A stretch of 37,594 nt of DNA, taken from Janibacter limosus NBRC 16128. Its GTDB lineage: Bacteria; Actinomycetota; Actinomycetes; Actinomycetales; Dermatophilaceae. Position numbers and translations under genes: made by a program. Positions 1 to 37,594 of the stretch are shown piece after piece. The notes under the pieces were generated by a model that was given only the letters and a program-made list of their open reading frames with translations, was not told the DNA's origin and did no database searches. Positions within the stretch are counted from its first letter, which is position 1; the number at the start of each line of letters is the position of its first letter. Location of the stretch: NCBI RefSeq assembly GCF_001570985.1, contig NZ_BCSS01000035.1, positions 1-37,594 on the forward strand. The letters run 5' to 3'.

Positions 1-65
1 AAGCGTGGCGACGAGCCAAGGCCGGCGAGCCCGTCGAGAGCATCGCCGCCGCACTGGCCGCCTAG
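1..65 (+). CDS. Small HTH-like protein, C-terminal part (begins at 37501)
   Basis: Bases 3-65 read AWRRAKAGEPVESIAAALAA followed by TAG. This is the C-terminal end of a gene whose start lies outside a linear reading. The frame is preceded in phase by the last bases of the window: GAC ends at 37593, and base 37594 plus bases 1-2 give GAA. It therefore looks like the second half of the 52-aa gene starting at 37501. A GC-rich hairpin (80-100) follows it directly and could end its transcript. Confidence 0.55.
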   Translation, partial: AWRRAKAGEPVESIAAALAA

Positions 66-79
66 CCCGGCACAGCGCG

Positions 80-100
80 CCCGGCCCGAAGGGGGCCGGG
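80..100 (+). terminator. GC hairpin after the junction gene
   Basis: CCCGGCCC (80-87) pairs with GGGCCGGG (93-100) around a five-base loop. It lies 15 bases after the stop codon at 63-65 and directly before the long repeat. There is no T tract, as is usual for actinobacterial terminators. Confidence 0.45.
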
Positions 101-101
101 C

Positions 102-445
102 CGCCGCTGGCGCGGCGACGAAGGCGGAGCGGCCTGGCGGCCGCACCGGATGGGACCCAAACGGACTCGACCTGGCGGTCGAGCTGTGATCGTCCCGGCG
201 CGCTGCGCCGGGACCGAGATCCCTCCACCTCCGGGGCATTCCATCGTGCGGGCTCGCCCCTTCCACGCAAGCCGGGCGCTGCGCGCCGGCCGCTCCCCCG
301 AACTTTTCGGCCGGCGCTCCTACGTCGCTTGTTTCCGGCCGAAAACTTCTCCCCCGCGACCGGTTCCCCGGCTTGCGCTCCAGGGGCTCAGCGCCCGCAG
401 CTTCTTCCATTGCCCCGGAGGGGGCGGGATAAGGGGGGAGGCCAA
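102..445 (+). repeat. 344-bp direct repeat, copy 1 (hairpin-rich element)
   Basis: This segment is a diverged copy of 1842-2185, and both are 344 bases long. Invariant blocks include the three TGGC-loop hairpins (102-117, 129-144, 166-183), the block 224-247, the loop around 315-331 and the 3' block 397-445. The sequence between these blocks differs but still folds. The copy ends 38 bases before the start codon of the gene at 484. The open frames seen through it shift between copies, and conservation follows stems and loops rather than codons, so I do not call a protein here. Confidence 0.88.
228..421 (+). ncRNA. Candidate structured RNA domain, copy 1
   Basis: An 11-bp perfect long-range pairing, CCTCCGGGGCA (228-238) with TGCCCCGGAGG (411-421), encloses several hairpins: CGTG..CACG at about 244-267, GCCGG (271-275)/CCGGC (286-290), an 11-bp stem TTTTCGGCCGG (304-314)/CCGGCCGAAAA (335-345) with a 20-base loop, and GGGC (384-387)/GCCC (393-396). 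The 10-bp stem at 192-214 lies just upstream. Several stems are maintained with different bases in copy 2. The plus strand is assumed because both copies precede plus-strand genes. It matches no RNA family I can name, and it could instead act as DNA (origin, recombination or protein-binding site). Confidence 0.4.
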
Positions 446-483
446 CAGCCTCCTAGCCACCAGTCATCGAGAGGACCGCACCC

Positions 484-765
484 ATGAGCACCAAGACCAC
501 CGAAACCACGATCGAGACCACCGATCTGGTGTGTGAGTGCTGCGCCGTGGCCCTCGTCAACGATGACACCAGCGGGTGCGCATGGGCCTGCATGAACAAC
601 CACGTCGAGAAGCTGGGCCGGTACGCCGAGTACCCCGAGACCGCCCGCGTCGTCTACCTCGACTGGGAAGGGCCGACCTTCCACGGATCGTTCGTCTGCG
701 CCGGATGCGGCGAGAACGACCCCCGCGGCTACGCCGGACGAGTCGAGATCACCACCCAGCCCTAA
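484..765 (+). CDS. Small cysteine-rich protein (unknown function)
   Basis: This is a 93-aa protein I do not recognise. It has two cysteine clusters, CECC near residue 18 and CAGCGEND near residue 73, with further cysteines at CAWAC, suggesting one or two zinc sites. There is no signal peptide or membrane segment. The N-terminus is Thr-rich. The start ATG at 484 follows GAGAGGA at 469-475, a moderate Shine-Dalgarno. The gene sits directly downstream of repeat copy 1 and before the DUF3560 gene, so the repeat forms or lies within its upstream region. A role in plasmid accessory functions is only a guess. Confidence 0.7.
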   Translation: MSTKTTETTIETTDLVCECCAVALVNDDTSGCAWACMNNHVEKLGRYAEYPETARVVYLDWEGPTFHGSFVCAGCGENDPRGYAGRVEITTQP

Positions 766-779
766 CGCTGACCCGCTTT

Positions 780-803
780 GACCATACAGACCACACAACA
801 CAG
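780..803 (+). repeat. CA-rich leader repeat 1
   Basis: The block starts GACCATACAGACCACACA and runs into ACACAG, directly before the Shine-Dalgarno AAGGAG of the gene at 814. Near-identical blocks precede the genes at 2255, 3259 and 4525, and a looser one precedes the gene at 3740. Confidence 0.7.
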
Positions 804-813
804 AAGGAGCGCC

Positions 814-1767
814 ATGAACACGCTGACCATCACTCACAGCCCCACCGAGGGAACCACGATCGACGGGACCGAGAAGGGCGACGGGAGCGCCCCGGCCCTG
901 AAGTCCTTGGGCTGGCGCTGGGGCCGCACCATCGGCGCGTGGTACGTCCCGCACAGCCGCGACAAGACCCCCAAGATGCACGTCATCAACCCCACCACCA
1001 CGGCGCTGGAGGCGGCCGGGTTCATCGTGACCGTCATCCTCGACATCACCGAGCCCGACCCCGCCGAGGTCGAGGCCAGAAAGACCCAGCGCGAGGCCCA
1101 GCGCGCCGAAGCGATGGCCGCGAAGGCCGAGCGCAAGCAGGCCACCGCCGAGCAGGCATGGACCCGCGCCGACGCCGCGCACGAGGCACTGCCCCCCTTC
1201 GGTGAGCCCGTAAAGGTTGGACACCACAGCGAGAACCGCCACCGCCGAGCCCACGACCGCGCCTGGAGCACGTTCGGACAGGCCGTCGAGGCCGACCGGG
1301 TCGCAGAGCAGGCCACCCGCAGCGCCGCGACCGCCGCCCGCGCCACCACGGCCCGCCACAACCCCATCACCGTCGCAAACCGCATCGCAAAGCTTGCGTC
1401 CGAGATCCGCAAGATCGAGAGCACGCTGGCTGGGGGCCCAGCGTGGCGCAAGGACAACGAGGGCGCGGGCTACCACCTCGAGCACGTCCAGCCCCACGGC
1501 GAGCACCGCGACCAACTGGAGGCCACGCGCGACGCCCGCGCCCGCGACCTCGAGTTTTGGCAGACCGTCCGCGACGAGCAGATCACCGCAGGCGAGGCCA
1601 CCAACTACGGGCCGACGACCGTCAGCAAGGGCGATGCCGTGAAGATCCGCGGCCAGTGGCGACGAGTCGCCCGCGCCAACACCAAGAGCGTCAGCGTCGA
1701 GACCGGCTACAGCTGGACCGATCGCACCCCGTGGCACGAGGTCCAGGACCACCGACCCGCCACCTAG
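814..1767 (+). CDS. DUF3560 domain-containing protein
   Basis: This is a 317-aa protein of the DUF3560 type. The recognisable core is a long charged helical stretch (about residues 85-130, rich in Glu, Ala, Arg and Lys) followed by EPVKVGHHSENRHRRAHDR (about 132-150) and another helical region. Family members occur on actinobacterial plasmids and phages next to SSB and antirestriction-like genes; their function is unknown. The ATG at 814 is preferred over 778 because AGAAGGAG lies just upstream of it and the CA-rich leader occupies the interval. A C-terminal segment with KGDAVKIRGQWRRVARAN looks like a small beta-rich module. A strong hairpin at 1786-1821 follows the stop. Confidence 0.85.
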   Translation: MNTLTITHSPTEGTTIDGTEKGDGSAPALKSLGWRWGRTIGAWYVPHSRDKTPKMHVINPTTTALEAAGFIVTVILDITEPDPAEVEARKTQREAQRAEAMAAKAERKQATAEQAWTRADAAHEALPPFGEPVKVGHHSENRHRRAHDRAWSTFGQAVEADRVAEQATRSAATAARATTARHNPITVANRIAKLASEIRKIESTLAGGPAWRKDNEGAGYHLEHVQPHGEHRDQLEATRDARARDLEFWQTVRDEQITAGEATNYGPTTVSKGDAVKIRGQWRRVARANTKSVSVETGYSWTDRTPWHEVQDHRPAT

Positions 1768-1785
1768 ACCACCCCGAGGGGGGCC

Positions 1786-1821
1786 GCCCCCTTCGTCCCC
1801 GATCAAGAGGGCGAAGGGGGC
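1786..1821 (+). terminator. Hairpin terminator after the DUF3560 gene
   Basis: GCCCCCTTCG (1786-1795) pairs perfectly with CGAAGGGGGC (1812-1821), and an inner CCC/GGG pairing shortens the loop. It starts 18 bases after the stop codon. There is no T tract. The same CGAAGGGGGC core recurs in the 16-bp hairpin at 3634-3669. Confidence 0.6.
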
Positions 1822-1841
1822 CAGGCCCCGAAAACCGAGCG

Positions 1842-2185
1842 CGCCGCTGGCGCGGCGACGCGGCGGAGCGGCCTGGCGGCCGCACCGGATGGGACCCGAA
1901 CGGACTCGACCTGGCGGTCGAGCTGTGATCGTTCCCGGCGCGCAGCGCCGGGACCGGTATCCCTCCGCCTCCGGGGCATTCCATCGTGCGGGCACGCACC
2001 CTGCGCGCAAGGCCAGCCCTACGGGCCGGCCACTCCCCCGAACTTTCCCTCGGCGCTCCTACGTCGCTTGATTCCTCGGGAAACTCCTCCCCCGCGGCCC
2101 GGTTCCTGGCCTTGCGTTCCGGGCGCTTATGCGCCCGCAGCTTCTTCCATTGCCCCGGAGGGGGCGGGATAAGGGGGGAGGCCAA
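1842..2185 (+). repeat. 344-bp direct repeat, copy 2 (hairpin-rich element)
   Basis: This is the second copy of 102-445. Its TGGC-loop hairpins are at 1842-1857, 1868-1883 and 1905-1922, and the 9-bp stem around GCA follows near 1932-1952. The two copies are identical over long blocks and differ in discrete patches that are mostly stem positions. It fills the gap between the DUF3560 gene and the small gene at 2255. No gene is called inside it. The long minus-strand open frame across 388-2010 is attributed to base composition. Confidence 0.88.
1968..2161 (+). ncRNA. Candidate structured RNA domain, copy 2
   Basis: It has the same enclosing 11-bp pairing as copy 1 (1968-1978 with 2151-2161). 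Inside are CGTGC..GCGCG (about 1984-2007, with a G-T pair), GGCC-A-GCCC (2011-2019) pairing with GGGC-C-GGCC (2023-2031), TTTCCC (2044-2049)/GGGAAA (2078-2083) closing the conserved 20-base loop at 2054-2073, CCTGG/CCGGG, and CGGGCGC (2120-2126)/GCGCCCG (2131-2137) with a TTAT loop. Stem sequences differ from copy 1 while pairing is largely kept. Its function is unknown. Confidence 0.4.
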
Positions 2186-2221
2186 GCCCACCGAACGAGT
2201 CCCGTAGCCACCTCACCGTTT

Positions 2222-2245
2222 GACCACACAGACCACACAACACAG
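2222..2245 (+). repeat. CA-rich leader repeat 2
   Basis: GACCACACAGACCACACA runs into ACACAG, directly followed by the AGGAGGA Shine-Dalgarno of the gene at 2255. It differs from leader 1 by a single base. Confidence 0.75.
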
Positions 2246-2254
2246 GAGGACCAC

Positions 2255-2518
2255 ATGGACAGCAGCAACAGCCAGGACGAGCACATGGTTGCCGTCGTCT
2301 TCGACGTCGTCGGAGCGCCGAACCAGCAGGCCGCGGCCGAGATCGTGCGCGAGGCACTACGGATGCACACGGGCAGCCACTTCGGAGCCGCACGCGACGA
2401 GGTCAACGCCACCCAGCCCGAGGGCCGATTCCTTGAGGCTTGGTGGTTCCCCGAGGCCGTGGACAAGGTGGTCGACGGCAACGACCGGCCGGCTGCAACG
2501 CTCGTCTTCAACGAGTAG
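2255..2518 (+). CDS. Small conserved-looking protein (unknown function)
   Basis: This is an 87-aa soluble, acidic protein that I do not recognise. It reads like one small alpha/beta domain: a beta strand MVAVVFDVVGAPN, a helix QQAAAEIVREALRMH, then a C-terminal segment with PEGRFLEAWWFPEAVDKV and a closing strand. There are no cysteines and no membrane segment. The ATG at 2255 is chosen because AGGAGGA lies at 2245-2251 and the CA-rich leader precedes it. Longer readings would run back into repeat copy 2. A strong terminator hairpin follows at 2531-2558, so it may be a single-gene transcript. Confidence 0.75.
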   Translation: MDSSNSQDEHMVAVVFDVVGAPNQQAAAEIVREALRMHTGSHFGAARDEVNATQPEGRFLEAWWFPEAVDKVVDGNDRPAATLVFNE

Positions 2519-2530
2519 CGCACGAAGGGA

Positions 2531-2558
2531 GATGCCCCCCGCGAGAGCGGGGGGCATC
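2531..2558 (+). terminator. Strong hairpin terminator
   Basis: GATGCCCCCCGC (2531-2542) pairs perfectly with GCGGGGGGCATC (2547-2558) around a GAGA loop. It lies 12 bases after the stop of the 87-aa gene and has no T tract. Confidence 0.75.
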
Positions 2559-2616
2559 CCATCAACACGACACGGGAACCACCCCGAGACGCGGGCCGAG
2601 CATACGACGAGCACCA

Positions 2617-2676
2617 AAATTGCCCTACGCACTATATAGACTAGATTGAATAGATACGCTAGACTGAACATATCAA
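2617..2676 (+). promoter_or_regulatory. AT-rich island with TAGA repeats
   Basis: About 60 bases of unusually AT-rich sequence lie between the terminator at 2531-2558 and the gene at 2726. TAGA occurs at 2637, 2642, 2651 and 2660, and two imperfect direct repeats TAGATTGAATAGAT and TAGACTGAACATAT sit side by side. TTGCCC (2620-2625) and TAGATT (2642-2647), 16 bases apart, could be a promoter for the operon at 2726. Iterons or an origin opening site are the alternative. Confidence 0.45.
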
Positions 2677-2725
2677 CACGACAACGAGCGGACTGACCAC
2701 CCGCACCACCGAAGGAGACGCACAC

Positions 2726-3028
2726 GTGAGCACCTCAACCCGCACCGTGACCGAGCGAGACGTCCAGGAGGCGTGGCTGGCCATGCCCGCCGGGTTCCAG
2801 CAGACCCACCCCCTGACGCAGGAGCGGAGTTGGGAGGCTGGGCAGGAGTGGTCGGCGAAGGTCCGCAGGGACTGCGCCGCCGTCATCGTCCCCCTGCTCG
2901 AGACCGCCACCGCCGACCTCGCCCGCGGCGACCGCGACAGCGCCGCGATCATCCACCGTGAGATCCGGCCCTTCGAGCGCCTGCGGCGCGTCCTCGAGGC
3001 CGTCGAGGCACAGGAGGCGAGGGCATGA
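2726..3028 (+). CDS. Small helical protein (unknown function)
   Basis: This is a 100-aa, charged, mostly helical protein with no recognisable family, signal peptide or cysteines. The start is GTG at 2726, ten bases after GAAGGAG (2711-2717). Its stop overlaps the ATG of the zinc-finger peptide at 3025 (ATGA), so the two genes are translationally coupled. The AT-rich region upstream probably carries their promoter. Phrases such as RDVQEAWLAMPAGFQQTHP and ERLRRVLEAVEAQEARA suggest a helical adaptor, but no function is proposed. Confidence 0.7.
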   Translation: MSTSTRTVTERDVQEAWLAMPAGFQQTHPLTQERSWEAGQEWSAKVRRDCAAVIVPLLETATADLARGDRDSAAIIHREIRPFERLRRVLEAVEAQEARA

Positions 3029-3177
3029 GCGCCTACTCCGGAGACGAGCACCTGAGCCACGAGCAGCAGTACCCAGAGCTCTACGAGGACGACGCAGACC
3101 CGATGGACCGCCCCTGCGACGACTGCGGAGCCGAGCCCGGCGAGCCCTGCCGGGTCACCTGCACAGCCCAAGGGTGA
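3025..3177 (+). CDS. Zinc-finger peptide of the CxxCGAxPGxPC type
   Basis: This is a 50-aa protein starting at the ATG that overlaps the upstream stop codon (ATGA, 3025-3028). Its C-terminal half holds CDDCGAEPGEPCRVTC, the pattern of a small zinc-binding domain often found in actinobacterial phage and plasmid proteins (CxxCGAxPGxPC). The N-terminal half is acidic and likely disordered. Coupling to the 100-aa gene upstream suggests a joint function, which I cannot name. Confidence 0.7.
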   Translation: MSAYSGDEHLSHEQQYPELYEDDADPMDRPCDDCGAEPGEPCRVTCTAQG

Positions 3178-3216
3178 GGACGACGCCGCGCGAGCGGCGA
3201 CCATCCACGCCAGACT

Positions 3217-3240
3217 GACCACACAGACCACACAGCATTG
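3217..3240 (+). repeat. CA-rich leader repeat 3
   Basis: GACCACACAGACCACACA followed by GCATTG. It is the same element as at 780 and 2222, here upstream of the SSB gene with its GAAGGAG site. Confidence 0.7.
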
Positions 3241-3258
3241 AGAGTGAAGGAGCACGAG

Positions 3259-3624
3259 ATGGCCACCATCACCATCACCGGAGACCTCGCCGACGATCCC
3301 GAGACCATCCAGATCCACGGAGGGCAGCAGGTCACCCGGCTGCGCGTCGTCGAGACGCAACGCCGCCAGAACCCCGAGACGGGGGAGTGGGAGGACGCCG
3401 AGCCCAACGTCTACCGCGTGCAGGCGCGGGGCCGGCTCAGCGACCAGATCGCCCAGTCAACAAGCCGAGGGAGCAGCGTCGACGTCGTCGGCCACATCGT
3501 CACCGACGCATGGACCGACAAGGAGACCGGCCAGAAGCAGACCGCCCAGGTCGTCGTCGCCGACGAGATCGGCCCCAGTGCCACGTCGCACCCGGAGCAG
3601 GTCGCCGACGCGGCGCAGAGCTGA
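3259..3624 (+). CDS. ssb: Single-stranded DNA-binding protein
   Basis: This is a 121-aa protein with one OB fold. It begins MATITITGDLADDPE, typical of SSB (strand 1 followed by the conserved Gly and Pro region), continues with the long basic hairpin (QRRQNPETGEWEDAEP, where SSB has the R..tGEw motif), and then the VDVVGHIVTDAW strand. It would coat single-stranded plasmid DNA during replication or after conjugative entry. It is shorter than chromosomal SSB and lacks the usual C-terminal DDDIPF tip, ending instead in a short acidic, Ala-rich tail. The ATG at 3259 follows GAAGGAG (3246-3252). A 16-bp perfect hairpin lies just after the stop. Confidence 0.88.
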   Translation: MATITITGDLADDPETIQIHGGQQVTRLRVVETQRRQNPETGEWEDAEPNVYRVQARGRLSDQIAQSTSRGSSVDVVGHIVTDAWTDKETGQKQTAQVVVADEIGPSATSHPEQVADAAQS

Positions 3625-3633
3625 CGTCACCCA

Positions 3634-3669
3634 GGCGAAGGGGGCGCGCAAGGGCGCGCCCCCTTCGCC
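3634..3669 (+). terminator. 16-bp perfect hairpin after ssb
   Basis: GGCGAAGGGGGCGCGC (3634-3649) pairs with GCGCGCCCCCTTCGCC (3654-3669) around AAGG. It is a terminator for ssb. It is symmetrical enough to work on either strand, and it separates ssb from the parA leader. Confidence 0.75.
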
Positions 3670-3739
3670 AGACAGACCAGTTGGACCAGAATGACCACAC
3701 ACACAAGTCGCACACTGCACAGAAGACTGGAGGACTGAG

Positions 3740-4489
3740 ATGACCGTCTACGCGGTCGCCCTCAGCAAGGGTGGAAGCACGAAGACCACAACCGCGGCCG
3801 AAGTCGCCGCGGCGCTGGCGCGCCGCGGCCGCCGAGTCCTAGCGATCGACGTCGACCAGCAAGGAAATTTCAGCCGTCGGCTGGGACTGAACGACGACAC
3901 CGAGGTCGACGCCGTGGCGGCCGACGTCCTGGTAGGCAAGGCCAGCGCCCGAGCGGCCGCAGTGCCCTCACCGAGCGTTCCCGGGGTCGACGTGCTCGCC
4001 GGGACGCACGACCTGGCCGACATCGACCACCTGCCCGAGGTCTTGACCTCGCTGCGGGACGAACTGCCGACAATCGTGGGGGAGTGGGACGACGTCGTCA
4101 TCGACACGCCGCCGGCCCTGGGCATGCTCACCCTCGCCGCGCTGGCCGCCGCCGACGTCGTCATCGCGGCCGTTGCCTGCGAGACCGAGGCCTACGACCA
4201 GCTCAGCCGACTCGTCGACGTCATCGACAGCCGGATCGCAATGCGCCTGCGCCCCGGCCAGCAAGTCCACTGGATCGTGCCCACCCGCCACGACGGGCGG
4301 CGGCTGCTCGACAGGGAAGTGGTCGAGGAGCTCGAGAAGGTGCACCCGGGCAAGGTCACCACCCCCATCCGCGAGGCCGTCGCCGCCAAGGACGCCTACA
4401 CCGCCGGAATGCCGGTCAGCGTCTACATGCCCGATTCCGGCATCGCCGACGACTACGCCGCCGCGATGGCCCAGATCATCACCACCTAG
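3740..4489 (+). CDS. parA: ParA-type partition ATPase
   Basis: This is a 249-aa MinD/ParA-family ATPase that drives plasmid segregation by ATP-dependent dynamic binding to the nucleoid. The deviant Walker A is at residues 10-18 (KGGSTKTTT), followed by the switch region VLAIDVDQQGN and the Walker B-like VVIDTPP near residue 118. The length is typical of small (type Ib-like) ParA proteins without an N-terminal HTH. The ATG at 3740 follows TGGAGGACTGAG. A looser CA-rich leader lies at 3693-3722. The partner gene begins 35 bases after the stop. A 10-bp stem with a TGGC loop (3806-3829) lies inside the coding sequence. Confidence 0.95.
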   Translation: MTVYAVALSKGGSTKTTTAAEVAAALARRGRRVLAIDVDQQGNFSRRLGLNDDTEVDAVAADVLVGKASARAAAVPSPSVPGVDVLAGTHDLADIDHLPEVLTSLRDELPTIVGEWDDVVIDTPPALGMLTLAALAAADVVIAAVACETEAYDQLSRLVDVIDSRIAMRLRPGQQVHWIVPTRHDGRRLLDREVVEELEKVHPGKVTTPIREAVAAKDAYTAGMPVSVYMPDSGIADDYAAAMAQIITT

Positions 4490-4508
4490 ACCACACAACA
4501 CAGACAGC
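4489..4508 (+). repeat. CA-rich leader repeat 4
   Basis: GACCACACAACACAGACAG begins in the parA stop codon and precedes AGGAGG of the partner gene at 4525. It shares its core with the leaders at 780, 2222 and 3217. Confidence 0.55.
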
Positions 4509-4524
4509 ATAGGAGGAACAGATC

Positions 4525-5118
4525 ATGAGTAGCAGTCCTCGACGCCGCCTGGGCGACCGCAACACTGCGGCGATCGCTCAAGACAGAACAGTTGCCACGC
4601 CACCCGCACCGAAGGAGCTAGAGAGTCCGGGGGTGACACCCGAACCTGAGACCAAGACCAAGGCCACGACTACGGCGAAGGGGACTTCCGCCAAGGCCGC
4701 TCAGGTCAGTGACACCGTTCGGCTGGGCATCTACATCACCCCCGAGGACGTGGACTCTGCCAAGTCCGCGTATCTCGCCGACTGGCAGGCGGGGGGCCAC
4801 CTCGACACGTTCGCGAAGTGGATGGCCTACGCGTTCGACGCCCACGCAGGTCGCAGCGTGTCCGAGCGGACACGACTGGCGCGGCCTAGCGGCCGCTCAG
4901 AGACCCGCACCGGATCGTCTCGATCCTTCGTGATCCCCACCGACACCATCGCCCGGATGCGCGAGGCGATCGCGCAGGACCAGGCCGCAGACCGCTGGCC
5001 CTCCGACAGCGCGTGGTGCAGTGACGCGATCGCCGCCGCCGTCGAGCAGTCCCGCACCCGGGCCGGCGGCACACTGCCGACGGCGCCGGCCCGACTGCCC
5101 AACCGGCTGCGCCGATAG
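4525..5118 (+). CDS. ParB-like centromere-binding partner of ParA
   Basis: This is a 197-aa basic protein encoded directly after parA, the usual place for the centromere-binding partner. The N-terminal 65 residues are Thr/Ala/Lys-rich and probably disordered, suited to stimulating the ParA ATPase. The rest contains two similar segments, VRLGIYITPEDVDSAKSAY (about 68-86) and SFVIPTDTIARMREAI (about 135-150), each a short beta strand followed by two helices. This looks like two ribbon-helix-helix-type modules in tandem. It lacks the ParB/SpoJ nuclease-like box. The ATG at 4525 has AGGAGG at 4511-4516. I see no clear parS array. The role is inferred from context plus fold pattern. Confidence 0.7.
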   Translation: MSSSPRRRLGDRNTAAIAQDRTVATPPAPKELESPGVTPEPETKTKATTTAKGTSAKAAQVSDTVRLGIYITPEDVDSAKSAYLADWQAGGHLDTFAKWMAYAFDAHAGRSVSERTRLARPSGRSETRTGSSRSFVIPTDTIARMREAIAQDQAADRWPSDSAWCSDAIAAAVEQSRTRAGGTLPTAPARLPNRLRR

Positions 5119-5144
5119 GGCACACGAGCGAAGGGGGGATCGGC

Positions 5145-5405
5145 ATGGACGAGCACTTCGAGCTGGAGTACCCGCCGGGTGAAGAGCCGATCGAACGAGG
5201 CAACCGCGGGCTGGACATCGCGACCCTCACCCCAGCGGAGTTCGACATCTTCATGTCCGGCTTCCAATCCGGGCGCGCCTCCGGGTGGGATGACGGCTAT
5301 GCCGCCTGCGAGGAACGGCAGGCATCACATCACCGCTACGCGCTGGAGGTCATGCGCCGAAGCGGTCGGCTGGATCTCTCGCCGGACGAGATCCTCGGCG
5401 ACTGA
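5145..5405 (+). CDS. Small acidic protein (unknown function)
   Basis: This is an 86-aa acidic protein with no family I recognise. The phrase FMSGFQSGRASGWDDGYAAC, followed by a charged helix, resembles the short helical proteins often found in actinobacterial plasmid operons (pattern F..G...G...GY..G). The ATG at 5145 follows AAGGGGGGA (5131-5139), a good Shine-Dalgarno, 26 bases after the partition partner gene, so it probably belongs to the par operon. Confidence 0.75.
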   Translation: MDEHFELEYPPGEEPIERGNRGLDIATLTPAEFDIFMSGFQSGRASGWDDGYAACEERQASHHRYALEVMRRSGRLDLSPDEILGD

Positions 5406-5460
5406 CCCTGTCGGTCCACACCGGCAGAATCCATGCACAACGCGCGAAAGGGAAGACCAG

Positions 5461-5901
5461 ATGAGCGAGAGCACCGATCGAGCCGAGGGCCTGCGTGCGT
5501 GGGCCGAAGGTATGTACACGCTCACGGCGGCCGCAGAGCTGCTGATCCGCTGCGGCGATCCACTGCTGAGCGGACCGTGGGTCGAGCACGACGTCCAGCG
5601 AGGACGCTATTGGTTCAACACCAAGACCGTTGCCGAGGAGTCCGGCTATCTGTCCGGGGGAGAGCGTCGCGTGCTCGACATCGCCGCGGCGCTGGCCGTC
5701 GATGACCGCCCGGTGGCCCTGGGGGAGGCCGTCAGTGGTCTCGACCGCAAGCACCTAGAGCTCGTTCTGGCAGCGATCGCGCACGCTGCCGGGAGCCACG
5801 AGCACTCTGAGGCCTTGACCACGGAGAACGAGGACGGCGTCCGCCAGCTCGTCCGCACCGAACGATTGGGCAGCCTCTACCCCTGGCCCGAAGGGCAGTG
5901 A
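5461..5901 (+). CDS. Hypothetical protein (146 aa)
   Basis: This is a soluble 146-aa protein that I cannot assign. It has a Trp-rich N-terminal half (RYWFNTKTVAEESGYLSGGE), an Ala-rich helical middle containing RRVLDIAAALAVDDR, and an acidic C-terminus. The ATG at 5461 is supported by AAAGGGAAG at 5447-5455; a longer reading from 5179 would overlap the preceding gene. Its stop overlaps the GTG of the next small gene (GTGA, 5898-5901), implying translational coupling. Confidence 0.75.
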   Translation: MSESTDRAEGLRAWAEGMYTLTAAAELLIRCGDPLLSGPWVEHDVQRGRYWFNTKTVAEESGYLSGGERRVLDIAAALAVDDRPVALGEAVSGLDRKHLELVLAAIAHAAGSHEHSEALTTENEDGVRQLVRTERLGSLYPWPEGQ

Positions 5902-6041
5902 GCCGCGTGGTGTGCTCCCAGTGCCGCGACGGCGACCACGCCCACTGCTACGACACCAAGCACCCGCAACAGGACTACCCAGGCTGTTCCTGCCAGCACC
6001 AGACGCGCGAGAACGCAGGAAGGAGCAAAGCCGATGGCTGA
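5898..6041 (+). CDS. Tiny Cys/His-rich protein, copy 1
   Basis: This is a 47-aa protein starting at a GTG that overlaps the upstream stop. It contains CSQCRDGDHAHCYDTKH and, 13 residues on, CSC, giving several Cys and His ligands for one compact zinc site. A paralogue lies at 7606-7743 on the other side of the replication-type gene, with the same Cys/His spacing and most residues shared. Its last codons overlap the next ATG at 6034. The function is unknown. Confidence 0.65.
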   Translation: MSRVVCSQCRDGDHAHCYDTKHPQQDYPGCSCQHQTRENAGRSKADG

Positions 6042-6282
6042 CCAACACGGCTCGTCGAACAGGTGCCCCGACGAGGACCACGCAGGATGCGCGGACTCAC
6101 AGTGCCTGTGCCTCTGCCACGCAGAGGCTCTCCTGCGTCGGATGGAGAGCGAACCATGGCCGCCTGTGCGGCGCTGGAGCATCGAGACTGATGCCCACGA
6201 TCCGAAGGTCGACCGCAGCCGTGAACGCGACCGGCGATGGGGGCGCGATCCGACTCGTGACGGGCGAGGCCGAAGCCTCTAA
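6034..6282 (+). CDS. Small Cys-rich protein (unknown function)
   Basis: This is an 82-aa protein whose N-terminal half holds CPDEDHAGCADSQCLCLCH, a dense cluster of Cys and His suited to zinc binding. The C-terminal half is strongly basic and rich in Arg and Asp. The ATG at 6034 lies inside the last codons of the previous tiny gene and has AAGGAG at 6020-6025. It forms a three-gene overlapping run with 5461 and 5898. The family is not recognised. Confidence 0.65.
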   Translation: MADQHGSSNRCPDEDHAGCADSQCLCLCHAEALLRRMESEPWPPVRRWSIETDAHDPKVDRSRERDRRWGRDPTRDGRGRSL

Positions 6283-6313
6283 GGAGGCGTAGGTCGCTCA
6301 CAACGCGTGAGAC

Positions 6314-6356
6314 CCCCCCCCAGGCCCGCATCTCCCGATGCAGCACCTGAGGGGGG
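6314..6356 (+). terminator. Long two-part hairpin
   Basis: A run of nine C (6313-6321) plus AGG pairs with CCTGAGGGGGG (6346-6356), with one mismatch. An inner GCATC (6328-6332)/GATGC (6337-6341) closes a TCCC loop. It follows the stop at 6282 and is probably the operon terminator. Confidence 0.6.
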
Positions 6357-6637
6357 CCGATAATGCCCGTGAAGGCCGTGCACTTGAGCCTCACCGCAAT
6401 GGGGGTTCGCCCAACATGGTCGCAGTCGTTACGAGGTCGCCTTCATGGGGGGCGCCCCGGTCCCTGTTACACCGTCAGTCTACCGGAGGCGGGGCGAGGC
6501 GTACAGCGGCGAAAACCCCTCGGCCCGGACTGGGGAGCGGTCTGTCCCGCACATCGGTAGGCACCCTGTCGGTGACTACACTTACCGTTAGAAGCGATGT
6601 AGGTGACCGCCAGTTGTGGCAAGTAAGGAGGACATCG
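6357..6637 (+). promoter_or_regulatory. Leader of the replication-type gene, possible origin region
   Basis: These 281 bases hold no convincing gene. Near the 3' end, CGGTA (6555-6559) and TACCG (6583-6587) form the arms of an imperfect palindrome with inner CACC/GGTG, a candidate autoregulatory or initiator-binding site. TACACT within it is a possible -10. AAGGAGG precedes the ATG at 6638. I see no clear iteron array. Confidence 0.4.
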
Positions 6638-7567
6638 ATGGATGCCCGTGAACGTCATAACGAAGAGACCCCCGCCCGGCAAGCGTTCAAGACGCTTCGG
6701 CTCGGGCTGCTGGAGGTCGTGGCGAAGGGTGCGCCCGAGGCGGACGCCGCCGAGACCGTGGGAGACAGCGGGCTGGCAATCGTGCTCCCCAACGCCAGTG
6801 CCTTGTCCTACTCTCGCGCGGACGAACTGCGGTCACGCGCAGCTCGCCGCGCTGACATTCCTTTGCGAGCAGGGTTTGTGCGCAGCGACGATCCGGACAT
6901 CGTTCCGCCGCTGGCGAAGCTGGTGAGCTCAGGCGGCCGCGGTGGGGCCACGCCCCTCAAGTTGTACCTCGGTCTCGTGTGGATCGCGTCCAGCCCACCC
7001 TTCGACGTCCCACGACTGTCGTCGCGGGTCTGGGCGGAGCTCTTGGATCTCGAGGACCCTGGTAGCAAAGGAAAGAAGAGGATTGCTGCTGCGGTGAGCA
7101 GGTTGGAAGAACTCCAACTGATCCAGGTCAGCCGTAGGCGGGGGGAACCGTCGGCGATCCGGCTGCTCAAAGAAGACGGCAGCGGCGATCCGTACAAGCA
7201 GATCCCCTCGACCAGCTACCTGAAGGCGGCGGGTGGCCAGAAGTTGCGCTACTTCAAGGTCAACACTCGGCTGTGGACCGAGGGACACATCCAGTCGATG
7301 AGCGCCAAGGCGCTGGCCATGTTGCTGGTAATCCTCGAAGAGCAGTACGGCAAGGACGCTCCGGTCTGGTTCAGCGAGTCGCGATTCGAGGAGAGGTTCC
7401 GCCTGAGCCGGCCCACCAAGTCTGAGGGAGGCAAAGAACTGTTCCAGCGACAGCTCATCGTGATCAAGCGGGAAGCAGTGACACGAACCGGAGCTGCGTT
7501 CGAGATTGAACGAACCCGAAACACCTACCGGGCGATCAACGACGCCGTGCCTAGCGGGCTGGACTAA
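6638..7567 (+). CDS. Winged-helix protein, candidate plasmid replication initiator
   Basis: This is a 309-aa basic protein. The first 90 residues are variable. From about residue 100 (GGATPLKLYLGLVWIAS) to about 185 it reads as a winged helix (helices, then VSRLEELQLIQVSRRRGEPSAIRLLKED as recognition helix and wing). A second alpha/beta region follows (about 195-300; YFKVNTRLWTEGHIQSMSAKALAMLLVILEE), so two winged-helix halves are plausible, as in many plasmid Rep proteins. The start at 6638 is chosen for AAGGAGG at 6625-6631. Its position beside parA and the long non-coding leader supports Rep. It could also be a transcription regulator, and 35054 is a competing Rep candidate. Confidence 0.55.
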   Translation: MDARERHNEETPARQAFKTLRLGLLEVVAKGAPEADAAETVGDSGLAIVLPNASALSYSRADELRSRAARRADIPLRAGFVRSDDPDIVPPLAKLVSSGGRGGATPLKLYLGLVWIASSPPFDVPRLSSRVWAELLDLEDPGSKGKKRIAAAVSRLEELQLIQVSRRRGEPSAIRLLKEDGSGDPYKQIPSTSYLKAAGGQKLRYFKVNTRLWTEGHIQSMSAKALAMLLVILEEQYGKDAPVWFSESRFEERFRLSRPTKSEGGKELFQRQLIVIKREAVTRTGAAFEIERTRNTYRAINDAVPSGLD

Positions 7568-7605
7568 GGAATCGGAGGGGCAGCCGCTCCCACCCTCTGA
7601 GTCGC

Positions 7606-7743
7606 GTGGTGTGCCCGGAATGCCGCGACGGCGGCCACGCCCACTGCTACGACACCAAGCGCCCTCAGCAGGACTACCGAGGATGTGCCTGCCAGCACAA
7701 TCCGCGCGAGGGGGAGCAGAAGGACGCGGGCGAGGCGGCATGA
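7606..7743 (+). CDS. Tiny Cys/His-rich protein, copy 2
   Basis: This is a 45-aa paralogue of 5898-6041. CPECRDGGHAHCYDTKR and the later CAC match copy 1 nearly residue for residue, and the DNA is also close over about 90 bases. Copy 1 starts GTG-AGC-CGC-GTG-GTG. Here the first codon position is CTG, so the start is probably the GTG at 7606 or 7609. It sits 38 bases after the winged-helix gene. The function is unknown. Confidence 0.6.
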   Translation: MVCPECRDGGHAHCYDTKRPQQDYRGCACQHNPREGEQKDAGEAA

Positions 7744-7873
7744 GCGGGGACGAGCGCTGAGTTAGCCCGCTGGACATCGAAGCACCAAGGCCACACGCGC
7801 GGCAGGCGGGACACCTTAAGAGAGACACCCAGCGGTGGCCAGCCGCGGGGGTGCATGGTGCAACACTCCCTGC

Positions 7874-9625
7874 ATGACGGGGTCCACGCCAGCCAAGAAC
7901 CAACTCTACTTTGGAGACAACCTGGACATCCTCCAGAGATACGTCCCAAGCGAATCCGTTGACCTGGTGTACCTAGACCCACCGTTCAACAGCAACCGTA
8001 ACTACTCGGTCATCTTCAATCGCAACGGAGAGGTACCCCTGGACGCTTCGGCGCAGATCGAGGCATTCGAGGACACCTGGCACTGGACACCCCTGACTGA
8101 CGAGCAGTTCGCGGAGTACCAAGAAACGCTGCCACCCAAGGTTGCTGATGCGCTCACCGCATTCCACACACTCCTCGGCGAGAACGACGCTATGGCGTAT
8201 TTGGTCAACATGGCGCCCCGGCTCGTCGAACTGCATCGGGTGCTCAAGCAAACGGGCTCGCTCTACCTGCACTGCGATCCCACCATGAGTCACTACCTGA
8301 AGGTCCTACTCGACGCGATCTTCGACGTCCGCAACTTCCGCAACGAGGTCATCTGGCGGCGCACAGGGTCCCACGGCAAGACGAAACGGTTCGGTCCCGT
8401 GCATGACGTCATCCTTTACTACGCCAAGTCGAAGGAGTTCACCTGGAACCAGCCCAGAAGGCCGTACGCCAATGGGCACGTGGAGAACTACTTCATCAAG
8501 GACGACAACGGGTGGCGGACCAATTACTACGGCAACGTCCTTACCGGATCAGGCACCCGTGGTGGCCTCTCGGGCAAGCCGTGGCGAGGCTACGACCCGA
8601 CCGCCAAGGGACGGCATTGGGCCATTCCCAGTGCGTTGCTGGAGGGCCTAGAAGACGAAACCGAGGGACTCGACCAACACGAAAAGATGGACCTTCTTGC
8701 AGAACGCGGGCGAATCACCTTCGGCGAAGGTGCTGCCTGGCCGATCTATCAGCGCTACATCACTCGCGAAGACGGCGTCAGCGTCCCCGACATATGGGCA
8801 TACCAGCCCTACACGCAAGGCATGCTCTTCGGGACAGACGAGGGCATCGACGAGGACGTGCGTTGGCTCGGGACACAGGACGCGGAGCGGTTGGGCTACC
8901 CGACGCAGAAGCCGGTAGCGCTGCTGGAGCGGATCATTGGAGCCAGCTCGAACCCAGGTGACGTCGTACTCGACCCGTTTTGCGGTTGCGGCACGACTGT
9001 CGACGCTGCCCAGAAGATGGACCGCAAGTGGGTCGGGATCGACATCACGTACATCTCAATCGACCTGATCGTTAAGCGCCTTGCTCACACCTACGGCGAC
9101 GAAATCCGTGAAGCGTTTGAGACGAACGGCATCCCCCAGGATCTCGCCGCGGCACAGGCGATGTTCACCCGCGACGCCTTCGAGTTCGAACGGTGGGCGG
9201 TGACCTTGGTCGCGGCTCAACCCAACCAGAAGCAGGTCGGAGACAAGGGTATTGACGGGGTTGGCCGGTTCCTGCTCGACGCGAAGGGGAAGGGCAAGGT
9301 CGGCCGCGTCCTGGTCTCCGTGAAGGGCGGCAAGAACATCAACCCCTCCATGGTCAGAGACCTCGATGGGACCCTCAGCGCACAGAAGGCGGAGATGGGC
9401 ATTCTCGTCACATTGACCCCTGCCACGAAGGGAGTTAAGGACGCGATCGCTCACGGGGGCGTGTATACACACCCAGCCAACGGACAGGTTTTCCCGCGGC
9501 TCCAGCACGTGACCATCATGGACCTACTCAAGGGAAGCAGGCCGACTCTCCCGACGATGCTCAGGCCCTACATCGAGGCCAAGAAGCAACTCTCGCAGAA
9601 GGGCGAGCAGTTCGGCCTGTTCTAG
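7874..9625 (+). CDS. DNA methyltransferase (N4/N6, beta class) fused to an Mrr-like nuclease domain
   Basis: This is a 583-aa protein. Motif IV DPPF (residues 35-38) comes first and the AdoMet motif I DPFCGCGTT (367-375) comes late, the order of beta-class amino-methyltransferases. QKPVALLERII precedes motif I. The C-terminal part (about 435-555) has GDKGIDGVGRFL then VLVSVKGG, the Asp and Lys of a PD-(D/E)xK fold with Ser in place of the middle acid, as in Mrr-like domains. It should methylate adenine or cytosine in a specific sequence; whether the tail cuts DNA is open. No separate restriction gene is adjacent. The start is uncertain (7835 or 7874) with no clear Shine-Dalgarno; 7874 best fits the domain edge. 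Confidence 0.9.
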   Translation: MTGSTPAKNQLYFGDNLDILQRYVPSESVDLVYLDPPFNSNRNYSVIFNRNGEVPLDASAQIEAFEDTWHWTPLTDEQFAEYQETLPPKVADALTAFHTLLGENDAMAYLVNMAPRLVELHRVLKQTGSLYLHCDPTMSHYLKVLLDAIFDVRNFRNEVIWRRTGSHGKTKRFGPVHDVILYYAKSKEFTWNQPRRPYANGHVENYFIKDDNGWRTNYYGNVLTGSGTRGGLSGKPWRGYDPTAKGRHWAIPSALLEGLEDETEGLDQHEKMDLLAERGRITFGEGAAWPIYQRYITREDGVSVPDIWAYQPYTQGMLFGTDEGIDEDVRWLGTQDAERLGYPTQKPVALLERIIGASSNPGDVVLDPFCGCGTTVDAAQKMDRKWVGIDITYISIDLIVKRLAHTYGDEIREAFETNGIPQDLAAAQAMFTRDAFEFERWAVTLVAAQPNQKQVGDKGIDGVGRFLLDAKGKGKVGRVLVSVKGGKNINPSMVRDLDGTLSAQKAEMGILVTLTPATKGVKDAIAHGGVYTHPANGQVFPRLQHVTIMDLLKGSRPTLPTMLRPYIEAKKQLSQKGEQFGLF

Positions 9626-9693
9626 CTGTGAGGACTCGGGCGACGCGAGCAACCGCGCGGATCATCCCAACGCGGGCGACTCATTGATGTCGC

Positions 9694-9894
9694 CTATTGG
9701 CCTTCGACAGGCTCCGGTGGCGTCCCGTCGCCGGCCCAACGTCGCAGGCTGTAGCGCCGCATCTCTCGTCCGTCGATCGTGATGAGCACGCCAGTGCCCT
9801 TCGGCCACAGCCGCCACCCTTCGGCCGCTAGAGCAAGTGCCCACGCCTCGGGGTCGTCGTTCGGGAGGAGATCCCGGAGGGTATAGCGCCACAC
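9694..9894 (-). CDS. Small protein on the minus strand (unknown)
   Basis: This is a 66-aa reading frame starting at GTG 9894. The protein (WRYTLRDLLPNDDPEAWALA, then GWRLWPKGTGVLITIDGREM) has the look of a real small alpha/beta protein, with codon third positions rich in G/C. In the same frame the sense codons continue upstream to about 9912 without an ATG. A good Shine-Dalgarno (GGAGGAAGGAG, minus strand near 9920-9930) points to an ATG in another frame, so a start-region frameshift is possible. It is convergent with the methyltransferase gene. The family is not recognised. Confidence 0.45.
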   Translation of the reverse strand: MWRYTLRDLLPNDDPEAWALALAAEGWRLWPKGTGVLITIDGREMRRYSLRRWAGDGTPPEPVEGQ

Positions 9895-10021
9895 GTAGAC
9901 AAGGTTCTCATCGGGCTCCTTCCTCCTGCGATGAGGCTCGTCAAGCGCGACATGTCAACGTTGATCCCAACGGCTCGGTGACACAGGCGCACAGTTTGGT
10001 TGCGCGCTACGCTCCGGACGC

Positions 10022-11518
10022 ATGGCCAAGCCTCGCGTTCACCAGGTTGCAAAAGAAGTGGGCATACCGGCCAAGGACGCCATGCGGCTACTCGCCGAGA
10101 TGGGTGTACCTGCTATATCCGCGAGCGGGACAATCACGCCGCGACAGGCTGAGGATCTACGCAGGGCTGTCGACGATCGTCGTCAGACCCGTCAGGAGGA
10201 AAGCCAAGGTAGGTCGTCACCCGTACACCCCTCGGCTCGCGCCGCGCAGGTTCGCCGGTCCCTGCTGAGCCGCGCAGAGTCGGACTGGTCGAGGTTCGAC
10301 TTCAGCAATGCTGACCAAAGAGCCTGGATAGTCGCTGGCGTCCCGATCGACAAGGCGCACCTGGCGGCGATAGCGCGTGAAAGTTCCCGACGCGACCGGC
10401 AAGGCCCACGCATCACAGCTGACACGCTGCGGCAGGAGTGCCGGCCAGGTGAACGCGTTATCGACGCACTTGTCGCGGGGACAAACGCGATCCGTGTCGA
10501 GGAACGTCTCGCAAAGCGTGGTGGCCAGCCCCTGCGGGGTGTCGATGAGCAGCTGCTTGCCGTCGCAACTTCGTCGCCCCTCCCCGCAGAGACCGACGTC
10601 GACGGCCTCGTCGAGGCCTTCCGGGCCGCAGAGTGGACCCCGAGAAGCACGCCTCGGGTCGCCGATCTTCTCATCCGAGCCATCGAGCCCCGCGAGCCGC
10701 GCCTCCGCGCACTAGCAGTGCTGGGAGAGCAGGTCAGCAGGTATAGCGCGGACCGAACCGTCGGATCGCTGCTCTCCGCCTATGCACGAGCACATGGGGT
10801 CTTTCACGTCGACGAGCACCTTGAGCTTCTATGCCGGGAAGGTATGGACGAATCTGTCGCTGACGCCCCCAAAACCCTTGTCGTGCTCCAACTCCTACGG
10901 GACGCAGTCAGGTCAAGGAACTTCTACTTCATTCGCGAGGGCGCCCGCAGCGCGCTCAGCATGGAGGCGACCGGGTCTAGCCAAGACCAGCCGGGGGTGC
11001 GCGCGGGGATCGGGTTCACCGAGGACATTTCCCAAGCGCCGGGCAGCGTTGTCGCCTGGTCTCCCGGCCCCCTTGGGGAGACCGTGTGCATCACGCTCAG
11101 TAGTAAAAAACAAGCGCGCTTGCTATCCGGCAAGAACTGGCTCACCGAGGTCGAAACGTACGCGGCATACGTCGAGCAGGCGGGCTCCGCCGCGGCGATG
11201 ATTGCCGGGCTCACCACTCCACAGGTGAGAGCGAGTAGCACAACGCACCCAGGGGACGAGGGGCCTCCGGCGCAGCCGCCTCCCGGCACCCGCCTACGTG
11301 ACGTGGTCATGCACTACCGATCCAGCTCGGATGACCAGATCACGAACCCTTCACCTCGACCTCGGCACAGCCCCGATCACCGCTGGCTCGTACGGGGCCA
11401 CTACCGACGGCAGTGGAGCCCCAGGACCCAGACGCACACACGCATCTGGATTGAGGAGCATGAGTCAGGGCCCGCCGACAAGCCGTTGCTGATCCTCGAG
11501 AGGGTGATCGTCAGCTGA
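10022..11518 (+). CDS. Protein with IF2_N-like N-terminus and a conserved C-terminal module
   Basis: This is a 498-aa soluble protein. Residues 1-55 (MAKPRVHQVAKEVGIPAKDA, then LLAEMGVPAISASGTITPRQ) resemble the IF2_N helical domain at the start of bacterial IF-2. The GTPase that should follow is absent. The middle is an Arg/Ala-rich helical region. The last 55 residues (HRWLVRGHYRRQWSPRTQTH, then RIWIEEHESGPADKPLL) match a module I know from many actinobacterial plasmid and phage proteins of unknown role. TACGCT lies eight bases before the ATG and no Shine-Dalgarno is seen, which suggests a leaderless transcript. A regulatory or defence-related role is possible; neither is shown. Confidence 0.75.
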   Translation: MAKPRVHQVAKEVGIPAKDAMRLLAEMGVPAISASGTITPRQAEDLRRAVDDRRQTRQEESQGRSSPVHPSARAAQVRRSLLSRAESDWSRFDFSNADQRAWIVAGVPIDKAHLAAIARESSRRDRQGPRITADTLRQECRPGERVIDALVAGTNAIRVEERLAKRGGQPLRGVDEQLLAVATSSPLPAETDVDGLVEAFRAAEWTPRSTPRVADLLIRAIEPREPRLRALAVLGEQVSRYSADRTVGSLLSAYARAHGVFHVDEHLELLCREGMDESVADAPKTLVVLQLLRDAVRSRNFYFIREGARSALSMEATGSSQDQPGVRAGIGFTEDISQAPGSVVAWSPGPLGETVCITLSSKKQARLLSGKNWLTEVETYAAYVEQAGSAAAMIAGLTTPQVRASSTTHPGDEGPPAQPPPGTRLRDVVMHYRSSSDDQITNPSPRPRHSPDHRWLVRGHYRRQWSPRTQTHTRIWIEEHESGPADKPLLILERVIVS

Positions 11519-11889
11519 GGTTCCCTGGACGCGCCAGCGTCGTCGCTCAGGGATGCCGCCGCGCGGACACGGGCGCGCGGGGGTCGTCCGTATGACGGCT
11601 CGGTGACGTCAAGTTCTGAGCCGCAAGTTATGCGGTGACGATCGACGCGGCCATGGTTGCGCGGTGATGGTCATCTCTCACCCGCCAGCGAATGAGCGAA
11701 CGTGCCGACCCGCCTCCTTGCGTGCGTCCCGGATGACGTCACGCGCCCGGTCCACCACGGCGACCAAGGGTCTGGGCGTCAGTTCGCTGTCGCGCCCGCC
11801 GTCACCGGTACGTGGTTCAACGCGAAGGAAGAGGGTCGTCGGCGAAGCTGTCGCCGTGACCACCCCCAGGGGTTGAGCCCGACTCGTCC
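11519..11889 (+). other. Intergenic region with composite direct repeat
   Basis: This stretch between the IF2_N-like gene and tetR has no convincing gene. It holds CGGTGACG at 11601-11608 and 11633-11640, and between them CAAGTTCTGAG (11610-11620) and CAAGTTATGCG (11624-11634), plus a CCGCA/TGCGG hairpin. These look like a recombination scar or the end of an element. A 61-codon minus-strand frame (11678-11863) ending VDRARDVIRDARKEAG could be a small gene or the tail of a broken one. Confidence 0.4.
11678..11863 (-). CDS. Possible small protein or gene remnant
   Basis: This is a 61-aa frame with codon use like the neighbouring genes. Its C-terminal half (PLVAVVDRARDVIRDARKEA) is a plausible amphipathic helix. 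There is no clear Shine-Dalgarno (GGGGGT precedes GTG). It lies next to the direct repeats at 11601-11640 and could be a remnant left by an insertion. Confidence 0.25.
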   Translation of the reverse strand: MVTATASPTTLFLRVEPRTGDGGRDSELTPRPLVAVVDRARDVIRDARKEAGRHVRSFAGG

Positions 11890-12543
11890 TCAGCCGTGCG
11901 GTCTCGCGGTCTCATGGATAGGCTCTTCGCGTCGGAGAGGGAAACACGTGGAGTGCTCAGTGGCGCGGCCTCCTAGGAGCAACTGGCGTGTGGCGTGTAC
12001 CGCGAAGTCGGACACGGCTGCAGGGTCATCCCCCTGGTCGACCCTGCGGATGCAGGCGTCGACGACGGACTGGAGCACGGTCATGGCCAGGTCAGGATGC
12101 GGGTACCCAAACTCGCGCACTGCTGGCTCGAGGGCCTCTTGCAGCGATATGTGCATGTCCGCCACGCGCTGTCGGGCCGCTGGTGAAAGTGACGTGCGGG
12201 ACAGTGCGGCCCGCCAGCCGTGGGTTCCGCTGGCGGCCTGCTCGAGGTTAGATCTGACGTATGCGGCGATCTGCTCTTCCGGGGTGGTTTCGGCTGCGAT
12301 CGCGTGCTCCACGGCCTCGATCCAGGCGGGGAACTCTCTGGTGACGATGAGCTCGAGCAGGTCGTCAATGGAGTCGAAGTAGCGGTAGATGCTGTTGCGG
12401 GCGATCCCCGCTCGTGCTGCAACCGCGCCAGCGGTCAAAGCATCCATACCGTCCTCGTCGAGGATCGCCTCGGCCGCATCGATCAGCTGGGCTAGTCGGC
12501 GAGCCCGGTGCTCGCGGACACTCCCGGCGTCGATCTTGGGCAT
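11890..12543 (-). CDS. TetR-family transcriptional regulator
   Basis: This is a 217-aa TetR-type repressor. The N-terminal HTH spans about residues 15-62 (LIDAAEAILDEDGMDALTAG, AARAGIARNSIYRYFDSID), and the helical C-terminal ligand domain follows. The ATG at 12543 is chosen over 12573 because AGGGGGGAAG sits just before it. The gene is divergent from the MMPL transporter with 141 bases between them. A 23-bp imperfect palindrome at 12628-12650 in that gap is the likely operator, so it probably represses the exporter until an exported compound or lipid binds. Confidence 0.92.
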   Translation of the reverse strand: MPKIDAGSVREHRARRLAQLIDAAEAILDEDGMDALTAGAVAARAGIARNSIYRYFDSIDDLLELIVTREFPAWIEAVEHAIAAETTPEEQIAAYVRSNLEQAASGTHGWRAALSRTSLSPAARQRVADMHISLQEALEPAVREFGYPHPDLAMTVLQSVVDACIRRVDQGDDPAAVSDFAVHATRQLLLGGRATEHSTCFPLRREEPIHETARPHG

Positions 12544-12627
12544 CTTCCCCCCTGCAACGCGATGACAACGCACAACAGCCTATCCGTCTTCCGGGGTTCC
12601 GTTTGGCAAGTGTTACATTGGCCGCGT

Positions 12628-12650
12628 CTTAGCGACACCCTGTCCCTAAG
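12628..12650. promoter_or_regulatory. Putative TetR operator
   Basis: CTTAGCGACA (12628-12637) and TGTCCCTAAG (12641-12650) are inverted around CCC with one mismatch. It lies between tetR and the MMPL gene. TTGGCA at 12604-12609 could be the -35 of the transporter promoter, in which case the palindrome covers the -10. This assignment is inference from position and symmetry. Confidence 0.55.
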
Positions 12651-12684
12651 GTGTATTTTCTGGCTCTCCGTTCAAGGATTCTTG

Positions 12685-15249
12685 ATGCAGTCGATCTACT
12701 CCCGCGCGCTCCACGGCCTGCTGGGCTCGAAGAAGCGCGCCGCCATCGTGGTGGTTTTCTGGGTGGTGCTGGCCGGTCTTCTCGCGGGCGTGGCGCCCGC
12801 GCTGGATTCGGTCGAGGACAACACCTCAGCCAACCTGCCGCCTGCGGCCTCGGACTCGATGACGGCGCGCGACCTGGTGCGCTCAGAGCTGCCCGGGCAG
12901 GACACGACGCCTGCCATCGTCGTGGTCCAGGGTGAGGGCAGCAACGCTGAGGCGGACGTCGAGGAGGCCGTCACCCGGATCACCTCTACGCTGACCGGTT
13001 CAACGCGGCCGGACCACGTCGCGAGCGTGGTCTCGACGGTGAGCACACCCGGGGCGGCAGCCGACCTGGTGTCCCAGGACCGCACGGCGCAGCTGCTGAT
13101 CGTGCCAATGACCGGCAGCCCCTCGGACGAGTCCTTCCAAGACGCCGTTGACGACGTGCGCGACGGCGCGTCCGACGCCGCCGGGGCAACGAGTGTCGCC
13201 GTGACCGGTCCAGCCGGCATCGCGACCGACACGGTGAAGGTCTTCAGTGGCGGCGACAAGGTCCTGCTCCTGGCCACGATCGTGCTGGTCCTGGTCATCC
13301 TGCTGTCCATCTACCGCTCCCCGTTGATGGCGCTGGTGCCGCTGTTGGCTGTCGGGGTGGCAATGCGTGTCGCTGAGACCGTCGGCGCGATCCTCGCCGA
13401 CGCCGGGATCATCACGGTCAGCTCCCAGACCGCCTCGATCATGACGGTGCTGCTCTTCGGCGTGGGCACCGACTACGCGCTGATCATCACCGCCCGCTAC
13501 CGCGAGGCACTCCTGGAGGAGCCGTCCCTCCCGCGGGCGATGCAGACCGCTATGCGCCGCACGACCGAGTCCGTCCTGGCCAGCGCCTCCACGGTTGTAC
13601 TAGCGATGTTCGCCCTGCTGGTGGCCCTCTCGCCCGCACTGCGTGGCTTCGGTCCCTACCTGGCACTGGGCGTTGCTGTCATGGCCTTGGTGGCCTTCAC
13701 TTTCATCCCCGCGCTGACGCTGCTGTTCGGCAGGGCCGTCTTCTGGCCTGGGAGTGTGGCCAAAGCGGCCGAGCGCTCTCGCGGGGGCAAGGTATGGCAC
13801 CGCATCGCGGCTCTCGTCGCCCGCGCTCCCGTCCGGGTGGCTTCAGCCACCGTGGCGGTTCTGATCGTCATGAGCATGGGGATGCTGGCCTACCAGCAGA
13901 GCTTCAACACGCTCAGCGGCTTCCGCGCCGACACCGAGTCCGAGCAGGGTCAGCACATGATCCAGGAAGCGTTTGGCGACGGCGAGATTGCCCCCAGCAC
14001 CGTCGTCGTGAGTTCAAAAGAGGGCCTGGGCACCGGCTCCGCGCCAAAGCAGATCGCCACGGCGCTCGGTGACGCTGACCACGTCAGCCGCGTGGGAGAG
14101 CCCCGCCTGGGTGAGGACGGCAAGACGGTCTTCTACGACGTGGTGCTTGACCTCGACCCGTACAGTCCGGCGGCCCTAGACGCGATCGACCCACTCAAGG
14201 ACACCACCCGGACCGCTGCTGAGGAGGCCGGTGTGGAGGACGCCACGGTCGTTATCGGTGGCGAGACAGCCCAGACCGCTGACATCCGCTCGGCCCTGGA
14301 GCGCGACACCGTCTTCATCGTGGCGTTGGTCCTGCTCATCGTCACAGCGGTCCTCGTCTTCCTGTTGCGCTCGATCCTCGCTCCGATCTACCTGATGGCG
14401 ACGCTCATCCTGTCGTTCGTGGCCACCCTTGGTGCCACAACCTTCTTCACCCTGACGGTTCTGGGCGATGACGGCATCGGCAACCGCGTGACCGTCTACA
14501 TCTTCATCTTCCTTGTCGCCCTCGGCGTGGACTACAACATCTTCATCATGAGCCGGTTCAGGCAGGAGCTGCGCCACCGGCCACCGGCGCAAGCCATCAG
14601 CGCCGCCCTGACTCGCACCGGCGGAGTCATCTCATCCGCCGGACTCATCCTCGCCGCAACCTTCTCGGTGCTGATGACCCAACCGATCCGCGAGCTGTTC
14701 CAGTTCGGCTTCGCGATGGCCTTCGGCATCCTGCTTGACACCTTCCTCGTGCGGCCCCTGCTGGTCCCGGCCATCGTCCACCTCCTGGGCGACAAGGCCA
14801 TGTGGCCACTGCGCCCGGACCATCCGACCGCCTCAGCGCTCCCGACGCCCACCGCCACAGATCCCGTCGCGCCCCGGGCTCCCGGGTCCAAGATCTCCGG
14901 TGGACGGCTACAGCGCGTCTTCACGTGGATTGCGGTCGTGGAGGCTTTCACCTGGGCGGGGCTCTTGACCGGCATGTATTTCAAGTATGTCCCCGAGACC
15001 ACCGACCTCGGCGTCCGGATCTTCGGGACGCTGCACGGAGCCGCCTTCATCACCTATGTGCTTGTGACGATCTCGATGGCAGTCCGCCTGAAATGGCGCC
15101 TCGGCCGCACCCTTCTCGCACTGCTGGCCGCGGTGCCGCCGTTCATGACCGTGGTCTTCGAGGTGTGGGCTCGACGCACTGGCCGGCTCCCCGGGACGGC
15201 CGTGACGTCAGCCTTCGACCCGGTCACCGGCGTCCCGGTCACGAGATAG
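12685..15249 (+). CDS. MMPL/RND-family transporter with C-terminal DUF3817 domain
   Basis: This is an 854-aa membrane protein. It has the double MMPL layout: TM1 near residues 12-32, an extracytoplasmic loop, a TM bundle with GTDYALIITARYRE (about 260), then a second copy with the matching GVDYNIFIMSRFRQ (about 615). Such proteins export lipids, siderophores or drugs with proton force; the substrate is unknown. Residues about 742-840 (LQRVFTWIAVVEAFTWAGLL to AVPPFMTVVFEVWARR) are a DUF3817 membrane domain, usually a separate small protein, so this looks like a fusion. The ATG at 12685 has AAGGA upstream. It is probably controlled by the divergent TetR and is the clearest cargo gene here. Confidence 0.92.
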   Translation: MQSIYSRALHGLLGSKKRAAIVVVFWVVLAGLLAGVAPALDSVEDNTSANLPPAASDSMTARDLVRSELPGQDTTPAIVVVQGEGSNAEADVEEAVTRITSTLTGSTRPDHVASVVSTVSTPGAAADLVSQDRTAQLLIVPMTGSPSDESFQDAVDDVRDGASDAAGATSVAVTGPAGIATDTVKVFSGGDKVLLLATIVLVLVILLSIYRSPLMALVPLLAVGVAMRVAETVGAILADAGIITVSSQTASIMTVLLFGVGTDYALIITARYREALLEEPSLPRAMQTAMRRTTESVLASASTVVLAMFALLVALSPALRGFGPYLALGVAVMALVAFTFIPALTLLFGRAVFWPGSVAKAAERSRGGKVWHRIAALVARAPVRVASATVAVLIVMSMGMLAYQQSFNTLSGFRADTESEQGQHMIQEAFGDGEIAPSTVVVSSKEGLGTGSAPKQIATALGDADHVSRVGEPRLGEDGKTVFYDVVLDLDPYSPAALDAIDPLKDTTRTAAEEAGVEDATVVIGGETAQTADIRSALERDTVFIVALVLLIVTAVLVFLLRSILAPIYLMATLILSFVATLGATTFFTLTVLGDDGIGNRVTVYIFIFLVALGVDYNIFIMSRFRQELRHRPPAQAISAALTRTGGVISSAGLILAATFSVLMTQPIRELFQFGFAMAFGILLDTFLVRPLLVPAIVHLLGDKAMWPLRPDHPTASALPTPTATDPVAPRAPGSKISGGRLQRVFTWIAVVEAFTWAGLLTGMYFKYVPETTDLGVRIFGTLHGAAFITYVLVTISMAVRLKWRLGRTLLALLAAVPPFMTVVFEVWARRTGRLPGTAVTSAFDPVTGVPVTR

Positions 15250-15350
15250 CCGTCCCACTGTCCTGCACCCGACACACCACTCTCAAAAGTCCAGACAAGG
15301 GTCACTGAAGGCGAAAACCAAGGGGGTGTGAGCAGGTCGTAGCCCTACCG

Positions 15351-15391
15351 GTGCGGACGGGGCACGTCATCGCCGGTTGCCCCGTCCGCAC
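15351..15391 (+). terminator. 14-bp perfect hairpin
   Basis: GTGCGGACGGGGCA (15351-15364) pairs with TGCCCCGTCCGCAC (15378-15391) around 13 bases. It lies about 100 bases after the MMPL stop and is the probable transcription terminator, or a boundary of the inserted recombinase unit. Confidence 0.6.
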
Positions 15392-15429
15392 CTTGCAGTC
15401 GGGACGCGGGCGTCGTGCGGGACGAACGC

Positions 15430-15555
15430 GGCGTCTCAGGAAACTACAGGTTGATGAGACACGACGTGACGTCGCTGCCGAGGACCGAGCTCTCGCGGTT
15501 CTGCGGCTGCAGAAGTGTCTCGGAAAAGTGTCTCGACGAGAAACGTCTCAGCTGA
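15430..15555 (+). other. Putative res site of the first serine recombinase
   Basis: Repeated GTCTC/GAGAC motifs cluster here: an inverted pair GTCTCA...TGAGAC about 29 bases across near 15432-15461, then TGTCTCGGAAAAG, TGTCTCGACGAGAAAC and CGTCTCAG near 15516-15551. This is how resolvase subsites are arranged directly upstream of their gene at 15591. The assignment is inference from motif spacing and position. Confidence 0.5.
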
Positions 15556-15590
15556 CGTCACCGGAAGGGTTTTTGAGGCAGGATGGGTGG

Positions 15591-16178
15591 GTGAGACTTC
15601 TGGGGTACACGAGAATCAGCACGGCCAGTCAGGACGCGCAGTTGCAGTTGGACGCGCTGGCCACGGCCGGGGTCGAGGCTCGGGACGTTTTCTCGGATGT
15701 GACCTCGGGCAGCAAGAACGCAGCGCAACGTCCAGGGATGCGCCGACTCCTGGAGTACGCCACCGCTGGAGACACGGTCGTGGTCTGGCGAGTGGACCGG
15801 CTGGGGCGCTCACTGATCGACGTGCTGAACACGGTCACTCTGCTGCGCGAGTCCGATATCGGCATCCGCTCCATCCAAGACGGCATCGACCCAACCACCA
15901 CCAGTGGACGGCTGATGCTGAACATGCTCGCCACCTTGGCTGAATACGAGCGGGAGCTGATCACAGAACGGGTCAATGCCGGCATCGCCGCAGCCAAAGC
16001 CTCCGGCACCCAGTTCGGGCGACCCCGCGTGGAGCTAGCCGTGATCGCCGAGAAGCTCGCGATCGTCAACGATGCACGCGCCAAAGGACGCACCGCCACA
16101 GACGCGGCCCGACTCGTGGGGTGGTCCCGCGCCACGTTCTACCGCCATAACGCCACCGCCCAGTCACAGGACTCCTGA
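15591..16178 (+). CDS. Serine recombinase (resolvase/invertase type) 1
   Basis: This is a 195-aa small serine recombinase. The nucleophile is in YTRIS (Ser10); RPGMRRLLEY and VVWRVDRLGRSLIDVL carry the conserved arginines; NMLATLAEYERELITERV forms the long E helix; and a C-terminal HTH (GRTATDAARLVGWSRATFYR) binds DNA. GTG 15591 is chosen because MRLLGYTRIS matches the family N-terminus; a longer frame upstream would run through the res-like repeats. It probably resolves cointegrates or plasmid dimers, or is left from a Tn3-like unit whose transposase is absent. Confidence 0.92.
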   Translation: MRLLGYTRISTASQDAQLQLDALATAGVEARDVFSDVTSGSKNAAQRPGMRRLLEYATAGDTVVVWRVDRLGRSLIDVLNTVTLLRESDIGIRSIQDGIDPTTTSGRLMLNMLATLAEYERELITERVNAGIAAAKASGTQFGRPRVELAVIAEKLAIVNDARAKGRTATDAARLVGWSRATFYRHNATAQSQDS

Positions 16179-16400
16179 CCGCGCCAGATACCCGCCAGGG
16201 CTGAATATCAACGAGCCATCGGCCTTATACACCCAGTAGCGCCGACCACCTTGGCTGGACGCGACACCATGCCGCACGGCCTCATCGGCGGAGTGCGCCC
16301 AACCAGAATCTTCGTATCTTAGATAGAAATCGCGTTGCTCCAATTTAGAGCGCTTCTCGACACAGATCGCGGCCCAGAAACCTTGGCTCAGTGATAGACT
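16164..16400 (-). pseudogene. Gene remnant between the two recombinases
   Basis: On the minus strand a frame of about 68 codons without a normal start runs to TGA at 16164-16166. It contains KLEQRDFYLRYEDSGWAHSA, GGRRYWVYKADGSLIFSPGG and YLARSGVL, which reads like real protein. Its base composition is less GC-rich than its surroundings (AT-rich near 16310-16350). It appears truncated at its 5' end and overlaps the 3' end of recombinase 1. It is probably a broken gene from a foreign source. The family is unknown. Confidence 0.45.
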
Positions 16401-16407
16401 GGCTCAG
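16384..16407 (+). repeat. Paired TGGCTCAG direct repeat
   Basis: TGGCTCAG occurs at 16384-16391 and 16400-16407, 16 bases apart, about 30 bases before the second recombinase gene. TAGACT between them could be a -10. It may be an operator or a recombinase-binding site. Confidence 0.4.
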
Positions 16408-16436
16408 AAGCCAACTCAAATAGGAGATGTGGGCAG

Positions 16437-17066
16437 ATGACGGTCTGGGGCTATATGCGCGTGTCGACGACAGCGCAGGACGTCGATGCACAGCGCCGCG
16501 CGTTGCTCGCCGCAGGCGTGGACACGGCGCACTTGGTCGATGACCACGTGAGCGGCACGAAGGCGAGCCGTCCGGGTCTCGACCGACTCCTGGGTGATCT
16601 CCAGGCGGGGGACGTGCTCACGGTGTGGAAACTCGACCGGCTCGGACGGTCGGTCTCGAACCTCGTCGATCTGGTCAACGATCTCGAGCGCCGCAACGTG
16701 CAGCTGCGCAGCCTCACCGAAGGACTCGACACCACAACCCCCAGCGGGAAGCTCATGTTCCACGTCATGGCCGCTCTTGCGGAGTTCGAGCGGGATCTGA
16801 TCCGGGAGAGGACCGCCGCTGGGCTGGAGGCGGCTCGCGCAGCCGGGAAGGTCCTCGGCCGGCAGTCGCAGGTCACCCGCGAGCAGTACCGGCTCATCAA
16901 GACGATGGCCACGCAGGGCAGCCCGCAGCGCACGATCGCCGCGACGTGCGGCGTGCCTCGTGCGACCGTGGGACGCATCATCAGGGGAGAGGTTCCGTCC
17001 CTCGCGGCGCGCTACGACGACGACATAACCGACGACGAGCTGCCCGTGACCACGGGCGCGGCATGA
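16437..17066 (+). CDS. Serine recombinase (resolvase type) 2
   Basis: This is a 209-aa small serine recombinase related to, but distinct from, the one at 15591. Ser10 lies in YMRVS; RPGLDRLLGD and WKLDRLGRSVSNL carry conserved arginines; FHVMAALAEFERDLIRER is the E helix; and a C-terminal HTH (SPQRTIAATCGVPRATVGRI) is present. The ATG at 16437 has AGGAG at 16422-16426. Its stop overlaps an ATG (ATGA at 17063), and the antitoxin/zeta pair follows directly, so it heads a stability operon. Its likely job is resolving plasmid multimers. Confidence 0.92.
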   Translation: MTVWGYMRVSTTAQDVDAQRRALLAAGVDTAHLVDDHVSGTKASRPGLDRLLGDLQAGDVLTVWKLDRLGRSVSNLVDLVNDLERRNVQLRSLTEGLDTTTPSGKLMFHVMAALAEFERDLIRERTAAGLEAARAAGKVLGRQSQVTREQYRLIKTMATQGSPQRTIAATCGVPRATVGRIIRGEVPSLAARYDDDITDDELPVTTGAA

Positions 17067-17077
17067 AGGGGAAGAGC

Positions 17078-17377
17078 ATGAGCGCAGAGCAGAAGATTCA
17101 GGACTTCGAGACGTGGGACGACGTCGTCCTCTACGACGTGTGCGCGGAGGCGTGGACGCGCCTCGACGGCTGGTTGATCAACGCCGAGCGCAAGGCGCGT
17201 GCGGCCGGTGACGGCGCACAGGCAGATGCGTGGCGACGCGAGTCGTTCGCGCTGGCTGACGAGCGGCGTGAGATCACCGCAACGGATCGGCAGGCACAGG
17301 CCGCCGCGATCGTCCGTTGGAATGAGCGTCGTGCGGAGATCGACGCGGGGGCGGGGCCCAAGGCCGCCGCCGCGTGA
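17078..17377 (+). CDS. Putative antitoxin of the zeta-type toxin
   Basis: This is a 99-aa, acidic, helical protein directly upstream of the zeta-toxin gene, with GTGA stop/start overlap (17374-17377). It has no DNA-binding motif. Size, position and helical content suit an epsilon-like antitoxin that blocks the toxin nucleotide site. Residues LYDVCAEAWTRLDGWLIN and RAAGDGAQADAWRRESFALA form predicted helices. The start at 17078 is favoured by AAGGGGAAG upstream; ATG 17063, overlapping the recombinase stop, is the alternative. The assignment rests on context, not on sequence similarity I can see. Confidence 0.7.
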   Translation: MSAEQKIQDFETWDDVVLYDVCAEAWTRLDGWLINAERKARAAGDGAQADAWRRESFALADERREITATDRQAQAAAIVRWNERRAEIDAGAGPKAAAA

Positions 17378-18375
17378 ACCTCGGCGAAGACGAGCTGCGC
17401 GCGATCTGGGAGCAGGACATTCGTCCTCGCGTGTTCGCTCGCGCTGAGCGCTCCGAGCGTCCAGTCACGATGCTTCTGGGCGGCCAGCCAGGCGCAGGGA
17501 AGAGTCGGGCCGCAGACTTGGCGACCGCCGCCGCAAGCGGCAGCGTCGTGGCGATCGTCGGGGATGAATACCGACGATTCCACCCGGCCTACGTCGAGAC
17601 GTTGAAAGCCGACCCCCTGCGCATGCCAGACGTGACCGCACAGGCCGCGGGCCGCTGGATTCAAATGTGCGTAGACCACGCCCGCGATCAGGGCTACTCC
17701 ATGCTGATCGAGGGCACGTGGCGCAACGCTCAGGTGCCATTGGAGGCAGCCCGAGCTGCCCGCAAAGACGGCCGTCGGGTCGACGCCGTGGTTGTGGCCG
17801 TACAGCCCGAGGTGAGTCGGCTGGGGACGATGGAGCGCTACTACCGGGACGCCCTTGCCGGTTCCGATGCGCGGTGGACCCCTCCGGCCGCGCACGACGC
17901 CGCTGTGGCCAGCCTGCCCGGCACCGTCGAGTCGATCGCCATGAGCGGCGACGTGGACAGCATCAGGGTTGTCACCCGCGACGCGTCCACGCTCTTCCAC
18001 AGTGATCGCCCTCCTTCGCCCGAGCGCGTCGAGGGCGCCACCTCCGCACTTCACCAGGGCATGTCCCGCGCACTCTCGCCCGGGGAGCTCGACCGCTACA
18101 GCGCGAGCGTGAAAGCGATGCACGCAGCGCACGAACGATTCACTTTTGCGGACCCGCAGGCGCGCTCAGCTTGGACACAGATCAAGGCACACGACGAGCC
18201 ACTGATGAGCCTAAGAACCACAATGGCCATCGCTGAGGCGGCATCCCCGACGCCACCCAGCGCAGCTGTCAGGCGACCGCCGAACTTAGGCATGGGGGAG
18301 CGGCCCTACAGTGCGCGACGCCCGCCTCCCAGCAGTCCTCGCGGGCGAGGGCGTGAGAGAGGGATCGGGGACTAG
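17374..18375 (+). CDS. Zeta-type toxin (UNAG/nucleotide kinase fold)
   Basis: This is a 333-aa zeta-toxin family protein. Walker A GGQPGAGKS is at residues 36-44; the catalytic Asp lies in VGDEYRRFHPAY (about 67-78); LIEGTWRN (about 111-118) and later Arg residues match the family. Known zeta toxins phosphorylate UDP-N-acetylglucosamine or related nucleotides and block cell-wall synthesis, so cells that lose the plasmid die. GTG 17374 overlaps the antitoxin stop. The Pro/Arg-rich C-terminal tail of about 40 residues is extra relative to the core. It ends convergent to the AT-hook-like gene. Confidence 0.9.
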   Translation: MNLGEDELRAIWEQDIRPRVFARAERSERPVTMLLGGQPGAGKSRAADLATAAASGSVVAIVGDEYRRFHPAYVETLKADPLRMPDVTAQAAGRWIQMCVDHARDQGYSMLIEGTWRNAQVPLEAARAARKDGRRVDAVVVAVQPEVSRLGTMERYYRDALAGSDARWTPPAAHDAAVASLPGTVESIAMSGDVDSIRVVTRDASTLFHSDRPPSPERVEGATSALHQGMSRALSPGELDRYSASVKAMHAAHERFTFADPQARSAWTQIKAHDEPLMSLRTTMAIAEAASPTPPSAAVRRPPNLGMGERPYSARRPPPSSPRGRGRERGIGD

Positions 18376-18405
18376 CCCAAAAGTCCTCCCTATCGCCGTC
18401 ACGCG

Positions 18406-18702
18406 TCAATTTGCCTCAGGTGGGCGCGTAGTTGTCGGCGGCTTGGCGGCCTTGCGCGGTCGCCCTGGCCGCTTGCGTCCTGGCTCGACCAGGCCGACCT
18501 TGCGCAGTTCGGCAACGGACCACCCGGCGCGCTCGGCGTCGGACCACTGGGAGGCGTAGTTTCGCTCGGCCGAGCTGAGGGCTTCTTGGGCCTGTGCGAG
18601 CTGGGCCGATGAACCGGCCAGCTTCTCAATGATCGCGATGCGATCGTTCAGTAGGTCGCGGGCGGCGGCCGCTGCTCCCTCGGGCGTGATGTCGCTGCTC
18701 AT
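18406..18702 (-). CDS. Small coiled-coil protein with an AT-hook-like tail
   Basis: This is a 98-aa protein. A helical, probably coiled-coil part (residues about 12-60, with LAQAQEALSSAERNYASQW) is followed by GRKRPGRPRKAAKPP near the C-terminus, a GRP core flanked by basic residues as in AT-hooks. It lies divergently upstream of the oriT candidate and mobC, so a relaxosome or transfer-regulation role is plausible. The ATG at 18702 is chosen over 18765 because the protein pattern begins there; the Shine-Dalgarno is weak. Confidence 0.65.
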   Translation of the reverse strand: MSSDITPEGAAAAARDLLNDRIAIIEKLAGSSAQLAQAQEALSSAERNYASQWSDAERAGWSVAELRKVGLVEPGRKRPGRPRKAAKPPTTTRPPEAN

Positions 18703-18833
18703 GTTGCCCAGAGTACCGGCGGAGGCGACTTCCGGGACGACCCCGACCACCACCCGTTCCCCCAAGCGCCGTACACGACCGACGCGTTCTGATCAGGAAA
18801 CCCTCAAAACTCGATACAGACAGCAAGATGGAG

Positions 18834-18928
18834 AGTTATGTGCCATAACTTCGTTCCGATCTCGCGTTCCCACTCGATCGGTGCCACACTTTGGGTGTGG
18901 AGTCCCGCCGTTCGGCGGGTCGCTGCGC
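18834..18928. other. Candidate oriT
   Basis: A non-coding stretch just before mobC and the relaxase holds several inverted repeats in a row: AGTTATG/CATAACT (18834-18850), CCGATC...GATCGG, CCACAC/GTGTGG around TTTGG near 18891, and CCCGCCG/CGGCGGG around TT near 18904. A series of hairpins next to mobC is the usual layout of an origin of transfer. The nick site cannot be placed from this sequence alone. Confidence 0.5.
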
Positions 18929-18949
18929 TGGCAAAAGGAGGTGGGCGGC

Positions 18950-19381
18950 GTGGCCGAGTCGGAGGGCGTGTCCCGATCGAAGAGTGCGCCAGGGCGTCGG
19001 CGCATGAATGCGCAGGATCCACGTAGCCACCGGGTGGTGGTTACGTGCACCGACGACGAGTACCGGATGCTCTTCGGGCTGGCCGCTGCCCAGGGGATTT
19101 CCTTGCAGAACGTCCTCATGCGTGCGGCGATGTCTGGCGGCACTCAGAGTGCCCAGAAGACTGCCGAGCTAGTCGACGAGTTGCGCAGCACGCGGCAGTT
19201 GCTAGCGGTGGCCACGGGGTTGCTGAATCAGTTGGCGAAGGTCGCCAACTCCACTGGGAGGCTGCCCGAGGAGATCCCGGAGGCGCTGTCGATGATGCAG
19301 CGCGGGTCACAAAAGGTCGACGGATTCCTCAACGAGTTCAGCGAGCGGTTTTCCTACGATGGCCGAAGGGGGCCGTTGTGA
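18950..19381 (+). CDS. mobC: MobC-type relaxosome accessory protein
   Basis: This is a 143-aa protein. After a basic N-terminal tail (SRSKSAPGRRRMNAQ) it has HRVVVTCTDDEYRMLFGLAA and SLQNVLMRAA, a beta strand plus two helices of ribbon-helix-helix type, then a helical C-terminus (LVDELRSTRQLLAVATGLLN, QLAKVANSTGRLPEE) typical of plasmid MobC. It should bind oriT and help the relaxase open the DNA. GTG 18950 is selected for AAGGAGG at 18935-18941 with eight bases spacing. Its stop overlaps the GTG of the relaxase gene (GTGA, 19378-19381), so the two are co-translated. Confidence 0.85.
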   Translation: MAESEGVSRSKSAPGRRRMNAQDPRSHRVVVTCTDDEYRMLFGLAAAQGISLQNVLMRAAMSGGTQSAQKTAELVDELRSTRQLLAVATGLLNQLAKVANSTGRLPEEIPEALSMMQRGSQKVDGFLNEFSERFSYDGRRGPL

Positions 19382-21045
19382 TCGTCAAGCTCGTTAAGCC
19401 AGGCAGTGACCTGCCCGGCCTCGCTGCCTACCTGTGGGGTCCTGGCAAGGCTGAGGAGCACACAGATCAGCGCATGATCGCGTCCACGGGCGCGAGTGAG
19501 ATGACCCTGGGATCATCGTCAATGTTCTTCCGTGGCGAGCGTGCAACCCTGCTCGACGATGCGGCGCTGTCGTCGACCGACGCCCGGGCTGAGGGCAGGC
19601 ACATCGAAGCATCGTGGCGGTTCTTTCGAGACGAGGCCAGCGTGCCGGTCGCGGCTGGAGCCGTCGCGGTGGGCGAGGGGAGCCAGGCTGGAGCCGGCTC
19701 CGCCCAGGCGGATGAGTTTCGAGTCGAGGCACCTTGGGTGTCGGAGGAGCGTCAGGAGCGCACCGGGTGGAACAGGCCGCACGTGATGCACGTCGTGTTC
19801 TCACTCCGTGCCGACGAGGGCGAGCTGTCCGATGAGACATGGGGGCGTATCGCGAGCGATTGGGTGCGCGAGATGAAGCTCGCAGGCAACGAAGGGGAAG
19901 CGGACTGCCGGTGGGCGGCTTGGCGACACGGCAAATCCGCAACCGGGAACGACCATATGCACGTCGCGCTGTCACTGGTACGTGATGACGGACGGTGGGC
20001 GAACGTGCATCGCAGCAAGCTGCGCTCTCGAGCAATCGCGGATGAGTTGGAAGAAAAGTACGGGTTGAACAAGGTCAAGGACACGGCCGAGCAGCGGGGG
20101 ATGCCGGGCACCAGTCGTGGGGAATGGCGACGTGCTGACGAGGCGAAGGAAACTGGCCACAAGGAGATTCCAGAGCGTCAAAGACTGGCACTGGTCGTGC
20201 GCACCGCAGCGGCGCACGCCGCGACCGAGAAGCAGTTCATTGCAGATGTCCTGCGCCAAGGAGTGCAGGTACGTCCCCGCTTCGCCAAGGGAGGAACCGA
20301 CAGCGTCATTGGGGCGTCGTTCCGATTCCGTGACGGACAGGACCAGCAGTGGCTTGGCGGTGGGCAACTCGGTCGGGACCTGACGCTGCCGAAGCTTCGG
20401 CAGATGTGGAACGACACCCCACATGAGCGCGCCGAGGCGCTGAGGGTTTGGCAGGGCGGTGAGGGCGTTCGCAGATCGCAGGCCGTGCCGGCATGGGCCC
20501 CGTCGTGGAACGCCGCACAGCAGGCATTGGCGACGTGGGCCACCAGGATCGAAAACCTCGATCCTCAGGACGCCGGGGCGTGGGCACAGGCAAGCCGTGA
20601 CGCGGCCGCCGTCGCGAGCGAAATGACCCAGGGCTCCGGTGGACGACAGCACCAACTCCTCGCGGCGACCACGCAGGAGCTGGCCAGAGGCGCGCAAACG
20701 CGCCACGGTTTCAACCACTCCACAGCGGAAGAGGTCCGCGTGGCCTGTCGCCATATGAATCTCCTGATGCGCGCCGGGTCCAAGTCGGACGCGGCGGGTT
20801 GGTGGGCGGTCTGGCAGCAGTTCTCCCGCGTCAACCAGGCCATTCATAGGGCCCAGAGAGCGCGCGGCGAGTTCGTGCGTGCTGAGCGCTTGGAGACCGC
20901 TGCCAGGACCGAGTTGCAGTCGGTGGCCAGCGGGTTGCGCAAGGCCGCTACCGCGCAGAGCGCGGCCCCGGCGACCAAGCCACCCACGGGCGCACGGCGT
21001 ACGACTAGGGACACCACAACACGAGGGGAAGAGCGAGGACGATGA
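19378..21045 (+). CDS. Relaxase (mobilization nuclease)
   Basis: This is a 555-aa relaxase. Tyr18 in LAAYLWGPG is the candidate nucleophile, and WRHGKSATGNDHMHV gives the metal-binding histidines (H184, H193, H195). GKAEEHTDQRMIAS near residue 24 is typical of actinobacterial relaxases. It would cut oriT, stay bound to the 5' end and lead the strand through the T4SS. The C-terminal half is helical and less conserved. The start is GTG 19378, overlapping the mobC stop. The stop overlaps the ATG of the next gene at 21042, making a three-gene mobilization operon. Confidence 0.93.
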   Translation: MIVKLVKPGSDLPGLAAYLWGPGKAEEHTDQRMIASTGASEMTLGSSSMFFRGERATLLDDAALSSTDARAEGRHIEASWRFFRDEASVPVAAGAVAVGEGSQAGAGSAQADEFRVEAPWVSEERQERTGWNRPHVMHVVFSLRADEGELSDETWGRIASDWVREMKLAGNEGEADCRWAAWRHGKSATGNDHMHVALSLVRDDGRWANVHRSKLRSRAIADELEEKYGLNKVKDTAEQRGMPGTSRGEWRRADEAKETGHKEIPERQRLALVVRTAAAHAATEKQFIADVLRQGVQVRPRFAKGGTDSVIGASFRFRDGQDQQWLGGGQLGRDLTLPKLRQMWNDTPHERAEALRVWQGGEGVRRSQAVPAWAPSWNAAQQALATWATRIENLDPQDAGAWAQASRDAAAVASEMTQGSGGRQHQLLAATTQELARGAQTRHGFNHSTAEEVRVACRHMNLLMRAGSKSDAAGWWAVWQQFSRVNQAIHRAQRARGEFVRAERLETAARTELQSVASGLRKAATAQSAAPATKPPTGARRTTRDTTTRGEERGR

Positions 21046-22430
21046 GCGAGAACTTTGACGAGGTCACCAGCGACGCCACCCGAGCCATCCGGATGGCGTT
21101 GATGCTCGGATCGCAGGCCGCTGAGCAGCTGGCGCGCGTGAGGGCCCAGCAGGAACGACGCGCTGCCGAAGCCAGTCGCGAGCGGGCGTCCGAGATCCGC
21201 GAGCAACTGGACATTGCCCGCGACGCAGCCCGCGCTGCTTACGAGCCCGTCGCCGACCCGCGGCGCTTCGCTCAGGCCGACCCCGAGACCGTCGCTGCCG
21301 CGTGGTCGACCGCAGCGGCATGGGCTGACGTCGATCCACGCGCCGCAGCGGCCGAGGCGTCCTTGGCCGAGCAGACGAGACAGCGGTGGGGAGTCGACCC
21401 CCACGCGTTGCGTGAGCACGTCGCACGAGCGCAGGACGAAGTCCGCGCAGACCGCGGCCAAGGCCAGCCCCGAACGGAGCCGGGACAGCCCAGCGACCTC
21501 CAGCAGTACGAAGAGATCCGCGAGGAGATCCGCGCGATGCGCGCCGAGTCCCCCGATTGGACCAAGCAGCACATCGCCCGCGTCGAGCTGTCCTTCGAGG
21601 CTGACGGCAGTTCGACGATGGATCACGAACGAGTGATGGCAGCAGCGGGCGAGTTCACCGCCAACGGCGAGGTCCCGTCGTGGTTCCTCGACGCTACCTG
21701 GGATGCCGAGCGTGACCCGCGCACGCCTCGGCCGCTGATGGAGCATGAAGAGGCCACGATGGCGACCGACCCGGAAGGCGTCGCGGTCGGTGACGACCGG
21801 CTCGTCGAGGCCATGGACCCGGACTGGCGCGAGAGCGCCACCACGGACGATCTGGAGCAGCGTTGGTACGAGGCGAATGCTGACCTAGGGCAACCGGGAG
21901 CTGTCCAGGCACGCGATGCGCTGGAGGCCACGATGGCTGAGCGTCTGGGAGTCGACCTTGAGCGCTTCCGTCGCGAGAGCGAGCCCACCCTGACAGAAAC
22001 GGCCTTCAACGCCGCCGGCGACCGGGCGGCTGAGGCTGCCGACCGCGCCGCCGAGGCCAGTGAGCGCACCGAGTCCGCAGGCTGGGAGAACCGAGGCAGC
22101 GAGGAACGCGGTCGGGAGGGCGCGGCCGAGGTCGAGGGCGATTCAGGACTAGCGATCGAGGAAAGCGTGGACGCGCGCGAGGCAGAAGGGATGGCTGTTC
22201 GCGCGGATGCACAGGCCGAGGCCGACCACGCTGCAGCCAACGAGAGTCGGGCAGATGCCGAGGGTATGGAGCAGGCCGGTGTTCCGCCACGCTCACAGCA
22301 GGTCCGCACCAATACCGCGCGCGGTTTCGGATCGACCCCGACCGCTGGAGCCCAGGCCAAGCGCCACCCCAAGGCGCGAAAAAACACCCGCAGCGCGGGC
22401 AAGACGGCCGAGAGGGACATGGGCCGCTAG
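21042..22430 (+). CDS. Coiled-coil mobilization helper (unknown family)
   Basis: This is a 462-aa acidic protein, rich in Ala, Glu and Arg, coupled to the relaxase (ATGA overlap). Residues about 25-75 and 320-370 are strong coiled-coil candidates (ERRAAEASRERASEIREQLD; GDRAAEAADRAAEASERTES). The middle has WFLDATWDAERDP. The tail is basic (KRHPKARKNTRSAGKTAERD). Proteins like this often follow relaxases on actinobacterial plasmids and may assist relaxosome assembly or travel with the DNA; no activity can be read from the sequence. Confidence 0.75.
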   Translation: MSENFDEVTSDATRAIRMALMLGSQAAEQLARVRAQQERRAAEASRERASEIREQLDIARDAARAAYEPVADPRRFAQADPETVAAAWSTAAAWADVDPRAAAAEASLAEQTRQRWGVDPHALREHVARAQDEVRADRGQGQPRTEPGQPSDLQQYEEIREEIRAMRAESPDWTKQHIARVELSFEADGSSTMDHERVMAAAGEFTANGEVPSWFLDATWDAERDPRTPRPLMEHEEATMATDPEGVAVGDDRLVEAMDPDWRESATTDDLEQRWYEANADLGQPGAVQARDALEATMAERLGVDLERFRRESEPTLTETAFNAAGDRAAEAADRAAEASERTESAGWENRGSEERGREGAAEVEGDSGLAIEESVDAREAEGMAVRADAQAEADHAAANESRADAEGMEQAGVPPRSQQVRTNTARGFGSTPTAGAQAKRHPKARKNTRSAGKTAERDMGR

Positions 22431-22434
22431 ATCG

Positions 22435-22881
22435 TCACCCTTCGGCTTCGTCGGCGGAGGACTCATCCGCCGCCGACGAAGCGCTGTAGGTGCGGAACAT
22501 GCCCTCGGGGGGCTCGTCGACGGGCCATGCGGGGTCGGCCTGGTGTTGGTCCTTGCGCGCGTCGCACCGCTTGAACGGCGTGCTGTCAGGGTTGGTCAAC
22601 GCAGCAACCGTCGGATCGAGATAGTCGCGAATCCAGACCGCAGTCCCCGTGCCGGGCTCTACTCGCAGGGCCTCGAAGGCATCCCACAGGGCCTCCAGGC
22701 GCAGGACGGCCTCCTCGTGGTCCCACCACTGACGGCACCATTGCTTCGGCTGCTCGTGCCGGACGGCTACCTCGAGGAAGAAGTCCCTGACGAAGACCGG
22801 CAGGGACTCGAAGGCCAGCGTGGGATCTGTGTCGTCGACGGAGGCAGGTTCGGCCGGGGTCGTCCAGTCCACGTCGCTCAT
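22435..22881 (-). CDS. DUF4913 domain-containing protein
   Basis: This is a 148-aa protein with the DUF4913 signature: WCRQWWDHEEAVLRLEALWD (about 49-68), then VWIRDYLDPTVAALTNPDS. This family is found almost only on actinobacterial plasmids and integrative elements, beside the coupling-protein gene as here. The function is unknown, but the linkage implies a part in conjugation. Its ATG overlaps the stop of the coupling-protein gene (ATGA). It is the last gene of the minus-strand transfer operon, and its 3' end contains the hairpin at 22445-22482. Confidence 0.88.
   Translation of the reverse strand: MSDVDWTTPAEPASVDDTDPTLAFESLPVFVRDFFLEVAVRHEQPKQWCRQWWDHEEAVLRLEALWDAFEALRVEPGTGTAVWIRDYLDPTVAALTNPDSTPFKRCDARKDQHQADPAWPVDEPPEGMFRTYSASSAADESSADEAEG
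22445..22482. terminator. Bidirectional terminator inside the DUF4913 3' end
   Basis: GCTTCGTCGGCGG (22445-22457) pairs perfectly with CCGCCGACGAAGC (22470-22482). It lies at the convergence of the mobilization operon (ending 22430) and the transfer operon (ending 22435), within the last codons of the DUF4913 gene. Confidence 0.65.
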
Positions 22882-24590
22882 GCCGCTTCGCTCCCTTCCC
22901 CGTAGTGCTTGATGCTGGCGCTGATGAGGTCGGCCTGCGGGAGCGTGCTCCAGTGCTGGAGCGCGAGTAGGACCGCCGGGACGCCAGAGGCGAACGCTAC
23001 GGCGCGGCCCTGAGGAAGCGATGAGACGTCGTCTACGTCGAGGATCTTTTCCCGGCGCAGCTGCTGTGACGTCGAGGACCCTGAGCGCATCGACTGCGAG
23101 GTTGAGCGGGTGCGCTTGTCGTGATCTCCGACCAGCCGGGAGATCGTGCCCGCGAACTCGTCATCCGCGATGCCCATGCCGACGCCGCGCAAGTTCGCTG
23201 CGTCCCACAGCTGCTTCATGCCCGGACGGCCGAACACGCGCACGCCCTGCGACCACGACTGGAGATAGGACGCGAGGATGATCCCTCGGGAGCCGTAGTG
23301 CGAGTACAGGTCGGGCAGCTCAGGCCACCGGCAGATGTTGGCGACCTCGTCGAGCATGCACAGCAAGGGCCGGCGGAGCCGTCCGCCCTGCTCGATGCTG
23401 AGCTCCTCAGCCGCTTGCGTGACTGCCACCGTCAACGTAGCGGTCAGTGCGCGAGCGGAGCCGGGGCCTTCCTTCGACAGAAGGTAGAGCGTGTCCTTGG
23501 ACCGCACAAACTCCTCTGGCTTGAACTCCACCCGGCCCTCGCCGGGCGTGATCCACGCCTGAACTCTGGGGTTGCGCAGCCACGAGAGCATCGTCTCGGC
23601 GGTGCCGTAGATGCCGTCACGCTGCTTGGCGGTCTTCGAGCGGAAGGACTCGATGTCCAGCGCCGAAGACTCCTCGCCAGCCTCCAGCAGGAGATCCTCC
23701 GGCTCCCGCTCGTCGGGTGTGCGCACCCAGTTGAAGACGTCAGCCATCGTCTTGTTGCCCTTTGCGCCAGCCAGCAACAGCGCCGAGACCAGCGTGCGCC
23801 CGGCTGGGTCGAAGTAGGCATCGGGCTTCGCGTCAGCGTCACGCACCGCCGCCGTGAACAGCGAAGCGACCTGGTCGGCGCGCGTGACATCGGTGACGTA
23901 CGACAACGGCGACCACCACCACGACGGCTCGGTGGTGCCCGCCAGACTCTGCGGGTCATGCACCCGCACCAGCCCGCTCTGCGACCGAGGGCCACGCGTC
24001 GCGTCGAGCAGATCACGCTTGTTGCTCGTGGCCAGCACAGGGCCACCCGTTGCCAGAACCTGTGGGATGCACAGCGAGCTCGTCTTGCCTGCGCGCGGAC
24101 CCATGATCCACAACTGCGTCCACTCCCACGACGTGCCCAAGGCGGTGCCGCCGTTGACGGCTTTGCCCACCGGGACCCCAGCGCCGCACTCGGCTGCCAC
24201 GCGCAGACGCCCCGCGTCGCCCCGCAGCGCCGCCATCGTCAGGGACTGAAAGTCGCTCGGTTTGGACATCGACGCAGCCAGGTGGTCCACCCGCGACGCG
24301 CCAGCCTTCGGGGCGAGCACGGCACGCCCAGCCGCCGTGACCAGACAGACGACACAGACCACAATGACCAATGCGACCAACGTGGCGGTGACCGACCACG
24401 TCGCCTCACCGGTGGCCAGATCAATAACCCACCCCAGCGGGTTGCCGCCCGGCGACAACCCTGCGATCACGGCCGAGGTCCACCCGACGAGGACCGCGAG
24501 CAGGATCACCCCGCCCAGGCCGCACAGCATGTACAGGCCAAGGTCGCTCGACGGCTCGTTCAGTCGCCCAGCACGGCGCTCACGCTGCAT
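22878..24590 (-). CDS. Type IV coupling protein (VirD4/TraG-like ATPase)
   Basis: This is a 570-aa coupling protein. Two N-terminal membrane segments (about 18-44 and 68-88) are followed by an ATPase domain with Walker A GPRAGKTSS (about 163-171) and Walker B LLCMLDEVANI (about 410). TraG-type motifs include ATSNKRDLLDATRG and DPQSLAG. It links the relaxase-DNA complex to the secretion channel and pumps DNA. The ATG at 24590 overlaps the end of the VirB4-like gene by 11 bases; an in-frame TTG at 24626 is an alternative. It is the seventh gene of the minus-strand transfer operon. Confidence 0.92.
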   Translation of the reverse strand: MQRERRAGRLNEPSSDLGLYMLCGLGGVILLAVLVGWTSAVIAGLSPGGNPLGWVIDLATGEATWSVTATLVALVIVVCVVCLVTAAGRAVLAPKAGASRVDHLAASMSKPSDFQSLTMAALRGDAGRLRVAAECGAGVPVGKAVNGGTALGTSWEWTQLWIMGPRAGKTSSLCIPQVLATGGPVLATSNKRDLLDATRGPRSQSGLVRVHDPQSLAGTTEPSWWWSPLSYVTDVTRADQVASLFTAAVRDADAKPDAYFDPAGRTLVSALLLAGAKGNKTMADVFNWVRTPDEREPEDLLLEAGEESSALDIESFRSKTAKQRDGIYGTAETMLSWLRNPRVQAWITPGEGRVEFKPEEFVRSKDTLYLLSKEGPGSARALTATLTVAVTQAAEELSIEQGGRLRRPLLCMLDEVANICRWPELPDLYSHYGSRGIILASYLQSWSQGVRVFGRPGMKQLWDAANLRGVGMGIADDEFAGTISRLVGDHDKRTRSTSQSMRSGSSTSQQLRREKILDVDDVSSLPQGRAVAFASGVPAVLLALQHWSTLPQADLISASIKHYGEGSEAA

Positions 24591-26106
24591 CGCGTGCCGC
24601 CCGGGCCGCGCGACGGTCGGCCTCAACGGCCGCCCAACGCGTGTTGGTGTTGTTCACCACGAGCTCGTCGTCCGTGAGGTCAACCCGGAAGGGGATGCCA
24701 GGCCGTGAGCCGCGCTTGAGCAGGAACAGACCGAGGCCGGGAGGCGACCCATCCTCGCCGTCGCTCTCAGTGTCGGACCAAGTCGTGATCATCTGGCGCT
24801 CCTTGACCGGCATCGCGAACACCTCTTCGAGGTTGCCCATTTCCTTGGGAGCCAAACCGCCGAGGTAGACCATCTCGGAGCGCTCGACGAAGCCCCACGC
24901 CTTCTCCGTGGCTTCCTCGGTGGCCAGCCGGAGGTCGCTCATCGTGTGGGTGCACATGATCTGTGGGAGCAGCAGCTGCCGGTTCAGTCGCGTGATCGCG
25001 TCGATGCGGTCGACCATCTGAAGGCTCGCGCGCAGGATGCGCCACAGCTCGTCCATGACGAGCACGTAGATCCGCTCCGGGGCCAGCCCAGCGGCCGCGA
25101 GAGTCTTCGCGCCCTGCACCGCGGCCGAACCATAGGACCAGGACACGAGCTGGAGCGCGGCCTGCATGTGGGTGTCGGTGTCGTCGATCTCCGACATGTC
25201 GAAGACCACCGGCCGGTCCAGCACCATCGGGATCGACGTGGCTCGGGCGAAGGTGTCACCGAACTGACCTTCGCTGCCCACGCCCTGGAGAGCGTCGATG
25301 AGGCGCTCCGTCCGCTCGTGATAGCGCGATTCGATGCCACGGTCACGGATCACTCGGGAGATCTCCGGGTGGCGTGACTCAATGACCTCGCGGACGTCGT
25401 CGACCAGCGGTGGGGTCCCCATGTCCGGGTCCAGTACCCGGATCGCGACCCGCAGCGCGGTGATCTCGAAATCCTCGAGCCGGTCGCCGCGCACGAGCTC
25501 GCACAGGCCGCCGAGGGTGTTGAGACGACGCCCCTCCAGCTGCGCGCGGACCTTGCGGGCCTCCTCTTCGTCCAGATGCGGCAGCGCCATCGCGGCCGGG
25601 CCGGGGTCGAGTGGGTTGATGTTGGAGCGCCCACGACCCAGCGTGACGACCTGCCCACCCAGGGCACGGATGAGCTCGACGTAGTCAGGCTTGAGATCCG
25701 ACAGGATCATCGGGACGACGCCCCACGAGGACAGCACCGTCAGCATGCGACGGATCAGGGTGCTCTTCCCCAACCCGGGTCGGCCCAGAATGAAGGCGGA
25801 AGGGTTGAGGATGAATCCCTTCATGAACCACGTCACGGGGTCGGCGCACACCAGCGCCTTGCGCTCCTGATGACGACCCAACGGGACGCCTTCGACGGTC
25901 AGGCTCGACCCGGCCGCGAAGGGCCACAGCCCGCAAATCTGGTTGCTCGTAGCCTCGAACTCCGGCGCGGGCTCGACGATGGTGGCCCAACCACCGCCCG
26001 GGCGACGTCGGCCGCGCTTGCCCCGGCCATCGACGCTCTCGCTCGACCGACCAAGGAACGTGTCCAGGACCGCACGGAGTCCGGGCTTGGATTCAAACGC
26101 AGCCAT
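24580..26106 (-). CDS. VirB4/TraC-like conjugation ATPase
   Basis: This is a 508-aa ATPase with Walker A GRPGLGKST (108-116), FDMSEID near 302, Walker B VLVMDELW (348-355) and a long C-terminal RecA-type region (LNRQLLLPQIMCTHTM). It energises the type IV secretion channel. It is shorter than Gram-negative VirB4 and lacks the large N-terminal domain, as in actinobacterial systems where the SCO6880-type protein upstream supplies part of that role. The start codon overlaps the upstream stop (TAATG at 26106). No membrane segment is seen. Confidence 0.9.
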   Translation of the reverse strand: MAAFESKPGLRAVLDTFLGRSSESVDGRGKRGRRRPGGGWATIVEPAPEFEATSNQICGLWPFAAGSSLTVEGVPLGRHQERKALVCADPVTWFMKGFILNPSAFILGRPGLGKSTLIRRMLTVLSSWGVVPMILSDLKPDYVELIRALGGQVVTLGRGRSNINPLDPGPAAMALPHLDEEEARKVRAQLEGRRLNTLGGLCELVRGDRLEDFEITALRVAIRVLDPDMGTPPLVDDVREVIESRHPEISRVIRDRGIESRYHERTERLIDALQGVGSEGQFGDTFARATSIPMVLDRPVVFDMSEIDDTDTHMQAALQLVSWSYGSAAVQGAKTLAAAGLAPERIYVLVMDELWRILRASLQMVDRIDAITRLNRQLLLPQIMCTHTMSDLRLATEEATEKAWGFVERSEMVYLGGLAPKEMGNLEEVFAMPVKERQMITTWSDTESDGEDGSPPGLGLFLLKRGSRPGIPFRVDLTDDELVVNNTNTRWAAVEADRRAARAARDAA

Positions 26107-27611
26107 TACATGGTCTCCCTCAAGACGCCCGGCAGAGATGACCGCTCCGGCAGCACGATGCCCAAGGGCATCGACGCCACGAAGGCGGTGTCATGCATCC
26201 CCCAGCAGGGACGGAACTTCAACCGGGCCTGACCGGCCAGATTCATCAAAGCCGACCGCGCCGTGGGCAGGTCCGCGATGTCCTCGACCGTCGCCGTAGC
26301 GATCAGCCCGATACGCACGAAGGGAGCACCCTCCGCCTCCGCCTTCGCGTTAGCCTTTGCGCTGGCCAAAGCGGCCTTCCTGCGCTCAGACGGTCCGGTG
26401 TTACGACGACTATCCGCATTCGACGTCGCCGACGTCACCCGCCAGTCCGCCAACTGGGCGGACAAGGCCGGGTCCATCGGCCGGTAAAGCAACGCCACCC
26501 GCTTACGAGCGACCCGCTCAGACGGGCGCAGCAGCTCCTTGAGTTGCAGCGTGTAGAACACGCCCTTGGGCGGCTCGACCATCATCACCGAGGTACTGAC
26601 CGACCCGTCGTGCGCGTAGTAGTCCTTACCCGAGTGCGCCGAGACCGGCCCGCACTCGCTCCACGTCAGTCCGGTCCCGTCCTCAGAGCGGGCCTTTTCA
26701 ATCGCCGTGGCCACGCTCGGGTCGAAGGCCACACGGGTGTCATCGACGATGTCGGCAGCCACCCGGGACCGCAGGGAGTGCCCTGCCCCCGTCAGGCGAA
26801 GAGTGGAGATCATCTCCGGCAGGCAGGTGCCGATGTCGTCAGCCATCGTGTCCACATCCCGCACGCCCTTGCCGTCGTGCTTGGCCGCATCAAAGGTCAG
26901 GGTGACCGTCGTCGTGATCTGCGCCGATCCCGCCGGGGCAGTCTCGACAATCTTGCGCAGGACCCGCTGCGAGAACTCCGGCGCAGACGGGTCGAGGTTG
27001 GCCATCGCGGCACGCTCCAGCCGCAGGCCCGAGTCCGGGACCGTCTCGACGACGACCTGCACGCCGATGAGGTCACGCTGCCGCGCTAGCGACGCCAAGT
27101 AGGTGCCCCACATCGCCGCGCGGCGGTCGATGTCCTCCTGGTCGAGGCCGACCACGCCCTCCGGGCGGGTGTCGATCACGACGGAGTAGTGGTCGACCGA
27201 ACGGTGGTGGATCATCGCGAAGGGATTGCCGTAGGTGTCCTCTGCCTCCAGCAGCTCCGAGTCAGCCATGACCCCCGGCAGGTCCAGACTGCCGTGCGAG
27301 ACCAGACCCGTGGGGCCCTGAGCCAGGACCGTCAGGCCCTTGCGCGTCGCGCGGCCAAACCGCACCCGGTGGGCCACCCGCGCGTAGGGGTTGGAGTCGA
27401 AGACCATCGTTCCAATGACCCACGGCGTCATCGCCACGAACGCTAGAGCGATCCAGCCCAGACCCGCCCAGAAGTTGACGAAGAACAGCAGGATCAACGC
27501 CATGAATACGGCCGCGACCAAGGTCAGGAACTGCACTGGGGAGAATCCAGCAATCCCCGGTGCCTTCGGCCGCGACAAGTTCGAATACTTCACCGCTTCA
27601 GTCATCGTCAT
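26106..27611 (-). CDS. SCO6880-family conjugation protein
   Basis: This is a 501-aa protein with two close N-terminal membrane helices (about 25-72; FLTLVAAVFMALILLFFVNF, then LGWIALAFVAMTPWVIG) and a large cytoplasmic part with VDHYSVVIDTRPEGVVGLDQ and a central alpha/beta region. SCO6880-type proteins lie directly before the VirB4-like ATPase in actinobacterial conjugation clusters, and the N-terminus resembles PrgI/VirB3-like proteins. It is likely an inner-membrane subunit of the channel. Its ATG overlaps the stop of the VirB6-like gene (27608-27611). Confidence 0.85.
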   Translation of the reverse strand: MTMTEAVKYSNLSRPKAPGIAGFSPVQFLTLVAAVFMALILLFFVNFWAGLGWIALAFVAMTPWVIGTMVFDSNPYARVAHRVRFGRATRKGLTVLAQGPTGLVSHGSLDLPGVMADSELLEAEDTYGNPFAMIHHRSVDHYSVVIDTRPEGVVGLDQEDIDRRAAMWGTYLASLARQRDLIGVQVVVETVPDSGLRLERAAMANLDPSAPEFSQRVLRKIVETAPAGSAQITTTVTLTFDAAKHDGKGVRDVDTMADDIGTCLPEMISTLRLTGAGHSLRSRVAADIVDDTRVAFDPSVATAIEKARSEDGTGLTWSECGPVSAHSGKDYYAHDGSVSTSVMMVEPPKGVFYTLQLKELLRPSERVARKRVALLYRPMDPALSAQLADWRVTSATSNADSRRNTGPSERRKAALASAKANAKAEAEGAPFVRIGLIATATVEDIADLPTARSALMNLAGQARLKFRPCWGMHDTAFVASMPLGIVLPERSSLPGVLRETM

Positions 27612-29212
27612 CCCCTCCTCGTCGAGCCGGCCCCGGCCGACTCGCTCATCTCGTCAATCGCGGCACCTGTGGCCGAGACCGTGGCCAGACCTGCCTGCCC
27701 GGCACGCTCCGCGCTCTGCCGAGCGCGGCTACCCACCACACGGGCACCACCCGTTCCTCCGGGAACGGCCGGAGCAGCGGAAGCGCCGTGGATCTCATTG
27801 GCCCCACTGGGAGCATCGCTCGTCAACTGGCCACCAGTCGGGCCCGTGCTGGCAGCTTTCGGTGCCTCGTCACCTGAGGACGCGGCCTGCCCGGTAGGGC
27901 TCTGCGAACCTCCAGCAGGGGCCGCCACGGGAACAGCCGACGGGGACTCAGGTGTGCCCCCCACGCCGCCCGGCGCAGCTGCACCCTCCGCGACCGTGCC
28001 TCCTCCAGGCGGTGGAGGCGGTGGAGACGGTGGAGGCGGAGATCCGCCACCACCGTCGTCATCATCATCGACAGGTGCGGGGGACAGCTGCGGCATGCCA
28101 CTGGCGCGGGGGGCCAGTTGTGATGCACCGGTCCCTCCGCCACCGGAGGGAACGGGACCGCCGCTCATCGGTGCAGTGCCAACCGCGGCACCCCCACCGC
28201 CAGCTCCAGCAGACGCGCCCCCGGATGCGAACGTCGCGCCCAACGCGGCCGCCCCGTAAACCGCAGCACCAGCCGCGGCGATGCCCGCCGCGCCAGAGAA
28301 CGCGTTGGACGTACCGACAGCCGCCTCAGCCACGAAGAACTTGACCATCGCTGGCCCTGCGATGCCGACCAGCAGCAGCAGCGTGGTCCCCCACATGAAC
28401 TCCTGCAACGGGTTGTCGTCGCCCTGGCCCTGCACCATCCGCAGCCCAAGCCCGTACAGCACCGCGGCGACCGGCTTGTAGAGCACGCACGCCAGCAAGA
28501 ACATCAGCGCCTTGTTGAACCGCTCCTGTCCCGTGCGGAAGCCGCTCGACGCCGCGAACGCGGGAATGAACGCCACAGTGGCGATGATCAGCGGGCTACG
28601 CACGATCATCCACAGGAACTGCATGATGGACCCGGCGGCCGCGACGATGATCAGGATGATCGCGATCAGCGACAGGCCTTGCATCATCTGACCGTCCTGG
28701 AGAACGCTTCCTCCGAGCAGCGCCTCCGAGAACTTGTCGCCGGTGTTGAGGTCCTGTTCCCGGTGCCCCGAGATCGCGTACAAAGCCCACAGCGAGAACT
28801 CATCACTGGCACGCAGTAGCAGCGTGGTCATGCCGATGACTAGCGAGCTCGACGCCACGACGTTGATCATCATTCGCACGATGACCCGGCCCTCAGTGCC
28901 CGCGTCGAGCGTCCAAAACATGCGGATGACCGCAGCCATCATCGACAACGTCCCCACCAGCAGCACCACCCACTCCAGCGACGAGGAGACCGCCGTCAGA
29001 GTCGAGGAAGCGCGGCCATCATCGGTCCCCACGCTCGGTGAATCGACCGCGAACATCGAGGTGCCGAAGGTGCCGACGATCTCGACCAGGCCATCCATGG
29101 TGCTCTGCACCAACCGCTCCATAAAGGAATCCGCAGCGCCCGATACAGCGTCCCCCACAACGTCATCAGTTGCGCAGGCGACTGGGGCCATCGGATTGCA
29201 CGCCGCAGGCAT
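27608..29212 (-). CDS. VirB6/TrbL-like polytopic membrane protein
   Basis: This is a 534-aa protein. The N-terminal 330 residues have about six hydrophobic segments (e.g. LEWVVLLVGTLSMMAAVI, GLSLIAIILIIVAAAGSIM, LLLLVGIAGPAMVKFF), as in the VirB6/TrbL channel subunit. The last 200 residues are Gly/Pro/Ser/Ala-rich with runs of Asp (about 385-390) and Pro (about 396-408), likely disordered and exposed. The ATG at 29212 overlaps the previous stop (TGATG); GTG 29215 is an alternative. It is the fourth gene of the transfer operon. Confidence 0.82.
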   Translation of the reverse strand: MPAACNPMAPVACATDDVVGDAVSGAADSFMERLVQSTMDGLVEIVGTFGTSMFAVDSPSVGTDDGRASSTLTAVSSSLEWVVLLVGTLSMMAAVIRMFWTLDAGTEGRVIVRMMINVVASSSLVIGMTTLLLRASDEFSLWALYAISGHREQDLNTGDKFSEALLGGSVLQDGQMMQGLSLIAIILIIVAAAGSIMQFLWMIVRSPLIIATVAFIPAFAASSGFRTGQERFNKALMFLLACVLYKPVAAVLYGLGLRMVQGQGDDNPLQEFMWGTTLLLLVGIAGPAMVKFFVAEAAVGTSNAFSGAAGIAAAGAAVYGAAALGATFASGGASAGAGGGGAAVGTAPMSGGPVPSGGGGTGASQLAPRASGMPQLSPAPVDDDDDGGGGSPPPPSPPPPPPGGGTVAEGAAAPGGVGGTPESPSAVPVAAPAGGSQSPTGQAASSGDEAPKAASTGPTGGQLTSDAPSGANEIHGASAAPAVPGGTGGARVVGSRARQSAERAGQAGLATVSATGAAIDEMSESAGAGSTRRG

Positions 29213-29901
29213 CACCGCGGGCCCCAGGCGCTGTAGCCAGCAAGAGAGGTCACGGGCTCAAACTGACTGGTTGTGTTGGCCGGGTCGTCCGCAAGCCACT
29301 TCCAGTCCCCGTTAGACCACTCATGAACCGACGTGCCCGACTGGTAGCCGGGCTGACCGGACACCTCGTATGCGATTGTCACCACGGCACGATCCGGTGA
29401 CGGGGACTCGACCTTGAAGCCGCGCACCGTGAGGACGGTGCTAGCTGGGGGCGAGTTCGATTCTCCTCCGCTGTCAGCGGGAATCGCACCCTTGACGTGG
29501 GCCGCCTGCTTGTCGGGGTCGATCGCTGGGAGGTTCAAGGTAAAGAAGACGGCCCCCATGGGATTGTGCGCGAAACAGGCTCGGTCACCGTCCTTGACGA
29601 TGCCCGGTCCGTACTCCTTCGAGGTCGGGATGGTCACCCCAGCCTTGAGTTCCCACGTCACTTCCGGCCCGACGTCGGGCACCCTTCCATCCCCGACCGG
29701 CAGGCCGCAGATCCCATCCGTCTCTTCTGCGACCTCGCTCGGCGAGGAGGAGGCGTGGCTCCCCGAGGTGCCCTGCGTCGCAACGGGAGGGTCCTCACCC
29801 CCACGAGAGCCCAGCACCCAGCCAAGCGCGACCGCAGCGAGGACCACCGCCGCGACAACGGCGACAATCCATGCGATTCCAGACCTCTTCTTCTTGGCCA
29901 T
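29212..29901 (-). CDS. Membrane-anchored extracytoplasmic conjugation protein
   Basis: This is a 229-aa protein with one N-terminal membrane helix (about 9-31; SGIAWIVAVVAAVVLAAVAL) and an outside domain. The domain has two Cys (about 65 and 109), a segment GPGIVKDGDRACFAHNPMGA and a beta-rich C-terminus, which may be an NTF2-like fold as in VirB8/TcpC; I am not sure. It lies in the transfer operon before the VirB6-like gene (TGATG overlap). The ATG at 29901 has GGGGAGAG upstream. It is probably a channel component in the cell-wall space. Confidence 0.7.
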   Translation of the reverse strand: MAKKKRSGIAWIVAVVAAVVLAAVALGWVLGSRGGEDPPVATQGTSGSHASSSPSEVAEETDGICGLPVGDGRVPDVGPEVTWELKAGVTIPTSKEYGPGIVKDGDRACFAHNPMGAVFFTLNLPAIDPDKQAAHVKGAIPADSGGESNSPPASTVLTVRGFKVESPSPDRAVVTIAYEVSGQPGYQSGTSVHEWSNGDWKWLADDPANTTSQFEPVTSLAGYSAWGPR

Positions 29902-29934
29902 GTCTCTCCCCTTCGGGTTGGACGAGCTAGATCG

Positions 29935-30168
29935 TCAGGTCAGTGCACTCAGGATCTGGCCAACGACACCGAGCAGAACCAGTCCGGCGCACACGACTAG
30001 GAAGGCGCGGATTCCCTGACTAGAGCGGCCGTCGATCACACCCAAGAAGATCAGGATGACCGCGACGATGAGACCGAAACCGCCCATGGCGATCGCGGCC
30101 CACATGACCCAGTTGAGGACGGTCATCAGGGTGTCAGCTCCGGGAGGGGCCACAGGTGTGGGGTTCAT
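29935..30168 (-). CDS. Small two-helix membrane protein (VirB2/pilin-like candidate)
   Basis: This is a 77-aa protein with two hydrophobic helices (about 17-44 and 54-74) around a short basic loop (VIDGRSSQGIR). Size and topology match VirB2/TrbC-like pilin or channel subunits, and it is the second gene of the transfer operon. The ATG overlaps the stop of the DUF6668-like gene and has AAGGAG upstream. No signal-peptide cleavage site is evident. The role is inferred from context. Confidence 0.7.
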   Translation of the reverse strand: MNPTPVAPPGADTLMTVLNWVMWAAIAMGGFGLIVAVILIFLGVIDGRSSQGIRAFLVVCAGLVLLGVVGQILSALT

Positions 30169-30845
30169 CGGTTTACTCCTTCATTCGGGATGGGATTCAG
30201 GCCGCGTGTCGCGGCCCACTTGCTGACCTTCTTCGCTACCCCGGCCACTCGGCGGGGGGCGAGTTCAAGAGACGGCGTGGCACTCAGGTGCCACTCGGGC
30301 ACCCACTCCAGTCGCCAAGTCCGGGGGTACATGCGGGAGACCCGTTTGAGGGGGGAGGCCAGCTCGCTCGCCAGCTTCGGGCCGTCCGCGATCAGCAGCA
30401 GTCCTAGCAGCGCGACACCGTCAAGGTCGCCTGCACCCCACTGCCACGCCGCTTGCGCGGCACGCTCCAGGCCGACACCCGATGTGCGGGCTACCAGCAC
30501 CACCGCGCCCCGGGTCGGGATGAGCCCAACGCCCTGGCCGGGCACCCATGCAGTGTCATCACTGTCAGGAGCGAATCGGGCCAGCACCTGCTGCGCAGTC
30601 GTCGCACCAGCACCGCCATGAAGGCCGACCACAGCGACCTGTGCCCCGACAAGACCCCCGGACGCGCGCAGCACCGCAGGTCCACTGCGCTGACGCCCTG
30701 TCCCGGGAGGCAGTACCGGACCCTCCGCTTGACCTGAGGGGCCAAGCACCAGGTCATCGAGCGAGAGCAGCTCCGCTTCGCGCTCCTGTGCCGGCTCAGC
30801 CACAACTGCCGGACGGAACGGATTCTGTCCCAAATGGTCTGACAT
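30165..30845 (-). CDS. DUF6668-like protein with a deviant P-loop
   Basis: This is a 226-aa protein, the first gene of the transfer operon. A central segment VAVVGLHGGAGATTAQQVLA (about 70-89) resembles the nucleotide loop of MinD/ParA-type proteins but lacks the usual Lys. It continues with VVLVARTSGVGLERA and DGVALLGLLLIADGPK, an alpha/beta core as in DUF6668 proteins found with actinobacterial conjugation genes. Whether it binds ATP is open. The ATG at 30845 is preceded by GGGGGGAAG. It is divergent from the HTH gene at 31017. Confidence 0.7.
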   Translation of the reverse strand: MSDHLGQNPFRPAVVAEPAQEREAELLSLDDLVLGPSGQAEGPVLPPGTGRQRSGPAVLRASGGLVGAQVAVVGLHGGAGATTAQQVLARFAPDSDDTAWVPGQGVGLIPTRGAVVLVARTSGVGLERAAQAAWQWGAGDLDGVALLGLLLIADGPKLASELASPLKRVSRMYPRTWRLEWVPEWHLSATPSLELAPRRVAGVAKKVSKWAATRGLNPIPNEGVNR

Positions 30846-30869
30846 CAAACTTCCCCCCTACCCGCGCGG

Positions 30870-31016
30870 ACGGCCACGACCGTCCTATAGCGTCTTCCAC
30901 TAACGACAGTACCTTCGTGCGACGCCAGTTCACAGCAATTTGTTTAAAGACTTAGTAAATACTGCGCATGCTCCCCTGTGCATGTGTGATGCTCTACGTA
31001 TCAGAAAGGTCATCCG
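30870..31016. promoter_or_regulatory. Divergent promoter region of the two transfer operons
   Basis: The gap between 30845 (minus) and 31017 (plus) contains an AT-rich core at 30936-30963 unlike the rest of the window. TTCACA (30929-30934) with TAGTAA 18 bases on is a possible plus-strand promoter. GGACGG/CCGTCC form a small hairpin near 30876. The excisionase-like protein encoded at 31017 is the likely binder. The exact promoters cannot be fixed. Confidence 0.45.
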
Positions 31017-31250
31017 ATGGAGGACGACGTGCTACCCGAGCTGCGGGACTACGGCCCCAGCCTCACGACCGACGAAGCTTCGACCGTGTTGCACCTGCAC
31101 CGCGCGACGGTCAGCCGCCTACTTGCACGTGGCGAGCTCCCGGGCTTCATGGTCGCTGGGCAATGGCGGCTACGGCGCGCAGATGTGCAGGCCGTCATGC
31201 TCGGACAGTGGTCCCCCTCGGATGGTCACAGGGACAGCGACCAGCCGTAG
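31017..31250 (+). CDS. Excisionase-like/MerR-type small DNA-binding protein
   Basis: This is a 77-aa protein with a winged HTH of the excisionase (HTH_17) type: LTTDEASTVLHLHRATVSRL, ARGELPGFMVAGQWRLRRAD. Such proteins bind DNA as regulators; here it sits at the divergent start of the transfer genes, so control of those operons is likely. The ATG at 31017 follows AGAAAGG. There is no integrase near it, so an excision role is not supported. Confidence 0.85.
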   Translation: MEDDVLPELRDYGPSLTTDEASTVLHLHRATVSRLLARGELPGFMVAGQWRLRRADVQAVMLGQWSPSDGHRDSDQP

Positions 31251-31292
31251 GCATCCTGACACGAGGATGCGACACGCGCTTTAGGGGGAAAA

Positions 31293-32318
31293 GTGAAGGC
31301 ACTCGGGGGGGCTCTCGTCGCCTTTGTGCTGTTCCTTGTGGTGCTCGTTCCCATCGTCGCGCAGGGCTCACGCAGCGTTGAAACCGGAGTGGGCAACCCA
31401 CTCTTGGGCAACCTCGACAGCGCCAAGATCCCGGCCGAGTACCGCAAATTCATCGAGGCCGCCGGGACCGTCTGCGCCGAGGTCCCCGCTGCGGCCATAG
31501 CCGCGCAGATCCAGCAGGAGAGCGGGTGGAATTCCAAGGCCACCAGCCCTGTGGGGGCCCAAGGACTGACCCAGTTCATGCCGGGCACGTGGGCCACGCT
31601 CGGCCGGGACGTCGACGGCAACGGCGTTGCCTCCCCCTTCGACCCAGCCGACGCGATCGACGCTCAGGCGCGCTACATGTGCCAGCTTGCGGGCAGCGTC
31701 AAGCGATACGCGGTGCAGGGAGGGTCCTCGGTCATCGAACTGGCCTGGGCGGCCTACAACGCTGGCCCCGGCGCAGTTGCTCAATACGGCGGCATCCCGC
31801 CCTATGCCGAGACCCAGAACTACGTCGCCACGCTCCGCTCGACCATGTCGACCTTCCTCGGCGACGTCGTCAAGGTCGGAGGCAAGTGGGGAGCACCACT
31901 GGCCGCCAGCCACCTGATCCCCACCAGCGGCTTTGGGCCCCGCGGCAGCCCCTGCGGCGGATGCTCCTCCAACCACCAGGGCCAAGACTTCGGGGCACCC
32001 GATGGCGCGCCCATCTACGCCGCATGCAGCGGCATCGTCGACTTCGCCGGACAGATGAGCGGCTACGGCAACATCACCTTCATCAACTGCGGCGGCGGCG
32101 TGCGCACCGGCTACGCCCACCAGTCCGCGATCGGCGTCCGCGTCGGCCAGAAAGTCACAGCGGGCACCGAGATCGGCAAAGTCGGAGCAACAGGCGTCGG
32201 GACCGGCGCGCACCTGCACTTCGAGGTGCGCACCGGAGCACCCGCCGGGGGCGGAGGCCTCAGCGGGACCCCCGTCTCCCCCACACCCTTCATGCGAGAA
32301 CAGGGCATCACATGGTGA
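31293..32318 (+). CDS. Lytic transglycosylase plus M23 peptidase (VirB1-like cell-wall hydrolase)
   Basis: This is a 341-aa exported protein. An N-terminal membrane/signal helix (about 4-25) is followed by an SLT domain (about 45-185: the catalytic Glu in QQESGWNSKATSPVGAQGL, then WAAYNAGPG), and then an M23 LytM domain (about 205-330) with the zinc ligands in HQGQDFGAP and HLHFEV. It can cut both glycan strands and peptide crosslinks and so open the wall for the conjugation channel. GTG 31293 has AGGGGGAA upstream. It overlaps the next lipoprotein gene by seven bases. Confidence 0.92.
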   Translation: MKALGGALVAFVLFLVVLVPIVAQGSRSVETGVGNPLLGNLDSAKIPAEYRKFIEAAGTVCAEVPAAAIAAQIQQESGWNSKATSPVGAQGLTQFMPGTWATLGRDVDGNGVASPFDPADAIDAQARYMCQLAGSVKRYAVQGGSSVIELAWAAYNAGPGAVAQYGGIPPYAETQNYVATLRSTMSTFLGDVVKVGGKWGAPLAASHLIPTSGFGPRGSPCGGCSSNHQGQDFGAPDGAPIYAACSGIVDFAGQMSGYGNITFINCGGGVRTGYAHQSAIGVRVGQKVTAGTEIGKVGATGVGTGAHLHFEVRTGAPAGGGGLSGTPVSPTPFMREQGITW

Positions 32319-32971
32319 TCACCAAGACCTCCGCCGCGTCCGCTGTCCTGGCCGTGGCCCTCCTGACCACCGGCTGCGGAACCAGCAGCGCGCCACCTGC
32401 ACCGACCAGCACTGCCGCACCTACGACCTCCAGCTCATCGCCACGCGGCACGACCGCAGCGAAGACGTCCACGACGGCCAGCGCAACATCGACTGAGGGC
32501 AGGCCAACGGCCAAACCCGCCAAGGGCACGAGCACGCCACGAGGTCCCCTGCCCAAGACGGACAGCGTGAACGACCGCAATGCCGCTGCCGTCGCAGCCG
32601 CCTACGTGCAGACCGTCGAGACCATCGACACCCGCATCGACAACAGCCGTAGCGATGCCCAGCGTCGGGCAGCGCACTGGCTGACACCCGATCTCGCCAA
32701 GGAAGTCGCCAAGGGCCTCCCCGGCGGCGCGGGATGGGCCGCCCTGGCCAAGAAGTCCGCGTGGACCAAAGCCACCGTCACCGACGTCACGCCCTCGGGC
32801 GCCGACCCGACCAAGGGACTGACCGCAGACCGCGTGGTTCAGGTCGAGGTCACGACCTACGGCCGCAGCCGCAAGCCCATCGGCAAGCCCACGACCAGCA
32901 CCATGACCGTCGCCCTCCAGCGCACCACCGAGAGCAAGCCGTGGCGCGTCACCGACATGCAGACCTACTGA
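32312..32971 (+). CDS. Lipoprotein, possible VirB8/TcpC-like channel factor
   Basis: This is a 219-aa lipoprotein with a signal peptide and lipobox LLTTGC (Cys22). A Ser/Thr/Pro-rich linker to about residue 90 is followed by a domain of about 125 residues (AAAVAAAYVQTVETIDTRID, WLTPDLAKEV, a beta-rich end VVQVEVTTYGRSRKP). That layout of one long helix and then a curved sheet fits an NTF2-like fold as in VirB8 and TcpC. It overlaps the SLT/M23 gene, implying joint expression and assembly at the cell surface. Confidence 0.75.
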   Translation: MVITKTSAASAVLAVALLTTGCGTSSAPPAPTSTAAPTTSSSSPRGTTAAKTSTTASATSTEGRPTAKPAKGTSTPRGPLPKTDSVNDRNAAAVAAAYVQTVETIDTRIDNSRSDAQRRAAHWLTPDLAKEVAKGLPGGAGWAALAKKSAWTKATVTDVTPSGADPTKGLTADRVVQVEVTTYGRSRKPIGKPTTSTMTVALQRTTESKPWRVTDMQTY

Positions 32972-32984
32972 GGAAGGAAGGACC

Positions 32985-34628
32985 ATGACGACTATCGACG
33001 AGACCACGGGCGAAGAAGTCTTCGATCCCTCATCCGTGCCGTCCTTCCCCGTCGTCAACGTGCGCGTGCACGCCGATGACGACGGCCACATGCGAGGCGA
33101 GCTCGACGGCAAACCTGTCGACGTCGACGACGCAGACCCGATCACCAGCCTCATGGACGCTGCCGCCCGCATCGCTTCGACCCGGCCCATGCGGGCCGTG
33201 CGCGTTAGCGCCACCGACACCAGCGACACCACCTGGCTCATGGTCGTCCACGCAGACGGGCGGTCCTGGGACCTCAACACCAACGACACCAAGGACGGCC
33301 GGAAGGGCCGGCTCAACGCCGCCGGAGTCACTAACCGGACCCTCGCCGTGCTCGTCGCCGGAACTCTCACGCTCAGCGTCGGCGGACTCGGAGCCGCATG
33401 GGCACTCAGCTCCCGCGACACCCAGAGCGTCTACACGCCCACCGCAGCACCGGCAGGTGAAGCGCCCGTCGTGCCCGTCCAGGGATGGGCACGACGGGCA
33501 GCGTGGGTCTCCCCCGAACTCGAGCGGAACAGCGCCGACAACACCGTCCTGTCGACCAAGACCAGCGTGATCGCCACGTTCGCCACGAACGACGGAACGG
33601 CGCTGGGAGCACTGCGGCCCTACGACGGCGCGACCCTGTGGACCTCGCCCCTGCCCGGGCCCCTCAGCGGGCCCCCGCAGCTGAGTTCCTACGACGGCCG
33701 CGAGGCCATCGCGGCCGCCACCGACAACAAGCTCCTCGTCTGGCCCAACAACGGGTCCGCAGGAACCGCGCCCACACCCACCCAGTGGGACTTCACCGAA
33801 GCCAACGTCAAGCTCGTTCCTCGTAGCCCCGTTCCGGTACTGGCCGCCGACGACTCACCCACAGCACTCGTCCTCAACGGTGACCAGCTGGAGCGGCGGG
33901 TCGTTCCGGCCGGAGCCCACGTCATCGGAGCCGACGACGAAGGGAGCGTGACCGCCGTCAACGACGTCGGCCAGTGGTGGCACCTGACCGACGAGAGCAC
34001 CGCCCCCTCCCCCAGCGAGCTCCAGCCGCCGACCAAGGGCGCGCAGGTGCACGAGATCCTCGGGGTCGCAGGACGCACCCTCATCGTCGCGTGGACCCAC
34101 AGCGACGACAGCACGACCCTTGTCGGCTATGCCACCGAGAACAAGATGCAGTCGGTCTGGGAGGCAACGGCTGACGGCAAGCCCTCCAGCAGCGACTTCG
34201 ACGTCGCCCCCAACGGCACCTGGGCCGTGGCAGGTTCCACCTCGATCGACGCCGAGAGCGGTGCCACACGGGCGCTGCCCGACGACTGGCGGACTCTTGG
34301 CATCACCAACGACGCAGCCTGGTCACAGGACTACGTCGCCAAAAAGATCACCAAAGCGCGGGCGATCGACCAGCCAGTCGACGACCCCTCAGGAGTCCCG
34401 GTCGCCACCACGCGAGAGGGGCGAGGCCTCATCATCGCCAACAGCGGACAGACCACCCGCCTCTACGCGCTCGAAGGCGACCCTGGCCGCCCCTACGACG
34501 CCGGCGAGACCATCGCGCCGGCCGCGACCAGCACTACGACGCCTGCAAAGAGGGCCCCGAGCGGCAAGAAGAGCAGCGCCACCGTCTCGACGAAACGCTC
34601 CGAAACGGACAGAACCAATGAATCTTGA
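32985..34628 (+). CDS. Single-pass membrane protein with beta-propeller-like outside domain
   Basis: This is a 547-aa protein. About 125 cytoplasmic residues are followed by one membrane helix (about 122-145; LAVLVAGTLTLSVGGLGAAW) and a large extracytoplasmic domain. That domain has repeated beta patterns (TKTSVIATFATNDGTALGAL, DGATLWTSPL, REAIAAATDNKLLVWPNN, TLIVAWTHSDDSTTLVGYAT) as in PQQ-like propellers. The tail is Thr/Lys-rich. The ATG at 32985 has AGGAAGGAAGG upstream. It could be a scaffold of the transfer apparatus or a surface receptor. The start of the next gene lies within its last codons. Confidence 0.7.
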   Translation: MTTIDETTGEEVFDPSSVPSFPVVNVRVHADDDGHMRGELDGKPVDVDDADPITSLMDAAARIASTRPMRAVRVSATDTSDTTWLMVVHADGRSWDLNTNDTKDGRKGRLNAAGVTNRTLAVLVAGTLTLSVGGLGAAWALSSRDTQSVYTPTAAPAGEAPVVPVQGWARRAAWVSPELERNSADNTVLSTKTSVIATFATNDGTALGALRPYDGATLWTSPLPGPLSGPPQLSSYDGREAIAAATDNKLLVWPNNGSAGTAPTPTQWDFTEANVKLVPRSPVPVLAADDSPTALVLNGDQLERRVVPAGAHVIGADDEGSVTAVNDVGQWWHLTDESTAPSPSELQPPTKGAQVHEILGVAGRTLIVAWTHSDDSTTLVGYATENKMQSVWEATADGKPSSSDFDVAPNGTWAVAGSTSIDAESGATRALPDDWRTLGITNDAAWSQDYVAKKITKARAIDQPVDDPSGVPVATTREGRGLIIANSGQTTRLYALEGDPGRPYDAGETIAPAATSTTTPAKRAPSGKKSSATVSTKRSETDRTNES

Positions 34629-34923
34629 AGACACGCGCGCAACATCCGCCGCGGTTTCTGTTTCTTCTGCGAGTCTGTGGCGCATGGGACAGAAGAGAGG
34701 TCAAGGCGGCCGCCCGCACAAGGGCCCTCGCGACGCGATGATGATCCGTCCGCACGAAGACATCGGGCGCGTTGTCCGCGCACGTGCCGAAGAAGCGGGT
34801 TACACCGTGACCGGCTACGTCTCTGCCGTCCTTGCCCGCGAGGTTGGCCTGCCGCACCTGGCTCCAGCCCCTGACGGACCTCCTGCCGACAAGCAGCGCG
34901 AGGAGCTGCCTCTCACCGGATGA
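34618..34923 (+). CDS. Small DNA-binding-type protein (RHH-like)
   Basis: This is a 101-aa protein. Its core GRPHKGPRDAMMIRPHEDIG then VVRARAEEAGYTVTGYVSAV has a basic strand followed by two helices, as in ribbon-helix-helix proteins. The start may be ATG 34618 (overlapping the upstream stop) or ATG 34684 (MGQKRGQ), where the conserved-looking part begins; neither has a strong Shine-Dalgarno. It sits before the winged-helix gene at 35054 and may regulate it or the transfer genes. Confidence 0.6.
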   Translation: MNLEDTRATSAAVSVSSASLWRMGQKRGQGGRPHKGPRDAMMIRPHEDIGRVVRARAEEAGYTVTGYVSAVLAREVGLPHLAPAPDGPPADKQREELPLTG

Positions 34924-34929
34924 CGTGAT

Positions 34930-35015
34930 CGGGGCAAGGCCCCGAACATGACGAAAGCCCCGGCGGCAACCGGAGCTCAACGTCTGTAGCAGCGGACTGA
35001 GTTGGCGCTCAGTCC
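34930..35015 (+). promoter_or_regulatory. Two hairpins in the leader of the second winged-helix gene
   Basis: CGGGGC (34930-34935)/GCCCCG (34939-34944) and GGACTGAG (34994-35001)/CTCAGTCC (35008-35015) lie between the RHH-like gene and GTG 35054. The first may be a terminator. The second could be a terminator or part of a copy-control leader. Confidence 0.45.
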
Positions 35016-35053
35016 CAATCTGAACCTTCTCCGACAGGGAGGTAGGTGGCTTT

Positions 35054-36325
35054 GTGCTGCCCACTCTAACCGAATCCGCTAGCGGATATCCAGATCGCCA
35101 CGGCTGCCACACACCGATCGTGCGCCAAACGGTCGAGCACACCCACACCGCGGTGCTGCCCGACGACCCCAAAGAGCGTCGACGTCTGGCACTGACCAGC
35201 CGCGAATGCCCCGAAGGGCTAAGCGCGTGGGTTCAGCGACGATGCCTGCGCTCCCCTCAGCTACTCCCCCGCCGCCACCAAACCGACAGGTGGCGCGCAC
35301 GCACCACCAACCCCGCAGGAGTCCACTACGAGACCCCCGAAGGCGCCTACAGCGGCATCCAGGCGTGGCGCTCCCGCGAGCACTGGCTGACCTACGTCGT
35401 GCCGACCGCGATCGCCCTCATGCCCGAGAAGCGCGCAGGCCGCGTCTCCGAGGACCTCCTGCGCCGCTACCTGCTCGTGCGCTCCGGCTACGCCCACGCT
35501 GCCACTGGCCGCGGAGCCATCGTGCGACCCGACACCCTCGCCTCCGTGCTCGACTGCACCACCAGACAGGTCCAAAACGCCCAGCGCGTCGCCCGCGACA
35601 TGGGCCTGGAGGTCGTCATCCAGAAAGGCCGGATGCTCACCTGGGCCGAGCGCATGCGAGCCCGCCGCAGCGGCTCCCACCAGCGCGGGCTCGCTACAGA
35701 AGTGGCTTTCACCAGCCCCTCACACCTGGGGAAAACCGCCGTCGAGCATGTGGACGTTTTCACCCCTCCTAAGAGGTCCAAGACCTCTCAAAAATCTCAC
35801 CTAAAACTTCTCTCCCCTAGCGCCGCAAGCGGCGACACAAAGGACGCGGCTCCGCCGCGGGCCTCGACAAGGAGGGTCCCGGCTGCCCGCAGAGCCGGCA
35901 CCCGGCTCGGGGAAGACCTCCGAAAGCTCCTCCCCTGGCTGCGCACCGAGCGACCCGGCCGACTCGGGCCCCCCCTGGCCCGGTTCGCCACCGCAGCCAC
36001 ACCTTGGAGCGCCCAAGACGTCGCCATCGCACTAGCCGACCTCGCCACGAGGCGAGGTCACGCCGGACAGCTGACCGCCGACCACATCAACACCCGACCC
36101 GCCGTCGTCCTCGCCGGTCTGCTGCGCGAACTCGACCCCGAAGCCGACCACCCCACAGCCGCCGCGTTCCACGACCAAGACCCCACGCCCTGCAACCGAC
36201 CCGACTGCGACCACGGCTGGCTCACTCTCGAAGGGCACCGCGGCCACACCACCGTCGCGCCCTGCCCCACCTGCCCCCCCGGCGTGCGCACCCTCCACGA
36301 CCAAGACGACGAGGCCGAGTTCTAG
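35054..36325 (+). CDS. Winged-helix protein, second candidate replication protein
   Basis: This is a 423-aa basic protein. Residues about 105-210 (WRSREHWLTYVVPTAIALMP to MLTWAERMRARR) include VRPDTLASVLDCTTRQVQNA QRV, a winged-helix recognition region seen in actinobacterial plasmid HTH/Rep-like proteins. After a variable linker, a C-terminal helical domain ends with a possible zinc site (CNRPDCDHGW and APCPTC). The start is GTG 35054 with GGGAGGTAGG upstream. The hairpin-bearing leader would fit copy control. It competes with 6638-7567 for the role of initiator. Confidence 0.55.
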   Translation: MLPTLTESASGYPDRHGCHTPIVRQTVEHTHTAVLPDDPKERRRLALTSRECPEGLSAWVQRRCLRSPQLLPRRHQTDRWRARTTNPAGVHYETPEGAYSGIQAWRSREHWLTYVVPTAIALMPEKRAGRVSEDLLRRYLLVRSGYAHAATGRGAIVRPDTLASVLDCTTRQVQNAQRVARDMGLEVVIQKGRMLTWAERMRARRSGSHQRGLATEVAFTSPSHLGKTAVEHVDVFTPPKRSKTSQKSHLKLLSPSAASGDTKDAAPPRASTRRVPAARRAGTRLGEDLRKLLPWLRTERPGRLGPPLARFATAATPWSAQDVAIALADLATRRGHAGQLTADHINTRPAVVLAGLLRELDPEADHPTAAAFHDQDPTPCNRPDCDHGWLTLEGHRGHTTVAPCPTCPPGVRTLHDQDDEAEF

Positions 36326-36360
36326 CCCATCCGGCCCGCGGCAGGGCCATACTGACGCCC

Positions 36361-37113
36361 ATGCGCCCCCTCGTCCTGGCCGCCGCTGCGGCAGTGAGCC
36401 TGACCGCCTGTGGCATCGCGCCGGAGACGCCGGCCCCGAGCAGCACCTTCGCTGCGGACATCAGCGGCACAAGCACCACGACGAGCACCTCCAGCAGCAC
36501 GCCCGACGCCTACGGCTCCAATGACTCCTACGCGGTGCTCACCTACACCTGCGGTGGCACCACATTCGAGACAGCCTTCGACGCCAGAGAGAGCGGAGAG
36601 GACTGCGAAGCAGAGTCCAACGGCGTAGCGGACATTTCTTCCGAGGAGATGGCTGCCCTCGACACCGCGTACGGCGACGAGGAGACCCACGAGATCAGCT
36701 CACTCGACGTCCTGTGGGGACTTTGCGCCACCAACATCGACCCCGCCACCACTTACCCCTCCGGGCTCAGCAGCGTGCAGACCAAGGAAATCAAGGGGAT
36801 GCTCACCCTCTGCCCGGACCACCCGCGCGCCAACGAGTACCGCACGGCCATGAAGAAGGGCCAAGCCCAAGACAAGGAACGGGCCGAAGGGACTCGGTTC
36901 AACGACGGCACCTTCGTCGTCGGCACCGACGTCAAGCCAGGCACCTACGTCGTGAAGGACGTCGAGGACTGCTACTGGGAACGGCAAGACGCCAACGGAG
37001 CCACCATCGACAATGACTTCAAGACCGCCGCAGCGCAGATTAGGGTCACGATCGCCTCCACCGATCACGCCTTCGTCGCGAAGGGTTGCGGCGAGTGGAC
37101 CCAAGAGAAGTGA
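36361..37113 (+). CDS. Secreted lipoprotein (unknown function)
   Basis: This is a 250-aa lipoprotein. The signal peptide MRPLVLAAAAAVSLTAC ends in the lipobox LTAC (Cys17), followed by a Ser/Thr-rich linker. The mature part has paired cysteines. Its end reads GTFVVGTDVKPGTYVVKDVE, DCYWERQDANG and VAKGCGEW, a beta-rich module known from actinobacterial surface proteins. It may cap or shield the cell surface (for example in exclusion), but nothing shows this. Its stop overlaps the GTG of the next gene. Confidence 0.8.
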   Translation: MRPLVLAAAAAVSLTACGIAPETPAPSSTFAADISGTSTTTSTSSSTPDAYGSNDSYAVLTYTCGGTTFETAFDARESGEDCEAESNGVADISSEEMAALDTAYGDEETHEISSLDVLWGLCATNIDPATTYPSGLSSVQTKEIKGMLTLCPDHPRANEYRTAMKKGQAQDKERAEGTRFNDGTFVVGTDVKPGTYVVKDVEDCYWERQDANGATIDNDFKTAAAQIRVTIASTDHAFVAKGCGEWTQEK

Positions 37114-37484
37114 CGGCCCAATACCCCACCGGCCTCACCGGGCCACTCCCAGAACCCGACAACAGCAAGGCCTGGCCCCGGGTGCTCGACCTGGCCCTCG
37201 ACGACCAGCCCCTAGGCACCGTCGCGGCCTGCCTCAACCCCGAATGTGGCAAGCCCGTCCGATTCGAGCACGACGTCAAGGGCCCCGCAGCCCTCTACTG
37301 CTCCCATCACTGCCGCTCACGCACCAGCGCCCTACGCACCCGAGTCAACCAACAACTCCAGGTCATCGAAACCGCGCTCGGCCCCAAGGGGCGCTACGCG
37401 AGAGGTCTACCCCGGGCCGAGCTTCGCGACCGAGCACGCCACCTCAAATGGTGGCTCGCCCGTCTGACCCCGTCCGAGGACTAG
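37110..37484 (+). CDS. Small zinc-finger protein
   Basis: This is a 124-aa protein starting at the GTG that overlaps the lipoprotein stop (GTGA). CLNPECGKPVRFEHDVKGPA followed by YCSHHCRSRTSALR is a Cys4 zinc-ribbon pattern (CxxxxC ... CxxxC) ending in a basic helix. The rest is helical and basic. It probably binds nucleic acid. Two earlier in-frame starts (37086, 37095) lie inside the lipoprotein gene and are less likely. Confidence 0.7.
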   Translation: MTAQYPTGLTGPLPEPDNSKAWPRVLDLALDDQPLGTVAACLNPECGKPVRFEHDVKGPAALYCSHHCRSRTSALRTRVNQQLQVIETALGPKGRYARGLPRAELRDRARHLKWWLARLTPSED

Positions 37485-37500
37485 CCCTCCAGCCGGTCCG

Positions 37501-37594
37501 ATGGGGCGCATGTGGCCGATGGGGCGACTGAGAAATGAACTCCTCCGCGAAACGCGCGACAGGCCCCTGACTCGACGACGGTCTGTCCGAGACG
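37501..37594 (+). CDS. Small HTH-like protein, N-terminal part (continues at base 1)
   Basis: An open frame starts with ATG at 37501, with further in-frame ATGs at 37510 and 37519, and runs off the right edge. Joined to bases 1-65 it stays in phase and ends at TAG 63-65, giving a 52-aa protein from the first ATG. The encoded N-terminus is basic (MGRLRNELLRETRDRP). The part after the junction contains AGEPVESIAAALAA, which resembles the first helices of a helix-turn-helix, so a small DNA-binding protein is possible but unproven. It begins 17 bases after the stop of the zinc-finger gene at 37484. No strong Shine-Dalgarno is seen, and which ATG is used is uncertain. Confidence 0.5.
   Translation, partial: MGRMWPMGRLRNELLRETRDRPLTRRRSVRD

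Follow-up and report, generated by a model that had tools for sequence, protein, structure and literature searches.

The window is positions 1-37,594 of contig NZ_BCSS01000035.1 of Janibacter limosus NBRC 16128. Two equal-length copies of a hairpin-rich element lie at 102-445 and 1842-2185; they are 344 nt each, align end to end and are 88% identical. In each copy 11-bp arms (CCTCCGGGGCA and TGCCCCGGAGG; 228-238 with 411-421, and 1968-1978 with 2151-2161) enclose 194 bases. The apical stem of copy 1, formed by TTTTCGGCCGG (304-314) and CCGGCCGAAAA (335-345), is a perfect 11 bp, and in copy 2 the corresponding arms, TTTCCCTCGG and CCTCGGGAAA, have replaced pairs and two mismatches. A first-pass annotation of the DNA had described the duplication, the enclosing arms and the altered apical stem, and these are confirmed here; the small local hairpins that it also listed (244-267, 271-290 and 384-396) face a rival, longer-range pairing of approximately 256-276 with 367-387. 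The features of the locus are as follows.

222-428, minus (folding) strand: core hairpin of copy 1, based on the fold and on homologues.
228-238, minus strand: far (3') arm of the copy 1 outer stem, partner 411-421, covarying in homologues.
411-421, minus strand: near (5') arm of the copy 1 outer stem, the proposed template where transcription would start.
243-248, minus strand: -10-like box CACGAT of copy 1, first two bases paired and the remainder mostly open in the predicted fold.
265-270, minus strand: -35-like box TTGCGT of copy 1, paired with about 373-378.
304-345, minus strand: apical hairpin of copy 1, loop motif GAAACAAGCGACGTAGGAGCGC (314-335).
1962-2168, minus strand: core hairpin of copy 2, based on the fold and on homologues.
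1968-1978, minus strand: far arm of the copy 2 outer stem, partner 2151-2161.
2151-2161, minus strand: near arm of the copy 2 outer stem.
1983-1988, minus strand: -10-like box CACGAT of copy 2, with bases 1-3 predicted to be paired, 4-5 open and 6 partly paired.
2005-2010, minus strand: -35-like box TTGCGC of copy 2, paired in the predicted fold.
2053-2074, minus strand: apical loop motif of copy 2, GAATCAAGCGACGTAGGAGCGC.
102-221, minus strand: short extra hairpins in a row past the outer stem, found in both J. limosus plasmid copies.
484-765, plus strand: 93-aa ORF, start codon 55 nt past the copy 1 core hairpin.
814-1767, plus strand: 317-aa ORF with DUF3560.
2255-2518, plus strand: 87-aa ORF, start codon 86 nt past the copy 2 core hairpin.
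18629-21045, plus strand: weak NikA-like ORF (26.7 bits; Pfam cut-off 27), overlapping a relaxase ORF (PF03432).

Neither the 93-aa nor the 87-aa ORF has a match in Pfam or NCBIfam, and the DUF3560 gene probably shares one transcription unit with the 93-aa ORF. The NikA-like and relaxase ORFs are downstream of the genes that the element would drive and on the same strand as them. The elements occupy the minus strand and the relaxase the plus strand 17 kb downstream.

The element is not confined to this contig. A blastn search with one Arthrobacter copy returned 163 places in 60 annotated plasmids, all of them records of Arthrobacter, Paenarthrobacter, Pseudarthrobacter or Citricoccus and including the nicotine plasmid pAO1, and a search with a J. 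limosus copy matched two plasmid records, both actinobacterial. Divergent copies also occur in the window's own family, one copy (G009) is chromosomal, and the hosts are mainly Micrococcales. The profile used for counting was built from 105 copies after 31 sources, the J. limosus stretch among them, had been left out by eye as chance, foreign or off-type; one of these (L145) later matched the profile at 69.5 bits, and one source that was kept (L112) looks like a chance match. No match to the element was found in the phage collection. Four motif matches in viral contigs were set aside; in just one of them (L163) is the motif strand the better folder.

The first-pass annotation had read the stem changes between the two copies as selection on structure, and examination of homologues clearly bears this out. 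Standard pairs fill 89.8% of the pair cells across 43 homologous copies. Shuffling gives 80.0%, and sliding the partner gives no more than 51.5%; the slid versions are at a disadvantage here, since the structure was derived from this same alignment. Cells in which both partners have changed number 273 versus 88.3 in shuffles, a value matched by none of 500 shuffles. Double changes are also seen at 22 of the 31 predicted pairs in ten window-type and divergent copies. The copies of Arthrobacter ERGS1:01 and Yimella have an outer stem of different sequence that has nevertheless kept its pairing. In line with the annotation, which could not match the element to a named RNA family, the window contains no Rfam match at the gathering score, and a permissive search of 1-2700 (up to E = 10) gave four weak matches, none in either core.

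The two strands differ in folding energies computed with DNA parameters. The minus strand, which carries the apical loop motif and is referred to here as the loop strand, is the better folder in 52 of 53 copies (42/43 and 10/10), compared with 103 of 172 control segments on the same measure, and for this reason the plus-strand fold was rejected as the functional form. The mean folding energy of -60 kcal/mol is only moderately lower than the -54 kcal/mol of other DNA of the same contigs. Hairpins closed by C-GNA-G triloops are very stable in DNA. Of the 72 loop-strand triloop hairpins in the 43-copy set, 24 are of this type (shuffles: mean 1.9, maximum 4). The complement has none, and has instead 12 UNCG-type tetraloops that would suit a plus-strand RNA; in the ten-copy set C-GNA-G hairpins number 8 on the loop strand versus 7 on the complement. 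Counts of G.T versus A.C pairs carry little weight as strand evidence: they favour the loop strand modestly when the structure is taken from Watson-Crick pairs only (25:15 and 9:3), and, when G-U pairs are allowed, run 251:60 and 29:6 if the structure comes from the loop strand and 39:73 and 9:16 if it comes from the complement. By eye, the minus-strand loops are purine rich.

The far arm of the hairpin carries promoter-like boxes. Reading outward on the minus strand, the pattern T[TA]GNNN-N16-NANNAT, with its 16-base spacer, is present in 69 of 76 non-redundant copies (66 drawn from 119 full copies, plus 10), versus 1, 0 and 0 for the other three combinations of arm and strand and a mean of 0.8 (maximum 4) in shuffled arms; the pattern was taken from the very sequences in which it was then counted. 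In duplex DNA these boxes point away from the gene, whereas in the fold they point toward it. A strict consensus promoter is found in the proposed reading in 9 of 65 copies and facing the gene in duplex DNA in 0 of 65 on either arm; with a loose consensus the figures are 60 of 65 in the proposed reading and 3 and 13 of 65 in the duplex. Within the -10, A at position 2 and T at position 6 are kept in all 55 Arthrobacter-type rows, a count that excludes 11 divergent rows of 66 that column trimming breaks, and in all ten rows of alignment A1, as is the -35 TTG of that alignment; among the 55 Arthrobacter-type rows the -35 is TAG rather than TTG in 30. Mean pairing probabilities over 68 copies are 0.79 for the -35, 0.47 for the -10 and 0.20 for the -10 A, with the last T of the -10 mostly paired (0.78). 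Because the -35 is mostly paired and the -10 only partly, the rebuilt promoter would be only part duplex. In J. limosus the -10 (CACGAT) is a weak one, with two (copy 1) or three (copy 2) of its leading bases predicted to be paired. From the spacing, transcription at copy 1 would start near 413, and at copy 2 the expected start is near 2153. A -10 with a 21-base spacer was considered for the window type and abandoned when the 16-base frame proved to suit the other types.

The element also holds a near-fixed position relative to genes. Among 96 called genes, 77 have an opposite-strand start codon 43-84 nt from the profile edge, 50 of them at 52-59 nt (based on the 150 of 175 rows that score 60 bits or more), and positions on the other flank are scattered (54/134). 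A simple caller found no gene after 41 of 137 copies, and there is no convincing gene downstream of the chromosomal copy. The first genes belong to different families (DUF4192 in 36 of the 96, an unnamed protein of ~142 aa in 19, ParB_N in 17 and DprA in 13), and SSB or LPD29 follows some copies. Loci with several copies show a single orientation in 35 of 35 cases. A relaxase was located in 38 of 61 plasmid records, and in the remaining 23 none was present, among the matches listed (the best 60 of 82 and the best 60 of 245). In all 38 the element lies on the strand opposite to the relaxase gene and 5' of it, counting one place per record and judging fit by the relaxase-last rule alone. Since the relaxase gene is reported to enter the recipient last (PMC11541004), the minus strand is presumably the one transferred from a putative nick site, and the orientation and position of the element would then fit the transferred strand and the leading region.

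Given that the minus strand folds better and that the far-arm boxes face the gene in the fold, we favor a folded DNA promoter over an RNA, and each copy is probably a single-stranded-DNA promoter resembling Frpo. The proposal of a novel structured RNA is right about selection on a folded single strand but, on this evidence, probably not about RNA, and the alternative offered beside it, a role at the DNA level, was the better half of that annotation. During conjugation the minus strand would enter the recipient single stranded and form the long hairpin, whose stem would make the -35 double stranded and leave the -10 on the far (non-template) arm partly open, and in this way host RNA polymerase could load. 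The polymerase would then read outward along the near arm and into the single-stranded template of the next gene. Second-strand synthesis would abolish the hairpin and leave the boxes facing away from the gene, and thus the genes would be expressed solely in the period right after entry. The RNA may double as a primer for second-strand synthesis, a role reported for Frpo.

Four alternatives were weighed. The first, that the element works as an sso/ssi (single-strand origin or primase site), with RNA polymerase or primase brought to the folded transferred strand for a primer and nothing else, is unlikely: it predicts an identical fold and strand bias, transcription of sso elements by RNA polymerase is described in Gram-positives (PMC4595007), and the loop-strand excess of C-GNA-G in the 43-copy set is in keeping with it, but several copies per plasmid, each at a near-fixed start-codon distance, are better explained by gene control than by priming and nothing more. 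The two readings are compatible, because Frpo is reported to serve both early-gene promotion and second-strand priming. A cis-acting leader RNA on the plus strand, riboswitch-like or an attenuator in the 5' region of the mRNA, would account for the near-fixed position before start codons, the covariation and the UNCG-type tetraloops, and the relaxase orientation is compatible with it because the genes' own orientation would produce that arrangement. However, in all but one of the copies compared the plus-type strand folds less well, the boxes are the wrong way round, no strict promoter (loose: 3 and 13 of 65) faces the gene in duplex DNA and the first genes come from at least four different families, making such an RNA quite improbable. 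A trans-acting noncoding RNA from the minus strand agrees with the better fold and the purine-rich loops, but would need to start in the short stretch between element and start codon, whereas the sole conserved promoter pattern found on that strand sits at the far end reading out of the element; with no Rfam match besides, we regard it as very improbable. Finally, a recombination or transposition site that folds when single stranded, for example a cassette boundary resembling integron attC, would explain same-orientation copies between different genes but neither the near-fixed distance nor the conserved boxes, which have no role there, and it can practically be dismissed, no gene named integron integrase lying beside copies in the gene tables of four plasmid stretches inspected by eye. 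Those stretches do hold other recombinases and one site-specific integrase.

The Frpo/ssi single-stranded promoters of plasmid F and ColIb-P9 were reportedly described by Masai and Arai in 1997, and promoters of this type are best known from the F plasmid of E. coli. The fetched F stretch contains two repeats, with pieces 90-95% identical, that are 5.4 kb apart and precede ssb and a second early ORF; for both, the better-folding strand is the one opposite to these genes. It also carries a ParB-type gene. The F relaxase gene lies outside the stretch, and its sense is assumed. An alternative placement of F Frpo1 (L171:5350-5784) was rejected; it folds better on the plus strand, and the repeats place Frpo1 elsewhere. 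Like Frpo/ssi as described in PMC9849209 and PMC11541004, the actinobacterial element is a long hairpin on the strand opposite presumed leading-region genes, with two or more similar copies on a plasmid, immediately before ssb and other putative early genes. Frpo is described as containing -35/-10 boxes (PMC9849209); our scan of F's own Frpo gave no clear -35/-10. Nor is sequence similarity to Frpo seen, as F is present in the plasmid collection and was matched by neither blastn query. Unlike Frpo, this family has a 16-base spacer, a -10 that is only partly paired, an apex that is usually a AGCGACGNAGGAGCGC mini-hairpin and hosts that are mainly Micrococcales.

Two Gram-positive systems are also similar in part. 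The sso of rolling-circle plasmids and ICEBs1 are reported to be active only as folded single-stranded DNA, and some are read by RNA polymerase (PMC4595007); however, they are described for priming, whereas the element here occurs in several copies before different genes. EGeRS1/2 of pLS20 likewise is a repeated element at establishment operons of a Gram-positive plasmid, but for EGeRS1 the authors argue against a single-stranded-DNA promoter, there being no promoter in its fold and the transferred strand being the non-template one (PMC8708921). We consider it likely that the elements form a separately evolved family of single-stranded-DNA promoters of actinobacterial conjugative plasmids with a built-in polarity switch: the conserved -35 and -10 would be directed at the gene when the transferred strand is folded, and only then, and away from it in duplex DNA.

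In the literature drawn on in part here (PMC11541004, PMC9849209, PMC8708921, PMC4595007, PMC12614216 and PMC11730352), single-stranded promoters have been documented or put forward in plasmids of enterobacteria and in one insect-gut metagenome element. The leading-region survey PMC11541004 reports no Frpo similarity in its Streptococcus island, the string "actino" is absent from its main text, and titles and abstract openings yielded no description of this kind of element from actinobacteria. If our reading is correct, the single-stranded-promoter strategy would extend to actinobacteria, with a strongly covarying Arthrobacter-group family that includes pAO1, and a leading-region regulon of dprA, ssb, ParB-like, DUF4192, LPD29 and DUF3560 genes would be defined, with anti-defence or establishment roles indicated for its unnamed members. 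The AGCGACGNAGGAGCGC apex together with T[TA]G-N19-NANNAT would serve as a sequence handle listing early-expressed genes of unknown function, such as those encoding DUF4192 and DUF3560, and it would become directly testable which genes are the first to act in these hosts following conjugation.

The window is one entire contig of 37,594 bases; its ends share no terminal overlap at the lengths tested, and a circular form is thus not supported. ORFs for ParA, a resolvase, a zeta-type toxin and a plus-strand relaxase, together with minus-strand TraG-like, SCO6880-family and weakly VirB4-like ORFs, indicate a plasmid or element of conjugative type. When sequences within the window were compared, the two copies of the hairpin-rich element marked by the first-pass annotation (102-445 and 1842-2185) proved exact in position and length. 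Beside each copy (102-184 and 1842-1923), three hairpins in a row are visible by eye, with differing stems and a common loop, TGGC (GCCA on the minus strand). A 32-base leader (777-808 and 2219-2250, 94% identical) lies 5' of a DUF3560 ORF and an 87-aa ORF, respectively, the latter followed directly 3' by a perfect, terminator-like 12-bp inverted repeat (2531-2558). In addition, the product of a single ORF at 12508-15249 is an MMPL transporter that ends in DUF3817, and a 498-aa ORF at 10022-11518 has an N-terminal IF2_N domain.

By blastn, copy 1 matched two records in the plasmid collection, Arthrobacter sp. ERGS1:01 and Yimella sp. cx-51, and none in the phage collection. In the window's family, 30 of 186 genomes (its own included) gave a match at E <= 0.001, mostly short, and five besides the window (G055, G149, G185, G009 and G044) have the full architecture, judged by motif and reading. 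The minus-strand apical loop, searched as a pattern in species genomes, recovered at least 119 stretches; among the 80 matches listed, 53 were named Arthrobacter or close relatives, and Nocardioides and Rhodococcus names appeared on single copies. An Arthrobacter-type copy found 163 places in 60 of 72,556 plasmids, hosted by Arthrobacter (36), Paenarthrobacter (14), Pseudarthrobacter (9) and Citricoccus (1), and typed as conjugative (42), mobilizable (10) or neither (8). Of 396 genomes drawn from the order, 13 have the exact motif, one or two of them possibly by chance; of 396 drawn from the phylum, 1 has it, the window's own. These hosts and counts place this form mainly in Micrococcales as NCBI defines that order. 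Arthrobacter-type copies under unrelated organism names, in two records titled Vibrio cholerae 35D (L073, L116) and a Spirosoma MAG (L078), are probably mis-assigned contigs. Firmicute genomes (L044:4368 on the plus strand; minus-strand copies in L089, L080 and L106, Ruminococcus and Clostridiales records) also have a long, almost perfect hairpin that shares this apical loop, GAGATAAGCGACG[AC]AGGAGCGC; no -35/-10 boxes were seen in it by eye, and it is possibly a distant relative or a case of convergence.

Covariation in homologues bears out the earlier proposal of selection on structure. In 43 Arthrobacter-type copies, 89.8% of cells of a 75-pair structure are satisfied, versus 80.0% in shuffles and 42-52% with slid partners, and both sides have changed in 43 pairs and 273 cells, versus 28.6 and 88.3 in shuffles, a level reached in 0 of 500. 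Double changes affect 22 of 31 pairs in the ten window-type and divergent copies, and the outer stems of the ERGS1:01 and Yimella copies are rewritten in sequence with pairing kept. On this comparative evidence, the folded structure of the element is under selection.

Folded with DNA parameters, the AGCGACGNAGGAGCGC strand (the loop strand, minus in the window) was the better folder in 42 of the 43 copies and in all of the ten; among control segments from the same contigs and in the same orientation, that strand was better in 103 of 172. C-GNA-G loops are unusually stable in DNA. Short hairpins of the loop strand contain 24 such triloops in the 43 copies (shuffled mean 1.9, maximum 4; complement 0), and the apex takes this form too, its one free base lying in the loop, being reduced to GCGAAGC or GCGCAGC in five of the 43 as read from the sequences. 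However, C-GNA-G loops number eight and seven on the two strands of the ten-copy set, and 12 UNCG-type tetraloops lie on the complement in the 43 copies. An unbiased wobble count (25:15 in the 43-copy set and 9:3 in the ten-copy set) favors the loop strand only modestly.

Read outward, the far (3') arm of the loop strand contains T[TA]GNNN-N16-NANNAT in 69 of 76 non-redundant copies, compared with 1, 0 and 0 in the other three arm and strand readings and a mean of 0.8 in shuffled arms, the pattern having been derived from the counted sequences themselves, with these controls in place of an independent set. The seven exceptions are mostly near misses (three have TGGACG; others have a 17-base spacer, TATACT or CAGAGT). 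TAGACG or TTGACG with TACAAT, TAGAAT or TACGAT is frequent, and a second type combines TTGCG with GATGAT. In 55 Arthrobacter-type rows, counted without 11 divergent rows where column trimming breaks the boxes, the -35 has G in 55, first T in 54 and a second base of T in 21 or A in 30, and the second-base A and last T of the -10 are each present in 55 of 55; in the ten-row alignment, the -35 TTG and the same two -10 bases are invariant. A stricter consensus (TTG[AC]NN, 15-19, TANNNT) is present in 9 of 65 copies when read as proposed and in none when read in the other three ways; a loose one is present in 60 of 65 as proposed, in 3 and 13 when read toward the gene, and in 13 when the near arm is read in the loop sense. 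The window copies carry the following boxes.

Copy 1, minus strand: -35 TTGCGT at 270-265; -10 CACGAT at 248-243
Copy 2, minus strand: -35 TTGCGC at 2010-2005; -10 CACGAT at 1988-1983

In predicted folds of both, the -35 is paired and so is the start of the -10 (two or three bases), the next bases being open; over 68 copies, pairing is 0.79 for the -35 (mostly paired), 0.47 for the -10, 0.20 for its A and 0.78 for its last T. Given the position and sense of the boxes, a far-arm promoter would be directed away from the gene in duplex DNA, whereas in the folded strand the near (5') arm would be the template and transcription would exit the stem toward the gene.

Of the 137 copies whose flank is long enough, 96 have an ORF with a ribosome site, called by a simple ORF caller, that starts on the opposite strand at most 260 nt away; the start lies 43-84 nt from the profile edge in 77 of the 96 and at 52-59 in 50; the other flank has an ORF in 54 of 134, at scattered distances. 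First genes among the 96 encode DUF4192 (36), an unnamed protein of ~142 aa (19), ParB_N (17), DprA (13) and small remaining families. Window-type copies are followed by LPD29, SSB, a weak ParB_N match or an M78/IrrE-type protein, which is often encoded by the second ORF after the copy rather than the first. In pAO1, outward from relaxase and mobC, SSB, glutaredoxin, ParB-N, DUF4192 and DprA share one sense, and the remaining genes of that stretch run in either direction.

A relaxase gene was located in 38 of 61 element plasmids (one best place per plasmid), and in 38 of 38 the element was on the opposite strand and 5' of it, at 2.5-67 kb, although these plasmids are related and therefore do not represent that many independent events. 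Loci with at least two profile matches showed a single orientation in 35 of 35; a few of these matches are fragments of a single copy, and certain loci lie on the same contig. Because relaxase genes typically lie in the last-entering part (PMC11541004), the folding strand is presumably the transferred strand and the element region the leading region. The same orientation relative to relaxase would also be expected of a leader that accompanies leading-region genes.

The proposed promoter on the presumed transferred strand has its closest known counterpart in Frpo, the single-stranded-DNA promoter of plasmid F. According to PMC9849209, Frpo1 and Frpo2, 92% alike and about 5 kb apart, fold into stem-loops with -10 and -35 boxes and are required for early expression. 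In our F plasmid control, ssb and an ORF at 64,032 are preceded by direct repeats spaced 5.4 kb apart, and for both repeats the strand opposite to these genes gave the better fold (-110.1 vs -101.6; -137.7 vs -122.2); a promoter scan of these repeats did not recover F's -10/-35 boxes. By sequence, the element does not belong to Frpo, with no similarity between the two found by blastn of the plasmid collection, but it shares with the F repeats both the strand preference opposite the genes and the repeated copies upstream of genes. As far as sequence can show, the element would work like Frpo.
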